Assembly (NCBI RefSeq): GCF_002909255.1
Contig: NZ_PIOB01000013.1
Span: 1-64,000, forward strand
Direction of reading: 5' to 3'
Source of the DNA: Arenibacter hampyeongensis
Lineage (GTDB): Bacteria > Bacteroidota > Bacteroidia > Flavobacteriales > Flavobacteriaceae
DNA: 64,000 bases
Part shown: piece after piece, positions 1 to 64,000 of the stretch
Numbering within the stretch: the first letter of the stretch is position 1
Layout of the letters: each line of letters opens with the position of its first letter
Position numbers and translations under genes: made by a program
Notes under the pieces: generated by a model
Seen by the model: the letters and a program-made list of their open reading frames with translations, nothing else
Told to the model about the DNA's origin: nothing
The model's database searches: none

Positions 1-67
1 AATTTGGCTATTGCTATGATAGTCGTAAAATGTGAAGGGAAATTAGATCATTTTGAAACATAAAAAA

Positions 68-91
68 ATGGTCGGAATTTCTTCCGACCAT
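68..91 (-). terminator. Rho-independent terminator of the sugar-nucleotide operon
   Basis: A perfect 10-bp stem (ATGGTCGGAA with TTCCGACCAT) closes a TTTC loop. Read on the minus strand it is followed by a run of seven T (positions 62-68). It lies about 60 bases beyond the stop codon of the minus-strand dehydrogenase gene, so it most likely ends that four-gene transcript. Confidence 0.85.
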
Positions 92-149
92 GACTGGGGC
101 ATTCCCCCGCTATTTTCTATTTACACACTTTATAAGATAGTCCTATTAA

Positions 150-1433
150 CTACAATCTGCCATTTGCAATATCCTTTAATATTCCTTTAACATCATAGAG
201 CACAGCTTGTGGTTTCAACATGCCTTTTAAATCTAGGTTTAAAAACTCCTTATGTGCTACGGTCAAGACAATGGCATCGAATCTTTCATTAGGAGGGGTT
301 TTTGTCGTATCCAAGCCATATTCATGTTCCACTTCTTCGGGGGATGCCCATGGGTCATAGGTCGTAATATTTGCTCCATAACTCTTTAAATTGTTGATGA
401 CATCTACTGCCTTTGTATTCCTAACATCCGGGCAATTTTCCTTAAAAGTGATGCCCAAGGTTAGAATGTTAGATCCTTTAACTTTAATATCATTTTGCAC
501 CATTAGCTTTACCACTTCCGATGCCACATACTTGCCCATACCGTCGTTCATGCGGCGACCTGCCAAAATTATTTCTGGATGGTAACCATATTCTTGGGCT
601 TTTTGGGCAAGATAATAGGGGTCAACACCAATACAATGTCCGCCGACCAATCCTGGTTTAAAGGGAAGAAAATTCCATTTGGTCCCTGCTGCCTCGAGTA
701 CCTCATGGGTATCTATTCCCATCAGATTAAAGATCTTGGCCAATTCGTTTACAAAGGCAATATTGATATCGCGCTGCGAATTTTCTATCACTTTGGCTGC
801 TTCTGCTACCTTGATACTTGGAGCCAGATGCGTGCCTGCTGTAATTACAGAGGCATATAGATCGTTAACCAGCCTTCCGGTTTCCGGTGTTGATCCTGAA
901 GTTACCTTCAATATTTTTTCCACCGTATGTTCCTTGTCTCCTGGATTGATTCTTTCTGGGGAATACCCTGCAAAAAAATCTTTATTAAAAGTCAATCCGC
1001 TGATTCTCTCAAGGACAGGAATACATTCATCTTCGGTAACCCCTGGGTATACGGTAGATTCATAGACTACAACATCTCCTTTTTTAAGTACTCGGCCTAC
1101 AGTTTCACTGGCCTTGTACAATGGCGTTAAAATTGGTCTATTGGTTCTGTCTACTGGTGTTGGAACGGTAACGATATAATAATTGCAATCAGCAATATCC
1201 TCCAATTTGTTAGAACAATACAATCCAGTGTTCTCTATCTTGGGGGTATCACTTAAAACAGCCTGTAAAATATCGACTTCTACCTCCAAAGTACTGTCCA
1301 TCCCAGATTTCAATTCCTTAATTCGGGCTTCGTTAATATCGAAACCTATGGTGGGGTATTTAGTGGCGAACAAGCGCGCCAAGGGCAGTCCTACATATCC
1401 TAATCCTATTATCGCTATTTTTATATTACTCAT
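150..1433 (-). CDS. Nucleotide sugar dehydrogenase (UDP-HexNAc 6-dehydrogenase, TviB/WbpO type)
   Basis: The 427-residue protein belongs to the UDP-glucose/GDP-mannose dehydrogenase family. It has an N-terminal Rossmann motif ([10 protein letters not shown], near residue 10), the substrate-binding block around [10 protein letters not shown], and the catalytic cysteine in [13 protein letters not shown]. Family members with this [13 protein letters not shown] signature oxidise C6 of UDP-N-acetylhexosamines to uronic acids (Vi antigen and O-antigen pathways) rather than UDP-glucose. It is the last gene of a minus-strand group with a second dehydrogenase and two epimerases; the WbpO/WbpP-like pairing with the epimerase at 2798 fits synthesis of an N-acetylgalactosaminuronic acid donor. 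The substrate is inferred from family resemblance only. Confidence 0.88.
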
Positions 1434-1457
1434 TTTATTTACTTATTAAATGTTTAA

Positions 1458-2786
1458 TTATTTCTTCCCTATTTGGAAATATTCAAATCCTCTTTCTTCC
1501 ATCAATATGTGATTGTATTGGTTGCGCCCGTCAAAAATGATGGGGGTTTTCAGTTGCACCTTCAATTCCTCAAAATCCGGGGATCTGAACTCCTTCCATT
1601 CTGTCAATAGGATCATGGCATCGGCATTTGAAAGGGTTTCGTATTTTGAATTGCAATATTCGACCTCTATAACGTTTTTTAAATAAAAATGTTGCGCCTC
1701 TTCCATGGCTTTGGGGTCATAAGCCTGTATTTTGGCACCTCGATTTATTAATTCCTTAATGATATAAATGGCAGGTGCTTCACGCATATCATCGGTTTCA
1801 GGCTTAAAGGCCAGTCCCCATACAGCAAAGATTTTTCCATGTAAATCTTCGCCAAATCTTTTTATCACCTTATTGGCTATGACCAATTTTTGACTGTCGT
1901 TCACATCTTCCACCGAGGCAATGAGCCGGGGGGTATAACCATGCTCCTCTGCAGTCTTCTTTAAGGCCTTTACGTCCTTAGGGAAACAGGAGCCGCCATA
2001 CCCACTTCCTGGGTAAATAAAGCTGTAGCCGATCCGGCTGTCCGAACCGATCCCGATACGTACTTTATTGACATCGGCGCCTACAAGTTCACATATATTG
2101 GCAATTTCGTTCATAAACGAAATTTTGGTGGCCAACATGGCATTGGCCACATATTTTGTCATTTCCGCTGAGCGTACGTCCATGAGTATTAGTCGGTCAA
2201 CGCTACTTCTGAAAAAAGGACTATAGAGTGTCCTCATTTTTTTTGCGGCCTCATCATTATCGGCTCCAATGACCACCCGATCTGGTTTCATAAAGTCGTT
2301 TATGGCATCCCCTTCCTTTAAAAACTCGGGATTGGAAACTACATGAAATTCTATTGAAACCTTGCGTTTATTCAATTCCTCTTGTATAGTTGCCTTTACC
2401 TTGTCCGCTGTGCCTACGGGAACAGTAGATTTATCTACCACAATCAAACTATGGGTCATATGCTGCCCAATTTCCCTAGCTACTTGCAACACATATTTCA
2501 AGTCGGCCGAACCATCGTTTCCCATGGGCGTTCCCACTGCAATAAAAGCAATATCACATTTTTCCAGATGTAAACTTAGGTCAGTACTAAAACGTATGCT
2601 GTTGTTTTTGATGTTCCGTGAGACCATGGCTTCCAAGCCAGGTTCGTAAATTGGGATTATCCCTTGTTTAAGGTTTTCAATTTTTTTAGTATCTACATCT
2701 ATGCAAGTAACAGTATTTCCCATTTCTGCAAAACACGTTCCGCTGACCAAACCTACATAACCCGTTCCGATTACAGTTAAATTCAT
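1458..2786 (-). CDS. ugd: UDP-glucose 6-dehydrogenase
   Basis: The 442-residue protein is a normal-length UDP-glucose dehydrogenase: N-terminal NAD-binding GTGYVGLVSG, central NPEFLKEGDAI substrate block, and catalytic cysteine in GYGGSCFPKDVKAL. It makes UDP-glucuronate by two successive oxidations. The gene lies 24 bases upstream of the TviB-like gene and 11 bases downstream of the epimerase at 2798, so the three are likely cotranscribed. Its product would be the substrate of the glucuronate 4-epimerase-like enzyme at 3999, giving UDP-galacturonate. The Ugd family assignment is firm; involvement in this locus's polysaccharide is inferred from position. Confidence 0.92.
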   Translation of the reverse strand: MNLTVIGTGYVGLVSGTCFAEMGNTVTCIDVDTKKIENLKQGIIPIYEPGLEAMVSRNIKNNSIRFSTDLSLHLEKCDIAFIAVGTPMGNDGSADLKYVLQVAREIGQHMTHSLIVVDKSTVPVGTADKVKATIQEELNKRKVSIEFHVVSNPEFLKEGDAINDFMKPDRVVIGADNDEAAKKMRTLYSPFFRSSVDRLILMDVRSAEMTKYVANAMLATKISFMNEIANICELVGADVNKVRIGIGSDSRIGYSFIYPGSGYGGSCFPKDVKALKKTAEEHGYTPRLIASVEDVNDSQKLVIANKVIKRFGEDLHGKIFAVWGLAFKPETDDMREAPAIYIIKELINRGAKIQAYDPKAMEEAQHFYLKNVIEVEYCNSKYETLSNADAMILLTEWKEFRSPDFEELKVQLKTPIIFDGRNQYNHILMEERGFEYFQIGKK

Positions 2787-2797
2787 TCTTTAATAGT

Positions 2798-3796
2798 TTA
2801 TTTTAAATTGGACCAATACCATTGTACGGCTTCCTTTATTCCCAAATCTATATTAAATTGTGGATTATATCCCAGCAAGTTTTTTGCTTTGTCTATTGAA
2901 GCCAAGGAATGGGGGACATCGCCTTGGCGGTTGGGGCCATAAATCGCTTCCACATGGGCGATTTTAGGGTCGAACTCCGCCAAGTACTTCTTTAACAGGG
3001 AGACCAGTTCCTTTAAATTGGTGCGTTCCCCATAAGCAACGTTATAAACTGTATTAACTGCTTTTTCATTATTGCTGATAATGGCGCGCAGGTTCATTTG
3101 AATTACATTGTCTATGTAGGTGAAGTCCCTTGAGTAGCTTCCGTCGCCGTTAATGACAGGGGATTCGTATTTCATCAATTGCATGACAAACTTAGGGATT
3201 ACTGCTGCATAAGCCCCATTGGGATCCTGCTTTCTTCCAAAAACATTAAAATAACGTAATCCTATCGTCTCCAGGCCATAGGTTTTGCTGAAAATTTCGG
3301 CGTAAAGTTCGTTTACGTATTTGGTAATGGCATAAGGAGAGAGGGGTTTACCTATTACTTCCTCGACTTTTGGGAGCCCGACCGAATCCCCATAGGTCGA
3401 GGAACTTGCTGCATACACAAAGCGTTTTACCTTAGCATCCCTAGCCGCAACCAACATATTTAAAAACCCGGAAACATTGACATCATTGCTTGTTATTGGA
3501 TCGTTTATCGATCTAGGAACAGACCCCAATGCGGCTTGGTGCAATATATAATCCACACCTTCACAGGCTCTTTGGCAATCGTCTAAATTTCGGATATCGC
3601 CCTCGATCAAAGTGAATTTGGGATTGGAGAGCAAATGGGCAATGTTTTCCCGTTTTCCTGTGGCAAAATTATCCAAACAGGTTAGGGTGTTACCGTTTTT
3701 TAATATTGTTTCACAAAGATTGGAACCTATGAAACCAGCTCCTCCCGTTACTAAAATATGGTAATTGGAGTTTAATTGAGATAATGTCGTGTACAT
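2798..3796 (-). CDS. SDR-family UDP-N-acetylglucosamine 4-epimerase (WbpP/TviC-like)
   Basis: The 332-residue extended short-chain dehydrogenase has the GGAGFIGSNL nucleotide-binding motif near residue 18, the catalytic Ser-Ser-Ser-Thr-Tyr stretch and the YAITK (YxxxK) motif. The HQAALGSVPRSI and NVFGRKQDPNGAYAAVIP blocks are typical of WbpP/TviC-type UDP-GlcNAc(A) 4-epimerases. It converts UDP-GlcNAc or its uronate to the galacto form, which pairs naturally with the UDP-HexNAc dehydrogenase two genes downstream. It starts 202 bases downstream of the next epimerase gene, so an internal promoter is possible. Exact substrate is not readable from sequence. Confidence 0.85.
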   Translation of the reverse strand: MYTTLSQLNSNYHILVTGGAGFIGSNLCETILKNGNTLTCLDNFATGKRENIAHLLSNPKFTLIEGDIRNLDDCQRACEGVDYILHQAALGSVPRSINDPITSNDVNVSGFLNMLVAARDAKVKRFVYAASSSTYGDSVGLPKVEEVIGKPLSPYAITKYVNELYAEIFSKTYGLETIGLRYFNVFGRKQDPNGAYAAVIPKFVMQLMKYESPVINGDGSYSRDFTYIDNVIQMNLRAIISNNEKAVNTVYNVAYGERTNLKELVSLLKKYLAEFDPKIAHVEAIYGPNRQGDVPHSLASIDKAKNLLGYNPQFNIDLGIKEAVQWYWSNLK

Positions 3797-3998
3797 GTTT
3801 TTTTAATTATAAATTCTTGGGCCGGACAAAGGTGTATAAAAGAATTATAAATCAGTATTATTATTATTTAAAGTAGCAATAAACTCGATGAAATGAAATA
3901 AGTATGTCAATAGTATGTAATAAAACTATGGAGTTCCTCGAATATTATGAGAGCTATAAGGAAATAAAATATTATATTGTAAAATTAAAAGGACTACA

Positions 3999-5030
3999 CT
4001 AATTGATCATGTAATATTTTTTATACCAGGAAATAAAAGCGGCCACCCCTTCCTTAATAGTCGTATTAGGACAGTATCCATAATCCTTCATTAAATCATC
4101 CACATTGGCCCATGTTGTTGCAACGTCACCGGGCTGCATTGGAAGCATATTTTTTTTTGCTTTAATTTTTAGATTGTTTTCTATAGCTTCTATGAAATCC
4201 AACAATTTCACCGCGTTGTTATTTCCTATATTATATATTTTATAGCGACCGGTTGCTTCAATTCGGGTAGGAGTGTCTTTTTCCAATATTCTGACAACAC
4301 CTTCCACAATATCATCGATATAGGTGAAATCACGTTCCATTTGGCCGTTGTTGAATACTTTTATAGGGCTGCCCTTTATAATGGCATCCGTGAACAGGAA
4401 CATGGCCATATCCGGTCTGCCCCAAGGACCGTAGACCGTAAAGAAACGTAAACCGGTTGTAAGAAAGCCATATAAATGACTATAGGTGTGGGCCATAAGT
4501 TCATTGCTTTTTTTGGTCGCAGCATATAGGCTTATAGGATGATCAACATTATCAGTAGTTTCAAATGGGGTTTTCTTGTTCAAGCCATATACACTGGAAC
4601 TACTGGCGTAGACCAAATGCTTTATTTTATTGTTTCTACAACATTCCAAAATATTTAGAAACCCAACAATATTACAGTCAATATAGGTTTCCGGGTTCTC
4701 TAAACTATAGCGAACCCCTGCTTGAGCGGCCAAATTACACACCACATCAAATTGCTGTTTATTGAACAAAGCGGGAAGTGCATTTCGGTCTTCAAGATTT
4801 AGACGGATAAATTTAAATGAGTTATTAGGTTGTTTGCTTGTGCATATCTTATTAAAGCATTCGGCCTCCTCTTTAGAGATGCCCAATTCCTGCAGACGGG
4901 AATACTTAAGATTTACATCATAATAATCGTTTATATTGTCCAATCCAATAACCTCATGTCCTTTTTCAGTTAATTTTTTGGATACAAAGAAACCAATAAA
5001 GCCAGCTGCTCCAGTAATTAATATTTTCAT
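3999..5030 (-). CDS. NAD-dependent epimerase, UDP-glucuronate 4-epimerase-like
   Basis: The 343-residue protein starts with the GAAGFIGFFV Rossmann motif, has LAAQAGVRYSLENP, the SSSSVYG active-site strand and YAATKKSNE (YxxxK), then FFTVYGPWGRPDMA. That combination is typical of the CapI/LpsL group that interconverts UDP-glucuronate and UDP-galacturonate. With Ugd two genes downstream it would give a UDP-GalA supply for capsule or exopolysaccharide. It is the first gene of the minus-strand group and sits across a 922-base gap from the divergent capD-like gene. The group assignment is good; the exact epimer is inferred. Confidence 0.87.
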   Translation of the reverse strand: MKILITGAAGFIGFFVSKKLTEKGHEVIGLDNINDYYDVNLKYSRLQELGISKEEAECFNKICTSKQPNNSFKFIRLNLEDRNALPALFNKQQFDVVCNLAAQAGVRYSLENPETYIDCNIVGFLNILECCRNNKIKHLVYASSSSVYGLNKKTPFETTDNVDHPISLYAATKKSNELMAHTYSHLYGFLTTGLRFFTVYGPWGRPDMAMFLFTDAIIKGSPIKVFNNGQMERDFTYIDDIVEGVVRILEKDTPTRIEATGRYKIYNIGNNNAVKLLDFIEAIENNLKIKAKKNMLPMQPGDVATTWANVDDLMKDYGYCPNTTIKEGVAAFISWYKKYYMIN

Positions 5031-5952
5031 ATTTATATTCTTTTATGCTGTTGAAAGAAATATGCCAATAATGAAATATGTTCTGACCATGTCAATTTGT
5101 TAGTTGTAATTAATTTCATAAAAAGGATTTAGTCTAGGCAATTACCAACACCATTATTTTGTTATTCTAATTTTTTTAGGAGGTGTAAATATAATATTTA
5201 TGTATAAATACCAAGGAAATTACTTGCCTAATAAAGGATTGTAATTTTGTCTATGGAGCTATTTAATCTAAAGTTACACTGACCCTAGTGTCGGGCCTCC
5301 TCATTGGCAGACTGAATTCATTTTTTTCATTTCGTTTATTATAGGCCAGAACTACACATTTAGGCAGTTCTGGATGAGGTAAAGTATAATCCAGCATTTG
5401 CGTGGCTATTTTTGGACTTGAGCCCATAATAAAATTAGCCAAACATAATCTATAGCTTCCGTAGAGAAAGGTAGGTTTCATGAAATATATAATTAAGTGT
5501 AGTCTTATGAATTTAGGCAATGTTGAAGTGAAAGGTTTCTAGAGCAGAATCAAGGTATTTATCCATCGGAAGGATTATTACCAACTAAATTCTTTCCAAG
5601 GCGGGATATGCAAAATGTACGATAAACAGTTGTGACTTAATGATAGACAATTTAATGTTTTGGCGATTAAATGGAATTCACCCGATTTTTTGAGAGTTTA
5701 CCGAAATATACTTACTTCCGGTCCTCTTATAAAAAATTACATTTAATTTTATACCCTTGAAGAGAATTGCGATTGATTTTATGGTAATTCTACTTCACGA
5801 TTAAATTGGGCCTATTTGCTCGTATTTATGGTAAATATATGCTGAACCAATATGGAATTTCCGTATCTTAGGGTGTTAACGCTAATTGGGTATTGTTGGA
5901 TTGACATATTTTTAATGGTGACTTTTAAATAACACTAAATTTAGGTAACGTA
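5031..5952. other. Non-coding gap between divergent capsule operons
   Basis: About 920 AT-rich bases separate the minus-strand sugar-nucleotide genes from the plus-strand capD/wza/wzc group, so promoters for both sides must lie here. A frame of 85 codons on the minus strand (5263-5520) shows no recognisable domain and is not called. No convincing TTTG/TAnnTTTG promoter pair, hairpin or repeat was found; the nearest candidate is a TAAATTTA box at 5936-5943 just ahead of the capD-like start, with poor spacing. Confidence 0.4.
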
Positions 5953-7890
5953 ATGATACAAAATTACTTGAGTAGCCGAGCGCAAAAATATACTTCAAAA
6001 TGGATAGTATTGGCAATAGATTTAATTCTGATGGCTATTACTTTCATATTTTCCTATCTTATACGGTTTAATTTAACGCTTAATTTTGACAGTGGTAAGT
6101 TATTACTGCAGTTGCCTGTAATAATGGTGGTTGGCTTATTGTCTTTTTTGATTACAGGCTCTTACAAAGGGGTAATTAGGCATACTGGTGTAAGGGATAT
6201 ATATAACATCTTTAATGCCATTTGTCTGTCCAGTATCATCACTATTTTTATGGTTATTTTGAATAGGGAAATGAATTATATGGAGGATTTTACTGTGCCT
6301 TTGTCCATTATAATAATTCATAGCTTATTGGCTTTCATGGCTCTAAGTGCATCACGTTATATTTTTAAAACTGCCTATTACAATCTGGTAAAACAATTTA
6401 AGATTACCAAGAATGTAATTATATATGGTGCGGGAGAATCAGGAATATTAACCCAAAATGCCTTAACTAGCCACAGCGGTAGTGTTTCCAAAGTGGTGGG
6501 CTATATAGATAGGGATAATGAAAAGGTAGGAAAGAATATTAATGGGGTGAGGGTGTATAGCCCAGAAGTGCTTACAGAGTTTTTTATAAAAGCCCACGAT
6601 ATTTCCGAGATTATTTTTTCTATTCAGAATATAGATCGCAATCAGCTTAGAGAGCTGGTTGAGGAGTTGGTGGATTTTCCAGTACAGGTTAAAATTGTAC
6701 CTCCAATAGAGGATTGGATCAATGGGGAACTTAAAATATCCCAGATTAAACAGGTGCAGATTGAAGATTTATTGGATAGGGCTCCTATTAATATCAAGAA
6801 TGGTAGAATATCCGGCGAGTTAAGAAATAAAAGCATTATTGTAACTGGAGGAGCCGGTTCTATAGGGAGTGAACTAGTAAGGCAAATTGCAAATTGTGAA
6901 TACAAATCTTTAATTGTAATTGATCAGGCCGAATCTGCCCTCTACGATCTTCAACAAGAGTTAAAACAAAATGGATTTCACAATTTTATCCCCATTGTAG
7001 GGGATATTAGGGATAAAAATAGAATGTCTACAATCTTCCAAGAATATAGGCCAAATATGGTTTTCCATGCTGCAGCCTATAAACATGTGCCCCTAATGGA
7101 GTACAATTCCTATGAGGCCATTAAGATCAATGTGGCAGGAACAAAAGTTATAGTGGACCTTTCATTGGATAATAACGTAGACAAGTTTATTTTTGTTTCT
7201 ACTGATAAGGCGGTTAACCCCACCAATGTGATGGGGGCTACTAAAAGGATAGCGGAAATGTATATTAGCTGTGCTGAGCAATATAAGAAGACAAAATTTA
7301 TTACAACCCGTTTTGGAAATGTATTGGGGTCCAATGGTTCTGTAATACCACTCTTTAAAAAGCAAATAGAAAAGGGCGGGCCACTTACTGTGACACATAA
7401 GGATATTACCCGTTATTTCATGACCATTCCTGAAGCTGCACAATTGGTATTGGAAGCTGGAGGCATGGGTCAAGGAGGGGAAATTTTCATATTTGATATG
7501 GGTGAATCCGTAAAAATATATGATCTAGCAAAAAACATGATTAAATTATCCGGGTTGCGATACCCTGAGGATATTGATATAAAGATTACTGGACTTAGAC
7601 CTGGTGAAAAATTATATGAAGAGTTACTGGCCAATGGGGAGGATACCATGCCTACCTACCACAAGAAAATTATGATAGGGAAGTCTAGGGAATTGTTTTA
7701 TGAAGAGACAAAATCAAAAATTAATGAATTGTGTGTTTCCAATATGTTCTTCAATGAAAACACGGTAAAATTGATGAAGGAAATTGTACCAGAATATGTT
7801 TCCAATAATTCCGATTTATGTAAATTGGATAAAAAGGAAACAAAAGTTGATTCCGATGGTATAAAGTCCGCGAAAATTTTACAATCCTAA
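5953..7890 (+). CDS. Membrane nucleotide-sugar 4,6-dehydratase (CapD/WbpM/FlaA1 family)
   Basis: The 645-residue protein has four hydrophobic N-terminal segments (roughly residues 17-140), a first Rossmann fold with YGAGESG (about 155), and a second, catalytic SDR fold with TGGAGSIGSELVRQI (about 285). The FVSTDKAVNPTNVMGATKR block carries the Thr-Asp-Lys active-site arrangement of this family, where Met replaces the usual Tyr. Enzymes of this type dehydrate UDP-GlcNAc to a 4-keto-6-deoxy sugar at the inner membrane, often the first committed step for a rare sugar. It opens the plus-strand export group; the wza-like gene follows after 48 bases. The C-terminal 25 residues are a charged, poorly conserved tail. 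Confidence 0.9.
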   Translation: MIQNYLSSRAQKYTSKWIVLAIDLILMAITFIFSYLIRFNLTLNFDSGKLLLQLPVIMVVGLLSFLITGSYKGVIRHTGVRDIYNIFNAICLSSIITIFMVILNREMNYMEDFTVPLSIIIIHSLLAFMALSASRYIFKTAYYNLVKQFKITKNVIIYGAGESGILTQNALTSHSGSVSKVVGYIDRDNEKVGKNINGVRVYSPEVLTEFFIKAHDISEIIFSIQNIDRNQLRELVEELVDFPVQVKIVPPIEDWINGELKISQIKQVQIEDLLDRAPINIKNGRISGELRNKSIIVTGGAGSIGSELVRQIANCEYKSLIVIDQAESALYDLQQELKQNGFHNFIPIVGDIRDKNRMSTIFQEYRPNMVFHAAAYKHVPLMEYNSYEAIKINVAGTKVIVDLSLDNNVDKFIFVSTDKAVNPTNVMGATKRIAEMYISCAEQYKKTKFITTRFGNVLGSNGSVIPLFKKQIEKGGPLTVTHKDITRYFMTIPEAAQLVLEAGGMGQGGEIFIFDMGESVKIYDLAKNMIKLSGLRYPEDIDIKITGLRPGEKLYEELLANGEDTMPTYHKKIMIGKSRELFYEETKSKINELCVSNMFFNENTVKLMKEIVPEYVSNNSDLCKLDKKETKVDSDGIKSAKILQS

Positions 7891-7938
7891 TTATTTACTA
7901 TACTTGTACTATAAAAATTATATTTAAACACTATTACT

Positions 7939-8697
7939 ATGAGTCAAAAAATCATTGTCTTTATCTTATTTGTTTTTCTTTTAAGTTCTTGTGCCTCCAG
8001 AAAGAATGTGGTATATTTTCAGGACACAGGGAATTTTGAGACCGTTGTAAATAAGAATCGTTCGGTTTCCAAATTTAAAGTAGATGATTTGGTTTCCATA
8101 CATGTTTCTTCATTAAATCCGGAAGCAAGCGTTCCGTTTAATCTCTTTAGGGGGGCGGCTGAAGGAGGTTTCCAGGCTCAACAGGTAGATTATTTGGTAG
8201 ATGAATCAGGAGAAATCGATTTTCCAGTTATTGGCAAGTTGAAAATTGAAGGACTTTCTCCTGAGGAGTTGAGACTGCTTTTAAGAAATCGCCTTGCCGA
8301 GTATTTGAAAGATCCCATTATAAATATACGTTTGAGCAATTTTACAGTTACTGTTTTGGGGGAAGTAACAAGACCGGGTACTTACCCAGTGAACGGGGAA
8401 CAAATCAGCATATTGGAAGCACTTGGACTTGCCGGTGATTTAACCATTCGAGGAGTTCGGGATAATGTATTGGTGATTCGCGATTTTAACGGTACCAAGG
8501 TTTATACCCGGATTGACCTAACGACTAAAAAAATGGTAGAATCCCCGGTGTATTACCTTACACAAAACGATGTAGTATATGTGGAACCGAATAAATCCGG
8601 TATTACAGCTTCAAGTTTAGATCAAAGGGCAAGTATTGCCATATCTATTGCGTCGACTTTAATTACATCCATAGTAATTCTTATCACAAGAAATTAG
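7939..8697 (+). CDS. Polysaccharide export lipoprotein, Wza/OPX family
   Basis: The 252-residue protein has a lipoprotein signal (LLSSC, cysteine at residue 18), a Poly_export domain (about 45-135, with VDESGEIDFPVIGKL) and an SLBB domain (about 140-210, TVLGEVTRPGTYPV), then a single hydrophobic C-terminal helix (about 228-250). It would form the outer-membrane channel for exopolysaccharide. It is shorter than E. coli Wza, as is usual for Bacteroidota OPX proteins with one SLBB unit. It is followed by the wzc-like kinase, its usual partner, 60 bases downstream. Confidence 0.92.
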   Translation: MSQKIIVFILFVFLLSSCASRKNVVYFQDTGNFETVVNKNRSVSKFKVDDLVSIHVSSLNPEASVPFNLFRGAAEGGFQAQQVDYLVDESGEIDFPVIGKLKIEGLSPEELRLLLRNRLAEYLKDPIINIRLSNFTVTVLGEVTRPGTYPVNGEQISILEALGLAGDLTIRGVRDNVLVIRDFNGTKVYTRIDLTTKKMVESPVYYLTQNDVVYVEPNKSGITASSLDQRASIAISIASTLITSIVILITRN

Positions 8698-8757
8698 AGA
8701 GCAATTCTTTTCTTAACTAATGAATGCTAAATCAACAATTAATATTTTATAAAAAAA

Positions 8758-11100
8758 ATGAATTATAGAGATTGGCTTAAGCCATATTTAAAGAATTGGA
8801 AATGGTTTGTAATTTCGGCTATAATTTCAATATTACTGGGGATGTTAAAAATTCGGTATACATCACCAGAATATTCGATACAGGCTAAATTACAAATTTT
8901 GGAAGACCAGAATACTACCTCGGAGCTTAATGTATTTAGAGATTTGAATGTTTTAGGAGGTGGTGGAAATAATGTTGATGATGAAATTGAAGTTTTAAAT
9001 TCTAGATCTAATTTAATCCAATTGGTTAAACAGCTTGGTTTGAATAAGAAGATAATTGCATTGGGAAATATCCAACATTCGGATTTATATAAGAGCGCGC
9101 CTTTTAATGTAAGTTTTATAGCACCGGATTCAATTGTCCATAGATCTGATGAAGATTTTTTTATTACCATAAAATCTAAGACTTCCTTTGAATTTGTGGA
9201 GGAAGAAGATCAACCCGCAATTGTACATCTCTTTGGAAAAACAATTAATACTTCAGTTGGGGAGATAGTTGTAACGCCAAATGTCTTGGATTTAAACAAA
9301 TATTTGGACAGAAAGTATATGGTGGTCGTAAATCCATTGGCTGCGGTAGCGGAATTTTATCAAAACAAAATACAGGTGGCGGTGGCCAGTGATCTTTCCA
9401 ATATTATATCAATTTTTATAAATGATGGAGTAATAGAAAGAGGGAAAGATGTTATAAATACTTTGATCCATAATTATAACCAAAATGCCCTAGATGATAA
9501 AAAAGCCATTGCCGATAAGACATCGAATTTTATAGATGATAGAATTGCCAATATATACGGGGATTTATCTACAGTGGATGAAAGTGCTGAGGATTTTAAA
9601 TCGAATCGGGGCTTAACAGATATCGGGGCGCAGACTAATCTTAATCTCAATATAGGTGCTGCCAATCAACAGGAATTGCAGAATGCCTCGGTGCAATTGG
9701 ATATCGCTTCCTCAATGAAGGATATTGTGGAAAACCAGGAAGGATATGAATTGTTACCTTCCAATGTTGGTCTTTCGGACGCATCAATTGCTTCTACCAC
9801 AGCAAGATACAACGATTTGGCATTGGAGCGTAAACGATTATTGGAAAGTTCCAATGAAAGGAACCCTATAATAATTAATTTGGACCAACAATTGGCGGGA
9901 CTTAAGCGCAGTATGCAATCCAGTTTAAATAGTGTCACCAACAATTTGGCGCTGCAAGTAAACAGTTTAAGTAGTCAGTTGTCCAAAATTAATTCAAGAA
10001 TCTATTCGGCTCCTAAAAATGAAAGGGCATTGAGGGATATTACCAGACAGCAACAGACAACAGAATCTTTGTATTTGTACCTTTTGCAAAAACGTGAGGA
10101 ATCACAAATTACCTTCGCTTCTACTGAGCCTAAATCTAAGGTCATAGATGCCGCTTTTTTGGTAAATAATGAACCTATCTCCCCTAAGAAAAATATTATT
10201 TTATTGGCATCCTTAATTTTGGGTTTGTTGGTTCCTTTTTCAGTCATTTATGCTAATGAATTATTGGATAATAAAATTCATAATAAGATTGGTTTAGAAA
10301 AATTGGTACAAGATGTCCCAGTATTAGCAGAATTACCTAAGCTTTCAAAGAAAGATAATAAGTTGATTTTAAAGGATGATCGGTCCGTTATGGCGGAGTC
10401 GCTCCGCATATTGCGTACTAATTTGGATTTTTTAATTAAGGCCAAAACTGGCGTTGGCAAAAAAAATGTAATCTTTATAACTTCTAGCGTATCCGGCGAA
10501 GGAAAGACTTTTTTATCCTCAAACCTAGCCATGATCTTGGCCAATACCAACAAAAAGGTATTATTGATTGGAGCGGATATTAGAAATCCTAAATTATATA
10601 GCTTTTTTAATAATAAAGATGTCGATGAACTAGGTAAGCCTAAGTTGAAGAAAGATATTGGTTTGACGGAATTTCTATACGATGCTACATTGGTGCCAAA
10701 GGATTTAGTTCATTCCATGTTGGTGTACAAAAACACCATTGATGTAGTTTATTCCGGTAAAATACCTCCCAATCCAGCAGAACTTTTGATGAGCAATCGC
10801 ATGAAAGGGTTGTTTGAAGAGTTTTCGGAGACTTATGATTATGTTATTGTCGATACAGCTCCGTTAATGGTAGTTACTGATACATTGTTGATTAGTCAAT
10901 ATGCTGATCATATTCTGTATGTTACAAGGGCTGGCTCAACAGAAAAGGCAGTATTGGAGTACCCATTAAAGTTAAGGGAAGAAGGAAAGTTGGATGGACT
11001 CTCTTTTGTAGTAAACGATGTTAAGGACAGCAATTTGGGATATGGAGGTAAATATGGGTATGGTTATGGCAAGTCTATAAAAAAATGGTGGAAATTTTAG
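8758..11100 (+). CDS. Polysaccharide chain-length regulator/tyrosine autokinase (Wzc-type BY-kinase)
   Basis: The 780-residue inner-membrane protein has two membrane segments (about residues 16-33 and 480-498) enclosing a Wzz/GNVR-type periplasmic region with coiled-coil stretches, then a cytoplasmic BY-kinase. The kinase shows Walker A (SSVSGEGKTFLSSNLA), Walker A' (LLIGADIRNPKL) and Walker B (DYVIVDTAPL). The C-terminus has several tyrosines (GYGGKYGYGYGKS), the expected autophosphorylation cluster. Wzc proteins control polymerisation and export together with Wza. The convergent PHP phosphatase 51 bases downstream is the probable antagonist. The family call is firm. Confidence 0.93.
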   Translation: MNYRDWLKPYLKNWKWFVISAIISILLGMLKIRYTSPEYSIQAKLQILEDQNTTSELNVFRDLNVLGGGGNNVDDEIEVLNSRSNLIQLVKQLGLNKKIIALGNIQHSDLYKSAPFNVSFIAPDSIVHRSDEDFFITIKSKTSFEFVEEEDQPAIVHLFGKTINTSVGEIVVTPNVLDLNKYLDRKYMVVVNPLAAVAEFYQNKIQVAVASDLSNIISIFINDGVIERGKDVINTLIHNYNQNALDDKKAIADKTSNFIDDRIANIYGDLSTVDESAEDFKSNRGLTDIGAQTNLNLNIGAANQQELQNASVQLDIASSMKDIVENQEGYELLPSNVGLSDASIASTTARYNDLALERKRLLESSNERNPIIINLDQQLAGLKRSMQSSLNSVTNNLALQVNSLSSQLSKINSRIYSAPKNERALRDITRQQQTTESLYLYLLQKREESQITFASTEPKSKVIDAAFLVNNEPISPKKNIILLASLILGLLVPFSVIYANELLDNKIHNKIGLEKLVQDVPVLAELPKLSKKDNKLILKDDRSVMAESLRILRTNLDFLIKAKTGVGKKNVIFITSSVSGEGKTFLSSNLAMILANTNKKVLLIGADIRNPKLYSFFNNKDVDELGKPKLKKDIGLTEFLYDATLVPKDLVHSMLVYKNTIDVVYSGKIPPNPAELLMSNRMKGLFEEFSETYDYVIVDTAPLMVVTDTLLISQYADHILYVTRAGSTEKAVLEYPLKLREEGKLDGLSFVVNDVKDSNLGYGGKYGYGYGKSIKKWWKF

Positions 11101-11151
11101 TTTAGTGATGGACTAAGTTGTTTACCGAATTTGGAGTGTCACAGCACTAAT

Positions 11152-11892
11152 TCAATAGAAGTCGTATATCGTTTTTTCAATAACGGGGAAAAGCAATTTC
11201 AAGAGGCCAGTGCCTATTTCCAAGTCTTTTATACTTTGTAACTGATGTTGGTTATGGACATCTGAGGCGACATAGTCTATTAAGCCACCTTGTAGAAGCT
11301 TATGTGCCTTCTTTTGAACATCCTTTCCATAGAATTGTCCAAGAGATAAGAGGTTTAATTGTAACAGAATTCCATTTTTTTTGTACTTCATAAACTTTGA
11401 AGAATTCAAATGTAGGAAAGCATATCTTTCCGGGTGGGCCAAAATTGGAAAATACCTGTGGGAAGCAATGTTCTGAATAGCATCGTCAAAATTAATGGGC
11501 GGCTGTAAGTAGGACATTTCTATTAATAAATATCTGTTTCTTAAAGGCATTACAGTATTATTTTCCAGGAGATAATCAAAATTGGAATCTATCATATGTT
11601 CAGCGGCCACATCCAATGCAATGTCCTTCATGCCTTCAGTTAATAGGCTGTCCTGCACTTTTCCATGTGCAGTGTGGATAGTATCATAATCATTGGGATA
11701 ATAATTATGCATTATATGTGGGGTAGATATAAATTTCTTTACCCCAATTTCGGAGAATCCTTTTATTAAGTCTATGGATTCATCTACGGTTTTTGCGCCA
11801 TCATCAATGCCAGGAAGAATGTGGTTGTGGATATCCACAAAATCTCCCAGATAGTCTATTAAAAATTTTTTCTTGCTAAAGAAATAAAACAT
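11152..11892 (-). CDS. Tyrosine-protein phosphatase, CpsB/YwqE PHP family
   Basis: The 246-residue protein has the PHP-domain metal-binding signature: DIHNHILPGIDDGA near residue 20 (His22, His24), AEHMID in the middle, LAHPERY and finally SDVHN. Such manganese-dependent phosphatases dephosphorylate the tyrosine cluster of BY-kinases in capsule systems. The gene is convergent with the wzc-like gene, leaving only 51 bases between them, so it is transcribed independently of its presumed substrate. It has no signal peptide in the usual sense; the first 15 residues are hydrophobic and basic. The link to this particular kinase is inferred. Confidence 0.9.
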   Translation of the reverse strand: MFYFFSKKKFLIDYLGDFVDIHNHILPGIDDGAKTVDESIDLIKGFSEIGVKKFISTPHIMHNYYPNDYDTIHTAHGKVQDSLLTEGMKDIALDVAAEHMIDSNFDYLLENNTVMPLRNRYLLIEMSYLQPPINFDDAIQNIASHRYFPILAHPERYAFLHLNSSKFMKYKKNGILLQLNLLSLGQFYGKDVQKKAHKLLQGGLIDYVASDVHNQHQLQSIKDLEIGTGLLKLLFPVIEKTIYDFY

Positions 11893-12307
11893 GTACTATT
11901 TATTTTAGTCCAAAAATAGTGTTTCTTTGGTTACTGATTTGCTGGTTTCCTCACTAAAGAATTTTCAAGTCATAGATTGATAATGGTCAATTAAAATTTT
12001 CATTTATACCAATTTTATTCTCGTCATCGAATTGGTTTCTTTTATATATTTGTTATACAATTATATGCTATGTGCACAGGCTTATCATATTGAAACTTAC
12101 TCTTGAATTCGGGCATTGCATTGGTATGCATACTTTTTCCTCTGATGGGATACCGAAGAATATAAACGAATATTTATCGAAATTGTTTTATGTAAAAGGA
12201 GATTTGATTGTCTTTCGGATTACTTGTTTTATAGCATAATATGGGCATTGAAACGCCTATTTTTCAATTTGCTTCGATAATACCAATAAATAAAATAACT
12301 TTTTAAA
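11893..12307. other. Intergenic region between divergent phosphatase and ATP-grasp genes
   Basis: About 415 AT-rich bases that must contain the promoters of the two divergent genes. A TATATTTG box at 12045-12052 matches the Bacteroidota -7 consensus TAnnTTTG on the plus strand but lies about 255 bases ahead of the ATP-grasp start and has no good -33 partner. No hairpin or gene was recognised. Confidence 0.35.
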
Positions 12308-13618
12308 TTGAAAAAAGAGAAAATAAAAAATCAAATAGAGATTAGCAGAAATTTCTTGATTGTCTCCCGTTGGGGAGAAACCTTGGATATGGCTGTAGCC
12401 ATACTTGGCGAAGGCCATGCGGTTAAAATGTACATTGAGGATAAACCCTCTAGGGAAATTGGGTATGGATTTGTTCAAAAGGTAAAAGATTGGAGAAGTC
12501 AAGTCGATTGGGCCGATGTTCTAATTTTTGACTACACTGGATACGGTAAAATATGTTCAGAATTAAGGGCGCAGGGTAAATTGGTAGTGGGAGGTACGGA
12601 ATATTCCGATCTTTTGGAGTTGGACCGAAGTTTCGGTCAGGCAGAATTGAAAAAGCAGGGAATAAAAATATTACCCTCAAAGGAGTTTTTCAACTTTCAG
12701 GATGCGATAGATTATGTAAAGAGCCATCCAAATGCCTATGTAATAAAACCCTCTGGCGAAACCCAGGAATACAAGCAATTGCTTTTTGTGGGCAGCGATG
12801 ATGAAGGGCTGGATGTAATTAGGGTTTTAAAGGCTTACGAAAAATCTTGGGGAAATGATTTTGGGAATTTTCAGTTGCAGCGTAAAGTAAAAGGTGTGGA
12901 GGTATCGGCTTCTGCCTATTTTAATGGTAAGGAGTTTATATATCCCATAAACATTACATTCGAACACAAAAAGCTATTTCCTAAGGAGTTGGGTGTATCT
13001 ACAGGGGAAATGGGATCCAGTATGTTTTGGACCAAAGATTCCCCTATTTTCGAGGCTACTTTAAAAAAGTTTGAAAGCAATTTGGCCAAGGGAGGTTTTA
13101 TAGGTCAACTGGATATTAACTGTATCGTAAATGGCAACGGTATTTATCCCCTTGAATTTACCTCCAGATTTGGTTATCCTCAGATATTTATTCAAAGGGC
13201 CGGAATTTTGGAACCCTTGGGAAACATGTTTTATAAATTGGCTTCAGGACAGCATTTTAAGATTAACGTAAGAAAAGGTTTTCAGGTCGGGGCCTATATG
13301 GTGGTTCCCCCTTTCCCCTTTGAGGATAAAAAAACCTTTGAACTATTCTCAAAAGATTCTGTTATAGTTTTCAAAAAAGATATGAAAGATGGAGTACATC
13401 CCATGCACCTTAAGAAAATTAATGACGAATGGCTAATTACTGGAAATACGGGTATTGCCCTATTGGTCACGGGAACCGGGATTACTATGAAAGATGCACA
13501 AAAAATGATGCAGAATAGGATCAGTAACATAATCATAAATAACGTTTATTACCGTACTGATATAGGCGATAGATGGTCTGATGATTTTGATCGCTTGTGG
13601 TCTTGGGGGCTCTTGTAA
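12308..13618 (+). CDS. ATP-grasp protein, phosphoribosylamine-glycine ligase-like
   Basis: The 436-residue protein resembles the PurD-like side of the ATP-grasp superfamily: a Rossmann-like N-terminus (FLIVSRWGETLDMA), an ATP-binding block around YVIKPSGETQEYKQLLFVG, the metal/ATP region GQLDINCIVNGNGIYPLEFTSRFGYPQ, and a C-terminal region resembling the PurD tail. It is not necessarily PurD, which is usually better conserved; a carboxylate-amine or peptide ligase is equally possible. The only start that keeps the conserved N-terminal strand is TTG at 12308; the next ATG in frame falls within that strand. A GNAT-like gene follows after 34 bases and may act with it. Confidence 0.65.
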   Translation: MKKEKIKNQIEISRNFLIVSRWGETLDMAVAILGEGHAVKMYIEDKPSREIGYGFVQKVKDWRSQVDWADVLIFDYTGYGKICSELRAQGKLVVGGTEYSDLLELDRSFGQAELKKQGIKILPSKEFFNFQDAIDYVKSHPNAYVIKPSGETQEYKQLLFVGSDDEGLDVIRVLKAYEKSWGNDFGNFQLQRKVKGVEVSASAYFNGKEFIYPINITFEHKKLFPKELGVSTGEMGSSMFWTKDSPIFEATLKKFESNLAKGGFIGQLDINCIVNGNGIYPLEFTSRFGYPQIFIQRAGILEPLGNMFYKLASGQHFKINVRKGFQVGAYMVVPPFPFEDKKTFELFSKDSVIVFKKDMKDGVHPMHLKKINDEWLITGNTGIALLVTGTGITMKDAQKMMQNRISNIIINNVYYRTDIGDRWSDDFDRLWSWGLL

Positions 13619-13652
13619 GACATGGCATATTGATTGAAGCAAATCATATTAT

Positions 13653-14105
13653 ATGGAATTGATAAACATAGGATCCTATGGTCATGATTTTTTTAAAATT
13701 CTGCCCAAAGATTGGCAGGATATAATTGTTCCCATATGGAAAGATTATAAAAAGAGTGCGCGTATCTATGTTTTTAAAAATGATGAGGAACTGGCGGCAG
13801 GAGGCATTGTATTTAACGGGGCTCCTCCAAATATGACGGATTTTGAAATTGTGGAGGGACAAAAGTATGTAGACTCCGGTTTTCATTACATTGGCTTTTT
13901 GTTCGTTGATCTCAAATATAGAAATCAGGCTTTAGGCTCTAAATGGCTCATGGCATTAAAAGAAGAATTTCCAAATCAATCCTATTGGCTCACTATTGAG
14001 GAGGAGGGATTAAAATCTTTCTACGAGAAAAATGGATTTAAATGTGTTTCAGAAAGTAAGGATTCCAACAATCGGGAATGGATATTCATTTTTCAACCTT
14101 TATAA
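13653..14105 (+). CDS. GNAT-like acyltransferase
   Basis: The 150-residue protein has the size and pattern of a GNAT fold: a beta strand with FLFVDLKYRNQALGSKWLMALKE (the coenzyme-A loop, though with QALGSK rather than the usual QxxGxG/A), then a late strand and helix ending FYEKNGFKCVSE, a very common GNAT ending. It follows the ATP-grasp gene by 34 bases and probably shares its transcript. Substrate is unknown. The weak pyrophosphate loop leaves some room for a GNAT relative without acetyl-CoA activity. Confidence 0.6.
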   Translation: MELINIGSYGHDFFKILPKDWQDIIVPIWKDYKKSARIYVFKNDEELAAGGIVFNGAPPNMTDFEIVEGQKYVDSGFHYIGFLFVDLKYRNQALGSKWLMALKEEFPNQSYWLTIEEEGLKSFYEKNGFKCVSESKDSNNREWIFIFQPL

Positions 14106-14119
14106 AGTATAGTCAATAA

Positions 14120-14254
14120 ATGCCTATTGCAAATAGGTTAAGTTTTGATAGGTTGGATTTCGATTTTAAGGTAGATATTGATATACTGTTATTTGGGAAG
14201 AAAACCGATTATTTCGACTCTGTATTTCAATCAGGCTTAAGAAAATTTAAATAA
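14120..14254 (+). CDS. Possible 44-codon small ORF
   Basis: An ATG-initiated frame of 44 codons begins 14 bases after the GNAT stop codon and encodes an acidic, aromatic-rich peptide (with FDRLDFDFKVDIDILLFG). It resembles no family I recognise. Codon choice is plausible for the organism, and it could be a small protein or the remains of a longer gene. The rest of the gap to 14369 has no gene, only short GC-richer patches around 14285-14355. Confidence 0.2.
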   Translation: MPIANRLSFDRLDFDFKVDIDILLFGKKTDYFDSVFQSGLRKFK

Positions 14255-14369
14255 GATTTCCAGCGTTTTAGAATTGTGTATCATGGGGGTGCGACTTCTC
14301 GTCGTCCCAAAAAGGGACTCTTTCGAAGTGACGGAAAGCAGTTATTTCGGGACCTAACTATATTCCCTT

Positions 14370-15638
14370 TTAATCTATATTTTCGTGTTCTTCCATATCC
14401 TTCCTCAGATCCAGTTTTCTAAAGGTAGGGGAGATGGCACCCGTGAAAAACACTGTAATTAAGGTCATACATCCGCCGAAAACGACTGCTGTAACCGTTC
14501 CCATCAATTTAGCCGTTAGTCCACTCTCGAAGGCCCCCAACTCATTGGAGGACCCAACGAACATGGAATTCACCGATGCTACCCTACCACGCATATGGTC
14601 GGGCGTCCTTAATTGCAAGATGGTTTGTCGAATAATCATTGAAATTCCATCGGTCACTCCACTGAAAAAGAGTGCGATTACTGAAATCCAGAACCAAGTT
14701 GAAAGCCCAAAAACTATGATGCAAATTCCAAACCCAAAAATAGATCCCAGTAGTTTTAGGCCAGCACTTTTATTCAAAGGAAAATATGCGGAGGTAAACA
14801 TAATAACCAATGCACCCACTGCCGGGGCGGCCCTTAAAATTCCAAATCCCTCCGGCCCCACTTTTAGTATGTCCTGGGCATAAATGGGTAAAAGTGCTAC
14901 GGCACCCCCAAAGAGCACCGCAACCATATCCAAGGTAATGGCCCCCAAAATAATCTTTGTTCCAAATACAAATTTCACACCTTCCTTTAAACTTTTGAAT
15001 ATGGGTTCACCAATATTCGGGTTTAAAATCGGTTTCTTTTTAATTTTGGTTAAAATTAGAAGTGCCATTAAGGAAAAGGCGAAGATTAGGCACATAGACC
15101 AATGTACCCCTATCAAATTTATACTGAATCCAGCTAAAGCAGGCCCAAGAACAGCTGCCATTTGCCAAACCGAACTACTCCAGGTAGCGGCGTTGGGATA
15201 TACTTTTTTGGGAACGATCAAAGCAAATAACGAAAATATAGTCGGCCCTAAAAAAGCCCTGACAATACCACCAAGAAATACCAAAAAATAGATGGAATAC
15301 AAAACACTGTTCTTAGACCAATCACTTACGATTTGGGGCCAGGTAAGCAGAAACAATCCCAAACTTATTATGGAAAAGCCTAAAATACATTTAACAAGTA
15401 AACCTTTTTTTTCTTTTTGATCAACAATGTGACCAGCAAATAAAGCCAATGTTACTGCCGGAATTACCTCCATAAGCCCTATTAGACCTAGGGAAAGGGG
15501 GTTTTTGGTCAAAGAATAGACTTCCCATTCTATAATCACGAACTGCATGGACCATGCAAAGACCATGGCAAAACGGACCAGTAAAAAAACGTTAAACTCC
15601 TTATATCTAAGCGCAGCATATGGGTCTTTTTTTGCCAT
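14370..15638 (-). CDS. MFS exporter (EntS/DHA3-like)
   Basis: The 422-residue protein is very hydrophobic, with about 12 predicted membrane spans and the MFS loop RTPDHMRGRVASVNSM between the later helices, the signature of the DHA3/enterobactin-exporter branch. These are inner-membrane proton-driven exporters of drugs or siderophores. The gene is single, minus strand, with the PhnA gene about 100 bases upstream in the same orientation. Nothing nearby identifies the substrate. Confidence 0.85.
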   Translation of the reverse strand: MAKKDPYAALRYKEFNVFLLVRFAMVFAWSMQFVIIEWEVYSLTKNPLSLGLIGLMEVIPAVTLALFAGHIVDQKEKKGLLVKCILGFSIISLGLFLLTWPQIVSDWSKNSVLYSIYFLVFLGGIVRAFLGPTIFSLFALIVPKKVYPNAATWSSSVWQMAAVLGPALAGFSINLIGVHWSMCLIFAFSLMALLILTKIKKKPILNPNIGEPIFKSLKEGVKFVFGTKIILGAITLDMVAVLFGGAVALLPIYAQDILKVGPEGFGILRAAPAVGALVIMFTSAYFPLNKSAGLKLLGSIFGFGICIIVFGLSTWFWISVIALFFSGVTDGISMIIRQTILQLRTPDHMRGRVASVNSMFVGSSNELGAFESGLTAKLMGTVTAVVFGGCMTLITVFFTGAISPTFRKLDLRKDMEEHENID

Positions 15639-15737
15639 GTACTATTTGATATTAACCTTGGCCATAAAAAATATTCTGGAGGGTGACATTAATTGATATT
15701 ATTACACTCTAAAACTTAGAATATACGTAAACAGGAA

Positions 15738-16316
15738 CTACAATTTCTTGACAAATTTCGTCAGGATAACAATTTGTTGTCCGTCTATTTTACCTTCAAT
15801 ATATTCCGCGTTTTCATGATCTAAGGAAACTCGTCTTACAGCGGTACCTCTTTTGGCTACCATACTTGATCCCTTTACTGGAAGGTCTTTGATAAGGACA
15901 ACGCTATCACCGGATTCAATGATTGCACCGTTGCTGTCCCGATGAATAATCTGATTCTCTGTAGGTGCACCTTCTCCAGTTGCCCTGGCCCATTCCAATA
16001 TATCTTCCTCCAAATACATCATATCCAGTAAATCCTGTGGCCACCCTTCCTTTCTTAACCTGCTCAACATGCGCCAAGCGATTACCTTAATGGGGGCATG
16101 TTCGCTCCACATACTATCATTTAAGCATCGCCAGTGATTGGGGTCTGTGTTGTCCGGATTTTCTATTTGATCTTTACAGATTTCACAAACTAATAGATTG
16201 TCCTCCAAACCACCATTTCTTGAGGGTTGAACTTCCAACACGCTCAATTTTTCAGTACTTGCACATAACTCACATTGGTGGTTGCTTCTTTTACCCAATT
16301 CTCTCTCAATATTCAT
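15738..16316 (-). CDS. PhnA domain protein
   Basis: The 192-residue protein starts with a zinc-ribbon: CELC (Cys15, Cys18) and CEIC (Cys44, Cys47). Its C-terminal third has the PhnA-type beta domain (DSNGAIIESGDSVVLIKDLPVKGSS and a final GQQIVILTKFVKKL). PhnA proteins were named from the phosphonate region of E. coli but their role is unclear; they are widespread without phosphonate genes, and none are present here. The middle 70 residues are an extra segment that lengthens it relative to the roughly 110-residue E. coli protein. Confidence 0.85.
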   Translation of the reverse strand: MNIERELGKRSNHQCELCASTEKLSVLEVQPSRNGGLEDNLLVCEICKDQIENPDNTDPNHWRCLNDSMWSEHAPIKVIAWRMLSRLRKEGWPQDLLDMMYLEEDILEWARATGEGAPTENQIIHRDSNGAIIESGDSVVLIKDLPVKGSSMVAKRGTAVRRVSLDHENAEYIEGKIDGQQIVILTKFVKKL

Positions 16317-16517
16317 TATAATAAATTTTGTAGGGACAAAAATAAACGAATTGAATTAATGGTTACCATTGAAATGTTAAAAATGGGCTGGCGGATTTAT
16401 GACCTATCTATTAAATATCCATTATTACCTGAGGTTGTACTTTGGTATTGTTTATAAGTTCTAGTTGATTGGGGTTATATTACCTTAATGGAGTTATATT
16501 TTTGTTTCCTTTTTTAG

Positions 16518-16916
16518 ATGGAAGACTTAAAAGTAGGGGACAAATTATATAATGTAAGTCAAAACGGATTTGGCGATTTTTTTAGGTATTCTTTTTCGGA
16601 GGTGGTTCGGCTTACCAAAACTCTAGCTGTTTTGGATAATGGAGAGAGATTAAGAAACAAACCGGTAAGATCTCTTATCAATGGTGATATAGGTTTTGCC
16701 TTGGCCAGTAATAAATGGGTGTATTGGCATATGGTTTCCAGTGAAATAGAGCAACTGGCGCAAGAGGAGAAAGAAAAGATCGTTATAAATGATTGGTTTA
16801 AAGATCGTATTTTTAGTGGGCCAGAGAAAAGAATGATCTACAATTTGTTCAAGGAAAAGGGAATTCTGAAAGGGGCTGATATAAACTTGGAAAAAACTAT
16901 AGAACTATTTAAATAG
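16518..16916 (+). CDS. Conserved-looking hypothetical protein, 132 residues
   Basis: The frame has normal codon use, an ATG start and a cytosolic-looking product. It begins with a basic/acidic beta-rich half (MEDLKVGDKLYNVSQNGFG, then FSEVVRLTKTLAVLDNGERLRNK), suggestive of a small SH3-like barrel, followed by a helical half (SSEIEQLAQEEKEKIVINDWFKD). I recognise no family. It is transcribed alone, divergent from phnA and 360 bases ahead of the sulfatase group. Confidence 0.6.
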   Translation: MEDLKVGDKLYNVSQNGFGDFFRYSFSEVVRLTKTLAVLDNGERLRNKPVRSLINGDIGFALASNKWVYWHMVSSEIEQLAQEEKEKIVINDWFKDRIFSGPEKRMIYNLFKEKGILKGADINLEKTIELFK

Positions 16917-17276
16917 TGAATGGTTTTGTCCAATACTGCCGTTGCGTTTCGTAGTATTTATAAGACTTATTGGATTTAAAAGAATAAGTCGGTCCAGAAT
17001 TTTCACAAATAAAACCGTACTTCCCAAAATTGGCTTTTTATAATCAGGCCTTATGGCTCAATTTTTTGGTATTTATTCCAAAATCAAGAAAGAATATCGT
17101 TTCGTATTTTTCCCCCAATCTTTTTCTAAGAAGGCAAAATGCTTTAGTAATTTGAGCTTCCTTAAATTAGGTTTGTCGAATTCAGAAATGACGAAACTAT
17201 TATTCTTTGTGATAATTGATTTATTTTTTGCCACCTTTATCCAATGACTATATTTTAGAACAATAAATAAAACCAA
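16917..17276. other. Intergenic region ahead of the sulfatase cluster
   Basis: About 360 bases without a credible gene; a 64-codon frame at 17053-17247 has no family resemblance and overlaps the promoter element. The last 60 bases match the sequence upstream of the fifth sulfatase gene at 34829. Confidence 0.5.
17227..17256 (+). promoter_or_regulatory. Candidate Bacteroidota promoter of the first sulfatase gene
   Basis: TTTG at 17227-17230 and TATATTTT at 17249-17256 are spaced by 18 bases, close to the flavobacterial TTTG-N19-TAnnTTTG pattern. The start codon lies 20 bases beyond. The block from 17220 to the start codon is nearly identical to 34773-34828 ahead of another sulfatase gene, so the element is conserved between two loci. 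Confidence 0.6.
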
Positions 17277-19070
17277 ATGGTAACAACTAAAAAACAACTA
17301 AAATTTATTTTAGGATTTTTATTTATATTACTTCATCCAGTGGTTTTTTCACAGGCCACAACCAAAACGAAACCCAATGTCATCATAGTAATAACAGATG
17401 ACCAAGGGATGGGGGATTTGGGATGTTATGGAAACCCTTACATTAAAACACCCAACATCGATGCATTTTACAAGGAGTCGGTCCGATTTAACAATTTTCA
17501 TGTGTCCACTACATGTGCTCCTACGCGTGGAGCCATTATGACGGGGAGACATACCAATAGGATAAATGTATTCCATACTATAGCCGGAAGGTCCTTACTT
17601 TTTGAAGATGAGGTTATTTTGCCCCAGATATTGGCACAAAACGGCTATACCAACGGCATGTTCGGAAAATGGCATTTGGGGGATAATTACCCATACCGAC
17701 CTGAAGACAGGGGCTTCCATGAGGTAGTCCGACATGGTGGAGGAGGAATCACTCAAGGACCGGATTATTGGGGTAACGATTATTTTGATGATACGTATTG
17801 GCATAATAGCCAAACTCAGAAATACAACGGATACTGCACCGATGTTTTCTTTTCGGAGGCAATGAACTTTATAGAAGAAAATAAAAACAACCCTTTTTTC
17901 TGTTATATCGCTACCAATGCACCCCATGGGCCATTGAACCTTCCCAAGGCATATTTGGATATGTATAAGGATGTTAAGGGCCTTGAAGTATCGCAACAAC
18001 GCTTTTATGGGATGATTACCAATATCGATGATAATTTTAAATTATTGGAAAAGAAATTGGATGAATTGAAGATAGCGGACAATACTATCTTGATCTTCAT
18101 GACAGATAATGGAACCGCTGGGGGAAATAAGGTTTTCAATGCAGGACTAAGGGGGCAGAAGGGAAGTGAGTACGAAGGTGGACATAGGGTCCCTCTTTTT
18201 ATTCGTTGGCCCGATGGACAACTTACTGGAGGAAAAGACATTAATAAATTGGCCGCGGCTTATGATTTGCTACCGACCTTTGTTGATCTGTTGGGGCTTA
18301 ATTTTAATCCAGTAAAACCCTTGGATGGTAAAAGTTTGAAGCCTTTACTATATGATCAGGCTGCAGATTGGCCAAATCGGGTGCTGTACATAGATACCCA
18401 AAGACTACAAAACTTGGTAAAATACAGGAAATATTCAGTAATGGATGACAATTGGCGGTTTGTAAACGGCTCTGAACTTTATAACATGAACAGTGATCGA
18501 AGTCAGACCAAAAATGTTTTTGCTCAACATCCGGAGGTGGTTGAAAAACTGGCCGAAGGTTATGAAAAATGGTGGCAATCCTTTATGGATGAAGGTGTCA
18601 ACGAACGATATGCTTATATAAAAGTAGGTTCTCCTCAGGAAAACCCCAGCCGCATTTCCGCCCATGATATGTTAACGGGAAAATTTGGCCATATGTGGCA
18701 TCAATATGGAGCTGTTACTGCTACCCAGGCTACCGGAAGATGGAAAATAGATTTTATTGAGGATGGTGAATATAAAATCAGCCTTTGTCGATTTCCACGA
18801 GAAAGTGGGCTGGACATAAATCAAACCTTTCCAGAACAGGAAAAAATTGTGGAGCTGGACAGGGCTATGCCGGCAAGTGTGAAAAACGATTTTGAAAAGG
18901 CATATTTATATGTTGCGGACGTGGACCAAACAGCCAAAATTGAAAAAGGCCAAAAAGAAGTGTCTTTTACCGCTAAAATTCCGGCAGGAAAATATGATAT
19001 GGAAGCACAACTAATAGATAGGGATGGCAGGGTGCACCCTGCTTACTATGTCTATATTGAAAAACTTTAA
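17277..19070 (+). CDS. Secreted S1-family sulfatase with C-terminal beta domain
   Basis: The 597-residue protein has a signal peptide ending near FSQ (residue 26), the metal-binding aspartates in TDDQG (41-42), and the formylglycine motif CAPTRG (Cys80), which a maturase must oxidise for activity. GKWHLG and the late TDNGT block complete the alkaline-phosphatase-like sulfatase fold. After about residue 450 there is an additional domain of about 140 residues, beta-rich (GRWKIDFIEDGEYKISLCRFP), seen in some marine polysaccharide sulfatases. It is the first of four sulfatase genes in a row. The substrate cannot be read off, but export and clustering suggest sulfated polysaccharide. Confidence 0.92.
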   Translation: MVTTKKQLKFILGFLFILLHPVVFSQATTKTKPNVIIVITDDQGMGDLGCYGNPYIKTPNIDAFYKESVRFNNFHVSTTCAPTRGAIMTGRHTNRINVFHTIAGRSLLFEDEVILPQILAQNGYTNGMFGKWHLGDNYPYRPEDRGFHEVVRHGGGGITQGPDYWGNDYFDDTYWHNSQTQKYNGYCTDVFFSEAMNFIEENKNNPFFCYIATNAPHGPLNLPKAYLDMYKDVKGLEVSQQRFYGMITNIDDNFKLLEKKLDELKIADNTILIFMTDNGTAGGNKVFNAGLRGQKGSEYEGGHRVPLFIRWPDGQLTGGKDINKLAAAYDLLPTFVDLLGLNFNPVKPLDGKSLKPLLYDQAADWPNRVLYIDTQRLQNLVKYRKYSVMDDNWRFVNGSELYNMNSDRSQTKNVFAQHPEVVEKLAEGYEKWWQSFMDEGVNERYAYIKVGSPQENPSRISAHDMLTGKFGHMWHQYGAVTATQATGRWKIDFIEDGEYKISLCRFPRESGLDINQTFPEQEKIVELDRAMPASVKNDFEKAYLYVADVDQTAKIEKGQKEVSFTAKIPAGKYDMEAQLIDRDGRVHPAYYVYIEKL

Positions 19071-19133
19071 AAGAAAAACCTGCCTTGGATTATATATTTA
19101 CAATGCTATACTAAAAAAAACGGTAAATCGGTC

Positions 19134-20588
19134 TTGAACATGATTAGAAATATTACGTTGTTTTTCAACTGGCTACTAGTGGCGGTTTTATTGGTAAGCT
19201 GCTTGGAAAGTCCAAAAAAAATGGAACCTGACCCAACTGAAGTTGTACATCCCAATATTATCCTGTTGATGGCGGATGACCAAGGTTGGGGTGATACCGG
19301 ATATAACGGTCACCCACATCTAAAGACTCCTAATTTAGACGCCATGGCCTCCAACGGAGCTGTTTTTGAGCGTTTCTATGCCGCTTCGGCCGTTTGTTCC
19401 CCAACCCGAGGAAGTGTAATGACCGGCAGACATCCGCTTCGCTATGGCATTTGTACGGCCAATTGTGGTCATATAAAAGAGCAGGAGATAACTTTGGGTG
19501 AAACGGTGAAGGCGGAAGGGTATGTAACGGGCCATTTTGGAAAATGGCATTTGGGCACCCTTACCCGGGATACCTTGGATGCCAATAGGGGAGGTAAAAA
19601 AGAAAATGACGAGCATTATGCCCCACCATGGGACCATGGCTTCGACGAAAGTTTTGTGACAGAATCCAAAGTTCCAACTTGGGGTCCTATGGTCACTCCT
19701 CCCAAATCTTCGGGAGATGTAAATGGTTCACTGATTGAAGGACAGCCGTTTGGGACTTATTATTGGACTGGCCCAGGTAAGATAGAAACCGAAAATTTGA
19801 AAGGGGACGATTCACGTGTCATTATGGATAGAGCTATTCCATTTATTGAAAATGCCATAAAAAGGGATAAACCATTTTTGAGCATTATTTGGTTCCACAC
19901 GCCCCATTTACCGGTTTTGGCTGGGGATGATGATCGAATGGCCTATGCCGACCTTTCCGAAGATCAACAACATTATTATGGAGTTATAAGCGCCTTGGAC
20001 AAGCAGGTTGGGCGTTTACGCGATAAATTGAAGGAATTGGGTATAGCCGAAAATACGGTGCTTTTCTATACCAGTGATAATGGCCCGGAAGGAAAATCGG
20101 TTACCGGGAGAACACAAGGGTTGACCAAAGGGTTAAAGGGTAGGAAAAGGAGCCTGTGCGAGGGAGGTATCAGGGTTCCTGGCATTATGGAGTGGCCAGG
20201 AAAAATTAAACCGGGCACAAGGGTGGAAACTCCCTGTTTTACCTCCGATTATTACCCTACCATTGCAAATATAATAGGGTCGGACCTGGTAAAGGATCAT
20301 CGTCCATACGATGGCACGGACTTGCTTCCTTTTGTAAATGGTAGTGTAAAAGAGAGATTAAAACCATTGGCATTTGATTTTCAAGGACAAGGAGCATTGA
20401 TTGATAATGAATTCAAAATTTATAGCAAGGACAAGGGCGAAAATTTTGAGTTGTACAATATCTTGGATGATGCTGCAGAAAGTTTTAATTTGGCGAACGA
20501 AAATCCGGAAAAACTGCAAGAAATGGTAGTTGAGTGGAGAAAGTGGAAAACTTCTGCGGAGAATAGCGCTGAAGGAAGCGATTATTGA
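19134..20588 (+). CDS. S1-family sulfatase, lipoprotein
   Basis: The 484-residue protein has a lipoprotein signal (LLVSC, Cys23), metal-binding ADDQG (Asp48-49), formylglycine motif CSPTRGSVMTGRH (Cys88), GKWHLG, and TSDNGPEG in the C-terminal metal site. Anchoring by lipid suggests periplasmic or surface location. It starts 63 bases after the previous sulfatase stop codon and is followed after 63 bases by the next, so these are likely cotranscribed. The insertion of about 60 residues after GHFGKWHLG (residues about 140-200) may shape substrate specificity. Confidence 0.92.
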   Translation: MNMIRNITLFFNWLLVAVLLVSCLESPKKMEPDPTEVVHPNIILLMADDQGWGDTGYNGHPHLKTPNLDAMASNGAVFERFYAASAVCSPTRGSVMTGRHPLRYGICTANCGHIKEQEITLGETVKAEGYVTGHFGKWHLGTLTRDTLDANRGGKKENDEHYAPPWDHGFDESFVTESKVPTWGPMVTPPKSSGDVNGSLIEGQPFGTYYWTGPGKIETENLKGDDSRVIMDRAIPFIENAIKRDKPFLSIIWFHTPHLPVLAGDDDRMAYADLSEDQQHYYGVISALDKQVGRLRDKLKELGIAENTVLFYTSDNGPEGKSVTGRTQGLTKGLKGRKRSLCEGGIRVPGIMEWPGKIKPGTRVETPCFTSDYYPTIANIIGSDLVKDHRPYDGTDLLPFVNGSVKERLKPLAFDFQGQGALIDNEFKIYSKDKGENFELYNILDDAAESFNLANENPEKLQEMVVEWRKWKTSAENSAEGSDY

Positions 20589-20651
20589 AATATCCATTAT
20601 TAAATAATTTAAACTCAAACGTATTAGGAATAAAAATCGTAAATAACTTAT

Positions 20652-22187
20652 ATGAGAATGACCAAAAGTTTAATAGCGCTGTTAATATTAATAACAGTTG
20701 CCTGTAAGCAAGATCCAAAAGACAAGGAGACACAAGGACAAAATCCGGACAAACCCAATATCGTTTTTCTATTCGCTGACGACCAGACCTTTGAAAGTAT
20801 CAGGGCCCTGGGTTTTGATGAAGTCCATACTCCTAATTTGGATCGCTTGGTTAATGAAGGTACTTCCTTTACGCATGCCTACAATATGGGAGGTTGGAAT
20901 GGTGCCATCTGCGTGGCATCCCGTGCTATGATCATATCCGGTTCGTATATATGGAATGCCCAGGATAAAAGTGAATTGTGGTCCAAAGGAGACTCAACCG
21001 CATTGAACCAGACCTGGAGCAGATTAATGGAAAAGCAGGGTTATGATACTTACATGACTGGAAAATGGCATGTGCAGGCACCTGCTGGTACAATCTTTAA
21101 TGATGCCAGACATATTCGTCCCGGAATGCCAAAAGATCATGCAAATAAATTGGGGGCATCCATAAAGAAGTGGAAAGAGGAATCCGGAGATATGAAAGAT
21201 TGGAACGACTATATGCCGCTGGGTTATGGTAGGCCAACGGGTCCGGATGATACCGAGTGGTCGCCTACTGACACCCTACAAGGTGGCTTTTGGGAAGGAG
21301 GAAAACATTGGAGCGAAGTGGTGCGTGACGATGCACTGTCCTTTTTGGAAACGGCCAAGCAAAAAGACGATCCTTTCTTTATGTACTTGGCTTTTAATGC
21401 TACTCATGATCCAAGACAGGCTCCCCAAAGGTTTCTGGATATGTATCCATTGGAAAATATAAAAGTACCAGAAAATTTCTTACCGGAATATCCATGGAAA
21501 GATGATATGGGAAATCCTCCCGGTCTTAGGGATGAGGCATTGGCCCCTTTCCCCAGAACGGAATACGCCGTTAAAGTACACCGTCAGGAGTATTATGCCC
21601 TCTTAAGCCATATGGACGAACAGATCGGTGTAATATTGGACTCTTTGGAGGCCACTGGCAAAATGGACAATACCTATATCTTTTTCGGAGCGGACCACGG
21701 ACTTTCCGTGGGCCACCACGGATTGATTGGGAAACAAAGTATGTTCGATCATAGTGTGCGTATTCCGATGATGGTTATGGGACCAGGAATTCCCAAGGGT
21801 AAACGTTTATCCCAGGATGTGTATTTGCAGGATATTATGGCTACGAGCTTGGAGTTGGCAAAGGTAGAGAAACCCGAATATGTTCAGTTCAATAGCTTTA
21901 TGGACATCATTAAAGGGGAAAGACAGGAAAGTCATTACAATGGCGTTTATGGTGCCTATATGGATGTTCAGCGCATGATACGCAAAGACGGATTTAAACT
22001 TTTGGTGTATCCAAAAATAGAAAAGGTGCTTTTGTTCGATTTGGAAAAAGATCCCAATGAAATGAACGACCTGGCCGATAACCCCGAGTATTCGGAGAAA
22101 GTAAAAACACTTTTTACTGACCTATTGGAACTTCAGAAAACTATGGAGGATAAATTGGACCTACAGCATATCTATAAAAAAATATAG
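20652..22187 (+). CDS. S1-family sulfatase, lipoprotein, with C-x-A-x-R motif
   Basis: The 511-residue protein has a lipoprotein signal (TVAC, Cys18), metal aspartates in FADDQTF (43-44), and the formylglycine site CVASRAMIISG (Cys88), where alanine stands in the place of the usual proline; this C-x-A-x-R form is known among bacterial sulfatases. Later blocks TGKWH, FFGADHGLSVGHHGLIGK and the C-terminal DLEKDPNEMNDLADNPEY are typical of the iduronate-2-sulfatase-like branch. Substrate unknown. It lies in the middle of the four-gene row. Confidence 0.9.
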   Translation: MRMTKSLIALLILITVACKQDPKDKETQGQNPDKPNIVFLFADDQTFESIRALGFDEVHTPNLDRLVNEGTSFTHAYNMGGWNGAICVASRAMIISGSYIWNAQDKSELWSKGDSTALNQTWSRLMEKQGYDTYMTGKWHVQAPAGTIFNDARHIRPGMPKDHANKLGASIKKWKEESGDMKDWNDYMPLGYGRPTGPDDTEWSPTDTLQGGFWEGGKHWSEVVRDDALSFLETAKQKDDPFFMYLAFNATHDPRQAPQRFLDMYPLENIKVPENFLPEYPWKDDMGNPPGLRDEALAPFPRTEYAVKVHRQEYYALLSHMDEQIGVILDSLEATGKMDNTYIFFGADHGLSVGHHGLIGKQSMFDHSVRIPMMVMGPGIPKGKRLSQDVYLQDIMATSLELAKVEKPEYVQFNSFMDIIKGERQESHYNGVYGAYMDVQRMIRKDGFKLLVYPKIEKVLLFDLEKDPNEMNDLADNPEYSEKVKTLFTDLLELQKTMEDKLDLQHIYKKI

Positions 22188-22207
22188 ATAACGCCTTAAT
22201 AAATATC

Positions 22208-23668
22208 ATGTACAAAGTTTGTTTGTCATTTATAGCCCTGCTTTTACTTAGTTGCGGTGGCACGGTCAAAACTAAAGTAGGAGGCGAACGTTCGCCAAAT
22301 ATTTTGTTTATACTAGTCGATGATTTGGGAAAGGAATGGATCAGCAGCTATGGTGCCGAGGATATCATTACTCCAAATATAGACGCCCTGGCCAAATCTG
22401 GAATGCAGTTCAACAATGTGTATTCTATGCCCCAATGTACCCCCACAAGAATTGCACTCTTAACAGGGCAGTATCCATTTAGGAATGGTTGGGTCAATCA
22501 TTGGGATGTTCCCAGATGGGGTGGTGGAGCCCATTTTGATGAGACATTGAACCCATCATTGGTCAAGGAGCTTCAAAGAGCGGGTTATGCCACCTGTATT
22601 GCAGGGAAATGGCAAATTGATGATTTCAGGGTAGAACCAGATGCCCTTACCAAAAGTGGATTCGATGAATTTTGTATGTGGACTGGTTATGAAGGTGGTA
22701 TTGAGGCTAGTGCTGAGCGATACCAAGATCCCTATATTTATACCAAGGCTGGGAGCAAGACCTATAATGGTAGTTTTGGGCCAGATGTATTTCGGGACTT
22801 CATAGTAGATTTTACAATGGATAAAAAAGAGGTTCCATTTTTTGTATACTATCCCATGGTATTGACACATACCCCATTTGTGAATACGCCAGATGAGTCG
22901 GCGGAGGACAATCTAGGGAAGCATAAGGCAATGGTACGTTATACCGATAAGATTGTTGGGGAGTTATTGGAAGCATTGAAACAAAATGGATTACTGGACA
23001 ATACTATCGTAGTTTTTACCACGGATAATGGTACTTCTAAGGCAATTACTGGATCATATAGGGGACAAAGTATAGTTGGTGGCAAAGCCAGTACAACCGA
23101 ACCTGGAATTGCTGCTCCGTTTATTGTAAGTTGGCCAGGGCATATAAAATCCAATCAAGAATCCAATGCACTGATCGATTTTACGGATATATTACCCACT
23201 TTCTTGGATATTGCCGGTGTGGCTTCAAAAAGTGAATGGACAACTGCCAACGCCGATCATTATATAGATGGGAAATCCTTTAAAAACGTCCTGTACAATA
23301 ATTCGGATAAATCGGAAAGGGAATGGATTCTAGGAATGGGTGGTGGTAACAATGCCCGTTTAACGGAAAATGGCGTGGAAAATCAATATATTTTCAGGGA
23401 CAGGGTGATAAGAAACGAAGAATATAAATTATTTATCGGGTCGAATAAACAACCTGAAAAATTCTTCGACCTAAAGAACGATCCATACGAACGGCATAAT
23501 ATCATAGATAGCTTAATCACTTCGGAGGAAAAAGAGAACTTTGATAAACTCCTCGAGGTGGTTAAATCTTTCCCATTAAAGGACAACGACCCGAAATACG
23601 TACCAAATCCGCCCCAATCTTGGGATGTTGAAATAACGGCAAAAAGCCAGGAATGGAAAATTGAATAA
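22208..23668 (+). CDS. S1-family sulfatase, lipoprotein
   Basis: The 486-residue protein has a lipoprotein signal (LLSC, Cys16), VDDLG (Asp38-39), formylglycine motif CTPTRIALLTGQYP (Cys77), AGKWQID in place of the usual GKWHLG, and TTDNGTSK. The change of the histidine of GKWH to glutamine is worth noting because that His normally contacts the sulfate ester. It starts only 20 bases after the preceding gene, so it is the last member of the likely operon. A 579-base gap then separates it from the TonB cassette. Confidence 0.88.
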   Translation: MYKVCLSFIALLLLSCGGTVKTKVGGERSPNILFILVDDLGKEWISSYGAEDIITPNIDALAKSGMQFNNVYSMPQCTPTRIALLTGQYPFRNGWVNHWDVPRWGGGAHFDETLNPSLVKELQRAGYATCIAGKWQIDDFRVEPDALTKSGFDEFCMWTGYEGGIEASAERYQDPYIYTKAGSKTYNGSFGPDVFRDFIVDFTMDKKEVPFFVYYPMVLTHTPFVNTPDESAEDNLGKHKAMVRYTDKIVGELLEALKQNGLLDNTIVVFTTDNGTSKAITGSYRGQSIVGGKASTTEPGIAAPFIVSWPGHIKSNQESNALIDFTDILPTFLDIAGVASKSEWTTANADHYIDGKSFKNVLYNNSDKSEREWILGMGGGNNARLTENGVENQYIFRDRVIRNEEYKLFIGSNKQPEKFFDLKNDPYERHNIIDSLITSEEKENFDKLLEVVKSFPLKDNDPKYVPNPPQSWDVEITAKSQEWKIE

Positions 23669-24247
23669 TTTTATAGACAAATAACTACATTAATATACAT
23701 GAAGTGAAAGTCACTGGGACTTTAGTCTTTAAATGTTTATTCTTTAACAAAGCATATTATTTCAATATGATTACACGATTTCTGAAATAAGCCTACTAGT
23801 AAATTTCACTTTCCTCTTTTAAATATTGGAGATCCACTTGGTAATAATCCGGATTAACAGCTACGTCATATTTATATGCACAATTGAGCCTTTGTTCATC
23901 TAGTTTACCGCATACTTTTGAATTTAATATTTTTGGACTTGGCAATAATTTTGTAATTGTAAAGCAAAATTCAAATATGGAGTTATCCCTTAAGACAATT
24001 TGGAAGTTTCAAGATTAATTTAACGCTATCCGGTGTTCTGCCTTAAACTAGGTATTCAGCAATTCGGGGCATCTAAGGATGGTAATAGTATATGTTCATT
24101 TTAAGGGACTTGGATATTATCAATAGTACCCTTTGGAGTTCATTCCAATTTCCAAAGGAATCTGGTCTGCAAAATTAACAGGTATTTTTTCAAGTTATTT
24201 TCCGTTTATTTTGACTACTTTACAAATCGGTTCAGAAATCAAAACCC
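23669..24247. other. Intergenic region after the sulfatase row
   Basis: About 580 AT-rich bases with no gene. A short hairpin (AAAGTC at 23707-23712 with GACTTT at 23718-23723) lies 40 bases after the last sulfatase stop codon but lacks a T-run and is weak as a terminator. The promoter of the following secreted protein gene should be in the last 150 bases, but no clear TAnnTTTG box was found. Confidence 0.4.
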
Positions 24248-24973
24248 ATGGACAAATTGCAATGTAGATTACCATTTATCTTTTTGCTGTTTCTATTTTT
24301 TAAGGTGGTTGTTCTATTTTCACAATCGGTAACCAACAATGAAATTTTTAAGGCATATGACGACCTTGTTGGTCTGGAAAATGCGGGATTTTTTAACGGC
24401 CCGGAATTCAAGGACGAATATGCCAATAGCAGTGGGGTTAGCCGATATTTTAATCAGAATATTTTTTTTACCGATAGTGCTATTGAATACAATGGCCAAT
24501 TATATGTCAACATACCATTGGAATATGATATTTTCAGTGATAATGTAATCACAAAATCGCAAGATTATCTGAGCAACTTTATCGTCCGGTTAATTCCGGA
24601 ATATATTTCGAAATTTACTCTTGAAGGACATAATTTTGTAAAATTGACCGATTCCAAATTGGATTTGGTTGGAAATGGTTTTTATGAAATTGCATCGATT
24701 GGAAATCAATTCAAACTTTATTTGAAGCACATTAGAAAAGACAAGGAGCGAACCTTGGCTTTGTCCGTCCAACATAGTTTTACCAACCAAAATTATTATC
24801 TACTGCAATATGAAGGCTCCCATTATATTATAAGTTCCATTAAGGATTTCAAAAGGGTTGTTCCTTATCGCTACAAAGAAATTCAAAAATTTCGCAAAGA
24901 TTATAAATTTATGTATAAGGATGATAATTATAATTTTATGATAAAACTAATAGAATATCTGAATGGGTATTGA
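24248..24973 (+). CDS. Hypothetical secreted protein ahead of a TonB receptor gene
   Basis: The 241-residue protein has an N-terminal signal peptide (hydrophobic residues 8-24, ending FSQS) and a globular, aromatic-rich remainder without a family I recognise. The pattern (YNGQLYVNIPLEYDIFSD, later FLKHIRKDKE-like basic stretch and FRKDYKFMYKDD) looks like the small secreted proteins often placed just before STN-type TonB receptors in flavobacteria. The receptor gene starts 37 bases downstream, so they are probably cotranscribed. Function unknown; a periplasmic or surface partner of the receptor is an inference. Confidence 0.6.
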   Translation: MDKLQCRLPFIFLLFLFFKVVVLFSQSVTNNEIFKAYDDLVGLENAGFFNGPEFKDEYANSSGVSRYFNQNIFFTDSAIEYNGQLYVNIPLEYDIFSDNVITKSQDYLSNFIVRLIPEYISKFTLEGHNFVKLTDSKLDLVGNGFYEIASIGNQFKLYLKHIRKDKERTLALSVQHSFTNQNYYLLQYEGSHYIISSIKDFKRVVPYRYKEIQKFRKDYKFMYKDDNYNFMIKLIEYLNGY

Positions 24974-25009
24974 AAGGATTATTGTAAAGAATTTATTGAG
25001 AAATTTTTT

Positions 25010-27796
25010 ATGAAAGTGAAGTTACTGGTCATATTATTTCTATTTATATCTTTTTCTAAGATGGAGGGGCAGGTTGACCGAAAAATAACTGTAAGTTTTA
25101 ATAATACTCCCTTAAAGGAGGCGATTCTTCAATTGGAAGAAAAAACAAAAACCGCCTTTTTTTTTAACGAGATATGGCTAAATGGTAAATTTGTAACCAA
25201 AAGTTTCAATCAGCAAGGATTAAGAAACGTATTGGATGGTATTCTTGAAAACACCACCATTAATTATTTTATCAAGGACGAAAGGGTAATTTTGCTAAAC
25301 AATAGTATAATTTATCAGGACTTGCCTACAGGTTATTTCCATGTTGATGAATTGGGAAAGCACACAACCACAGACGGCAAAATGGAAGAGGAAAATCTCA
25401 TCAGTAATGCGCCCATTTTTCAGGAACAATTTATTTCCTCTACGGCCATCCAAAAACGAAGCATTATTACCATTGGTAGGCAAAATCCCAACTCCCAAAG
25501 AACAACTTTTACGCTATCAGGACATATTACGAATCAAGTCACATCAGAACCTATTCAGAATTTGTCACTATCTATTATCAACGGTTCAAAGTATACGATT
25601 ACCGATGCAAATGGCTATTATTCCATTGAATTACAGCAAGGCATTAACAGGCTGGAAACTAATTTATTAGGATTTCGTAAAGTATATCAAACTGTAATAA
25701 TATACGGAAACGGTACTTTAGATTTGGAAATAGCTGAAAACGTTGAAGCCCTTGAAGAAGTAATCGTAGAATCGAATCGGGATGCCAATGTACAGGCGGC
25801 AAAGGTGGGTTCGGTCATAATCAATTCGGAGAGCATAAAGACCATTCCATTGGTTCTTGGAGAGCGTGATCTTTTGAAGGTAGCAACCACTTTGCCAGGA
25901 ATAAAAACGGTAGGAGAAGGATCTAGCGGATTAAACGTTAGGGGCGGTAGAGCGGATCAAAATCTATTCATCTTGGATGATGCCGTTGTCTTTAATCCCG
26001 TACATTTTCTAGGCCTATTCTCTGCAATAAATCCTTTTACAACCCAGAATCTAGAAATTTATAAAGCCAGTATCCCAGCAGAATTTGGTGGACGGTTGTC
26101 TTCCGTTTTTGACATTGAAACCAAGTCGGGGAATACAGAAAAATTATCTGGAGAAGGTTCTGTAGGCCCCATTACGGCCAACATTGCATTGGAAATTCCC
26201 GTAGTTGAAAATAAAGCTTCTTTGGTTACCGGTATCCGTGCTACATATGCTGATTATATATTAAGAAGTCTAGATGATGAGCAATTAAAGAATAGTGAGG
26301 CATCCTTTTATGATGCAATTTTAAAATATTCCCACGATGTAAATAAGAATAATTCTGTTGCTGGAACTTTTTACTATAGTAGCGATAGATTCAGTATTAC
26401 TTCCGATTCCCTTTTCGGTTATAGCAATAGAGTTGCTTCCGTAAAATGGGGTCATACCTTTAGTGAAAGGAGTAGGGCCACTTTGATTTTTGGCAGTAGT
26501 CAATACAAATATGACATTAGGTATGAAGGGGACGCCAATACAGATTTTGATTTCGGTTATGTACTGAATGACAACCAGTTTAAATTGAATCTAGACAACA
26601 GGCTGAACGATAAGCACAAATTGAGTTATGGGCTAAGTAGTAAGCTTTACGTCACTGATCCAGGGATGGTAAAACCCATTGGAGACTCTTCAGATGTTGA
26701 AGAAAAATCGGTTCAACGTGAAAAAGGGTTGGAGTCAGCACTTTATTTAACCGATCTTTTCAACGTAAACGATAAAATGTTATTGGATATAGGGTTGCGA
26801 TATTCTTTTTATGCCGCTCTTGGCAGGTCCTCCCAAAAAGTATATGAAGAAGGCGAGCCCAAAAGTGAAAACTCGGTTAAGGAAGTCAAAAATTACACCA
26901 ATAATGAAATTATAAAGACTTTTGGAGGGCTGGAGTATCGAATTTCAGGAAGGTATTTATTGGGTAAAGACTTTTCCCTAAAGGCAGGGTTCAATAGAAC
27001 AATACAATACCTTCACCTATTAACCACAAATACCACACAATCCCCCACGGATATTTGGAAACTCTCCGATCTGAATATTGCACCACAGCGTGCTGACAAT
27101 TTTTCAATTGGCTTGTTCAAAAATTATGGGGAAAATGATTTCGAAATAAGTATCGAAAGTTATTATAAGAAAATGAACGATCTCTTGGATTATAAGATAG
27201 GTGCGCAATTAATTCTTAATGATAATATAGAAACCGAACTATTACAGGGTGAAGGAAAGGCATATGGGGTAGAATTGTTGGTCAAAAAAACAAAGGGGAG
27301 ATTGGTCGGGTATATGGGTTACACTTACTCCCGAGCAATGATCAGATTGGATGGTGAAATTGAGGAAGAACAGGTGAACAACGGGGATTTCTTTTCTGCA
27401 AATTTTGACAAGCCCCATGATTTTTCGTTTGTAGGAAATTACCGTTTTAACAAAAGGATCAGTGCCTCGGTCAATGTAACCTACCAAACCGGAAGACCTA
27501 TTACCTACCCCATTGGAAAATTCGTTTTTGCAAATGAAGAACAGGTGGTCTATAGCGATCGTAATAAATACAGGATTCCCGATTATTATCGATTGGATCT
27601 AGGGGTGAATATAGAAGGTAACCACAAAAGGAAGAAGTTGGCGCATAGTTTCGTTAATATTTCGGTGTACAATGTATTGGGAAGAAATAACCCTTACTCG
27701 GTGTTTTTTGTAACTAAGGATGGTAGTATAAAGGCATATCAGACATCAATATTCTCGATTCCTATACCAACCATAACTTATAATTTCAAGTTTTAG
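25010..27796 (+). CDS. TonB-dependent outer-membrane receptor with STN and carboxypeptidase-regulatory domains
   Basis: The 928-residue protein has a signal peptide (to about residue 20), an STN (secretin/TonB short N-terminal) domain at about 25-90 (VSFNNTPLKEAILQLEEKT), a carboxypeptidase-regulatory-like beta domain at about 168-235 (LSGHITNQVTSEPIQNL), a plug (about 260-370, GLNVRGGRADQNLFILDDA) and a 22-strand-type barrel to the C-terminus, which ends in phenylalanine as outer-membrane proteins do. STN domains often talk to FecR-type anti-sigma factors, but none is near. DUF4249 and MG2-like genes follow at once. No SusD-like partner is present, so it is not a SusCD transporter. Substrate unknown. 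Confidence 0.93.
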   Translation: MKVKLLVILFLFISFSKMEGQVDRKITVSFNNTPLKEAILQLEEKTKTAFFFNEIWLNGKFVTKSFNQQGLRNVLDGILENTTINYFIKDERVILLNNSIIYQDLPTGYFHVDELGKHTTTDGKMEEENLISNAPIFQEQFISSTAIQKRSIITIGRQNPNSQRTTFTLSGHITNQVTSEPIQNLSLSIINGSKYTITDANGYYSIELQQGINRLETNLLGFRKVYQTVIIYGNGTLDLEIAENVEALEEVIVESNRDANVQAAKVGSVIINSESIKTIPLVLGERDLLKVATTLPGIKTVGEGSSGLNVRGGRADQNLFILDDAVVFNPVHFLGLFSAINPFTTQNLEIYKASIPAEFGGRLSSVFDIETKSGNTEKLSGEGSVGPITANIALEIPVVENKASLVTGIRATYADYILRSLDDEQLKNSEASFYDAILKYSHDVNKNNSVAGTFYYSSDRFSITSDSLFGYSNRVASVKWGHTFSERSRATLIFGSSQYKYDIRYEGDANTDFDFGYVLNDNQFKLNLDNRLNDKHKLSYGLSSKLYVTDPGMVKPIGDSSDVEEKSVQREKGLESALYLTDLFNVNDKMLLDIGLRYSFYAALGRSSQKVYEEGEPKSENSVKEVKNYTNNEIIKTFGGLEYRISGRYLLGKDFSLKAGFNRTIQYLHLLTTNTTQSPTDIWKLSDLNIAPQRADNFSIGLFKNYGENDFEISIESYYKKMNDLLDYKIGAQLILNDNIETELLQGEGKAYGVELLVKKTKGRLVGYMGYTYSRAMIRLDGEIEEEQVNNGDFFSANFDKPHDFSFVGNYRFNKRISASVNVTYQTGRPITYPIGKFVFANEEQVVYSDRNKYRIPDYYRLDLGVNIEGNHKRKKLAHSFVNISVYNVLGRNNPYSVFFVTKDGSIKAYQTSIFSIPIPTITYNFKF

Positions 27797-27803
27797 AAAG
27801 AGG

Positions 27804-28979
27804 ATGAAAAAGATAAAAAACATACTGATCTATTTCATATTATTACTGCTTATAGGCTGTACAGAACCCTTTCCTATACAGGATATTGATTTTGAGGATA
27901 TACTGATTGTTGAAAGTACCATCACCAATGAAATGAAGCAACAGCGCGTTAAATTGTCGAGGACCATCTCCCTGGAAAGTTTTGGACAGAATATCGAGAA
28001 AAATGCCATAGTACAAATAGAAGACAGCAACGGAACTACGTTCACCTTCTCGCAGGATACTGAAACAGGTGATTATGTTTCAGACGAAGAATTTCAAGCA
28101 GTACCCAATATTTCTTATACTTTGAAAATAAAAACGGGAGATGGTAGAGGTTATATTTCGAAGCCAGTACAAATACCGGCAGCAGTCCCTATAGAGCGTG
28201 TATATGCGGAATTGATATCGGAGAATGGAAAAGAGGGAATTTCAGTTTTTGTTGATACGGATAATACAAATGGCAGTGGTCAATATTTCAGATATGAATA
28301 TGAGGAAACGTATAAAGTTAAACTCCCGAATCCGAAAACATTTGATTGGGAAGTTGTGAACTATAACAATTTTTCGGGAAGCTATGAGCTTGAACTTACC
28401 CAAATAGAACAAGATTTTGTTTGTTATTCTTCCGTTGGTTCCAAAGGAATTGTACAAACCTCCTCTGGCAATTTGGGCGAGAATAAAGTACTTCGCTTCC
28501 CAGTACGGTTTATTGATAAGGGGGACCCTGTTCTCAGGGAACGTTATAGCATAATTGTAAAACAATACATTCAAAGTCTTGAAGCCTACACCTTCTATTC
28601 AATCCTGGAAAACTTGGGCAATGCAGGAAGCCTTTTATCCCCAGGGCAACCAGGTTACGTTACTGGCAATGTTGGTTCAGAGACCAATGCCGAAGAAAAG
28701 GTATTAGGATTTTTTGAAGCATCTTCCGTGAGCTCGCAAAGAATATATTTTGATTATAATTATTTTGGATTGGAGTTGCCACCATATTTTGTGGAGTGTG
28801 AGGCGGAAATCATTGGGGGACCTACGGAAATTCTAAAGAGAAAATTAGAATTCGAGGGATTTCAGATCTTTTTTTATGAAGAGATTGAACTGAAGGCATT
28901 TTATCATATAGCGCGATCGGAATGTTCGGAATGCACATCCTTTTCAACAAACATAAAACCCGATTTTTGGGAAGACTAA
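27804..28979 (+). CDS. DUF4249 family lipoprotein
   Basis: The 391-residue protein has a lipoprotein signal (LLIGC, Cys19) and the layout of DUF4249 proteins, which are nearly always next to STN/carboxypeptidase-regulatory TonB receptors in Bacteroidota. Typical blocks are DILIVESTITNEMKQQRVKLSRT near the N-terminus and a cysteine pair near the C-terminus (RSECSECTSF). It begins 8 bases after the receptor gene and ends just before the next gene, so the three are one operon. It is thought to be a surface-exposed partner of the receptor; that role is inferred. Confidence 0.88.
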   Translation: MKKIKNILIYFILLLLIGCTEPFPIQDIDFEDILIVESTITNEMKQQRVKLSRTISLESFGQNIEKNAIVQIEDSNGTTFTFSQDTETGDYVSDEEFQAVPNISYTLKIKTGDGRGYISKPVQIPAAVPIERVYAELISENGKEGISVFVDTDNTNGSGQYFRYEYEETYKVKLPNPKTFDWEVVNYNNFSGSYELELTQIEQDFVCYSSVGSKGIVQTSSGNLGENKVLRFPVRFIDKGDPVLRERYSIIVKQYIQSLEAYTFYSILENLGNAGSLLSPGQPGYVTGNVGSETNAEEKVLGFFEASSVSSQRIYFDYNYFGLELPPYFVECEAEIIGGPTEILKRKLEFEGFQIFFYEEIELKAFYHIARSECSECTSFSTNIKPDFWED

Positions 28980-28981
28980 GC

Positions 28982-30709
28982 ATGTACAAAAGAAATGTAT
29001 TCATAATATTATTATGTTTGGGCTTTGCTGCAAAAGCGCAGATGGGGAGTGCCCAAATTTCTGAGGACTCAGTGTTTCCAAAGGAAATCCCAAAATTGGT
29101 CACAAACTCGGATTTATTGCTTTGCGGGGAGCGGTTGAATTATAAGATATACAACCTTATGCAATCTGGTCAGACTAGCTCTTTGAGCAAGATTTCGTAT
29201 GTGTCCTTAAGAACCGACAATGACTCAGTGATTTTCAACCATAAATTAAGACTTGAGAACGGGCAGGCACAAGGTACTTTCTTTATTCCGACTTCTATCA
29301 AAACAGGAGTTTATCGACTTTTGGGCCATACAAATTTTTCCTTGAACAATTTGGAAAATGCGGTTGTACACCGAAAATTATATATTATTAACTCCTATGT
29401 AAAGTCCACAACAAGTAATAATAAAGACAGTACTCGAACCATTGAGTTGCTTTCATATAATGACGCTATATTAGACCTTAACCAACAATCCCCGCCTTAT
29501 GGTCTTTTAATAAGGACCGATAAACCTTCTTACAAAAAGCGCGATAGAATTTCTCTTAACATTGAAAATCCTAATGGCAAATTTGCGTTTGGCAATTATG
29601 TGCTTTCCGTAAGACGGATCGACCCGGTAGATTTTTCCCATACTTCTGGGAAAGATGAAAATATGGTAATTGAAAAAAGGAATGATTTTTTCATTCCCGA
29701 ACTCCGTGGTGAATTAATATCTGGAAGAGTTGTGACTAGTGCAAATAAGGAAGCCGTGGCCAATAAAGTCGTAGCATTTAGTATTCCCGGTAAAAATTAT
29801 GTTTTTAAGTCGGTAAAGACGGATGACACCGGCCATTTCTATATTTCTATTGATGAACCATACGAAACTCGGAAATGTATAATTCAAATTGACGAACCTG
29901 ACAGGGAACGGTATGAAATTATTTTGGATAATAAAGAATTACCGTTAAAGGCCAAGGGAAGGTTAGTTGATCTAAAGTTGGACCCCAGCCTAAAGGAATG
30001 GTTGCAGGAGCGAAGTATTCAAACCCAAATCGAAAACGCCTATTTCACGCAAGATAAGGAAGGGGTGGAGAGCGGTTCTGGAAATCCTTTTTACGGTGAT
30101 TTGGGCACAGCGTTTATTTTGGACGATTATACACGATTTAATTCTTTGGAAGAAACCTTCGTTGAAGTGGTTACCCTTGCCAGAATAAGGAATAAAGAAG
30201 GAAAAAGAGCATTCCAGGTTTTTGATCCCTTTAGCCCTCAGAATTCCGGGCCGTTTAACTCGTTGGACCCATTACTTTTGATGGACGGTATTTTGGTAAA
30301 GGATGCCAGTGAAATATTGGCATACAGTGCTAAGGATATTGGAATTATTAGGGTATTTCCGAAAACCTATCGCTACGGCCCAAAAATATATCGCGGAATA
30401 ATTGATTTTTCTACTAAGGAGGAAAATTTTACTCCTCGTTTGGATGGGGCATATATACAGGCATTTGAACTGATAAGACCCTTGCCCGAAAAAATAAATA
30501 TGTTTCCTGACCATTCGGATGACACCTATAAACGGCTTCCCGATTATAGAACTCAATTGAATTGGGATCCAAATATTGAATTATTGTCAATTGAAATGAC
30601 ACACATCCTTTACGCTTCGGATGTTAGCGGTACATTTATGGTTACTTTGGAAGGTTTTACGAAAAATGGTGAGCATGTTGAGGTGCATAAAAGATTTAAA
30701 GTGGAATAG
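28982..30709 (+). CDS. Secreted MG2-like protein with a TonB-plug-like C-terminal segment
   Basis: The 575-residue product starts at ATG 28982, two bases after the DUF4249 stop codon; an upstream in-frame ATG at 28922 would lie within that gene and precede the signal peptide. Residues 1-20 form the signal peptide. A beta-rich region (about 35-140, with GVYRLLGHTNF) resembles alpha-2-macroglobulin MG2 domains, followed by a carboxypeptidase-regulatory-like fold (about 230-320, GELISGRVVTSANKE). Near residue 430-470 is a segment like a TonB plug (LLLMDGILVKDASEILAYS, then YRGIIDFSTK) though there is no barrel. Such proteins accompany DUF4249/TonB pairs; function unknown. Confidence 0.7.
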   Translation: MYKRNVFIILLCLGFAAKAQMGSAQISEDSVFPKEIPKLVTNSDLLLCGERLNYKIYNLMQSGQTSSLSKISYVSLRTDNDSVIFNHKLRLENGQAQGTFFIPTSIKTGVYRLLGHTNFSLNNLENAVVHRKLYIINSYVKSTTSNNKDSTRTIELLSYNDAILDLNQQSPPYGLLIRTDKPSYKKRDRISLNIENPNGKFAFGNYVLSVRRIDPVDFSHTSGKDENMVIEKRNDFFIPELRGELISGRVVTSANKEAVANKVVAFSIPGKNYVFKSVKTDDTGHFYISIDEPYETRKCIIQIDEPDRERYEIILDNKELPLKAKGRLVDLKLDPSLKEWLQERSIQTQIENAYFTQDKEGVESGSGNPFYGDLGTAFILDDYTRFNSLEETFVEVVTLARIRNKEGKRAFQVFDPFSPQNSGPFNSLDPLLLMDGILVKDASEILAYSAKDIGIIRVFPKTYRYGPKIYRGIIDFSTKEENFTPRLDGAYIQAFELIRPLPEKINMFPDHSDDTYKRLPDYRTQLNWDPNIELLSIEMTHILYASDVSGTFMVTLEGFTKNGEHVEVHKRFKVE

Positions 30710-30974
30710 TTTACTTTTTGGCAACTTCGGTTTAGCTATTAAAAAGGTCGATTTTCGCGCTACTTTTAGGTTATCAAAAATTCTTATTCAAGTGTCCCAA
30801 ATCTGGTCTCTCTTAGAAGTCTAGTTAATTGACCAATTACAAAGAGGCCTAAAACTTAATTGTGAATTTTTAATGAATGCATGATTTAACACCTATTTTC
30901 TTGATTCAATATAAGGATTTGGTATGGTTAACATACAACAGATGAAACAGGAATTCCCCTTAGTTCAATCTACC

Positions 30975-33173
30975 TTAACCTACAATCTGTTTTTCGGTCA
31001 CAAAGGGTTGATGATAATGCCGTTGGCCAGTTGCTTTGTACAAGGCATTGGCCAAGGCTCCAATAGCAGGCGGTAGACCTGGCTCTCCCAATCCAGTAGG
31101 GTCTATTTCATTTTCCACAAAGAAAACTTCAATTTCTTTTGGTGCTTGTGAATGCCGGATCAACTGATATTTGTCAAAATTCATTTGGTTGGGCGCTCCA
31201 TTTTCAAAGGTCAACTGACTATACATGGAATGACCAATACCATCAATTACGCCACCTTGAATCATATTCTTGGCTGCATCCCTATTTACCACTATACCAC
31301 AATCAACAGCGCACCAGACCTTTTCGACTTTTGGCTGACCGTTTTCCATAATAATGTCGAACACTTCAGCGACATAGGTGGAATGACAAAAATAAGCGGC
31401 AATTCCGCGATGAACATTTGGTTTTGTTACTCCCCAATTGGCTTTCTCCCTGACGAGTTTCAATACTCCGGCATACCTTTCAGCTTCGTATTCATGCTTT
31501 TCGCCAACAGGGTCTTTTATAGCGCGATCAAACAATTCCAAACGGAAATCAATTGGATCTTTTCCCGCTGCTTCTGCAACTTCGTCCAGAAACGCTTGCT
31601 CGGCACCTGCCGTAAAATTAGATCTTGGTGCACGCCATGCGCCAGTAGTAACATTGGTTGGCGCTTTAATTTTTTCAGCCAAATAATTCTCAACGGCCCC
31701 GGCCGGGAATCGATTTGGAAATACAGGACCTTCTGGTAATCCAGCACCCTTTACAGTGAATGCGATAACATTATTATTTTCATCTAGACCAGCTTTGTAA
31801 ACCGAACGATAGGTAGGGCGATAGGTTCCTTGTGTCATATCATCCTCTCGGGAATAGATAAGTTTGACGGGACCTTCTATTTTTTTTGAAATGGCAGCCG
31901 CTTCAACGCCAAAATGTACATAGAGTCTTCTACCAAAACCTCCTCCAATTCGGGTCATATTTACGGTCACATTTTCCAGTGGTAGGTTTAATAATTTGGC
32001 AACCGAGCCTTCCAAAGCCTCCGGCGTTTGGGTAGGACCAATAAGTTCTGCCGAATCCGCTGTGACATTGGCAAAGAAGTTCATAGGTTCCAACGTGTTA
32101 TGGGCTATGAAAGGGGCACTATATGTTCTTTCAATGATTTTAGCTGCTTTTTTAAAGGCAGCCTCTGGATTACCATCCCTTCTACTTTCCTGTACCTCTC
32201 CGGACACCAAGGCTTTTTCCAGCCTTTTCACATGCATTTCGGAATTTTCCAACTCCCCGGTAGTTTCCCAGTTAGCTTTTAATGCCTTTTTAGCTTGCAT
32301 TAATTGCCAAGTAGATTCGCCAACGATGGCAATTAATTGTTTAAAACCTTTTTCGTCGAACCCACCGGGTTCTTCAACAGAAGTATCAACAATAAATGCA
32401 TCCTTCACTCCGGGCATACTTTTTATCTCGGCTTCGTTAAAATCCTTTACCGTCATGCCAAATGCGGGAGGATGCTGGATCATGGCCAGTTGCATGCCAT
32501 CCCTATGGAAATCCAGACCAAATAAGGGTTTGCCGGTAATTATTTTCTCGCCGTCTACATTCTTGATACTTGTGCCTATCAATTTGAAATCCTTAACACC
32601 TTTGAGTTCAATTTCTTTAGGTACTTCGATTCCCACTGCTTTGGAGGCTATCTCACCGTAGGTAACTGTTCGCTCTCCATTAATTTCCTTGATGACTCCA
32701 TCACTGGCGGTCAGATCCGACACCTTTAAACCCCATTCTTTCGCGGCCGCTTCTATTAGCATTCTTCTGCCTGTAGCGCCTGCCATCCGCAATGCATTCC
32801 AGCTTAAACGAATGGATAGACTTCCACCTGCGAATTGGTTTTGGTACCAACCAGTATTTAAGGGCGCCTGTTCCACTACAACATTTTCCCAAGGTACATC
32901 CAGCTCTTCCGCTACAATCATGGGCATTGATGTACGAACGTTTTGTCCAATTTCGGGATTGGGAGAATAAATGGTAACCATACCCGTATCCCCAATTTTG
33001 ATATAGCCGTTGATTTCGAACCACTCTTTTGGCACTGCTACTCCAGCCTCTGGTTCAGGTGTATTTGACTTGCATCCATTAAGCCAGCTAAACCCGATTA
33101 GCATACCACCACCTGCAGCGGCTGAAACCTTTATAAATGAACGACGATTATAATGTGTAACTATCTTTGTCAT
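30975..33173 (-). CDS. Molybdopterin-binding subunit of a xanthine dehydrogenase-family oxidoreductase (IorB-like)
   Basis: The 732-residue protein belongs to the isoquinoline 1-oxidoreductase/aldehyde oxidase-like large subunits. It has a twin-arginine signal (RRSFIK, residues 10-15) and a cysteine at 34 in LNGC, so it may be a Tat-exported lipoprotein. Molybdopterin blocks include GGGFGRR (about 405), EQAFLDEVAEAAGKDP and GEPGLPPAIGALANA near the C-terminus, with the catalytic Glu in the last. It oxidises N-heterocycles or aldehydes; the true substrate is unknown. The [2Fe-2S] small subunit is encoded 33 bases upstream. No cytochrome c third subunit or molybdenum insertion chaperone is seen. 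Confidence 0.9.
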   Translation of the reverse strand: MTKIVTHYNRRSFIKVSAAAGGGMLIGFSWLNGCKSNTPEPEAGVAVPKEWFEINGYIKIGDTGMVTIYSPNPEIGQNVRTSMPMIVAEELDVPWENVVVEQAPLNTGWYQNQFAGGSLSIRLSWNALRMAGATGRRMLIEAAAKEWGLKVSDLTASDGVIKEINGERTVTYGEIASKAVGIEVPKEIELKGVKDFKLIGTSIKNVDGEKIITGKPLFGLDFHRDGMQLAMIQHPPAFGMTVKDFNEAEIKSMPGVKDAFIVDTSVEEPGGFDEKGFKQLIAIVGESTWQLMQAKKALKANWETTGELENSEMHVKRLEKALVSGEVQESRRDGNPEAAFKKAAKIIERTYSAPFIAHNTLEPMNFFANVTADSAELIGPTQTPEALEGSVAKLLNLPLENVTVNMTRIGGGFGRRLYVHFGVEAAAISKKIEGPVKLIYSREDDMTQGTYRPTYRSVYKAGLDENNNVIAFTVKGAGLPEGPVFPNRFPAGAVENYLAEKIKAPTNVTTGAWRAPRSNFTAGAEQAFLDEVAEAAGKDPIDFRLELFDRAIKDPVGEKHEYEAERYAGVLKLVREKANWGVTKPNVHRGIAAYFCHSTYVAEVFDIIMENGQPKVEKVWCAVDCGIVVNRDAAKNMIQGGVIDGIGHSMYSQLTFENGAPNQMNFDKYQLIRHSQAPKEIEVFFVENEIDPTGLGEPGLPPAIGALANALYKATGQRHYHQPFVTEKQIVG

Positions 33174-33206
33174 GATGTTTCTTTTTTTGATGTACCTATC
33201 AATTTT

Positions 33207-33671
33207 TTAAACGGTTTTGGAATTTGCAGCGGTTTTGATGGCCTTCTTGATTCGTATGTAAGTACCACAGCGACAAATATTGCCGTTCATAACTCCATCT
33301 ATTTCTTCGTCGGACGGGTTAGGATTCTTTTTTAGAAATGCGCTCGCATTCATAATCTGGCCTGCCTGACAATATCCACACTGATAAACATCTTCTTCCA
33401 ACCATGCTTTTTGCACAGGATGGTCTCCGTTTTCAGATAGTCCTTCGATGGTCGTAATCTCCTGATTACCTACAGCGGAAATAGGCAATTGGCAAGAACG
33501 TACAGCGTTATCTCCCAAATGTATTGTACAGGCACCGCATTGTGATATGCCACAACCATATTTGGTGCCAACCAATTTCAGATGGTCCCTTAAAACCCAA
33601 AGTATTGGGGTAGTGGGATCTACTTCCAATTGCTGAGTTTTTCCGTTGATTTTTAGATTGAAGTTTGCCAT
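33207..33671 (-). CDS. [2Fe-2S] subunit of the molybdenum hydroxylase (IorA-like)
   Basis: The 154-residue protein has the plant-type ferredoxin motif [14 protein letters not shown] with a fourth cysteine later, and the second cluster motif [10 protein letters not shown] followed by [15 protein letters not shown]. This is the small subunit that carries electrons from the molybdenum centre of the product of the next gene. It has no signal of its own and is probably carried through the Tat system with the large subunit. It is the first gene of the two-gene minus-strand operon. Confidence 0.92.
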
Positions 33672-34100
33672 GATTAGAGTGTAAGTGAATGATTACGTTG
33701 AATTTACGAAATTTTCGAATGCATAATCGGCACAATTGATACTTTTTATTAAAAAATACATCGATGGCCTGTGTTAATTTTCTATGGAAGACATTAAACC
33801 AGTCTTTTAGTTTCCAAACCAAAAACGATCAACATTATCATCTCAAATTAACCATAGGTTTGGAACTAAATTGTTATAATCGAGAACCCTACTGTTAGTA
33901 CGGACTTCCTATACAACTTACTTTTGATTTTATAATTACATCAATTACAATTTAAATTAAGCGTAAGCTGCGACCTTGTAAAGTAAAAGAACCTTTGATG
34001 TTCAATCCCCGTTTTATTTTTTAAATACTGTTTTGCTGTATACGAACATACACAACTCAGTAATGTTATTTAATGAACTATTTAATTCAAATTTAAAATT
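33672..34100. other. Intergenic region between divergent IorA-like and lipoprotein genes
   Basis: About 430 AT-rich bases containing the promoters of two divergent genes. No gene, hairpin or clear promoter pair was found; one isolated AACCATAGG at 33848-33856 matches the AACC repeats at 36487. Confidence 0.4.
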
Positions 34101-34547
34101 ATGAAAACTGGAGAAATAAAATTAAGGAATTTATTAAGCATTTTGGTGATGGTATTTCTAATGTTAACAGGCATCAGTTGTAGCAATGATGACGATGGTA
34201 TGGTCAGTCCCATTCAACTGAAAACTCAAACCTTCGAAATTCAAGAGTTAAACAATTGTAATACAGCCACTGGTCAGGGCAGTACGGTTTTTTTGTATAT
34301 ACCTTACACTGCAACTGCAGGTACCACTCTTTTAAAATTACGTAGGAAATCAACAGTATCCAATGGGGAGAGCAGCAATGATGTGACTACTGTATTTAAA
34401 GTTGAAAATAGTATTATAGAATGGGCCACTTGTATAAGGTTTGGTAGTCAAACATGGATGGAGTTCGAAATTGTGATGGAAGCCGCAGACGGTACTTTGA
34501 GCAATCCATCAACTATAAGGATAAATAAACCTTCTGGGGCCAATTAA
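34101..34547 (+). CDS. Small hypothetical lipoprotein
   Basis: The 148-residue protein has a lipoprotein signal (TGISC, Cys27) followed by a flexible acidic SNDDDG stretch, the flavobacterial pattern for surface-exported lipoproteins. The rest is beta-rich with two more cysteines (NNCNTATG and WATCIRFG), probably a small beta sandwich. No family was recognised. It stands alone, with a strong terminator 115 bases downstream. Confidence 0.6.
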   Translation: MKTGEIKLRNLLSILVMVFLMLTGISCSNDDDGMVSPIQLKTQTFEIQELNNCNTATGQGSTVFLYIPYTATAGTTLLKLRRKSTVSNGESSNDVTTVFKVENSIIEWATCIRFGSQTWMEFEIVMEAADGTLSNPSTIRINKPSGAN

Positions 34548-34662
34548 AACTTATTGATTGAATTGAAATTCTTTTGTTAAAATGCGATGGTTGGGAGGAC
34601 TGGAGCCAGACATTGGTTATTATATATTGTAATACAAGAAATTCAGTAGATAATTGGGTTGC

Positions 34663-34696
34663 AAAAGGAACAATGGGAAACTGTTGTTCCTTTTTT
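34663..34696 (+). terminator. Rho-independent terminator (copy 1 of a twin pair)
   Basis: An 11-bp perfect stem (AAAAGGAACAA at 34663-34673 with TTGTTCCTTTT at 34684-34694) with a 10-base loop and six T. It ends the lipoprotein transcript. It differs from the hairpin at 36289 by only two bases in the loop/stem top, although the two lie on either side of a sulfatase gene. Confidence 0.85.
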
Positions 34697-34779
34697 ATAG
34701 CATACAATAATCAATATGTATTCATACCAGTAATGGGCACAATAACTAATCTTCATTTCTTGTGGAAATTTATTTATTT

Positions 34780-34809
34780 TTTATAACCTTTATCCAAAGA
34801 CTATATTTT
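34780..34809 (+). promoter_or_regulatory. Candidate promoter of the fifth sulfatase gene
   Basis: TTTA at 34780-34783 and TATATTTT at 34802-34809, spaced by 18 bases exactly as in the element at 17227. The matching blocks ACCTTTATCCAA and GACTATATTTTA are shared by both sites, and the ATG follows about 20 bases later in each. Confidence 0.55.
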
Positions 34810-34828
34810 AAATAATTAAATGAACTAA

Positions 34829-36226
34829 ATGAGAGTATTTAAGAAAACAATAGGCATTAATTTAAGTTTGCTTTTTTTATTTTTTAACCAAGGAGTTTTT
34901 TCCCAAACATCGGTTAAAAATAAACCTAACGTCATTGTAATTATGACAGATGACCAAGGCTCCATAGATCTTAATTCTTACGGGGCAACTGACCTATATA
35001 CTCCTAATATGGATAGGTTGGCAAAAGAGGGGGTAAGGTTTACACAGTTCTATGCAGGAGCTCCCGTTTGTTCCCCATCCCGTGCAGCACTTATGACGGG
35101 AAAGACCAATTTACGTGCTGGATTGGCAGGAAATGTCCCAATTCCGGAACGCGCCGAAAAGAGCGGGGAACATGGACTTCCTACCGATCAGATTACCATG
35201 GCGGAGATGCTTAAACCCAATGGCTATTATACCGCCTTGATCGGTAAATGGCATTTGGGTCATCGAGAACAGAATTTGCCCAACGGACAGGGGTTCGATT
35301 ATTTTTTTGGGCATCAGCGCGGTTGCATTGATAATTATTCACATACTTTTTATTGGGATGGTCCAAATAAGCACGATCTGTACAGAAATTCAGAAGAGGT
35401 TTATTATGATGGGGAACATTTTACGGATTTAATGGCCGAGGAGGTAAAGCAAGTGATCAATCACAGAAGGAACGAGCCATTTTTTATTTATTGGGCATTT
35501 AACGCACCACATTATCCATATCAAGGAACTACCAAGTGGTTGGACTATTACAAGGACCTTCCGACACCCAGAAAGGAATATGCCGCTTTTGTATCCAATA
35601 CGGATGAAAAAATCGGAAAAGTTCTTGACTATTTGGACGAGACGGGACTAGCGGACAACACCATAGTTATTTTTCAATCGGACCATGGTCACTCTTTGGA
35701 GGAACGTGCCTTTTGGGGTGGTGGAAATGCTGGTCCGTATCGCGGTAGCAAATTCAGTTTGTTCGAAGGCGGAATCCGTGTGCCGGCCATTATTCGTTAT
35801 CCTGGAGTAATTCCTGCCAATCAGGTTCGTGATCAACTTAGCATGGAGATGGATTGGTTTAGTACTATCGGGGAATTGACCAATTCAGAAGTGGCCGATA
35901 ATCTGGATGGAAAAAGCCTTATGCCCGTTATTTTGGATGACACAAAGGAATCCCCTCATGAGGTGGTATATTGGCAGTTGGGTAATTATGATGATACCAA
36001 TGCACAATGGGCAGTCCGAAAGGGTCCATGGAAGCTTATTGGCAACGTAAATGAACCCTCAGGCCAAGGAGAAAAGAAAGATTTGGAGAAATTGTTCCTG
36101 GTCAATTTGGATAATGATATCAGCGAAAAAAATAATTTGGCGAAATCCAATCCCAAAAAAATGAACGAACTTTTACAGTTGCACAACACTTGGTTAAAAT
36201 CGGTTCGTTCGGAAATGAAACAATAG
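34829..36226 (+). CDS. Secreted S1-family sulfatase
   Basis: The 465-residue protein has a signal peptide ending near FSQ (residue 26), TDDQG (Asp41-42), formylglycine motif CSPSRAALMTGK (Cys81), GKWHLGH and QSDHGHSLEE in the C-terminal metal site. Its N-terminus resembles that of the sulfatase at 17277, and both share a promoter and leader. It lacks the C-terminal extra domain of that protein. The gene is monocistronic: a strong terminator precedes it and another follows it. Substrate unknown; the ADHxH-like histidine pair is typical of sulfatases acting on uronic-acid or galactose sulfates, but this does not decide it. Confidence 0.92.
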   Translation: MRVFKKTIGINLSLLFLFFNQGVFSQTSVKNKPNVIVIMTDDQGSIDLNSYGATDLYTPNMDRLAKEGVRFTQFYAGAPVCSPSRAALMTGKTNLRAGLAGNVPIPERAEKSGEHGLPTDQITMAEMLKPNGYYTALIGKWHLGHREQNLPNGQGFDYFFGHQRGCIDNYSHTFYWDGPNKHDLYRNSEEVYYDGEHFTDLMAEEVKQVINHRRNEPFFIYWAFNAPHYPYQGTTKWLDYYKDLPTPRKEYAAFVSNTDEKIGKVLDYLDETGLADNTIVIFQSDHGHSLEERAFWGGGNAGPYRGSKFSLFEGGIRVPAIIRYPGVIPANQVRDQLSMEMDWFSTIGELTNSEVADNLDGKSLMPVILDDTKESPHEVVYWQLGNYDDTNAQWAVRKGPWKLIGNVNEPSGQGEKKDLEKLFLVNLDNDISEKNNLAKSNPKKMNELLQLHNTWLKSVRSEMKQ

Positions 36227-36288
36227 CGAATATTATCAACTGGATTTAGCTTGTAGTACAATTTTATGAGTTTGCTAGTTTAGTTAAG

Positions 36289-36320
36289 AAAGGAACAATG
36301 GGAAACCATTGTTCCTTTTT
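36289..36320 (+). terminator. Rho-independent terminator (copy 2 of a twin pair)
   Basis: A 13-bp perfect stem (36289-36301 with 36306-36318) closes a GAAA loop, followed by a short T-run. It lies 62 bases after the sulfatase stop codon. Apart from two bases next to the loop it repeats the hairpin at 34663. Confidence 0.85.
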
Positions 36321-36354
36321 GTTCTCGAAAGTTGGAGTATAACTTTGAAATGTC

Positions 36355-36387
36355 AACCACAGGCCAACCACATTGCAACCACATTAG
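36355..36387. repeat. Three 11-bp tandem repeats, AACCAC type
   Basis: Three consecutive 11-base units begin AACCAC: AACCACAGGCC, AACCACATTGC, AACCACATTAG. An 11-base period places each AACC on the same face of the DNA helix, as for a regulator binding several direct repeats. A second cluster follows at 36487. Confidence 0.5.
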
Positions 36388-36486
36388 AAGCATAATTAAA
36401 CAAAATTTAATGTATTTATAATCAGCTATTTAATAAGTTTTGGTTGCATGGACATCGTAAAATAACCACCCACACCCACCATTTTT

Positions 36487-36519
36487 AACCATAGGTTAAC
36501 CGCAGGCTAACCAGGTCGA
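36487..36519. repeat. Three 11-bp phased repeats, AACC type (second cluster)
   Basis: AACCATAGGTT, AACCGCAGGCT and AACCAGGTCGA follow one another with an 11-base period, the same spacing as the cluster 130 bases to the left. The conserved part is AACC and, in two units, AGG at positions 7-9. Confidence 0.5.
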
Positions 36520-36803
36520 AATTATTATATTAAACTTAGGATAGCCAAAGAATAACCAATGGAAAATTGTATACAGATTATTAAACTCCATTTAAGTGTA
36601 AATTGAGATAAAAATAGATGCCGAAAGTATAAGGAAATTGGCAATAAAAATGCAATTGCGACTGGATTGTCTTTAAACCCCACCATTAGTTTCAGAACCA
36701 AAAATAATAAACAATAAGTTTTTGTATTTTTTCCAAGTTTTTACCTGAGAATGTGAAAGTCTAGGTTATTTGATTCCCCACGGTATTTATGACTATTACC
36801 TAC

Positions 36804-39059
36804 CTAAAAACGATAGGTGTAAACCGCCTTCATCGCTGCTCCCTGTTGTGTTGTAAAAAGTCTTCTATTCAATGTTGGGTCGTTAAGCCAATTGTGGTTA
36901 TACACAAAAAAAATGTCGGTACCAGGGGTAATTATCCATCTAAAACGGGTGTTGGTCCCCAGAACATCGCTTATATCATCAAATTGAATGTTAGACGAAA
37001 GTGAAATATCGGGCGTAAAATCAAGGCCAAGATCTATCTGGAATAAATTAGTACTAAATCCACTGTTTTCAGCAATTACTCGGGCATGCGTGTAACCACT
37101 ACTTAGATTAATACCAAGTGCTGGGCGAACAGTTAGACCCATCACCAGCCTTGTAATATTTCCGGTCCAAAATCCTCCGGCTTCATAACCAATTGATCCA
37201 GATACCTTACGAAAGGAGGCAGAAGATGCCTGCAATTCGTAACCCCAATTCACATATTTCCCTGGAGCTACAATAACTTTACTGTCCCCAAGTATATCAA
37301 ATTCTTCATTAAGAAATTCAAAGTTCCTCGAGACTTCAACACCTAAATTATCACCAGATTCAAAACGGATGGTTCCCAAGTTAAACCGAAGATTTTCGGT
37401 AAGAAGTTTATTTTCCAATGAAGTGAGATACTCATAGTAAATGCCCCATTCTATTTCTCTTATAAAGGAGCTCTTTTCAAATAGAGGGCCATAGTTAATT
37501 GCCGGTTGCAACCTTTTAAAACCGTTTCGTTGGTTAAACCCTATCGCTGGATCATATTCATCTCCAAATTCCCTGTACGAAACCCAAGCAGACCATGGTT
37601 GATTGGGGAAATTAAAACGAAACCCCCGGACTGATCTATCGGATATGGAGGTAGAATTATCAAAGGGTGAAGCAGGGTTATGCGCAACAAAAAAAGCTGA
37701 GAACTGTAGTGTATTATCTCCTAGAAATTCTGAAGTACTTATGTTTAGATCGGTACCCCATGTTTTTCTATCTTGAATTGGGTTACCAAATAATATATCG
37801 TCTTCGGTGCTTCTATGGGTATATATTAGGCCGATAGAACTCTCCTTCCAGAAATTTCTTGTATATCTGGCCACTGAAAAATTTTCTGGATTCAGCTCTC
37901 CTTCGCTTCCTGTACGTACGTGTAATAGTGCAATGTTGCTCTTACCTATATTTCCTATAAGACGACCTCCATACTTAATAGGGATAGGTATCCCGTTCAC
38001 CAGTCCTATTCTGCGACTAAAATAAGGGTCTACATTACTTGACGGTGCAAATTGCAAAATTGAGGACCCCTCTAGGAAAAAATCTCTTTTCTCTGGGAAA
38101 CGCAAAGGAAAACGAGTAAGATTTATTTGTCGATTGTCCACCTCGGTTTGGGCAAAATCAGTATTGTAGGTAATAGAAGCTTTCAATTGGGATGTAATAT
38201 TGTAATTAATATCAAACCCAAAGTCGGCAGAAGAAGTACTGCTGTACTCGTCCTTCTCGTCATCATATTCTTTACTGTACTGGGTAATGCCATAAGGGAC
38301 AATTTCTAAGCCTAATCCCTGCGAATGTCCAACAAGCCCCGTAAGAATACCGGCATTCTGCGGTCGTAACAATCCCTGATTTCGGCGATGACCTGTCCAT
38401 AATTGTTCTTCGTTTTTACGGCGTATGGTCCTTTGAAAATTAATTCCCCAAACATCGCTTTTAGGATCAAAGTTTATACTGCGAAAGGGGATTTTGATTT
38501 CGGCAGACCAACCAAAATCGCCTCTATAGGTCCATGCATTCCAAATACCATCCCAGTCTTTGTTCAACGTTTGACCTTGGCCTGAAGAAATGAGACCATC
38601 TCCCCGTAATCCCAAGGGATTTATTTCAAAAAAATAAGCACTTCGCTTGTCCATAAATGTATCAAAAATCCATCTAAAACGGTCATCTGTCTCTAGGGAT
38701 GCATCCCTTCTCTTTTGAAAAGTCTTTATATCTGACGGACTACTATCATAACAAACCACTGCGATATAGATATTTTGGCTATCGAAGGCAATACGTACCT
38801 CAGTTTGCTCTGTTGGTTCAGCCCCTTCTTTTGGTTCTTGCATTAAGAAATTGCCATTGCCCGGAATAGTAGTCCAAAATTCTTCATCCACAATCCCGTC
38901 CATACGGAGCTCTATGCCATTAAGTGAATACCCAATTATTTCTTTGACATCATTATTATTATCCATGTCCTGACCAAATCCTAGAACAGGTATAAGGCAT
39001 ATCGGTATCTGATAAATGGCCTTTATAAGTATTTTCGTAAAGTGATTCTGGAAATTCAT
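36804..39059 (-). CDS. DUF5916 family outer-membrane protein with N-terminal CBM9-like domain
   Basis: The 751-residue protein has a signal peptide (ending GFGQ, about residue 30), an N-terminal CBM9-like beta domain (about 45-230, with DGIVDEEFW and AEIKIPFRSINFDP), then the DUF5916 region that looks like an outer-membrane beta barrel (alternating hydrophobic strands, KRDFFLEGSSILQFAPSSN, terminal phenylalanine). These proteins are common in Bacteroidota, of unknown function, sometimes near proteases or carbohydrate genes. It is transcribed alone on the minus strand. Confidence 0.88.
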   Translation of the reverse strand: MNFQNHFTKILIKAIYQIPICLIPVLGFGQDMDNNNDVKEIIGYSLNGIELRMDGIVDEEFWTTIPGNGNFLMQEPKEGAEPTEQTEVRIAFDSQNIYIAVVCYDSSPSDIKTFQKRRDASLETDDRFRWIFDTFMDKRSAYFFEINPLGLRGDGLISSGQGQTLNKDWDGIWNAWTYRGDFGWSAEIKIPFRSINFDPKSDVWGINFQRTIRRKNEEQLWTGHRRNQGLLRPQNAGILTGLVGHSQGLGLEIVPYGITQYSKEYDDEKDEYSSTSSADFGFDINYNITSQLKASITYNTDFAQTEVDNRQINLTRFPLRFPEKRDFFLEGSSILQFAPSSNVDPYFSRRIGLVNGIPIPIKYGGRLIGNIGKSNIALLHVRTGSEGELNPENFSVARYTRNFWKESSIGLIYTHRSTEDDILFGNPIQDRKTWGTDLNISTSEFLGDNTLQFSAFFVAHNPASPFDNSTSISDRSVRGFRFNFPNQPWSAWVSYREFGDEYDPAIGFNQRNGFKRLQPAINYGPLFEKSSFIREIEWGIYYEYLTSLENKLLTENLRFNLGTIRFESGDNLGVEVSRNFEFLNEEFDILGDSKVIVAPGKYVNWGYELQASSASFRKVSGSIGYEAGGFWTGNITRLVMGLTVRPALGINLSSGYTHARVIAENSGFSTNLFQIDLGLDFTPDISLSSNIQFDDISDVLGTNTRFRWIITPGTDIFFVYNHNWLNDPTLNRRLFTTQQGAAMKAVYTYRF

Positions 39060-39382
39060 GTGTTTTGCATCACATTTATTTTATCTATAATGACCGTCCT
39101 TATTTTCATTATGAATCCATTTTCCTTTATGTCCGAAAGAATCATAATGATTGTGCCTTTGTGGGTATATCTCCTAAATGTACATAGTGCCTTAGTTTGA
39201 TCATTCCCAACTTGTGTGACTATTGCATAAGTTAGTAAAAAATTCGGTCACGGCGATTATCAGGGGGAGGAGGTCACTTTAATGAAGATTCTAGAAAAAA
39301 ACAGTTCTAATCAATAGAAGATTAAAATCATCGATGATAAACCACTTACCAGATATTGTATTTAAACTTGTAAAGCAAAAGG
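39060..39382. other. Intergenic region upstream of the DUF5916 gene
   Basis: About 320 bases that should contain the minus-strand promoter of the DUF5916 gene. No gene, hairpin or convincing promoter element was recognised. Confidence 0.35.
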
Positions 39383-39760
39383 TTACATTACCTTTTTGGC
39401 TAAATATTTTTGGACTTCGTATACGTCTATGCTTTTATTGAATTTCTTACTTACACTAGGTGTGTCCTCACTGGAAATCCAAATCTTTAGCTCTGCGTCC
39501 AGATCAAAGGTTCCGGATGTTTCCAGGGAGAAGCGGGAGATGTTTTTATATGGCAAAGATTTGTACTCAATTTTGCTTCCAGTCAGGCCCTGAATATCCA
39601 CTAAAATTAACCTTTTATTGGTGAACATAAATACATCCCTGAACAAGGTAAATCCGAGTTCGATTTGTTCATCGTCTATAAGTAATCTAGCATACTTTTG
39701 ATTAAGTTTTTCTGATGATACCTCACTCGCGTTTCCTAATATTTTATTTAATAGACCCAT
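39383..39760 (-). CDS. PH domain-containing protein (bPH type)
   Basis: The 125-residue protein matches small bacterial pleckstrin-homology proteins: an amphipathic N-terminal helix, then beta strands with DVFMFTNKRLILVDIQGLTGSK and YKSLPYKNISRFSLETSG, and a C-terminal helix (KSIDVYEVQKYLAKKVM). TNKRLI plus PYKNISRFS is a strong signature of this family. Function unknown. It lies 56 bases downstream of the metallopeptidase gene on the same strand. Confidence 0.85.
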   Translation of the reverse strand: MGLLNKILGNASEVSSEKLNQKYARLLIDDEQIELGFTLFRDVFMFTNKRLILVDIQGLTGSKIEYKSLPYKNISRFSLETSGTFDLDAELKIWISSEDTPSVSKKFNKSIDVYEVQKYLAKKVM

Positions 39761-39816
39761 ATACTATTCTCCAAATCCAGATTTATTGAGTTATCTAGTG
39801 AATTACACTTCAATAA

Positions 39817-40716
39817 TTAAAGAGATTTTGCATTAAAAGTATCTCCTTGTGAAATATCCCCTGTTTCAAACCCCTTTTTAAACCATCTAATTCGCTGTTC
39901 CGATGTACCGTGGGTAAATGAGTCAGGTACTACCTTTCCGGTTGATTGACGCTGTAACCTATCATCGCCGATTGCATTGGCGGCATTAAGGGCCTCCTCT
40001 AGATCACCTTCCTCCATCATTTGTGTCATTCGTTGAGACCGGTTTGCCCAAACACCAGCTAAAAAATCTGCTTGTAATTCTAATCGGACGGAAACCTTAT
40101 TGAATTCGGTCTCGCTTAATTGCCCCCTCAGACGATTAACCTTGTCCATTGTGCCCATTAGTTTTTGAACATGGTGACCAACCTCATGGGCTATGACATA
40201 GGCTTGTGCAAAGTCACCTGGAGCATTCATTTGACGTTCCATATCCTGAAAAAAACTTAGGTCTAGATATAGTTTTTGATCACCAGGGCAATAGAAAGGA
40301 CCAGTAGCACTTGACGCAGAACCGCAAGCAGATGTAACGTAACCAGAAAAAAGCACTAATGTTGGTTCTTGGTAATTATCTAAAATATTATTCCACACAT
40401 CTTCAGTGCTGGCCAAAATAGTGGCACTGAATTCCGCCTGCAGATTTTCCTCTTCAGTGCCTTGATAGGATTGTGTAGTTGCCGGCTGACTATTGCCACC
40501 TAGAAAGATATTACCTAGGAAACTTATTGGATTATTACCGGTAATAAAAGAAAATACAATTAATACACCAACTATAATTAAACCGGTTTTTGAAAATAGA
40601 AGTTTAATTAATGGCCCTAGTAACATAGGATTAAAGCCACCTATTCCTCTGCTTGAACCTGATGCACCTCTTTTATCTTCTACGTTTGAACTTTGACGCC
40701 TACCTTTCCATTTCAT
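39817..40716 (-). CDS. Neutral zinc metallopeptidase, YpfJ family
   Basis: The 299-residue protein has a single membrane segment (about residues 44-58) and the zinc motif HEVGHH at 177-182. FYCPGDQKLYLDLSFF and the C-terminal GTSEQRIRWFKKGFETGD are hallmarks of the YpfJ/KPN_02809 family. The catalytic domain would face the periplasm. Role and substrate are unknown for the family. Chromosomal sequence upstream of it leads directly to the left end of the genomic island, so before integration it would have been the next gene downstream of mnmE. Confidence 0.92.
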   Translation of the reverse strand: MKWKGRRQSSNVEDKRGASGSSRGIGGFNPMLLGPLIKLLFSKTGLIIVGVLIVFSFITGNNPISFLGNIFLGGNSQPATTQSYQGTEEENLQAEFSATILASTEDVWNNILDNYQEPTLVLFSGYVTSACGSASSATGPFYCPGDQKLYLDLSFFQDMERQMNAPGDFAQAYVIAHEVGHHVQKLMGTMDKVNRLRGQLSETEFNKVSVRLELQADFLAGVWANRSQRMTQMMEEGDLEEALNAANAIGDDRLQRQSTGKVVPDSFTHGTSEQRIRWFKKGFETGDISQGDTFNAKSL

Positions 40717-41077
40717 ACTAAAATTATTACAATAAATTTTTTAACTGGCTACCTCCTCGATATTATATGGTTTTTAAAATCAAATCGTTCGAAAATCGCA
40801 ACGAAATAAAGTTACAAAATAAGTGAATTGATGGTTGCTCAAATGATAATATATCTAACCCATTAATATAAAAAGGTTTAGTGTCATATATAAGGTACAT
40901 CGGAGGATTAAGTGAACGTTCGAAAATTTCCCTGTGCTAAATAAATGGATTATGATGGTTAGAGGTATAAGAAATCGCATAAAAAGACTAAATAACACAA
41001 AGTATAGAAAAAAATGAATTTATAAAACCCAGTATTTACTGGGTTTTATTGTGTTTTGATTTGTGTTATTTTGTATT
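40717..41077. other. Chromosomal gap to the left island boundary
   Basis: About 360 bases between the metallopeptidase gene and the left attachment core. It holds the terminator at 41024. No gene was found. Confidence 0.45.
41024..41047 (-). terminator. Terminator probably belonging originally to mnmE
   Basis: AAAACCCAGT (41024-41033) pairs with ACTGGGTTTT (41038-41047) around an ATTT loop. It is bracketed by a second inverted repeat, AATAACACAAA at 40991-41001 and TTTGTGTTATT at 41060-41070. Read from the minus strand it lies about 35 bases beyond the FCIGK-stop remnant at 41079-41096, where the native mnmE terminator would be before the island separated the two. Confidence 0.65.
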
Positions 41078-41102
41078 GTTACTTTCCGATACAGAAAGTA
41101 AC
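41078..41102 (-). other. Left attachment core (att) of the island
   Basis: A 9-bp perfect inverted repeat (GTTACTTTC and GAAAGTAAC) flanks a 7-base centre CGATACA, the usual geometry of a tyrosine recombinase core site. On the minus strand bases 41096-41079 read TTCTGTATCGGAAAGTAA, i.e. FCIGK and stop, matching the end of MnmE. Confidence 0.85.
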
Positions 41103-41167
41103 AAACCCATATTTTACAAGGGTTCCCAAGCTTCGAGGTACACATGAGGTACAAAACTACATTTTTC

Positions 41168-41181
41168 GATATCAACTAAAA
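41168..41181 (+). other. Candidate integrase arm-type site, left end
   Basis: GATATCAACTAAAA differs by one base from GATATCAAATAAAA at 58002-58015 next to the right core. It sits 66 bases inside the left core. Confidence 0.4.
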
Positions 41182-41301
41182 GTCATACTCGCCTTATTTT
41201 CAAGGTCCTATGGAAATCAGAAGATTAAGTGATAAATATATAGAATAATGCCATATGAGCCGATTAAATGTCGTAATCGGCTCATGCAATACAATTGGCA
41301 A

Positions 41302-41664
41302 CTATTGAAGTATTATATCACTATCAATATTTAATTTTTGATGTAAAGCTTTTGCAACGTTCAAAGTAATCTCTCTTTTGCCGTTTAAGTAGTCACTTAT
41401 TCTGGAGGCGCTTGTATCTAAGAGAGTTGCTAAATCCTTTCTTTTAAGTCCCATTTCAAACATACGTAGTTCAATCATTTCCTGTAAGGTAGGCAAGCCG
41501 ATGGGGAAATGGATTTCTTCGTATTGTTCGATAATATCAGTAATCTCCAGAAACTCTTTTGCCAAAGGGTTATCTACTGACATATTATCATCCACAACAT
41601 CTATCAACTCTTCTAAGCGAAGATTTGCTTTTACATATGCTTCGTGTGTAATTAATTTTCCCAT
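41302..41664 (-). CDS. higA: HigA-type antitoxin, HTH XRE family
   Basis: The 120-residue protein has a C-terminal helix-turn-helix (MGLKRKDLATLLDTSASRISDYLNGKREITLNVAKALHQKL, residues about 72-112) and an acidic N-terminal half. It lies 4 bases downstream of the HigB-like toxin gene, the toxin-first order typical of higBA. Antitoxins of this kind neutralise the toxin and repress the operon. It is the outermost gene at the left end of the island. Confidence 0.87.
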   Translation of the reverse strand: MGKLITHEAYVKANLRLEELIDVVDDNMSVDNPLAKEFLEITDIIEQYEEIHFPIGLPTLQEMIELRMFEMGLKRKDLATLLDTSASRISDYLNGKREITLNVAKALHQKLNIDSDIILQ

Positions 41665-41668
41665 TTCT

Positions 41669-41965
41669 TTATAACTTATCTATATTCTTTATTTTGTCGT
41701 AATCCCGGTGATTGCCAACCCATCGTATCAGTACTTTCTTGAACTTAAATCGTACTATGGCAACAACTCGGTAATGGTTTCCCTTGACGTTAAAAACGAA
41801 CCTCCCGTTTCCCACACTATCAGCTGAATTGAACGTGTTCTTTAAATCGGCAAAACTATCCCATTCAGCCTTGTTTGTCTTTTTATACCAATCTTGCAGA
41901 GCTACTTTAGCATTGGTTTCTTTCGAAAAATACTCTATTAGTTTTTTAAATGAAATAACGTGCAC
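41669..41965 (-). CDS. higB: HigB-type mRNA interferase toxin
   Basis: The 98-residue protein matches HigB toxins (RelE superfamily): WYKKTNKAEWDSFADLKNTFNSADSV, then VFNVKGNHYRVVAIVRFKFKKVLIRWVGNHRDYDKI. The conserved histidine-rich end (NHRDYDKI) is characteristic. Ribosome-dependent mRNA cleavage is the family activity. It precedes its antitoxin in a two-gene operon and may stabilise the island. Confidence 0.9.
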   Translation of the reverse strand: MHVISFKKLIEYFSKETNAKVALQDWYKKTNKAEWDSFADLKNTFNSADSVGNGRFVFNVKGNHYRVVAIVRFKFKKVLIRWVGNHRDYDKIKNIDKL

Positions 41966-42053
41966 TTGATATAATGTTCAATTTAAACGTAAAGATACTA
42001 TGTAAATTACATTTATGGATATTTATTTCCAATTAATGTTATCTTCTTAACTC

Positions 42054-42311
42054 CCCAAATCCTTTACCCAAGAACTTTGTGCTTGGATCCTGTCCGATTT
42101 TTGTAGTATTCGGGCAGATAAGCGTATAGCAAAAATCGGATAGGGCCTTACCTACTTTGGATTTGGCTCTTTCTCTTTTTCCGTCCATATAAGAAATCCC
42201 TTGTAAACTTCTGGGTGTTCCTTGAAAAATCATTCAACTCTGTTGAAACAGCTGCTTTTCCCTCCTGGAAGGCTACTTCTTTTTCTTCCTCGAATTGTCG
42301 CACTTGATAGC
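42054..42311 (-). repeat. Imperfect direct repeat, copy 1 (mob 3' end relic)
   Basis: About 258 bases match 51742-51999 in the same orientation. The match covers the 3' end of the coiled-coil mobilization gene and the non-coding sequence downstream. Both copies contain the same inverted repeat TCCGATTTTTG/CAAAAATCGGA with a 26-base spacer (42093-42103 and 42130-42140 here). Confidence 0.85.
42152..42311 (-). pseudogene. Frameshifted 3' fragment of the mobilization accessory gene
   Basis: On the minus strand this encodes the last 50 or so residues of a protein like the one at 51839: YQVRQFEEEKEVAFQEGK and AVSTEL in one frame, then FFKEHPEVYKGFLIWTEKEK and stop in the next. One frameshift separates the two, and everything upstream of GYQV is missing. 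It is the remains of a second copy of the mob operon end. Confidence 0.8.
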
Positions 42312-42440
42312 GTATGCAAACCAAAGTTGATAACTTGTAACGTTAAGGTTTAATAATATATTAAACTTCTTTAAGAGACCTCTATAGTTGATAGTTTAGG
42401 GTAGGGGGAGAGATATAGAGTTCTATCGTTTGATTGAATT

Positions 42441-42746
42441 TTATAAATGTCTGATAAAATCCATTCTTTCGCCTAAAACGCGGATTATGAAAATTCCATT
42501 ATTAATCCTGTTATAAAAGATTACATGCGATTTATACCGGTATCGAAGTAGCAAGGTTTCATTCCCATGCAGGTAGAACCTTCCCATTTCTGGCCTGTCG
42601 GTCAATTCTTGAAAACAGGTAATAAGACCATTCTTATAAACACGAGCTTGGTTAACTCCAAAATTTTCAATGGTATATTCTGCAATTTTTTCAAGGTCGG
42701 ATTCTGCACTTTTACTAAGAAGGTATTTAGCCATTCTTTTTGGCAT
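42441..42746 (-). CDS. parE: RelE/ParE-family toxin
   Basis: The 101-residue protein has the ParE pattern: YLLSKSAESDLEKIAEYTIENFGVNQA at the start, RPEMGRFYLHGNETLLLRYRYKSHVIFYN in the middle, and VLGERMDFIRHL at the end. ParE toxins poison DNA gyrase; RelE relatives cleave mRNA. The start overlaps the 3' end of the antitoxin gene by 20 bases. The neighbour's ParD-type antitoxin supports ParE over RelE. Confidence 0.88.
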   Translation of the reverse strand: MPKRMAKYLLSKSAESDLEKIAEYTIENFGVNQARVYKNGLITCFQELTDRPEMGRFYLHGNETLLLRYRYKSHVIFYNRINNGIFIIRVLGERMDFIRHL

Positions 42747-42981
42747 ATTTCAATTCGGCATCCTTCCAGATATCATCGACACTTTTATCGCTTACACCAC
42801 TTGCTAAGCCCTCATCAAGCGCCATTTCAAGTGCTATTAGGTCTTGTTGAGTGGACTGATGGGTTCTGACCAAATGTCTTATATATTCACTATCGTTGGT
42901 GAAGTCGCCTTTTTCAATCTGCTTCTTAATCCATTCATCCTGTTGCTCTGTAAAAGTTATTGATTTTCTAATTACCCCCAT
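42727..42981 (-). CDS. parD: ParD-type ribbon-helix-helix antitoxin
   Basis: The 84-residue protein fits ParD: a ribbon-helix-helix N-terminus (RKSITFTEQQDEWIKKQIEKGDFTNDSEYIRHLVR) followed by a helical tail that binds the toxin. It precedes the ParE-like gene with a 20-base overlap, so translation is coupled. It would also bind the promoter of the pair, in the 200 bases to its right (42982-43179). Confidence 0.88.
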   Translation of the reverse strand: MGVIRKSITFTEQQDEWIKKQIEKGDFTNDSEYIRHLVRTHQSTQQDLIALEMALDEGLASGVSDKSVDDIWKDAELKYAKKNG

Positions 42982-43179
42982 ATTGCACCAATATTATTAT
43001 AATTGATGCAAATTAATAATTATTAGGACATCTTGCAATTATTTTATTTATAATTTTATTTGGATTTTTACTGTTGGAAATGCCCTGTCGGTTCTTCCTA
43101 GAAATAGTGTGCCTTGACGTATGGGTAAAAGGTTAGATTTATAATCCATCTCAAAATATACAATTTGTCCAAATTGGCT

Positions 43180-46155
43180 TTAGTAAAGTTTTTCTTCTAA
43201 CGCATCCCTCCATTGAATAAAACCCTTACTATCATTAGAATAATCGTGGATAATTCGGCTAAAGTTTACGGGTTGAGATTCCAAATAAAACTGCCTGCCC
43301 TGATTTCTAATTGTATTCAAAGCCGAATCGACAGAAGCTAGATGTTCCTTAAAGGATGGGTTATTTTTGTTGAAATGCCAAATGTAAGTCGCTTCTTCAG
43401 TATCCAAAGTTTCCAAAATCACATGGAATTGGTGATTGCCCAACAACAAGAAAACAAAGGAAAATGGTTGAAGCACAAATCGAAGCTTTAAAATCGCGTG
43501 TGCATGATTGTCGGCCAGAAAGCGAAGCTGGCGAAAATGTTTTACACTTCTCTTTGAAAGGACTTCCTCCAACAATTCTTTTTCCGATGGATAAAGTGCT
43601 TGTAGTCTTTCTTTATCCTGTACAATATCGGATTCATCCTCAGAGTTTGATTTTTTACTAAAAAAACTTTTCTCTAAGAGCCTGAATCTTACACTTTCCA
43701 AGACTTCACGGTTTATCCTTTCCAAGTCTCTGGAAGTTGCCAATTGTGCAACTAAAACATTGTTTTCAAATTCAGCGGAAACTGTTATTTCTACGGTTTT
43801 GGAATCCATTACTTTAACAAAATACGGCTTAAGCACCTCAAACTCCGGACGTATATAATCATTCTCAATCTCAAATTCTAATTCTTTTTGTAGCTTGGAA
43901 CTTTTGTGGGTAAATGCAATTGTACCGAAACGGAAATAGAGCTGCTCGATAGGTACTTTTATAGTTGCCGTCATTGAACTACTTGCTTGTGTCTTGGGAA
44001 TGGCGTCGGGGGTATCGTCAAATAAGGTAGCCTGTCTGTCCAGATTTCGGTAATAGGTGTTTCTTTTGAGAAAAAGGCGATTAAGATATTCAATCTTATG
44101 ATCCCTGTAATCATAAATCAATGGGGCGATTTCGGAACGTTGTACCCTTCCAATATATTGGATCAGTTTTCCTTTAAAAGAAAAGGGATATACCAAAAAA
44201 AGACAGCTCGCATTTTGCAGATCGGTGCCTTCTCCAAAGTACTGTCCTGTGGTAATTAAAATTTGATAATTTCCTTTGTTAAGGATTTTCCATTTTAAAT
44301 TTCTTTCACTTTCGGAATCTTCTCCGCTTAATGCAATAACCTCGAATTTTTGTTTTAAAAACTGATATAGCGTGGTAATATGTTCTTTTCGTTCTGTGAT
44401 TACGACCACATGTTTGCCTGCATTCACTTCTGAAGTAATATCGTCAACTATTCTTTTGTTTCGATCGGAATCATGTACCAGAACTTTTGACAAGGTTTCG
44501 AACGTATCCGTTTTTGAATTAAAGGGAACTTCCAAGTTTGTATTCCTTACGATAATCCGTGCCTTCTTAAAGGTTTCTATGTCCTGCGGCTTGATGTCTG
44601 TTATAAGTTCGCCCAAATAGGCAAAAATCAGTTTACCGTCGCTATTTTTTCTGAAAGGGGTGGCAGTTAGACCATACTGGAAATAGGGGTGAAGTTTGGA
44701 AATAGTGGAAGCATAGGATTGGGCAGGAATGTGATGACATTCATCGATGATTATGGTTTTAAATTTCTCAAGTATTTCAGGAGTGTCTATTTTTTTGGAC
44801 AAACTTTGGATCATTGCTATTGTAATTTGCTTTCCTATTTTTGCTTTTCCCTGTCCTATTTTCCCAATTGCACTTTTGGGTATTTTCAAGAAAGCTTCTA
44901 TACGTTCTATCCATTGGTCTAAAAGCTGCTTTCTGTGTACGACTATTAATGCTGGTTGGCATTTATCAGCAATTATTTTTAGTCCAATTATTGTTTTTCC
45001 AGATCCGGGAGGTGCGGTAATTACGCCAAAATCTTTTTTGGAAACAGCAGAAAGAACGGTTTTCTGATGCTCCAGCAGTTCTGTGCCGAAAGTAAAATGT
45101 GTGTCATTGGATTTTTTTCTTTTATCCTCAAATTCGAAATCAATTTTTTGTTTGTTACAAAACCGCAGTAATTGTCCAACAGCCCCTCTCGGAAGAAGAA
45201 CTTCATTTTTCGATTCGGAAACAAGATTGAAATATCTATCGGTACTCCACGTTGTTCTTCCTATCTTTTTCTTTATGAAATAGTCGGGATTGGCCACGTT
45301 GAATGTATCCTTTATAAAATTAACCAATGGCGTGGTCAACCCGGTCTTATTGATTCGGATTTCGTTATCCAAACGGATGACAAGTGTATCGCCGGAAAAA
45401 GAGTTTTCCAATTCGTCCGCATCGTTTTTAACGATTGAACGATACAATTCATCAAGTTCGGCGGTTTTTATCTTTTTAATTTTCTTTAATAAACTCCATT
45501 GATTCTCATAAGGAACAAGCGTGTTGGGGTCGATAAAACAACTATTGCCTTCCTCTACGTTCGGTTTATACAATGGCAGGGCTATAAGGTTGCCCAAACC
45601 CTTTCCCGTAAGAAAATCCTGATTGGGGAACAACCTATCAAAACTTGAAGTCTTATCGAATATGGAAAAGGTTCCACTTTCTTCGAGCAACTGTTTAAAA
45701 ACTAATCTACTTTTTTTAGCGGGATAGGGTGTTTCAAAAAATATCCAAACATGTCCGCCGTTTCCAGAACGGGAACGCTCTAAATATGCCGGTATATTGT
45801 TGGACTCACAAACTGAGATAAAATTTTTGCATTCCTGTTGCCAGTTTTCCTTATCAAAATCCGCGGCTATAAACCAGGAGGTATTGTCTTTTAGCAAAGG
45901 GTAAACTCCAATCAAATGTTCGCCTTCTAAATGTTTAAAAACTTGATTGTCGTTTAAAGGCAAAAAAGATTTTTCGGTAAAATCTTTAAATGTTCCCCCA
46001 TTGGTTTTATGTAGCCTATATCGGTAGGGGTCGTAAAAGTAGGCGGGCATATAGCCACTTTTGTTTCCTTTCTCCCATCGAATGGCAAAAACATCATCCC
46101 TTCCTCTGAATAGGGACTTAAACAATTGAATATGTTCTTTATTTTCCGATTCCAA
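43180..46155 (-). CDS. AEP primase-SF2 helicase fusion (TOTE-type conflict protein)
   Basis: The 991-residue protein joins an archaeo-eukaryotic primase-like domain (about residues 20-200) to a superfamily 2 helicase. The primase part shows the DxD pair (Asp99, Asp101 in AADFDK) and SGNGGHVW with His135. The helicase has Walker A APPGSGKT (381-388), DECHH (471-475), TATPF, and the late FGEGTD and QYIGRVQR motifs. A C-terminal region of about 280 residues follows. Similar single proteins are annotated with the TOTE conflict-system primase domain. Here it is a lone gene with no neighbour on its strand, divergent from AbiE by about 500 bases. A DNA-repair role is the alternative. Confidence 0.8.
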   Translation of the reverse strand: MESENKEHIQLFKSLFRGRDDVFAIRWEKGNKSGYMPAYFYDPYRYRLHKTNGGTFKDFTEKSFLPLNDNQVFKHLEGEHLIGVYPLLKDNTSWFIAADFDKENWQQECKNFISVCESNNIPAYLERSRSGNGGHVWIFFETPYPAKKSRLVFKQLLEESGTFSIFDKTSSFDRLFPNQDFLTGKGLGNLIALPLYKPNVEEGNSCFIDPNTLVPYENQWSLLKKIKKIKTAELDELYRSIVKNDADELENSFSGDTLVIRLDNEIRINKTGLTTPLVNFIKDTFNVANPDYFIKKKIGRTTWSTDRYFNLVSESKNEVLLPRGAVGQLLRFCNKQKIDFEFEDKRKKSNDTHFTFGTELLEHQKTVLSAVSKKDFGVITAPPGSGKTIIGLKIIADKCQPALIVVHRKQLLDQWIERIEAFLKIPKSAIGKIGQGKAKIGKQITIAMIQSLSKKIDTPEILEKFKTIIIDECHHIPAQSYASTISKLHPYFQYGLTATPFRKNSDGKLIFAYLGELITDIKPQDIETFKKARIIVRNTNLEVPFNSKTDTFETLSKVLVHDSDRNKRIVDDITSEVNAGKHVVVITERKEHITTLYQFLKQKFEVIALSGEDSESERNLKWKILNKGNYQILITTGQYFGEGTDLQNASCLFLVYPFSFKGKLIQYIGRVQRSEIAPLIYDYRDHKIEYLNRLFLKRNTYYRNLDRQATLFDDTPDAIPKTQASSSMTATIKVPIEQLYFRFGTIAFTHKSSKLQKELEFEIENDYIRPEFEVLKPYFVKVMDSKTVEITVSAEFENNVLVAQLATSRDLERINREVLESVRFRLLEKSFFSKKSNSEDESDIVQDKERLQALYPSEKELLEEVLSKRSVKHFRQLRFLADNHAHAILKLRFVLQPFSFVFLLLGNHQFHVILETLDTEEATYIWHFNKNNPSFKEHLASVDSALNTIRNQGRQFYLESQPVNFSRIIHDYSNDSKGFIQWRDALEEKLY

Positions 46156-46469
46156 GGCTATTATTGTTACTTTGCAATTGGAGTAAAAATAGCAATAAAT
46201 TAGTGATTATAATTTGGGTCGTTGTAGTGCTAACTGTGTATAGGCAAGATAACTGCTTGGAGCGTTTTTTTGCACTCCATGCGTTTATGCGCGGTGCTTA
46301 GGATGTTAGAAAACCGTAGGTTTTTCAACTTCCATAGGAACATGGAATTGTAATGCGAAAGCTCTTATACTATTCGTATCAAACAAGCGTCAAATAAGCT
46401 ATTGTCCATACATGTTGACTTTAACGGGACAGCCATCAAATAAGATTGGGAAATATCTTTACTTTAAAT

Positions 46470-46498
46470 GTCAAGTTTTTTGCGCAAAAAAACTTGAC
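46470..46498. promoter_or_regulatory. Upstream palindrome (operator candidate for abiE)
   Basis: GTCAAGTTTTTT (46470-46481) and AAAAAACTTGAC (46487-46498) form a 12-bp perfect inverted repeat with a GCGCA centre. The left arm shares ATGTCnAGTTTTTT with the palindrome at 46599. Confidence 0.55.
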
Positions 46499-46598
46499 CT
46501 GTTGACCGTTTAGTAATGTTTCGGAAGAAAGAATGGAACAGCTAGGTTACGAATGCACTAAGCAATACTGCAACTAAAGTTATCAAGACTTATTTAAA

Positions 46599-46630
46599 AT
46601 GTCCAGTTTTTTAACTAATAAACTGGACAT
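46599..46630. promoter_or_regulatory. Promoter-proximal palindrome (operator candidate for abiE)
   Basis: ATGTCCAGTTT (46599-46609) and AAACTGGACAT (46620-46630) form an 11-bp perfect inverted repeat with a 10-base centre. It ends 7 bases before the -7 box at 46637, so a protein bound here would block the promoter. AbiEi antitoxins studied elsewhere repress their own operon through inverted repeats. Confidence 0.65.
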
Positions 46631-46636
46631 ATTGAA

Positions 46637-46644
46637 TATCTTTG
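46637..46644 (+). promoter_or_regulatory. -7 box of the abiE promoter
   Basis: TATCTTTG matches the Bacteroidota -7 consensus TAnnTTTG exactly and lies 16 bases ahead of the abiEi ATG. The transcript would therefore start close to, or almost at, the start codon. The -33 region coincides with the palindrome at 46599. Confidence 0.6.
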
Positions 46645-46659
46645 TATAAACAGTTTCCA

Positions 46660-47391
46660 ATGAAAGCCTCTGAATATATAGAAGATAAGATTAATAAGTT
46701 GCCCAAAGGTTATGTATTCACCTATATGGATTTTATGAACGAGGTGGATAGGAGAGAAGCCATCATTAAACATCTGAATAGAATGGCTACTTCCGGTAAG
46801 ATTAATAAACTATCTAAAGGTAAATACTTCAAGCCGCAAGAAACTGTATTCGGTACTTTGTTGCCTGATCAACACCAAATTGTAAAAGATTTGTTGGAGG
46901 AAGACGGCAAACTAGTAGGGTATATTACGGGGTATAGCGTTTATAATTCCCTAGGACTTACCACGCAAGTAAGCAGCACGATACAGATAGGCAAACGTGA
47001 GATACGACCTTCTTTTAAAAGAGGCCGTTTTAGAATTTCGTTCATCAAACAAAAGAATACTATCAATAAGGAAAATATTCCACTATTACGATTGTTGGAT
47101 GCCATACGTTATATTAAGAAAATACCTGATACCACCGTTGAAAAAAGTTGTATTCGATTTATGGCATTATTGCGCGAATTGAAAACTAGCGAACATATAA
47201 AACTTATAAAATTGGCCTTTAAATATTCCCCCGCAACCAGAGCTTTATTGGGTGCATTGCTAAGAGGGATTAATTGCAAGGCAGAGACTGAAATAAGAGA
47301 CCTTCAAGATAGTTTAAACCCAATAACGGTTTATGATTTTGATATTTCTAAAAAAGTGTTGTCAAATGCTAAATACTGGAATATAAAATGA
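46660..47391 (+). CDS. AbiEi-like antitoxin (DUF6088 family)
   Basis: The 243-residue product has an N-terminal winged helix-turn-helix (about residues 3-60: YVFTYMDFMNEVDRREAIIKHLNRM then KINKLSKGKYFKP) and an AbiEi-type C-terminal domain. I chose ATG 46660; a TTG start 18 bases upstream overlaps the -7 box. It binds DNA and represses its own operon in the family's type IV toxin-antitoxin system. It overlaps the toxin gene by 4 bases (ATGA), so the two are translationally coupled. Confidence 0.85.
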   Translation: MKASEYIEDKINKLPKGYVFTYMDFMNEVDRREAIIKHLNRMATSGKINKLSKGKYFKPQETVFGTLLPDQHQIVKDLLEEDGKLVGYITGYSVYNSLGLTTQVSSTIQIGKREIRPSFKRGRFRISFIKQKNTINKENIPLLRLLDAIRYIKKIPDTTVEKSCIRFMALLRELKTSEHIKLIKLAFKYSPATRALLGALLRGINCKAETEIRDLQDSLNPITVYDFDISKKVLSNAKYWNIK

Positions 47392-48365
47392 AGCTGCACG
47401 AGAACGAACAACTTTTCAGACAAGCTGTGCAAGTAACAGCAGAACGGATGGGTATTTTAGATATCTATATCGAGAAGGATTATTGGGTATGCCATGCCCT
47501 AAAACTGATCTTTGATAGCACTATTAAAGATGAAGTCATATTTAAGGGAGGCACGGCTTTGTCAAAGTGTTATAAATTCATCGAACGTTTTTCTGAGGAT
47601 ATTGATTTAGTTGTAATACGAAGAGAAGAAGAGACAGGGAACCAATTAAAGGCTAAGCTCAAAAAAATAACTAAGGAGATAACTACACCATTCGTAGAAA
47701 TAGAAATGGAAGGGATTACCAATAAAATGGGAATGATTCGAAAGATAGCCTACAACTATCCCAAAATTTTTAAAGGAAATTATGGACAGGTAAGAGATGC
47801 CATTATCATAGAAGCAACTTGGCTGGGCTATTTTGAACCTTACACTAAGAGAGTCCTGAATACCTATATCTATGATATGATGAATGCCACCAACCAAACG
47901 ACATTGGCGGAAGAATATGACCTATTGCCTTTTGAAGCACTTGTATTGGATTCTCGAAGAACGTTTTGTGAAAAGATAATGAGTTTGGTTCGGTTCTCAC
48001 ATACGGAAAAACCAATTATCGACCTGAATGCTAAAATCAGGCATGTATATGATATCCATCAGCTACTGAAAGACGAAACGGTTCAACAGTTTTTTACTTC
48101 AGAAACTTTTGATAAGATGCTACTAAAAGTAGCCAGTGACGATGTACAAAGTTTTAAGAACAACAACGATTGGTTAAAGTACCACCCTAAAGAAGCATTG
48201 ATTTTCAACGAACCTGAAGAAGCTTGGAAACAACTTAAAGACACCTATCAGAATGACTTTCAGTTTTTGGTTTATGGGGAATTACCAGATGAGAAGGAAG
48301 TTTTGACCACGATTTTGAAAGTGGCCGAACGGTTGAATACGATTACGTGGATTATTACTTTTTAG
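47388..48365 (+). CDS. AbiEii/AbiGii-type nucleotidyltransferase toxin
   Basis: The 325-residue protein has the nucleotidyltransferase signature GGTALSK (54-60) followed by SEDIDL (69-74), the active-site pair of AbiEii toxins. Known AbiEii-family proteins transfer nucleotides, for example to tRNA acceptor ends, and cause bacteriostasis or abortive phage infection. A basic middle part and a helical C-terminus follow. It is the second gene of the AbiE operon; the third gene (48423) starts 57 bases later on the same strand. Confidence 0.9.
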   Translation: MKLHENEQLFRQAVQVTAERMGILDIYIEKDYWVCHALKLIFDSTIKDEVIFKGGTALSKCYKFIERFSEDIDLVVIRREEETGNQLKAKLKKITKEITTPFVEIEMEGITNKMGMIRKIAYNYPKIFKGNYGQVRDAIIIEATWLGYFEPYTKRVLNTYIYDMMNATNQTTLAEEYDLLPFEALVLDSRRTFCEKIMSLVRFSHTEKPIIDLNAKIRHVYDIHQLLKDETVQQFFTSETFDKMLLKVASDDVQSFKNNNDWLKYHPKEALIFNEPEEAWKQLKDTYQNDFQFLVYGELPDEKEVLTTILKVAERLNTITWIITF

Positions 48366-48422
48366 TATTGAGATATTTAAGAATTTATAATGTTCATGTA
48401 AAATTTATACTAATTCTGACAC

Positions 48423-51400
48423 ATGGAAATTAATGAAAACCAACAAAATATATATAACGGTTTAAAAAGTATAGGAGAAGAGATATCATCTTTTTACATG
48501 GATGCATTGGATATTCTTCATAGTGAAAACCTGAAATCAAAATCTTATCTCTTAGCGCATGTCGCACGGGAAATAGATGGTGGATTAAGAGATATTCTGG
48601 CGCCAATGGGTGCAAAGGAGAAAATGCTCAAAGAACCTTCACTTAAAGACCGGGGGAATGTTGTATCGATATTAGTGGCTCTAGATTTGCCTATCGATGA
48701 TAGTTTTGCCCAACAGTATATAAACGTTGCCACAAAATTTGTAAAGTATGCGCATCGGAGAGGCGCAACAAAATCACTTAGAGATCCAAAAGAAGTTATA
48801 CAGTTATGGTTTGATTATGAATTAATTCTTTTGAAGTTGCTAGGTAGTTTTATTAACCAATTAAAGCAAATTGAACGAATTGTCAGGTTTGAGAACCCTA
48901 CAAAACAAATCCTTGCAGCATTAAGGAACATCTTTAAAGACGAACAGAAGGAGAGACATTTTTATATTAGCCTTAAAAAAGTAAGTTGGCTAAAACCTTT
49001 ACATAACAGTGGCTTTTTCTCTCCTGAATATATATTGGATGAGGCCTTATGGAACCAAGCTGAATACTTAGAATTTATATCCCTAGAGATTAAAAAGGGT
49101 AATGTAGATGATAAAAACTCTGAAGTTTTAATAAAAATTGTACTTGAGATATGTAACTACTCTAAAAACATAAAAAAACTTGAAAATTACAGGATTTGGT
49201 ACTTTCTTCTAGATATACTAACAAATTTACCCAAAGATTACGTAACAAATAAAATAGTTGATTACATACCTGATTTCTTTAATACAAAATTTGAGAACAA
49301 CCTTCAAAGCGAATCAATTTTTAAGCTCATATATTCTTTTTTCGATAAAGAAGAAATAACTAATAAGGACAAGCAGAAAATTGAAAAATTAGTCAAATTA
49401 GTTTTTGAAATATCGGATAAGCAAATATTTAGAGATCGGTCAAGCTATGAAACTGGTAAGTATTCCCCTGTTATTAGGGCGTATAGATTAAAACAAGCTT
49501 GTGAGAATCCAGTTTTTTACTCAGGCGTTCCTAAATATTGCTCTAATAAGATTATTTATTTTATTGCCGATAATCTACTAATCTATTTGAAGGCCGAATA
49601 TATAAGTGAGTTCTGGATTAAAAGCATATTTCACATCGATGAAGTTGACAAACATTCATATTCCATTGAAACAATTTATTCAATATTCTTAAAAACTATA
49701 TGCGTAGAAATCTCTAAGCACTCTAAAACGCGAATAGAGGAAATAATATCTGCCTTTCTAAGTGATGCATATAATCATAAACACTTTATAAAACTTTCTT
49801 TGTTTCTGTTTGCAAAAACATGGAAAAATTCAAAACAAATCTTCTTTGATTTAATAAAAAATAATGATGAGAAAATGCTATTTTCTAATAATTTTTGGGG
49901 AGATGACCTTTATTTTTTGTTAGAAGAAATTGCTGATTCCTTAAACCTCAGGGAGGCCTCAATTATTGAAAAAATAATTGAGAATGGTTCTCAGGATAAA
50001 GACTATTATGATAAAAGTAAATACCTAGATGATTATAAGCTTCTGTGGTATTCAGCACTAAGTACAAATTCATTTTTTGAGAAAAAATATGAATTGCTTT
50101 CAAAGAGATTAGATAAGGACAAAAAGCAAATAAGACCAAGAGAACAGTGTAATGTCACTTTTGGAAGTACCTCTCCAATAAGTAAAAAGGAACTCAAAAC
50201 CATTTCAGTAAGTAATTTAGTTGGCATTTTAAAAACATTTGACCCTGAAAGAAGTTTCCGAGAGCCCTGTGTTGAGGGTTTGGCAAGTAACTTAAGTACT
50301 TTTATCAAAGAATCACCTCAAAAATTTTATGATGATTGTGATTTGTTTTTGCAAACGCCTTATAGATACATTTCAGAGATTTGTTACGCACTTGCTGATA
50401 GTTGGAAGAATGACGGTGAAATCAATTGGGAAGATGTTCTAAATTTTATTTACAAGTATATTAAACAGACTGAATTTGCTACAAATCACCTACAGTTAAA
50501 AAACGCATCATATAAACATGATCATTTAGATGTAGTCAAGAGTTTTTGTAGACTACTAAGTGCGGGGATGAGAAGAGATGAACAAGCCTTTGATGCTAAA
50601 TTATTGCCGATAGCTGAGAAAATTATATTTGTTTTTTTGGATAAATATATAAGCAATGAATTAGAGGACAAAGCAAAAGGAAAATTGGGTTCCGCCATGC
50701 ATGTCATTAACTCAACATCGGGAGTTATAATAGGCACATTATTCGATTTATCCTTAAGAAAGGCGCGGTTACAAAGTAATAGTTTGGAAGATAAAAGCCC
50801 AAGATGGGCAGATAAGGAAAAAGAAGCCTACGAGAAATTAATCAAAAAAAATATTCAGGAGTTCTATATGTATCTCGGCTGGCACAGAAACCAATTTTAT
50901 TTTTTAGATTATACCTGGACTAATAATCAATTACAGTCTATACCTTCAAAAAATAATCAAACTATTAAGTCATACTTTGGCGGCCATTTGATTGAATATC
51001 CAAATTCAAAATTTGAGTATGAAACATTTAAAGATGTTTACCTTAAGGCGATAAAGGAAGAGTGGAAAGTCGAGGATTCAACAATGCGAACTGACCCGTT
51101 GGAGGTTCATGCAACCATTTTTTACATTTTTGATTATGAAGATTTAAGAGAAGGAGAAATTCTAACTTATATTTTGAATCAAAAGAATATTCAGAAAATA
51201 AGAAGTATTGTTCACTCCTTATCATTTAAATATGACCAATATTTAGAAAATCAGGATGCCGGTGGTAAAAGCCTATTCAAGAGAAAGATTTTTAAAATTT
51301 GGAACTTTACCCTTGAAATACTAGAAGATAGCGCAGATCTCGAATCTAAAGATATGCCAACCTTATTTTATCTTATCAAATATATCGAAGAACTTAATGA

Positions 51401-51725
51401 GGAAAACTATGAGCTCATTATAAATACTTCAAAGTTCGCGAGGCATGGTAGGGATTTCGATGAACTAATTAAAAATCTAAATAGATTAAAATTACAAGGT
51501 GATGTTGTAGAAAGCAGCATTTATGCCTGTAACATTTTCATGGAATCAGTATTTAAGGATTTCTATTATGCCTCAATAATGCAGAAAGAGATTATCGAAT
51601 TTACTGAATCTATGTATCTCCTTGAAAATGAAAAACTCACAAACTATTCTAACAGGATTTGTAATGAGTTTGCCAAAAATGGACAGTATTTTTTAAGGAA
51701 TTTATATGAAAAGTATAATTCTTAA
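48423..51725 (+). CDS. Large uncharacterised protein (1100 residues) behind AbiEii
   Basis: I recognise no named family. The protein is soluble, mainly helical, with no signal peptide, no membrane span and no Walker or nuclease motif that I can see. An N-terminal block stands out as conserved-looking: LLAHVAREIDGGLRDIL (residues about 43-59) and KYAHRRG (108-114), in two helices, resembling HEPN-type domains only loosely. The remainder looks like a long array of helical repeats (lysine-, isoleucine- and leucine-rich), fitting a scaffold or sensor. The gene is visibly more AT-rich than its neighbours. It follows AbiEii after 57 bases with no terminator, so it may be cotranscribed with AbiE. 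A defence role is inferred from place only. Confidence 0.65.
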   Translation: MEINENQQNIYNGLKSIGEEISSFYMDALDILHSENLKSKSYLLAHVAREIDGGLRDILAPMGAKEKMLKEPSLKDRGNVVSILVALDLPIDDSFAQQYINVATKFVKYAHRRGATKSLRDPKEVIQLWFDYELILLKLLGSFINQLKQIERIVRFENPTKQILAALRNIFKDEQKERHFYISLKKVSWLKPLHNSGFFSPEYILDEALWNQAEYLEFISLEIKKGNVDDKNSEVLIKIVLEICNYSKNIKKLENYRIWYFLLDILTNLPKDYVTNKIVDYIPDFFNTKFENNLQSESIFKLIYSFFDKEEITNKDKQKIEKLVKLVFEISDKQIFRDRSSYETGKYSPVIRAYRLKQACENPVFYSGVPKYCSNKIIYFIADNLLIYLKAEYISEFWIKSIFHIDEVDKHSYSIETIYSIFLKTICVEISKHSKTRIEEIISAFLSDAYNHKHFIKLSLFLFAKTWKNSKQIFFDLIKNNDEKMLFSNNFWGDDLYFLLEEIADSLNLREASIIEKIIENGSQDKDYYDKSKYLDDYKLLWYSALSTNSFFEKKYELLSKRLDKDKKQIRPREQCNVTFGSTSPISKKELKTISVSNLVGILKTFDPERSFREPCVEGLASNLSTFIKESPQKFYDDCDLFLQTPYRYISEICYALADSWKNDGEINWEDVLNFIYKYIKQTEFATNHLQLKNASYKHDHLDVVKSFCRLLSAGMRRDEQAFDAKLLPIAEKIIFVFLDKYISNELEDKAKGKLGSAMHVINSTSGVIIGTLFDLSLRKARLQSNSLEDKSPRWADKEKEAYEKLIKKNIQEFYMYLGWHRNQFYFLDYTWTNNQLQSIPSKNNQTIKSYFGGHLIEYPNSKFEYETFKDVYLKAIKEEWKVEDSTMRTDPLEVHATIFYIFDYEDLREGEILTYILNQKNIQKIRSIVHSLSFKYDQYLENQDAGGKSLFKRKIFKIWNFTLEILEDSADLESKDMPTLFYLIKYIEELNEENYELIINTSKFARHGRDFDELIKNLNRLKLQGDVVESSIYACNIFMESVFKDFYYASIMQKEIIEFTESMYLLENEKLTNYSNRICNEFAKNGQYFLRNLYEKYNS

Positions 51726-51741
51726 TGGATAGAATTGCTGG

Positions 51742-51999
51742 CCCAAATCCTTACCCAAAAATTTTGCGCTTGGATTCTGTCCGATTTTTGTAGTATTCAG
51801 GCAGATAAACGTTAAGCAAAAATCGGATAGGGCGCAACCTACTTTTGATCTTGGTTTTTCTCTTTTCCGGACCATTCTAGAAACCCCTTATAAATATCAG
51901 GATGTTCCGTAAAATACCCTTTCAGCTCCGTTGAAATAACCGATTTTCCTTCTTCGAAAGCCTTCTCTCTTTCTTCCCCCAACTGTGCCACCTGATAGC
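51742..51999 (-). repeat. Imperfect direct repeat, copy 2 (mob 3' end)
   Basis: Intact copy of the repeat at 42054-42311. Its inverted repeat lies at 51780-51790 and 51817-51827, ending 12 bases downstream of the gene's stop codon, exactly as in copy 1. The stretch between the two copies (42312-51741) is the main cargo. Confidence 0.85.
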
Positions 52000-52303
52000 C
52001 CAAATAGGCAGAAATGGACAGGGATAGGATAAGGACCAAACTGACCATGAACAATAGCCATTCGGGGATGATTTGCGACTTCTTCAATTGTTCCTCTATT
52101 TTGATTGTTCTTACATCCTGCTCTTGAAAATGAACTTCCTGCGTTTTATTGAGTTCCTTCAGGTCATTTCTAATCGAGGAAATATCCTGTACCGTTTCAG
52201 AACCGGTGAGTTCCTTGCTCAACGTCTCCAGTTTCATCAACATCTGTTTCAATCCTTCCAATTCGTCCGTCAACAGTTCCGTAATCTCATCTAGCTTTGC
52301 CAT
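51839..52303 (-). CDS. Coiled-coil membrane protein of the mobilization operon
   Basis: The 154-residue protein has an N-terminal coiled coil (about residues 5-78, LTDELEGLKQMLMKLETLSK), one membrane span (82-104, WLLFMVSLVLILSLSISAYLGY) and a short charged C-terminal tail. Proteins of this layout follow the relaxase gene in Bacteroidota mobilizable elements; function is unknown, perhaps docking the relaxosome at the membrane. It lies 18 bases downstream of the relaxase gene. A broken copy of its 3' end is at 42152. Confidence 0.75.
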   Translation of the reverse strand: MAKLDEITELLTDELEGLKQMLMKLETLSKELTGSETVQDISSIRNDLKELNKTQEVHFQEQDVRTIKIEEQLKKSQIIPEWLLFMVSLVLILSLSISAYLGYQVAQLGEEREKAFEEGKSVISTELKGYFTEHPDIYKGFLEWSGKEKNQDQK

Positions 52304-52321
52304 ATTGATTTTGTTTAAATA

Positions 52322-53191
52322 TTAATATCCTATTTCCATTCCTACACCTTTTTGAATCGTTTGTTTGATGACTGATTTAGCCAGTTTTATAGCGATATTC
52401 CCACTTAGCTGAGTGGCCTTTCCCATGAGGCTTACAGTATTGCTTTGGCCTTGCAGGAAGCTCCTCTCCACATGTTTTTCTATTCCCATCACCAATCTGC
52501 TGCCGGACATGGAACGGTGTACCTCGCTTCCTTTTAGGTTGTGGCCTTTGTATTGGAACCGGAACCCTTGCAGCTGATTGGACTTATTGATGCTGGGGAT
52601 GACTACTACGTTTTTTACCTTCATAAGCTTGATATAGTTATCCAGGTCTTTGGGGCGTTGTTCGTTCATCACTTTTTCATGAACATTTTTAATCTCCAGT
52701 CTTATATTCAGTAACTGTTCCAATCTTTCCAGTTGAACTTCCCGTACCGTGGTTAGCCCCATTTTCTCCGCTACCCGTTCCGCGGCTAGCTGACTCCTCT
52801 TCCCGATAAAACTGTCGTTATAGGCAGTGCCGTTAAAATCGATCCGGTTTACGTACACATGAACATGCGTATGTGGCTGATTCCTATGAACAAAGGCGAT
52901 GGCCTGATGTTCCTGTAATTTCATTTCCTTGAGAAACTTTGCAGTCATCTCGTTGAGCTCTTTGGCTTTTAGCTGTTTTCCATCTTCAATCGTAGGGCTG
53001 ATGACAAAACTCAACGTATTCTTTTTGCATTGATAGTTCTGGGATTGGATGATGTTGAACTCTTTGGTAATCTGGTTTGGGGTTTGCCCAGCCACGTGAT
53101 TGGAGTATACGACCTCTGCTTGTTTCTCCTTGTTCCAGCCATAACTCATGGAATTTCCGGTATGCGATATTGATTTTCCTATGCCGATCAT
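52322..53191 (-). CDS. Relaxase (MobA-type, relaxase/mobilization nuclease family)
   Basis: The 289-residue protein has the relaxase three-histidine motif HTHVHVYVNRID (His107, His109, His111) and an upstream tyrosine-containing N-terminus (Tyr17) for the transesterification. The remaining region is basic. Relaxases nick the element's origin of transfer and lead the strand into the recipient using another element's conjugation machinery. The size is short compared with full MobA proteins because no primase domain is attached. The ATG overlaps the mobC stop codon by 4 bases. Confidence 0.92.
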   Translation of the reverse strand: MIGIGKSISHTGNSMSYGWNKEKQAEVVYSNHVAGQTPNQITKEFNIIQSQNYQCKKNTLSFVISPTIEDGKQLKAKELNEMTAKFLKEMKLQEHQAIAFVHRNQPHTHVHVYVNRIDFNGTAYNDSFIGKRSQLAAERVAEKMGLTTVREVQLERLEQLLNIRLEIKNVHEKVMNEQRPKDLDNYIKLMKVKNVVVIPSINKSNQLQGFRFQYKGHNLKGSEVHRSMSGSRLVMGIEKHVERSFLQGQSNTVSLMGKATQLSGNIAIKLAKSVIKQTIQKGVGMEIGY

Positions 53192-53484
53192 TTTTTGAAA
53201 TTATAAAGATGGTTCTGTATTTCTTCTGCTAGCTTTGTCACCTCGGCCGTCAGTTTGGGATCCCGTTTTCGGTACATGTTCCCGATCAATTTAAAGTTGG
53301 TCCCGTACTTGGCCAACATCTTATAAAGGTCTATTTGCTCCTCTGTTAACCGCTCAATGATCTTATCCCCTAAGGCGGCACGCCTACAATATTCGCTCAC
53401 GCTCAGACCGCTCTTTTTGGCCTTTATCCTGAGCAACTTCTTCTCGAAGAGGGAACATCGAAATTTAACATAGGTACGTTTCAT
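53188..53484 (-). CDS. MobC-like relaxosome accessory protein
   Basis: The 98-residue basic protein has a ribbon-helix-helix-like start (TYVKFRCSLFEKKLLRIKAKKSGLSVSEYCRRAALG) followed by helices (AKYGTNFKLIGNMYRK), the common MobC layout. It aids the relaxase at the origin of transfer, which most likely lies upstream of it in the 53485-53645 gap. It is the first gene of the mobilization operon. Confidence 0.85.
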   Translation of the reverse strand: MKRTYVKFRCSLFEKKLLRIKAKKSGLSVSEYCRRAALGDKIIERLTEEQIDLYKMLAKYGTNFKLIGNMYRKRDPKLTAEVTKLAEEIQNHLYNFKK

Positions 53485-53645
53485 TTTTTACGTCTTTGCG
53501 ACCTTCGGGAGCAAAGCAAGATTGTCTTTGTGGCAACAAAGACACATCTTGAATTACATCACTATCAGATTATTTTATTTATGCGTTAAAATTGTATATA
53601 TTAATAGTTATTTCATTTTCGAGATTAAATATCATCATCATCAGG

Positions 53646-54509
53646 TCATTTCTTTTGAGCGGTCCACCATCCATTTACGTCTTTAAAATTTTCGTATAAT
53701 TTGGATCTATCCGTACATTTTGGCTGTTGTTGCATCATTAGGTTAACGGCATTTCTTCCTGCACTATCATTGTCCAGATAAAGCATAATCGATTCATAGG
53801 GCTCAAACATCACAAACGTTTTTTCTATAAAGCCCAAGGAGTTTAATATCAAAAGATCATTCGTTTCCATTAGATGTTTGTCCCGCTCCAATAGGCTCAA
53901 CATATCGAACATTCCCTCTGTAACGATCAGCCTACTGTTTCCGTTCTGGAGGTGAGTGACGTCTTTTGGGGAGCTGGAATTCTTATAATATTTGTTCCGC
54001 AATTCCCAACCTCCGGAGTTGTTCGCTAAGCCTAGAGCGAAATACATCTTGTCCTTAAACTTATAGTGAACTTCCTTGCAAAGTTTTCTGGCAGTCAATA
54101 TGGAAATCCCTCTTTTCATTACATATTCCCCTAGCGCAAAATGGCCCAGTTCCTTAATAAGTTTCACTTCGATCTTATCCTGTTTATCCTCTTCTAAAAG
54201 TGGCGGCTGAAAAGAAAAAGAGATTTGTCCGTTTTGTAGCCAATCCAATGTTTCCTTTACCGATGAGTTGTTGACCAGGCAAATCAGATCGATTACATTT
54301 CCCCCTTTCCCTATTCCGTGGTCGTACCATCGGTTCAGTTTCTTGGACACCTTAAAAGAGGCTTGGGTTTCTGAGCGGAACGGACTCAGGAACCAAGCTT
54401 CTTTATTAGATTCCTTTGTTGGAAAGTGCCCGAGTTTTGCCAACGCTTTTTCGATGGGAAAAGCTCTGGCTCTTTCACACGTTAGTTTATTGGTTCTTTC
54501 TTTTTTCAT
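53646..54509 (-). CDS. Toprim-domain DNA primase of the island
   Basis: The 287-residue protein has an N-terminal half that aligns with CHC2-type primases (AWFLSPFRSETQASFKV and GKGGNVIDLICLV) but without the CHC2 zinc cysteines, and a C-terminal toprim fold (VTEGMFDMLSLLE and LDNDSAGRNAVN). It probably primes replication of the excised element. The gene lies next to the VapE helicase gene in most Bacteroidota mobilizable islands. It is separated from it by a repeat-rich gap. Confidence 0.87.
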   Translation of the reverse strand: MKKERTNKLTCERARAFPIEKALAKLGHFPTKESNKEAWFLSPFRSETQASFKVSKKLNRWYDHGIGKGGNVIDLICLVNNSSVKETLDWLQNGQISFSFQPPLLEEDKQDKIEVKLIKELGHFALGEYVMKRGISILTARKLCKEVHYKFKDKMYFALGLANNSGGWELRNKYYKNSSSPKDVTHLQNGNSRLIVTEGMFDMLSLLERDKHLMETNDLLILNSLGFIEKTFVMFEPYESIMLYLDNDSAGRNAVNLMMQQQPKCTDRSKLYENFKDVNGWWTAQKK

Positions 54510-54537
54510 CAGTTAATTCTTTTTTTCGTTTTTCTCT

Positions 54538-54722
54538 TACCTTCCTACCTAAGTCCCTGTTTATAGGGGTTTAGAGCTTAGGTGGGTTCTTTTTTGATCT
54601 TACCCATCTTACCCTAATAGGTAGGATAGGTAATACCTAGGTAACTAGTGGTTAATGTATCTTACCTTATGGTAGCTTCCGCAGTTGGGGCGGTCATGGT
54701 CCGTTAGGTAAGTAGGTAGGTA
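54538..54722. repeat. Cluster of TAGGT/ACCTA repeats (candidate origin or control region)
   Basis: About 185 bases upstream of the primase gene contain at least eight TAGGT or ACCTA cores in both orientations, for example TACCTTCCTACCTAA at 54538-54552, TAGGTAGGATAGGTAATACC at 54619-54638 and TTAGGTAAGTAGGTAGGTA at 54704-54722, with a palindrome ACCTAGGT between. The rest of the island has nothing similar. It may be an iteron-type origin or an operator for the primase operon. Confidence 0.45.
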
Positions 54723-54736
54723 CAATGGCACTTTTT

Positions 54737-55930
54737 CTACGATTCTACTTCCCAGGGACTTTTGGCAAATACCGATTTGGCCAGATACCCATACACCTGG
54801 CGTTTGGGATGTTTCACCCGTTGGAAATTGAATCCGGAAAGCGCACGCCCAAGGTTTATCTGGTTCAGTCTTACGTTCAAGCTACTCAGCTTTACCAATA
54901 CATCGGAGGCGGTCACGAAGTCGTTGACATCATTCGACTTTTCAAAGTATTTGGAAACCAGTTCCTCCTCGGTAGTCAATTTGGTATATTTTTTATTCCG
55001 TTCTTCGTTCTCCATAATATCCGTTAGCGTAAGTTCTGGATTGAAGCCTGGATCAGTATAGGCGAGGTGGTAGGCCTGTATCCACACGTTCTTGATTTCC
55101 ACTTCCTTGGAGTAGGAGAAATCTATTTTATCCATTAGCTCAAAGCACAACCACCTTACCGATCCAGTCTCATCGTTTAGAAATGAGGACATATTGGTAG
55201 AGCCCAAAAACGAACAGATTCTGGGCAGGGTAGTGTTCTTTCGGTCATAGGGCAGGCGTTCGTTGATGAAGGTCTTGGAAAAGAATGCTTTCAGTGCGTT
55301 CACGTCTTTCTTGGTAAGCACGGCCAGCTCATCCAAGTTGTAAAGGAAGTTCCGGCACAATTGGATCCTGGCATCCTTATCATTGCTGATGTCCTCCGCC
55401 ATATAATCGGCTAATTCTGGGGGACAGATAAACCGGCACCAGGTAGATTTCCCCGAGCTCTGTCCCTTATGGCTGATGATCAGGGCCTGCTTGTTGAAGT
55501 AGCCCGGTTCCAGTGCACATTTTATGGCTCGGACCAGCCATTTTTTAAAATGGTAAAGAAAAGCCTCATCATCATAGGTAGGGACGTAGGAAGCCAGTTT
55601 TTTGATATGGTCTTCTCCGTCCCATTTAGGGAGAGATTGGAAGTACGCTTTAATAGGGTTGTATTTGGGAATGAGTTCCGACCGAATCAGAATTTCCAAT
55701 TTTCCGGTACTGATATCGACACCTGCTTTGGCAAGTTCAATAATCAGGGAATTGAGGTTTAGATAGGACCATTCAGCTCGTTTCTTGAACGATATCTGGA
55801 AATCATGGGATATCTCATTGTACATAATATCATACTTCCCTTCCAAGTATTCAATGGTATAATCGTAGATCGTCTTTTTCTTGGCATCCTTTACCTTGTA
55901 AAGTTGACCCCGATGGTCACCGACTATCAT
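54737..55930 (-). CDS. VapE/VirE-family superfamily 3-like helicase
   Basis: The 397-residue protein matches the VirE (VapE) domain: Walker A SSGKSTWCRFI (about residue 155), LYNLDELAVLTKKDVNALKAFFS for Walker B, then LPRICSFLGSTNMSSFLND for the sensor. It is a replication helicase that works with the primase of the next gene. Its start overlaps the HTH gene by 4 bases, so the two are coupled. Confidence 0.9.
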   Translation of the reverse strand: MIVGDHRGQLYKVKDAKKKTIYDYTIEYLEGKYDIMYNEISHDFQISFKKRAEWSYLNLNSLIIELAKAGVDISTGKLEILIRSELIPKYNPIKAYFQSLPKWDGEDHIKKLASYVPTYDDEAFLYHFKKWLVRAIKCALEPGYFNKQALIISHKGQSSGKSTWCRFICPPELADYMAEDISNDKDARIQLCRNFLYNLDELAVLTKKDVNALKAFFSKTFINERLPYDRKNTTLPRICSFLGSTNMSSFLNDETGSVRWLCFELMDKIDFSYSKEVEIKNVWIQAYHLAYTDPGFNPELTLTDIMENEERNKKYTKLTTEEELVSKYFEKSNDVNDFVTASDVLVKLSSLNVRLNQINLGRALSGFNFQRVKHPKRQVYGYLAKSVFAKSPWEVES

Positions 55931-56214
55931 GGCCGTCTATTTTTAAGGGTATGTCTCAGGGCCTCGTTCTCAATATCGGCCTTGGATTTTCTACTGTTCT
56001 GTAGCAGCCAATTATTCAGCTTTCTCTTTTCAAAGAAAATCATTTTTCCGTTGGGCTTGGAGTGGGGGATAGTCCCGGAGGAAGTCAGTTTGTAAAGATA
56101 GCTTCTCGATATTCCGGTGTAGTCACAGGTTTCCTCAAAAGTCAACACCTCTTTATGGCAGGTTAACAGTTTTTCCAAGCGATCTAAGCGATCAAAAATT
56201 AAAATAGTGTCCAT
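55927..56214 (-). CDS. Helix-turn-helix protein, excisionase-like
   Basis: The 95-residue protein has a MerR/excisionase-type HTH in the middle (LTFEETCDYTGISRSYLYKLTSSGTIPHSKPNGKMIFFEKRKLNNWL), the layout of Xis and DNA-binding domain 17 proteins. It would bind near the attachment site to direct excision, or start the replication operon. An 18-bp palindrome lies 28 bases upstream of its ATG. It begins the VapE transcript. Confidence 0.85.
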   Translation of the reverse strand: MDTILIFDRLDRLEKLLTCHKEVLTFEETCDYTGISRSYLYKLTSSGTIPHSKPNGKMIFFEKRKLNNWLLQNSRKSKADIENEALRHTLKNRRP

Positions 56215-56241
56215 TTGTTTCTCTTTTAAGAATAAGAAATG

Positions 56242-56259
56242 AACAAAAGCGCTTTTGTT
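56242..56259. promoter_or_regulatory. 18-bp palindrome upstream of the excisionase-like gene
   Basis: AACAAAAGCGCTTTTGTT is a perfect palindrome and lies 28 bases upstream of the excisionase-like ATG on the minus strand, overlapping where its promoter should be. It is a good operator candidate, possibly for the protein itself. Confidence 0.55.
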
Positions 56260-56403
56260 TACCTTCTATAGGTTTGTTAAAATAAAAGTAGAAAATAGGT
56301 GGGCTGAAAGCCATGAGAAACACAAATAGTTATCCACAACTATCTGTATTACAGCGCTATGTGTTATATGGAGCCAATTGATAGCAAAGGAATTTTCATT
56401 TAA

Positions 56404-56433
56404 TTTTATTTGATATCATAAAACATCAAATGG
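56404..56433 (+). repeat. Copy A of an integrase-flanking inverted repeat
   Basis: On the plus strand it begins TTTTATTTGATATCATA and, after 7 differing bases, ends AAATGG. The same 30-base layout occurs on the minus strand at 57986-58015, next to the right core. The integrase gene is enclosed by the two copies. Confidence 0.6.
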
Positions 56434-56694
56434 CACCGAATGTTATACTGGTCAAATTGGTGTTTTTAGGTGAAAAACAGAGTTATTAACAATTGAAAAG
56501 GAGGGAGTTGGAGATTTGGAGGTGGATAAAGGGCAGTTTTTACTTATTTTGACTCTTCTAAATTCAATTTCTTAATCCTAATTTTTTGAAATAATCTTCT
56601 GGATAAATAAAATTTCGAAGGTTTTAGACTGGAATTTTAAACTATCCTATTTTTGGGGGAGCCTACATAGCTATGTAAAAAATCTAAACCACCA

Positions 56695-57900
56695 CTACAA
56701 CAAATCCAAATTCAACTTGGGGAGTAAGTTTGCGGCTTCTTTCATTTTCTTGTCAATGATTTTTGCATAAATCTCCGTAGTTCTTATTTCACGGTGCCCT
56801 AGGCGTTTGGAAACCGTATAGATATCAGCACCATTTTCCAATAATAGTACCGCATTGGTATGTCTAGCGGAATGAAAGGTGATGTGCTTGTTAATGCCGG
56901 CAAACATGCACCAACGGAGGAGTTGGAGGTTCATATGGGCACTATAACGAAGGCCTTTGAATACTCGATCATTGGGACCTCTGCGTTCCCCAAGTAGCGT
57001 CCTGGCCTGTTGTGAGATATACAAGTATTCTACTCCTTCGGTTTTCTTTTGCTTAAACACGATTCGGAAGATAAGATCACTGGAATTGTCAGCACCTTCT
57101 TCCCGTACCTCCAACCATTTTAATTTATTGACATCCGACCATCTTATGCCAGTTAGGGATGAAAATAAAAAGGCTCGTTTAAGAAGTGGGATAGGGCAGG
57201 GGGTCTGTGACAATTTTTGAAGTTCATCAGATGTGAGGTATTCTCGAGTAGATTCCCCCATTGTAAAACCTTTGACTTTTTTAATGAGGTTTTCTTTTAG
57301 GTAGCCTTCATCGAAAGCTGCATTAAGGCAAGCCTTAAATTTGTTAAAATAGGTATGTTTGGTGTTTTGGGAAAGGTTCTTACTACTTTTTGTTACGGCT
57401 ACAGTATCCAGGTATTTTTTAAACCCTTTAATGAAATCAACATCTAAATCGTTTAGAGTGATGTGGGCAGGACAATAGGCTTCTATGTGCTTTTGTGCGG
57501 CATCCCAGTTGTCATAATTGCCTTTGGTCTGGTAGCGTTCCTCTTTCTTCTGGACGTAAAAGTCTAATAAACTAACTTTTCCTTTTGTGTCGTTTTTAAG
57601 GTGATACTTCCCCTGATAGACTTCAGCCTTTCTAATGGCCAGTATTTGTTCGGCCAATTCAAGATGTTCCTGATTCTTTTTCTTTTCATCCGTCGTTTTG
57701 GGATCTTCTATTAAATAGAGTTGTAGGTATTCGTAATTTCTAAGGTGTTTAACCTTTCCATTACTAAGAGTTTTAATTCCTTTATAGAACTCTAAATAAA
57801 GGCTCTGTTTCCCAGTTTTTAATTTCTTCTTCCTTAAGTGAACTTTCATCATAGCGACACATTTTTTGTGTCTCGTCTTATACAAAGGAGAATGCGACAC
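56695..57900 (-). CDS. Tyrosine integrase of the island
   Basis: The 401-residue protein has a phage-integrase SAM-like N-terminal domain (about 100-200) and a catalytic domain with GIRWSDVNKLKW (Arg I), HSARH (His343, Arg346), GH (His369) and nucleophile Tyr378 in EIYAKI. The true start may be at residue 17 or 18 (MKVHLRKKK), where conserved arm-binding sequence begins. It lies directly next to mnmE, convergent in neither direction but on the same strand, so it is transcribed away from mnmE. Its two flanks carry related inverted repeats. It is the probable enzyme for the mnmE core. Confidence 0.92.
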   Translation of the reverse strand: MSHSPLYKTRHKKCVAMMKVHLRKKKLKTGKQSLYLEFYKGIKTLSNGKVKHLRNYEYLQLYLIEDPKTTDEKKKNQEHLELAEQILAIRKAEVYQGKYHLKNDTKGKVSLLDFYVQKKEERYQTKGNYDNWDAAQKHIEAYCPAHITLNDLDVDFIKGFKKYLDTVAVTKSSKNLSQNTKHTYFNKFKACLNAAFDEGYLKENLIKKVKGFTMGESTREYLTSDELQKLSQTPCPIPLLKRAFLFSSLTGIRWSDVNKLKWLEVREEGADNSSDLIFRIVFKQKKTEGVEYLYISQQARTLLGERRGPNDRVFKGLRYSAHMNLQLLRWCMFAGINKHITFHSARHTNAVLLLENGADIYTVSKRLGHREIRTTEIYAKIIDKKMKEAANLLPKLNLDLL

Positions 57901-57985
57901 ACATGAGACACAATAAAAGTACGAAAATAAGACAAATATGGGAAAACAAAAATCTAAAAGTTATTAACAAGTGATTGATTTGCAA

Positions 57986-58015
57986 CCATTTGTAATCATA
58001 TGATATCAAATAAAA
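57986..58015 (-). repeat. Copy B of the integrase-flanking repeat, beside the right core
   Basis: The minus strand reads TTTTATTTGATATCATA, seven variable bases, AAATGG. The middle (57988-58011) is itself a 24-base near-palindrome. It lies 7 bases from the right att core. The inner part GATATCAAATAAAA also recurs, one base different, at 41168 at the other end of the island. Confidence 0.6.
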
Positions 58016-58021
58016 ACAGTG

Positions 58022-58046
58022 TCTATTTCCCGATACAAAAATTAGC
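58022..58046 (-). other. Right attachment core (att), overlapping the mnmE 3' end
   Basis: Aligned with the left core, the 7-base centre CGATACA (58031-58037) is identical while the 9-base arms match at 5 and 6 positions. Bases 58040-58023 encode F-C-I-G-K-stop of mnmE. In the integrated state the gene is intact; its last codons differ from the other core only at third positions. Confidence 0.85.
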
Positions 58047-59420
58047 AAAAATATTCCCCAAAAGTTCGTCATTGGTCACTTGTCCCGTAATTTCCCCCAA
58101 ATGGTAGAGTGCTTCCTTTACATCTATGGCCAAGAGATCGCTGGGGGTATCCTCCTCCATACCCAATTGCACCTTTTCTATCTCTTCCAAAGCCTTTAGA
58201 AGGGAGCTATAATGCCTTGTATTGGTCACAATGGTTTCACTATTCCGCAAGGCTCCCGTGTTTACAAAATCCAACAAACGCGATTTTAGGGCTTCCACTC
58301 CTTTTCCAGTTTTTGCGGATAATAAGTGCAGTTCCGGGATATGGGATTGCAGTATTATTATTTGTTCATCATTCAACATATCTACCTTATTGGCAATTAC
58401 TACCAAGGGTTTGTGGGGATATTTATTTTTTATTTTTTCCAATTCCTTTATGCTGGACTTCAGTTTAGCTGCATTGGTTGCCATCTGCCAGCCATCTACC
58501 AATAGCACCACTACCTGGGCCTGTTCTATTTTTTCAAAAGTCTTTTTTATCCCTATACTTTCCACCACGTCTTTGGTATCCCGGATACCGGCCGTATCAA
58601 TAAACCGAAATCCGATGCCTCCTATTACAATCTCGTCCTCAATGGTATCTCTTGTAGTACCTGCAATTTCACTAACAATGGCCCGCTCCTCATTTAAAAG
58701 GGAATTGAGCAAGGTAGATTTGCCCACATTAGGTTCCCCAACAATAGCAATGGGAATCCCGTTCTTGATCACGTTGCCCACGGCAAAGGAATCGATCAAT
58801 CGCTTTAAGATCCTTTGTATCTTGGTAAGTAGTATATTAAACTGGGTCCGGTCCGCAAATTCTACATCCTCCTCTGCAAAGTCGAGCTCCAATTCCATAA
58901 GGGAAGCAAAGTTCAGAAGCTGGTCCCTCAATTTTTTAATTTCGTTGCTAAATCCACCCCGCATCTGCTGTATGGCTATCTGGTGACTGGCCTCGTTATC
59001 CGAAGCAATTAGATCAGCCACGGCTTCGGCCTGACTCAGGTCCATTTTGCCGTTTAAAAAGGCGCGTAGTGTAAATTCCCCTGCAGTTGCCATTCGACAT
59101 CCATTCCGCAAGAACAACTGAATAATTTGCTGTTGAATATAGGGGGAACCATGGCAGGATATTTCCACGACATCTTCACCTGTATAGGAATGTGGACCTT
59201 TAAAAAGAGATAATAGGACTTCATCCAACACCTTATCGTTCTCCGTAATATGTCCAAAATGAATGGTATGGCTATTCTGTTTTTTCAAATCCTTTCCTCT
59301 AATCGATTTAAAGATGGGATTGGCCAAGGTAATGGCATCTTGCCCGGAAATACGGATAACGGCTATGGCACCTGCTCCTGATGGAGTGGCCAAAGCAATG
59401 ATGTTGTCGTTGGTAATCAT
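58023..59420 (-). CDS. mnmE: tRNA modification GTPase MnmE (TrmE)
   Basis: The 465-residue protein has the N-terminal THF-binding domain, a helical region and the inserted G domain: GEPNVGKSTL (G1, about residue 230), DTAGIRDTKD (G3) and NKVD (G4), and ends in the conserved CIGK with active-site Cys near residue 462. With MnmG it builds the 5-carboxymethylaminomethyl group on wobble uridine of some tRNAs. The 3' end is the island's integration target, and the gene has been left whole. Known integration target elsewhere: SGI1-type islands. Confidence 0.96.
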   Translation of the reverse strand: MITNDNIIALATPSGAGAIAVIRISGQDAITLANPIFKSIRGKDLKKQNSHTIHFGHITENDKVLDEVLLSLFKGPHSYTGEDVVEISCHGSPYIQQQIIQLFLRNGCRMATAGEFTLRAFLNGKMDLSQAEAVADLIASDNEASHQIAIQQMRGGFSNEIKKLRDQLLNFASLMELELDFAEEDVEFADRTQFNILLTKIQRILKRLIDSFAVGNVIKNGIPIAIVGEPNVGKSTLLNSLLNEERAIVSEIAGTTRDTIEDEIVIGGIGFRFIDTAGIRDTKDVVESIGIKKTFEKIEQAQVVVLLVDGWQMATNAAKLKSSIKELEKIKNKYPHKPLVVIANKVDMLNDEQIIILQSHIPELHLLSAKTGKGVEALKSRLLDFVNTGALRNSETIVTNTRHYSSLLKALEEIEKVQLGMEEDTPSDLLAIDVKEALYHLGEITGQVTNDELLGNIFANFCIGK

Positions 59421-59738
59421 AGATTAAAATTGGAGGTAAAAATACGATTTATAATCGTCAATCCAATTGGATCAACAACGCCCAAACCCATACATTTTAG
59501 GATTTGGGCTTTCGTGAAATAAGAGTGGACTTATTTTTCAATGAGGTTAACCATTTATCGCGAAATTGGCAATTTACATGAAATAAGTAATAGTTTTTTT
59601 GGGTTTACAATATCAAAGGAATTCATAATTATTCACAGGTTAATTGCGTAATTTTAACAAAGCTTATTTACTATTTTAGAGTGACCCAATACTACTTTTG
59701 GTGTCTAAAAGTAAAAGAACATTTAAATTATAATCATT
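59421..59738. other. Intergenic region between divergent mnmE and coiled-coil gene
   Basis: About 320 AT-rich bases holding promoters of two divergent genes. A TACTTTTG box at 59693-59700 matches the -7 consensus TAnnTTTG on the plus strand and is the only clear element. No gene was recognised. Confidence 0.45.
59693..59700 (+). promoter_or_regulatory. -7 box for the coiled-coil protein gene
   Basis: TACTTTTG fits TAnnTTTG, with a TTTA about 21 bases upstream as a possible -33 element. The 5' leader would be about 30 bases long. Confidence 0.5.
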
Positions 59739-60191
59739 ATGGGAACAATTAAAATTATTACTTTATTGGCAGTGATTCTTATCTGTCAAACCAACTTGGC
59801 ACAAGCAACCGAAGTTCCTACAGCGCCCATTGAGAATACAGAACAAATGGAGCAAGCAAGAATTTTACAGGAAGCCAAAGAAGCCAAGGAAATTCAAAAA
59901 AGGGTAGATCGGGCCGAAAGGGATGCAATGAAGGCTGAAAAAGCGCAAAAAAAGGCTGAAAAAGAATTGAAAAAGCGGGAAAGACTCTCGTCGGACATAG
60001 ATTCCAAGAGAAGGTCCATTGCTAAAGATTCAAGAAAAATAGAAAAATTTCAGGAGAAAATGACAAAGGATCAGAAAAAGGGTAAACTGTCACCTTTGGC
60101 CATAGAGAAGATTAACCAGAAAATTGACAAACTGGAGAAGGGTATTGAAAAAGACAAGGACAAATTGGATAAATTGGAGCGCAAACAATAG
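59739..60191 (+). CDS. Hypothetical periplasmic coiled-coil protein
   Basis: The 150-residue protein has a signal peptide (ending LAQA, about residue 23) and a long, highly charged alpha-helical coiled coil rich in Lys and Glu (residues about 40-150, with repeated EKAQKKAEKELKKRERL). Such short KE-rich proteins are common in flavobacteria and of unknown function. It is transcribed alone, divergent from mnmE. Confidence 0.65.
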   Translation: MGTIKIITLLAVILICQTNLAQATEVPTAPIENTEQMEQARILQEAKEAKEIQKRVDRAERDAMKAEKAQKKAEKELKKRERLSSDIDSKRRSIAKDSRKIEKFQEKMTKDQKKGKLSPLAIEKINQKIDKLEKGIEKDKDKLDKLERKQ

Positions 60192-60343
60192 CGGGCCCAC
60201 AAATATTTGAAAGCCAGATAAACCTGTTGGTGTAACAAAAGTTGGTATTATTCGTCTTATAATTATAACAGCCAAGTTATGGGAATCAGGTAAAGTATGA
60301 TATTTAGTCCTTTCCTACCCATCTGGATTTAATAAAGTAACCG

Positions 60344-60682
60344 ATGAAAGCAGAAAATAGACAATTATTGGTATTGACCCATTTGAGTCAATTATTGGAT
60401 ATAGTTACAGGATTTGGAGGATTTATTGTTCCCTTGGTTTTGTGGTTAACTCAGAGGGATTCCATTATGAATATGGATGAAAATGGGAAATCGATAATCA
60501 ATTTTCAAATAAGCATGTTTTTATATATCCTAATTTGTATTCCGTTGATTTTACTTTTTGGTTTAGGAATCTTGGGGATCATAGGGGTGGCCATTCTTTG
60601 CTTTATATTTCCCATTGTTAATGCTATTAAAGTATCCAATGGGGAAAGACCGCATTATCCCCTGAGCATAAAGTTTGTGTAG
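60344..60682 (+). CDS. DUF4870 family membrane protein
   Basis: The 112-residue protein has three to four membrane spans and the family pattern LTHLSQLLDIVTGFGGFIVPLVLWLTQRDS with a D(E)NGKSIINFQIS block, typical of DUF4870 (Tic20-like). Its function is unknown. It follows the coiled-coil gene by 150 bases and is ended by a strong terminator 24 bases downstream. Confidence 0.87.
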   Translation: MKAENRQLLVLTHLSQLLDIVTGFGGFIVPLVLWLTQRDSIMNMDENGKSIINFQISMFLYILICIPLILLFGLGILGIIGVAILCFIFPIVNAIKVSNGERPHYPLSIKFV

Positions 60683-60705
60683 TTGGTAAACATAATTATT
60701 TATGC

Positions 60706-60741
60706 AAAAAAGCCGTATTTCAAATGAAATACGGCTTTTTT
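60706..60741. terminator. Bidirectional terminator between DUF4870 and dnaN
   Basis: A 16-bp stem (AAAAAAGCCGTATTTC at 60706-60721 with the complement at 60726-60741) with a 4-base loop and T-runs on both strands. It suits both the plus-strand DUF4870 gene and the minus-strand dnaN gene, which converge here. Confidence 0.9.
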
Positions 60742-60804
60742 TATAGTGAAAGAGTGGGGTGTATTATGAATTCAACTTTAAATGATAAAATTGAATCTGA
60801 TTAT

Positions 60805-61923
60805 CTAACTGTTAAGCATTACTGGCATTACCAACATGGTAACATTTTCACCTTCATCCAAACCATCAATAGGGGTAAGGATACCGGCCCTGTTGGGAAG
60901 ACTCATTTCCAATTGTACGTCGTCTGAGGTAAGGTTGTTCAACATCTCGACCAAGAATCTGGAATTAAATCCTATCTGCATGTCGTCACCTTGGTAAGAA
61001 CAGGTTAAACGTTCTTCTGCCTTATTACTGTAATCTATATCCTCTGCGGAAATATTTAATTCGGCCCCGGCAATTTTTAATCGTATTTGGTGGGTGGTCT
61101 TATTGGAAAATATGGAGACTCTCCTAACAGAACTTAAGAGTTGGGTTCTGGCAATGGAAAGTTTATTTGGATTCTCCTTTGGGATTACCGCTTCATAATT
61201 TGGATATTTTCCATCAATCAATCTACAGATCAATATGGTATTTTCAAAACTGAATTTGGCGTTGCTTTCGTTGTATTCAATAAGCACCTCGGTTTCACTG
61301 CCCGCTAAAATTCCTTTTAATAAATTCAAAGGTTTTTTGGGCATTATAAACTCGGCCACTTTGGAGGCCGTTACATCGCTGCGTTGATATTTTACCAATT
61401 TATGGGCATCCGTTGCTACGAAGGTTAAACTCTCAGGTGAAAATTGAAAGAAGACACCGCTCATTACTGGTCTAAGATCATCGTTGCCAGCGGCAAAAAT
61501 AGTTTTGTTGATAGCAGTCGCCAATATATCGCCAAGTATGGTAGTTGAGGACGGGCTGGACAATTCTACCGATTTCGGAAACTCCGCACCATCTGCGTAG
61601 GCCAAGGCATATTTACCGTGGTTGGAACTGATCTCTACCGTGTTGTTATCCTCTACCACGAATGTAAGAGGCTGTTCTGGAAAAGTTTTTAATATTTCCA
61701 ACAACAATTTTGCCGGTACGGCGATGGTACCCTCATTGTCTGAATCTACTTCTAATACAGAACTCATGGTGGTTTCCAAATCAGAGGCCGATACGGTAAG
61801 TTCCTTCTGATTTAAATCAAAGAGAAAGTTGTCGAGAATAGGCAAGGTGTTGCTATTGTTAATTACCCCACCTAATACTTGGAGTTGTTTTAGTAAATAA
61901 GTGCTAGATACTATAAATTTCAT
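60805..61923 (-). CDS. dnaN: DNA polymerase III beta subunit (sliding clamp)
   Basis: The 372-residue protein has the normal clamp length and three-fold repeated domain pattern, with typical start MKFIVSSTYLLKQLQVLGGVINNSNTLPILDNF and end LVMPVMLNS. It forms the ring that tethers the replicase. In this organism dnaN is away from dnaA, with gldG upstream, an arrangement common in flavobacteria. A promoter box lies about 100 bases upstream. Confidence 0.97.
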   Translation of the reverse strand: MKFIVSSTYLLKQLQVLGGVINNSNTLPILDNFLFDLNQKELTVSASDLETTMSSVLEVDSDNEGTIAVPAKLLLEILKTFPEQPLTFVVEDNNTVEISSNHGKYALAYADGAEFPKSVELSSPSSTTILGDILATAINKTIFAAGNDDLRPVMSGVFFQFSPESLTFVATDAHKLVKYQRSDVTASKVAEFIMPKKPLNLLKGILAGSETEVLIEYNESNAKFSFENTILICRLIDGKYPNYEAVIPKENPNKLSIARTQLLSSVRRVSIFSNKTTHQIRLKIAGAELNISAEDIDYSNKAEERLTCSYQGDDMQIGFNSRFLVEMLNNLTSDDVQLEMSLPNRAGILTPIDGLDEGENVTMLVMPVMLNS

Positions 61924-62023
61924 TGGTTTATTATTTTTTTAAGGAATCTACATTGTTGTACAACCTAAAACAGTGTTTAAATATCTGTTTGAATCCGCAA
62001 TATTCCTTGAATCACAGTCAAAA

Positions 62024-62031
62024 CAAAGATA
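62024..62031 (-). promoter_or_regulatory. -7 box of the dnaN promoter
   Basis: On the minus strand the sequence TATCTTTG matches TAnnTTTG exactly. A TTTC lies 20 bases upstream as a weak -33. The leader to the dnaN ATG would be about 95 bases. Confidence 0.5.
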
Positions 62032-62070
62032 TTTTAATTGTCCTTTTTAAGGAAACAAACTTATCAACAC

Positions 62071-63735
62071 TTATGCCCCATATTTTTTCTTTCTTATGGT
62101 GTGCATTAGGAATCCAAAAATAAAGGTCAAACATAGGGGTAGGCCAATATTAATCAACTGCCATTTGGTTTTTTGATCATTAATTTTTTCCTCATCCAAG
62201 AAAGGAATGCTTACTTTCTTATTGCGAATGTTTATAAGTCCGGTATCGTCCAATAGGTAATTAAGGCAATTAATCAGAAATTCTTTGTTGCCAAAAAAGT
62301 TATTTGTCCATTTATCGTAACCCAATTCCAAGGGTCTGCCGTTTCTGATCTGGTTTCTGATTAGATCTCCGTCCGAAAGTATGATCATCTTGTTATCAGG
62401 GCCATTATCTATGGGTTTAATTAGTTTTATGGGTTTTATTCGATTGAGGAAGGTGGATTTAAAGGAGCCCTCAATCAAGAGGCCCAATATCTTATTGCCG
62501 TCCTTATATAGATTCTTGTCTGGTGGAGTATTTATGATGTCCAAATTAATTGGTTTTGGCACACCTTCTGTTTTGGATAATGGTGAGCTTGCCAGCAATA
62601 TATTTTTCTTGTAATCATTGGCCAAGGTGTCCATGCTACTTGTAAATTGAAACCTTACCGCTTCCAAGTTATTATTTATTGGATGGTCGTTTTTTGAGAA
62701 TACCATTGGATTGTAGTACCAGGGAACGGGATTGTATTGGGAGCTGTTTCCTTCTCCGGTAGCCAAAACTATTTGCGTGAAATATAGATCGTTTACCAAA
62801 TCCCCATTTAATCTAACACCATATTTAAAGAAAAAATCGTTGAGGTTAAGATTACGTGGCATAGCCATGGCGGTACCATTTTCATTGAAGAGACTATCCA
62901 ATTCCATAGCTACTTGATCAATGAGCCATAAAGACTTTCCTCCGCCAGTAATAAATTGATCCATGATATATTTCTCGGAATCGGTAAAGGCCTCTGTAGG
63001 TTTCGCTATTATGGCAAGATTAAACCCGTTTAATTGCTGCAAAACCTTTTCAGGATTTGTGGTAACAGAGTCTAAAGTAATGGCACCTATATTGTAATAA
63101 TCTTTTATAGTGGTTAAATAATCGGCCATTAAAATATCCTCCAACTCACCATTGCCCTTAATTATGGCTATTGATTTCTTCCCATTGATGTTCAATCTGG
63201 TAAAAGCGTCGGCAAAGGCATATTCCAAATGTTGCACGGAATTGTTTACACGCTCCTCCGTAGTTGCACCAAGTTTATTTTTTAGCAGGGGAACCTTGAC
63301 CGTGCTATTATTGTAATTGACCATGGCCCAAGGAAAAATAATTTCTTGGGAAACCTTTCCATTTAGTTCAACAGTAACATTGGTGGGCGTAAGGCCCAAC
63401 CCCTGCAGATCAGTGATAACAGCATCAATTGTTGAGGTTCCTTCAAGAGGATTTACAAAATTGAATTTTATATTCCTGTTTTCAGCGGCAAACTCCTCCA
63501 ATATTTGACGGGTCTCCACTTTCAATTTAATAAATTCAGGAGGAAGATTTCCATCAAGTAAAATATCGATTATGACTGGGGCATCAAATTCACCTACAGC
63601 ATTAAGGGCCGATTTGGAAAGGGTATATCTATTGTCCTCTGTCAAATCTATCCTTGTATAGATATAACTACCCACAATATTTACGATCAGCAAAATGGAA
63701 AAAGCCTTAATTATAGACAACAAACTCTTTTTCAT
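62071..63735 (-). CDS. gldG: Gliding motility-associated ABC transporter protein GldG
   Basis: The 554-residue protein has an N-terminal membrane segment (about residues 8-24), the ABC-type_uca/periplasmic domain typical of GldG with GNGELEDILMADYL and VPLLKNKLGATTEERVNNSVQHLEYA, and a C-terminal membrane segment (PLCLTFIFGFLMHTIRKKK). With GldA and GldF it forms a complex tied to gliding and type IX secretion in flavobacteria. The start codon overlaps the gldF stop codon (TAATG). Confidence 0.93.
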   Translation of the reverse strand: MKKSLLSIIKAFSILLIVNIVGSYIYTRIDLTEDNRYTLSKSALNAVGEFDAPVIIDILLDGNLPPEFIKLKVETRQILEEFAAENRNIKFNFVNPLEGTSTIDAVITDLQGLGLTPTNVTVELNGKVSQEIIFPWAMVNYNNSTVKVPLLKNKLGATTEERVNNSVQHLEYAFADAFTRLNINGKKSIAIIKGNGELEDILMADYLTTIKDYYNIGAITLDSVTTNPEKVLQQLNGFNLAIIAKPTEAFTDSEKYIMDQFITGGGKSLWLIDQVAMELDSLFNENGTAMAMPRNLNLNDFFFKYGVRLNGDLVNDLYFTQIVLATGEGNSSQYNPVPWYYNPMVFSKNDHPINNNLEAVRFQFTSSMDTLANDYKKNILLASSPLSKTEGVPKPINLDIINTPPDKNLYKDGNKILGLLIEGSFKSTFLNRIKPIKLIKPIDNGPDNKMIILSDGDLIRNQIRNGRPLELGYDKWTNNFFGNKEFLINCLNYLLDDTGLINIRNKKVSIPFLDEEKINDQKTKWQLINIGLPLCLTFIFGFLMHTIRKKKYGA

Positions 63736-64000
63736 TATCTATTTTGATTTTTAAGTTGGACAATGGTCAGATAAAGAAAAAACAAGGTGAGACTTATAAA
63801 ATATATTATGTCCCTAGTGTCGAGGACTCCTCTTGCTATACTTTCAAAATGCACTTTCATTCCAAGGTTTTCAATAAAAAGTATCATTGTTCCAGTAGGA
63901 AATATGGTGGCCAAACTTTCAAAACCGTAGAGCATAAGAAAGCACAGCACCATACCAATGATAAAGGCTACGATTTGATTTTCGGAAAGGGTAGAGGAAA
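63735..64000 (-). CDS. gldF: Gliding motility-associated ABC transporter permease GldF (partial)
   Basis: The open reading frame continues past the right edge of the window (codons upstream of the ATG at 63953 remain open to 64000). The part visible has the ABC-2 permease C-terminal spans: a span around VLCFLMLYGFESLATIF and the final span FISLTLFFLYLTIVQLKNQNR. Its position one base upstream of gldG with overlapping start fits GldF. Confidence 0.9.
   Translation of the reverse strand, partial: SSTLSENQIVAFIIGMVLCFLMLYGFESLATIFPTGTMILFIENLGMKVHFESIARGVLDTRDIIYFISLTLFFLYLTIVQLKNQNR

Follow-up and report, generated by a model that had tools for sequence, protein, structure and literature searches.

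The abiE promoter in the window (the whole 64-kb stretch of DNA analyzed) is probably governed by the proximal of two related palindromes, P2, which comparison with other loci of the same AbiEi class supports as the AbiEi operator. The distal palindrome, P1, is by its half-sites not a second copy of P2; it carries the half-site of another AbiEi class and no recognizable promoter, and comparison supports it, in outline, as an AbiEi-type site under constraint. The reading of P1 preferred here, held at a probability of about one half, is that of an auxiliary, mismatched AbiEi site beside the primary operator P2.

The abiE locus and its two palindromes

The features considered are as follows.

43180 to 46155, minus strand: gene for a TOTE-type primase-helicase, divergent from abiE; not linked to P1 in most other carriers
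46246 to 46352, plus strand: dispersed two-hairpin element, lying between P1 and the divergent gene and outside the operator
46470 to 46498, no strand: P1, distal palindrome of 29 bp with GTCAAG (A-type) half-sites
46599 to 46630, no strand: P2, proximal palindrome with GTCCAG (C-type) half-sites; putative AbiEi operator
46637 to 46644, plus strand: TATCTTTG, -7 box of the putative abiE promoter, 8 nt after the P2 core
46660 to 47391, plus strand: abiEi (DUF6088 / AbiEi antitoxin), 243 aa
47388 to 48365, plus strand: abiEii, nucleotidyltransferase toxin; overlaps abiEi by ATGA

The genes abiEi and abiEii form one overlapping operon, as in AbiE type IV toxin-antitoxin systems. AbiEii matched PF08843 (E 9.9e-31) and the PADLOC AbiEii model (E 4.8e-105), as a nucleotidyltransferase toxin should, and AbiEi matched the PADLOC AbiEi model (E 4.2e-54) and DUF6088 (E 1.1e-12). 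From membership in a type IV system, AbiEii is predicted to be toxic and AbiEi to neutralize it. Sequence searches with AbiEi retrieved no solved AbiEi structure, only two designed proteins (E 0.19 and 0.21). A first structure model, against which the crystal structure of Streptococcus agalactiae AbiEi (6y8q) ranked 35th (E 4.6), was too poor for use (pLDDT 63). The best PDB match of a second model (pLDDT 80) was 6y8q (E 7.3e-4), followed by Rv2827c (1zel; E 0.013). AbiEi is thereby predicted to have an N-terminal winged-helix DNA-binding domain, whose helix 32-45 was taken as the putative recognition helix.

The first-pass annotation had described two related palindromes ahead of abiEi, sharing an arm and lying about 130 bases apart. 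Coordinates and arm were confirmed; the common arm, ATGTCNAGTTTTTT, begins at 46468 and 46599, so that the matching stretches start 131 bp apart. P1 reads GTCAAGTTTTTT-GCGCA-AAAAAACTTGAC, with perfect 12-bp arms, and P2 reads ATGTCCAGTTTTTTAACTAATAAACTGGACAT, with a 28-bp core at 46601-46628; the two differ by one base pair per half-site (GTCAAG versus GTCCAG). The P1 of the window is the sole 29-bp site, all other sites seen being 28 bp long, and its odd center is due to one extra A. Within the 5.43-Mb genome, ATGTCNAGTTTTTT has two exact matches, both at the abiE locus; with one mismatch it occurs at 24 places, compared with 41 for the reversed control, and is thus not enriched. Ten Markov-1 copies of the window contained no perfect palindrome (arm at least 12, spacer at most 6) and, in total, one with an arm of at least 14 and at most one mismatch. 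Palindromes as good as P1 and P2 are, by this comparison, not due to chance; the real window holds four and five, respectively, and therefore others exist besides these two. The promoter element reported next to the second palindrome was found as well: TATCTTTG, 6 nt past P2, is the only exact match, on either strand of 46156-46660, to TAnnTTTG, the -7 consensus in the available text of PMC9723704.

Operator classes across AbiEi loci

AbiEi relatives were drawn from genome contigs, genomes, plasmids, and viral contigs (loci are labeled L, genomes G). In the viral contigs, a search with a single protein found no relative and a search with an alignment found five. Operators were sought in 78 distinct loci, 76 in the main count and the viral loci L137 and L139; they comprise 45 loci of class C, that of the window, 25 with an A-type site, and eight with neither site (L019, L067, L068, L122, L123, L158, L137, and L139). 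Class C was split from the remaining loci by a tree, which gave the assignment for 31 of the 45; later loci were placed by helix and identity, and helix or identity also served for L020 and L054 (truncated), L140 (short frame), L119 (in the tree too), and L142-L151. Class B denotes the AbiEi class with an A-type promoter operator (GTCAAG half-site). Removed as duplicates were L061 and L062 (of L036 and L040), L009-L012 (of the window, L035, L034, and L047), L141 (twin of L140), and L125-L134. Homologues of ∼200 aa, among which nine of nine looked at lacked such a palindrome, lie outside the count, as do the fragments L024, L030, L031, L079, and L080, loci L159-L169, the phage hits H31 and H32, and all but six of 82 plasmid records.

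All 45 C-class loci had a proximal C-type site, the 28-bp palindrome GTCCAGT-N14-ACTGGAC (41 exact, four with one or two mismatches of 14), beginning at -46 to -76 relative to the abiEi start used. None of the other 33 loci had a proximal C-type site; 25 of them carried GTCAAGT-N14-ACTTGAC instead (22 exact, three with one mismatch), and eight had neither site within two mismatches (the best match in L137 had three, and L139 had no match). The position of the -7 box differed along with the site: it followed the C-type site after 5-8 nt, exactly in 31 of the 45 loci and with one mismatch in eight more, and the proximal A-type site after 15-19 nt, exactly in 16 of 25 and with one mismatch in three more. 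The putative recognition helix was mostly [K/R]EA[I/V]IK[H/A]LNRM in C-type loci and xAA[A/T]K.[I/L][E/S]R in A-type loci. The helix search pattern fitted 42 of 44 C-type and 21 of 24 A-type proteins, with two Cytophagales genes on the A-type side departing from it. Among loci fetched after the rule had been seen, the class-matching site was present at 10 of 10 C-class genes and at six of seven others, the remaining one being without a site; of the five viral AbiEi loci, likewise fetched afterward, three had the class-matching site and two had none within two mismatches.

P2 is an inverted repeat that overlaps the promoter and matches the class of its antitoxin. The earlier suggestion of an AbiEi repressor site at the abiE promoter is thus supported by comparison, P2 being the probable operator, with a counterpart in 45 of 45 loci of its class. 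Together, these patterns offer a testable specificity code for a large, little-studied AbiEi branch (DUF6088): helices resembling EA[I/V]IK.LNR tend toward GTCCAG and those resembling AA.K..[E/S]R toward GTCAAG, and the -7 box moves from ∼8 to ∼17 nt past the site between the classes. AbiEi operator work was found for Streptococcus and Mycobacterium (PMC7319586 and PMC11062541). No account of DUF6088 operators in Bacteroidota was found in the literature searched, of which the part behind subscription was thinly covered, which leaves absence unproven. A related AbiEi with 43% identity (L019, genome G105) has neither site type; by eye, its promoter region contains TGTAACGT..ACGTTACA instead, perhaps a third operator class.

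Distribution of P1-type sites

P1 reads GTCAAGTTTTTTGCGCAAAAAACTTGAC in L034, L037, L038, L040, and L043, and all 28 bases agree with the class-B abiE promoter operators of L029 and L070. With one base different it occurs in L042 and L063, and these seven loci and the window make up the eight intact carriers. P1 is decayed in L045 and L046 (four and six differences) and absent from six near relatives (L035, L036, L039, L041, L044, and L047), and is therefore dispensable. Exact A-type half-sites also lie 45 and 55 bp upstream of the own operator in two further C-class loci, L016 and L148. Altogether, 12 of the 45 C-class loci have a distal A-type site, apparently spanning three separate C-class lineages (L148 lies off the tree); in shuffled 700-bp stretches, a distal-type match with up to two mismatches arose in 14 of 1140. 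The mirror case was seen once, in the class-B locus L138, where the A-type site belonging to the gene lies at -57 and an exact C-type site lies farther out, at -132. L065 has another A-type-like site upstream, which is degenerate, falls below the threshold, and was left out of the count.

No exact -7 box was present within 40 nt after any of the 12 distal A-type sites, nor one with a single mismatch at 15-19 nt, and P1, judged by this motif, is without a recognizable promoter.

P1 with up to three mismatches (a pattern that misses the window's own 29-bp copy) was found in six of 397 family genomes and not in the control; two matches were class-B promoters, two were distal sites of C-class genes, and two had no full-length AbiEi nearby. 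Searching 239 family genomes for exact A-type sites gave 10 places, one in each of 10 genomes (reversed control, two places); seven of these are at AbiEi genes and one is at the remnant L173, and the last two are a site within another ORF and an orphan. The exact C-type site occurred at 15 places in 13 of the 239 genomes (control, one place), with 11 at AbiEi genes or broken copies, three elsewhere between genes, and one in coding sequence. Viral contigs contained no exact P1. In genome G193, two perfect C-type palindromes (L187 and L191) with similar left flanks lie 1.1 kb apart at gene ends, with abiE not nearby; they may be terminators or sites of another repressor.

Constraint on P1

Among the eight intact carriers, P1 differs at 0-2 of 28 bases (the window being counted minus its extra A), whereas fourfold sites of abiEi in the same carriers differ by 18-51% in every pair except the near-twins window and L034, which differ at 5% of such sites and are uninformative. 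Under equal rates and shared descent, which the comparison assumes, this gives P values of 2.8e-2 to 7e-8 per pair, the pairs not being independent. Mean pairwise identity of the P1 columns was 97% over seven carriers (omitting L034, L045, and L046) and 92% over all 10, as against 42% and 53% for the 60 columns on either side in the same seven. The alignment-column and fourfold comparisons were preferred, as gap-tolerant flank identities (0.69-0.99) are inflated by free gaps. In the intact carriers, P1 is conserved about as well as P2 (26-28 versus 25-28 of 28). Of the proposal that both palindromes are AbiEi sites, one part stands, in that P1 is probably of AbiEi type and is constrained relative to fourfold sites; the kinship with P2 has to be amended, as the half-site is that of the other class.

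P1 could be a relic, that is, the operator of an older abiE of the other class whose genes the present module replaced. Its identity, in five carriers, with the class-B promoter operators of L029 and L070 would fit, as would the C-type site upstream of a class-B gene in L138, the left-over A-type site before what is, by eye, a 13-codon abiEi remnant (L173 in G218), the A-type site without abiEi nearby in G170, and the C-type sites that precede fragmentary abiEi genes in G053, G214, and G302. However, P1 is not followed by the class-B promoter box, and it changes far more slowly than the fourfold sites of the same gene and than its own flanks; because of this slowness, such an origin without present function is doubtful.

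Conservation of the sequence itself, beyond pairing alone, also speaks against an intrinsic terminator or other RNA hairpin. A stem of 12-14 bp could form in RNA, and some C-type palindromes away from abiE lie at gene ends, one with a T-run (L179). P1 itself is not followed by a T-run on either strand, has no terminator-like match, and has no Rfam match near the cut-off. The terminator or known-RNA reading of P1 was rejected on these grounds, and a hairpin function of any kind is highly improbable.

Which AbiEi might bind P1

The carrier genomes (eight intact, two decayed) were searched with one class-B protein as query (E <= 0.001). The C-class gene was recovered, other matches were short and at most 32% identical, and class-B AbiEi was found in none of the 10, of which the metagenome assemblies may be incomplete. 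A co-resident class-B AbiEi as the keeper of P1 was therefore discarded, as none was found in 10 of 10 carrier genomes. For the same reason, the resident AbiEi is the likeliest binder of P1, probably with weaker affinity, as the graded Rv2827c sites would suggest.

On the preferred reading, AbiEi would bind both halves of the 28-bp P2 through its N-terminal winged helix, cover the DNA just upstream of the -7 box, and thereby repress abiEi-abiEii. P1 would serve as an additional AbiEi-type operator that lacks a promoter and is maintained at the other class's consensus; the resident AbiEi would bind it more weakly than P2 and fill it only when the antitoxin is abundant. Once filled, it might deepen or buffer repression, or block read-through from upstream, as graded-affinity sites could. 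Sequence comparison shows that operator type follows AbiEi class, that P1 is constrained, and that no promoter is recognizable there; binding to P2 and P1, the weaker affinity for P1, and any effect on expression are what we infer from it. A precedent exists in that Rv2827c binds two repeat sets with graded affinities, according to the available text of PMC7319586. Several points count against an auxiliary role. P1 is an ideal A-type site, including the GCGC center, not a worn C-type site, and as such would suit a class-B repressor better than the resident AbiEi; it is dispensable, six relatives being without it, and the window's copy has an extra base; and neither S. agalactiae AbiEi nor Rv2827c bound the promoter of the other, as described in the same text.

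The perfection of P1, which matches the class-B consensus center included, can also be read as a cross-class site, kept for the AbiEi of another abiE system that reaches the cell by plasmid or island; one system would then sense the other or silence it. The arrangement recurs in three apparently separate C-class lineages and in one mirror form. The absence of class-B AbiEi from the 10 carrier genomes, with the caveat on metagenome assemblies given above, weakens this reading, as does the fact that the two classes share only one of 397 family genomes (G018), in which the C-class gene has no distal A-type site. It is unlikely that Bacteroidota abiE systems repeatedly gained and kept a perfect operator of the rival class so that toxin-antitoxin modules could sense one another across classes; in such a scheme, a single base pair in each half-site and a few residues of the recognition helix would determine specificity. 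The general question raised by a conserved, promoterless other-class operator upstream of some systems is whether it serves mismatched self-tuning or whether the modules listen to each other.

Relation to known AbiEi systems

Comparisons with known systems draw on the available text of PMC7319586 and, below, PMC11062541. As in S. agalactiae, the window encodes AbiEi and AbiEii together, with a DNA-binding domain predicted at the N terminus of the antitoxin and inverted repeats at the promoter. Two 23-bp repeats with 3 bp between them, the arrangement in S. agalactiae, were not found; the window instead has a single compact 28-bp palindrome with two short half-sites, and a distant site of the other class (PMC7319586). 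Two sets of sites upstream of an AbiEi-family gene are shared with Rv2827c-Rv2826c of Mycobacterium tuberculosis, where they are graded in affinity; Rv2827c has four tandem repeats within 131 bp of the start codon, all bound by the same protein (PMC7319586). Unlike these, the far site in the window matches the consensus of another AbiEi class than the resident one, which is its putative binder.

Upstream genes, spacing, and mobile context

P1 had also been proposed to control the divergent primase-helicase. The gene upstream of P1 in the eight intact carriers is a primase-helicase in two and a same-strand tyrosine-recombinase-like gene in five, the latter with 30% identity to the window's Pfam-supported integrase; L037 has neither, its nearest ORF of at least 90 aa stopping 887 bp before abiEi. 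The upstream gene is thus unlike that of the window in six of eight, and linkage of P1 to the helicase gene is lacking. The gap between the divergent gene and abiEi contains no exact minus-strand -7 box and three with one mismatch. Because the upstream gene varies and this box is missing, P1 goes with abiE, not with the helicase, and the proposed control of the divergent gene was rejected.

Among intact carriers of the window's clade, P1 and P2 are 131-132 or 194-197 bp apart, two groups that are ∼six helical turns apart and differ by a hairpin; these distances leave 0.48-0.76 of a turn at 10.5 bp. The distance is 155 bp where P1 is decayed, and 45, 55, and 75 bp outside the clade, and overall there is no common helical phase between distal and proximal sites. 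DNA looping between the two sites, the other role suggested for the wide spacing, would be compatible with these distances; because the spacing varies, looping at a fixed phase is neither supported nor contradicted by them. A looping repressor would have to bind both sites, whose half-sites are those of different AbiEi classes. Many relatives (L036-L042, L044-L047, L053, and L063; e.g., L042:3848-3900) carry a third hairpin, placed either between P1 and P2 or ahead of P2; it was not found in the window, L034, L035, or L043. Its arms of 19-25 bp are perfect or nearly so, its sequence varies between most loci, no T-run is present, and its right end falls 99-102 nt before the start of abiEi. Hairpins of this kind also occur in L064 and in the class-B locus L076.

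Between 43180 and 57900, the window has genes for an integrase (56698-57900), VapE-like and Toprim proteins, a relaxase, and a Dsr1-like protein, beside mnmE, and this neighborhood suggests that abiE is carried by a mobilizable element. P1 might then tie AbiEi to integration or transfer of the element and not to abiE transcription. A tyrosine-recombinase-like gene ends upstream of P1 on the same strand in five of the eight intact carriers, and the two-hairpin element, elsewhere beside mobilization-like genes, adjoins P1 in four of four carriers searched. In S. suis, AbiEi stabilizes its ICE, ICESsuHN105, and binds an IR-like site at the oriT; there, AbiEi is likewise encoded on a mobile element and has operator-like sites beyond its own promoter, at oriT and at another promoter; the extra site of the window lies upstream of abiE itself (available text of PMC11062541). 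However, P1 is just as well conserved where a recombinase-like gene is missing nearby (L037) or where the adjacent gene is a helicase (L034), and 7-9 kb around five recombinase-abiE loci lacked an att-like direct repeat of at least 15 nt. A role in mobility is quite improbable, and P1 as an auxiliary AbiEi site remains the preferred reading.

The two-hairpin element shows some compensatory changes (six of 27 pairs) and was present in seven of seven genomes searched; six of nine other copies examined lie just past the end of one gene type. These genes presumably resemble the BfmA/BtgA mobilization genes, and the element could be an element end, an oriT, or a terminator. The defense cargo of the apparent mobilizable element (43180-57900) comprises the TOTE primase-helicase, abiE, and the Dsr1-like protein, and a ParE/ParD-type toxin-antitoxin pair lies close to the abiE locus, at 42441-42981.
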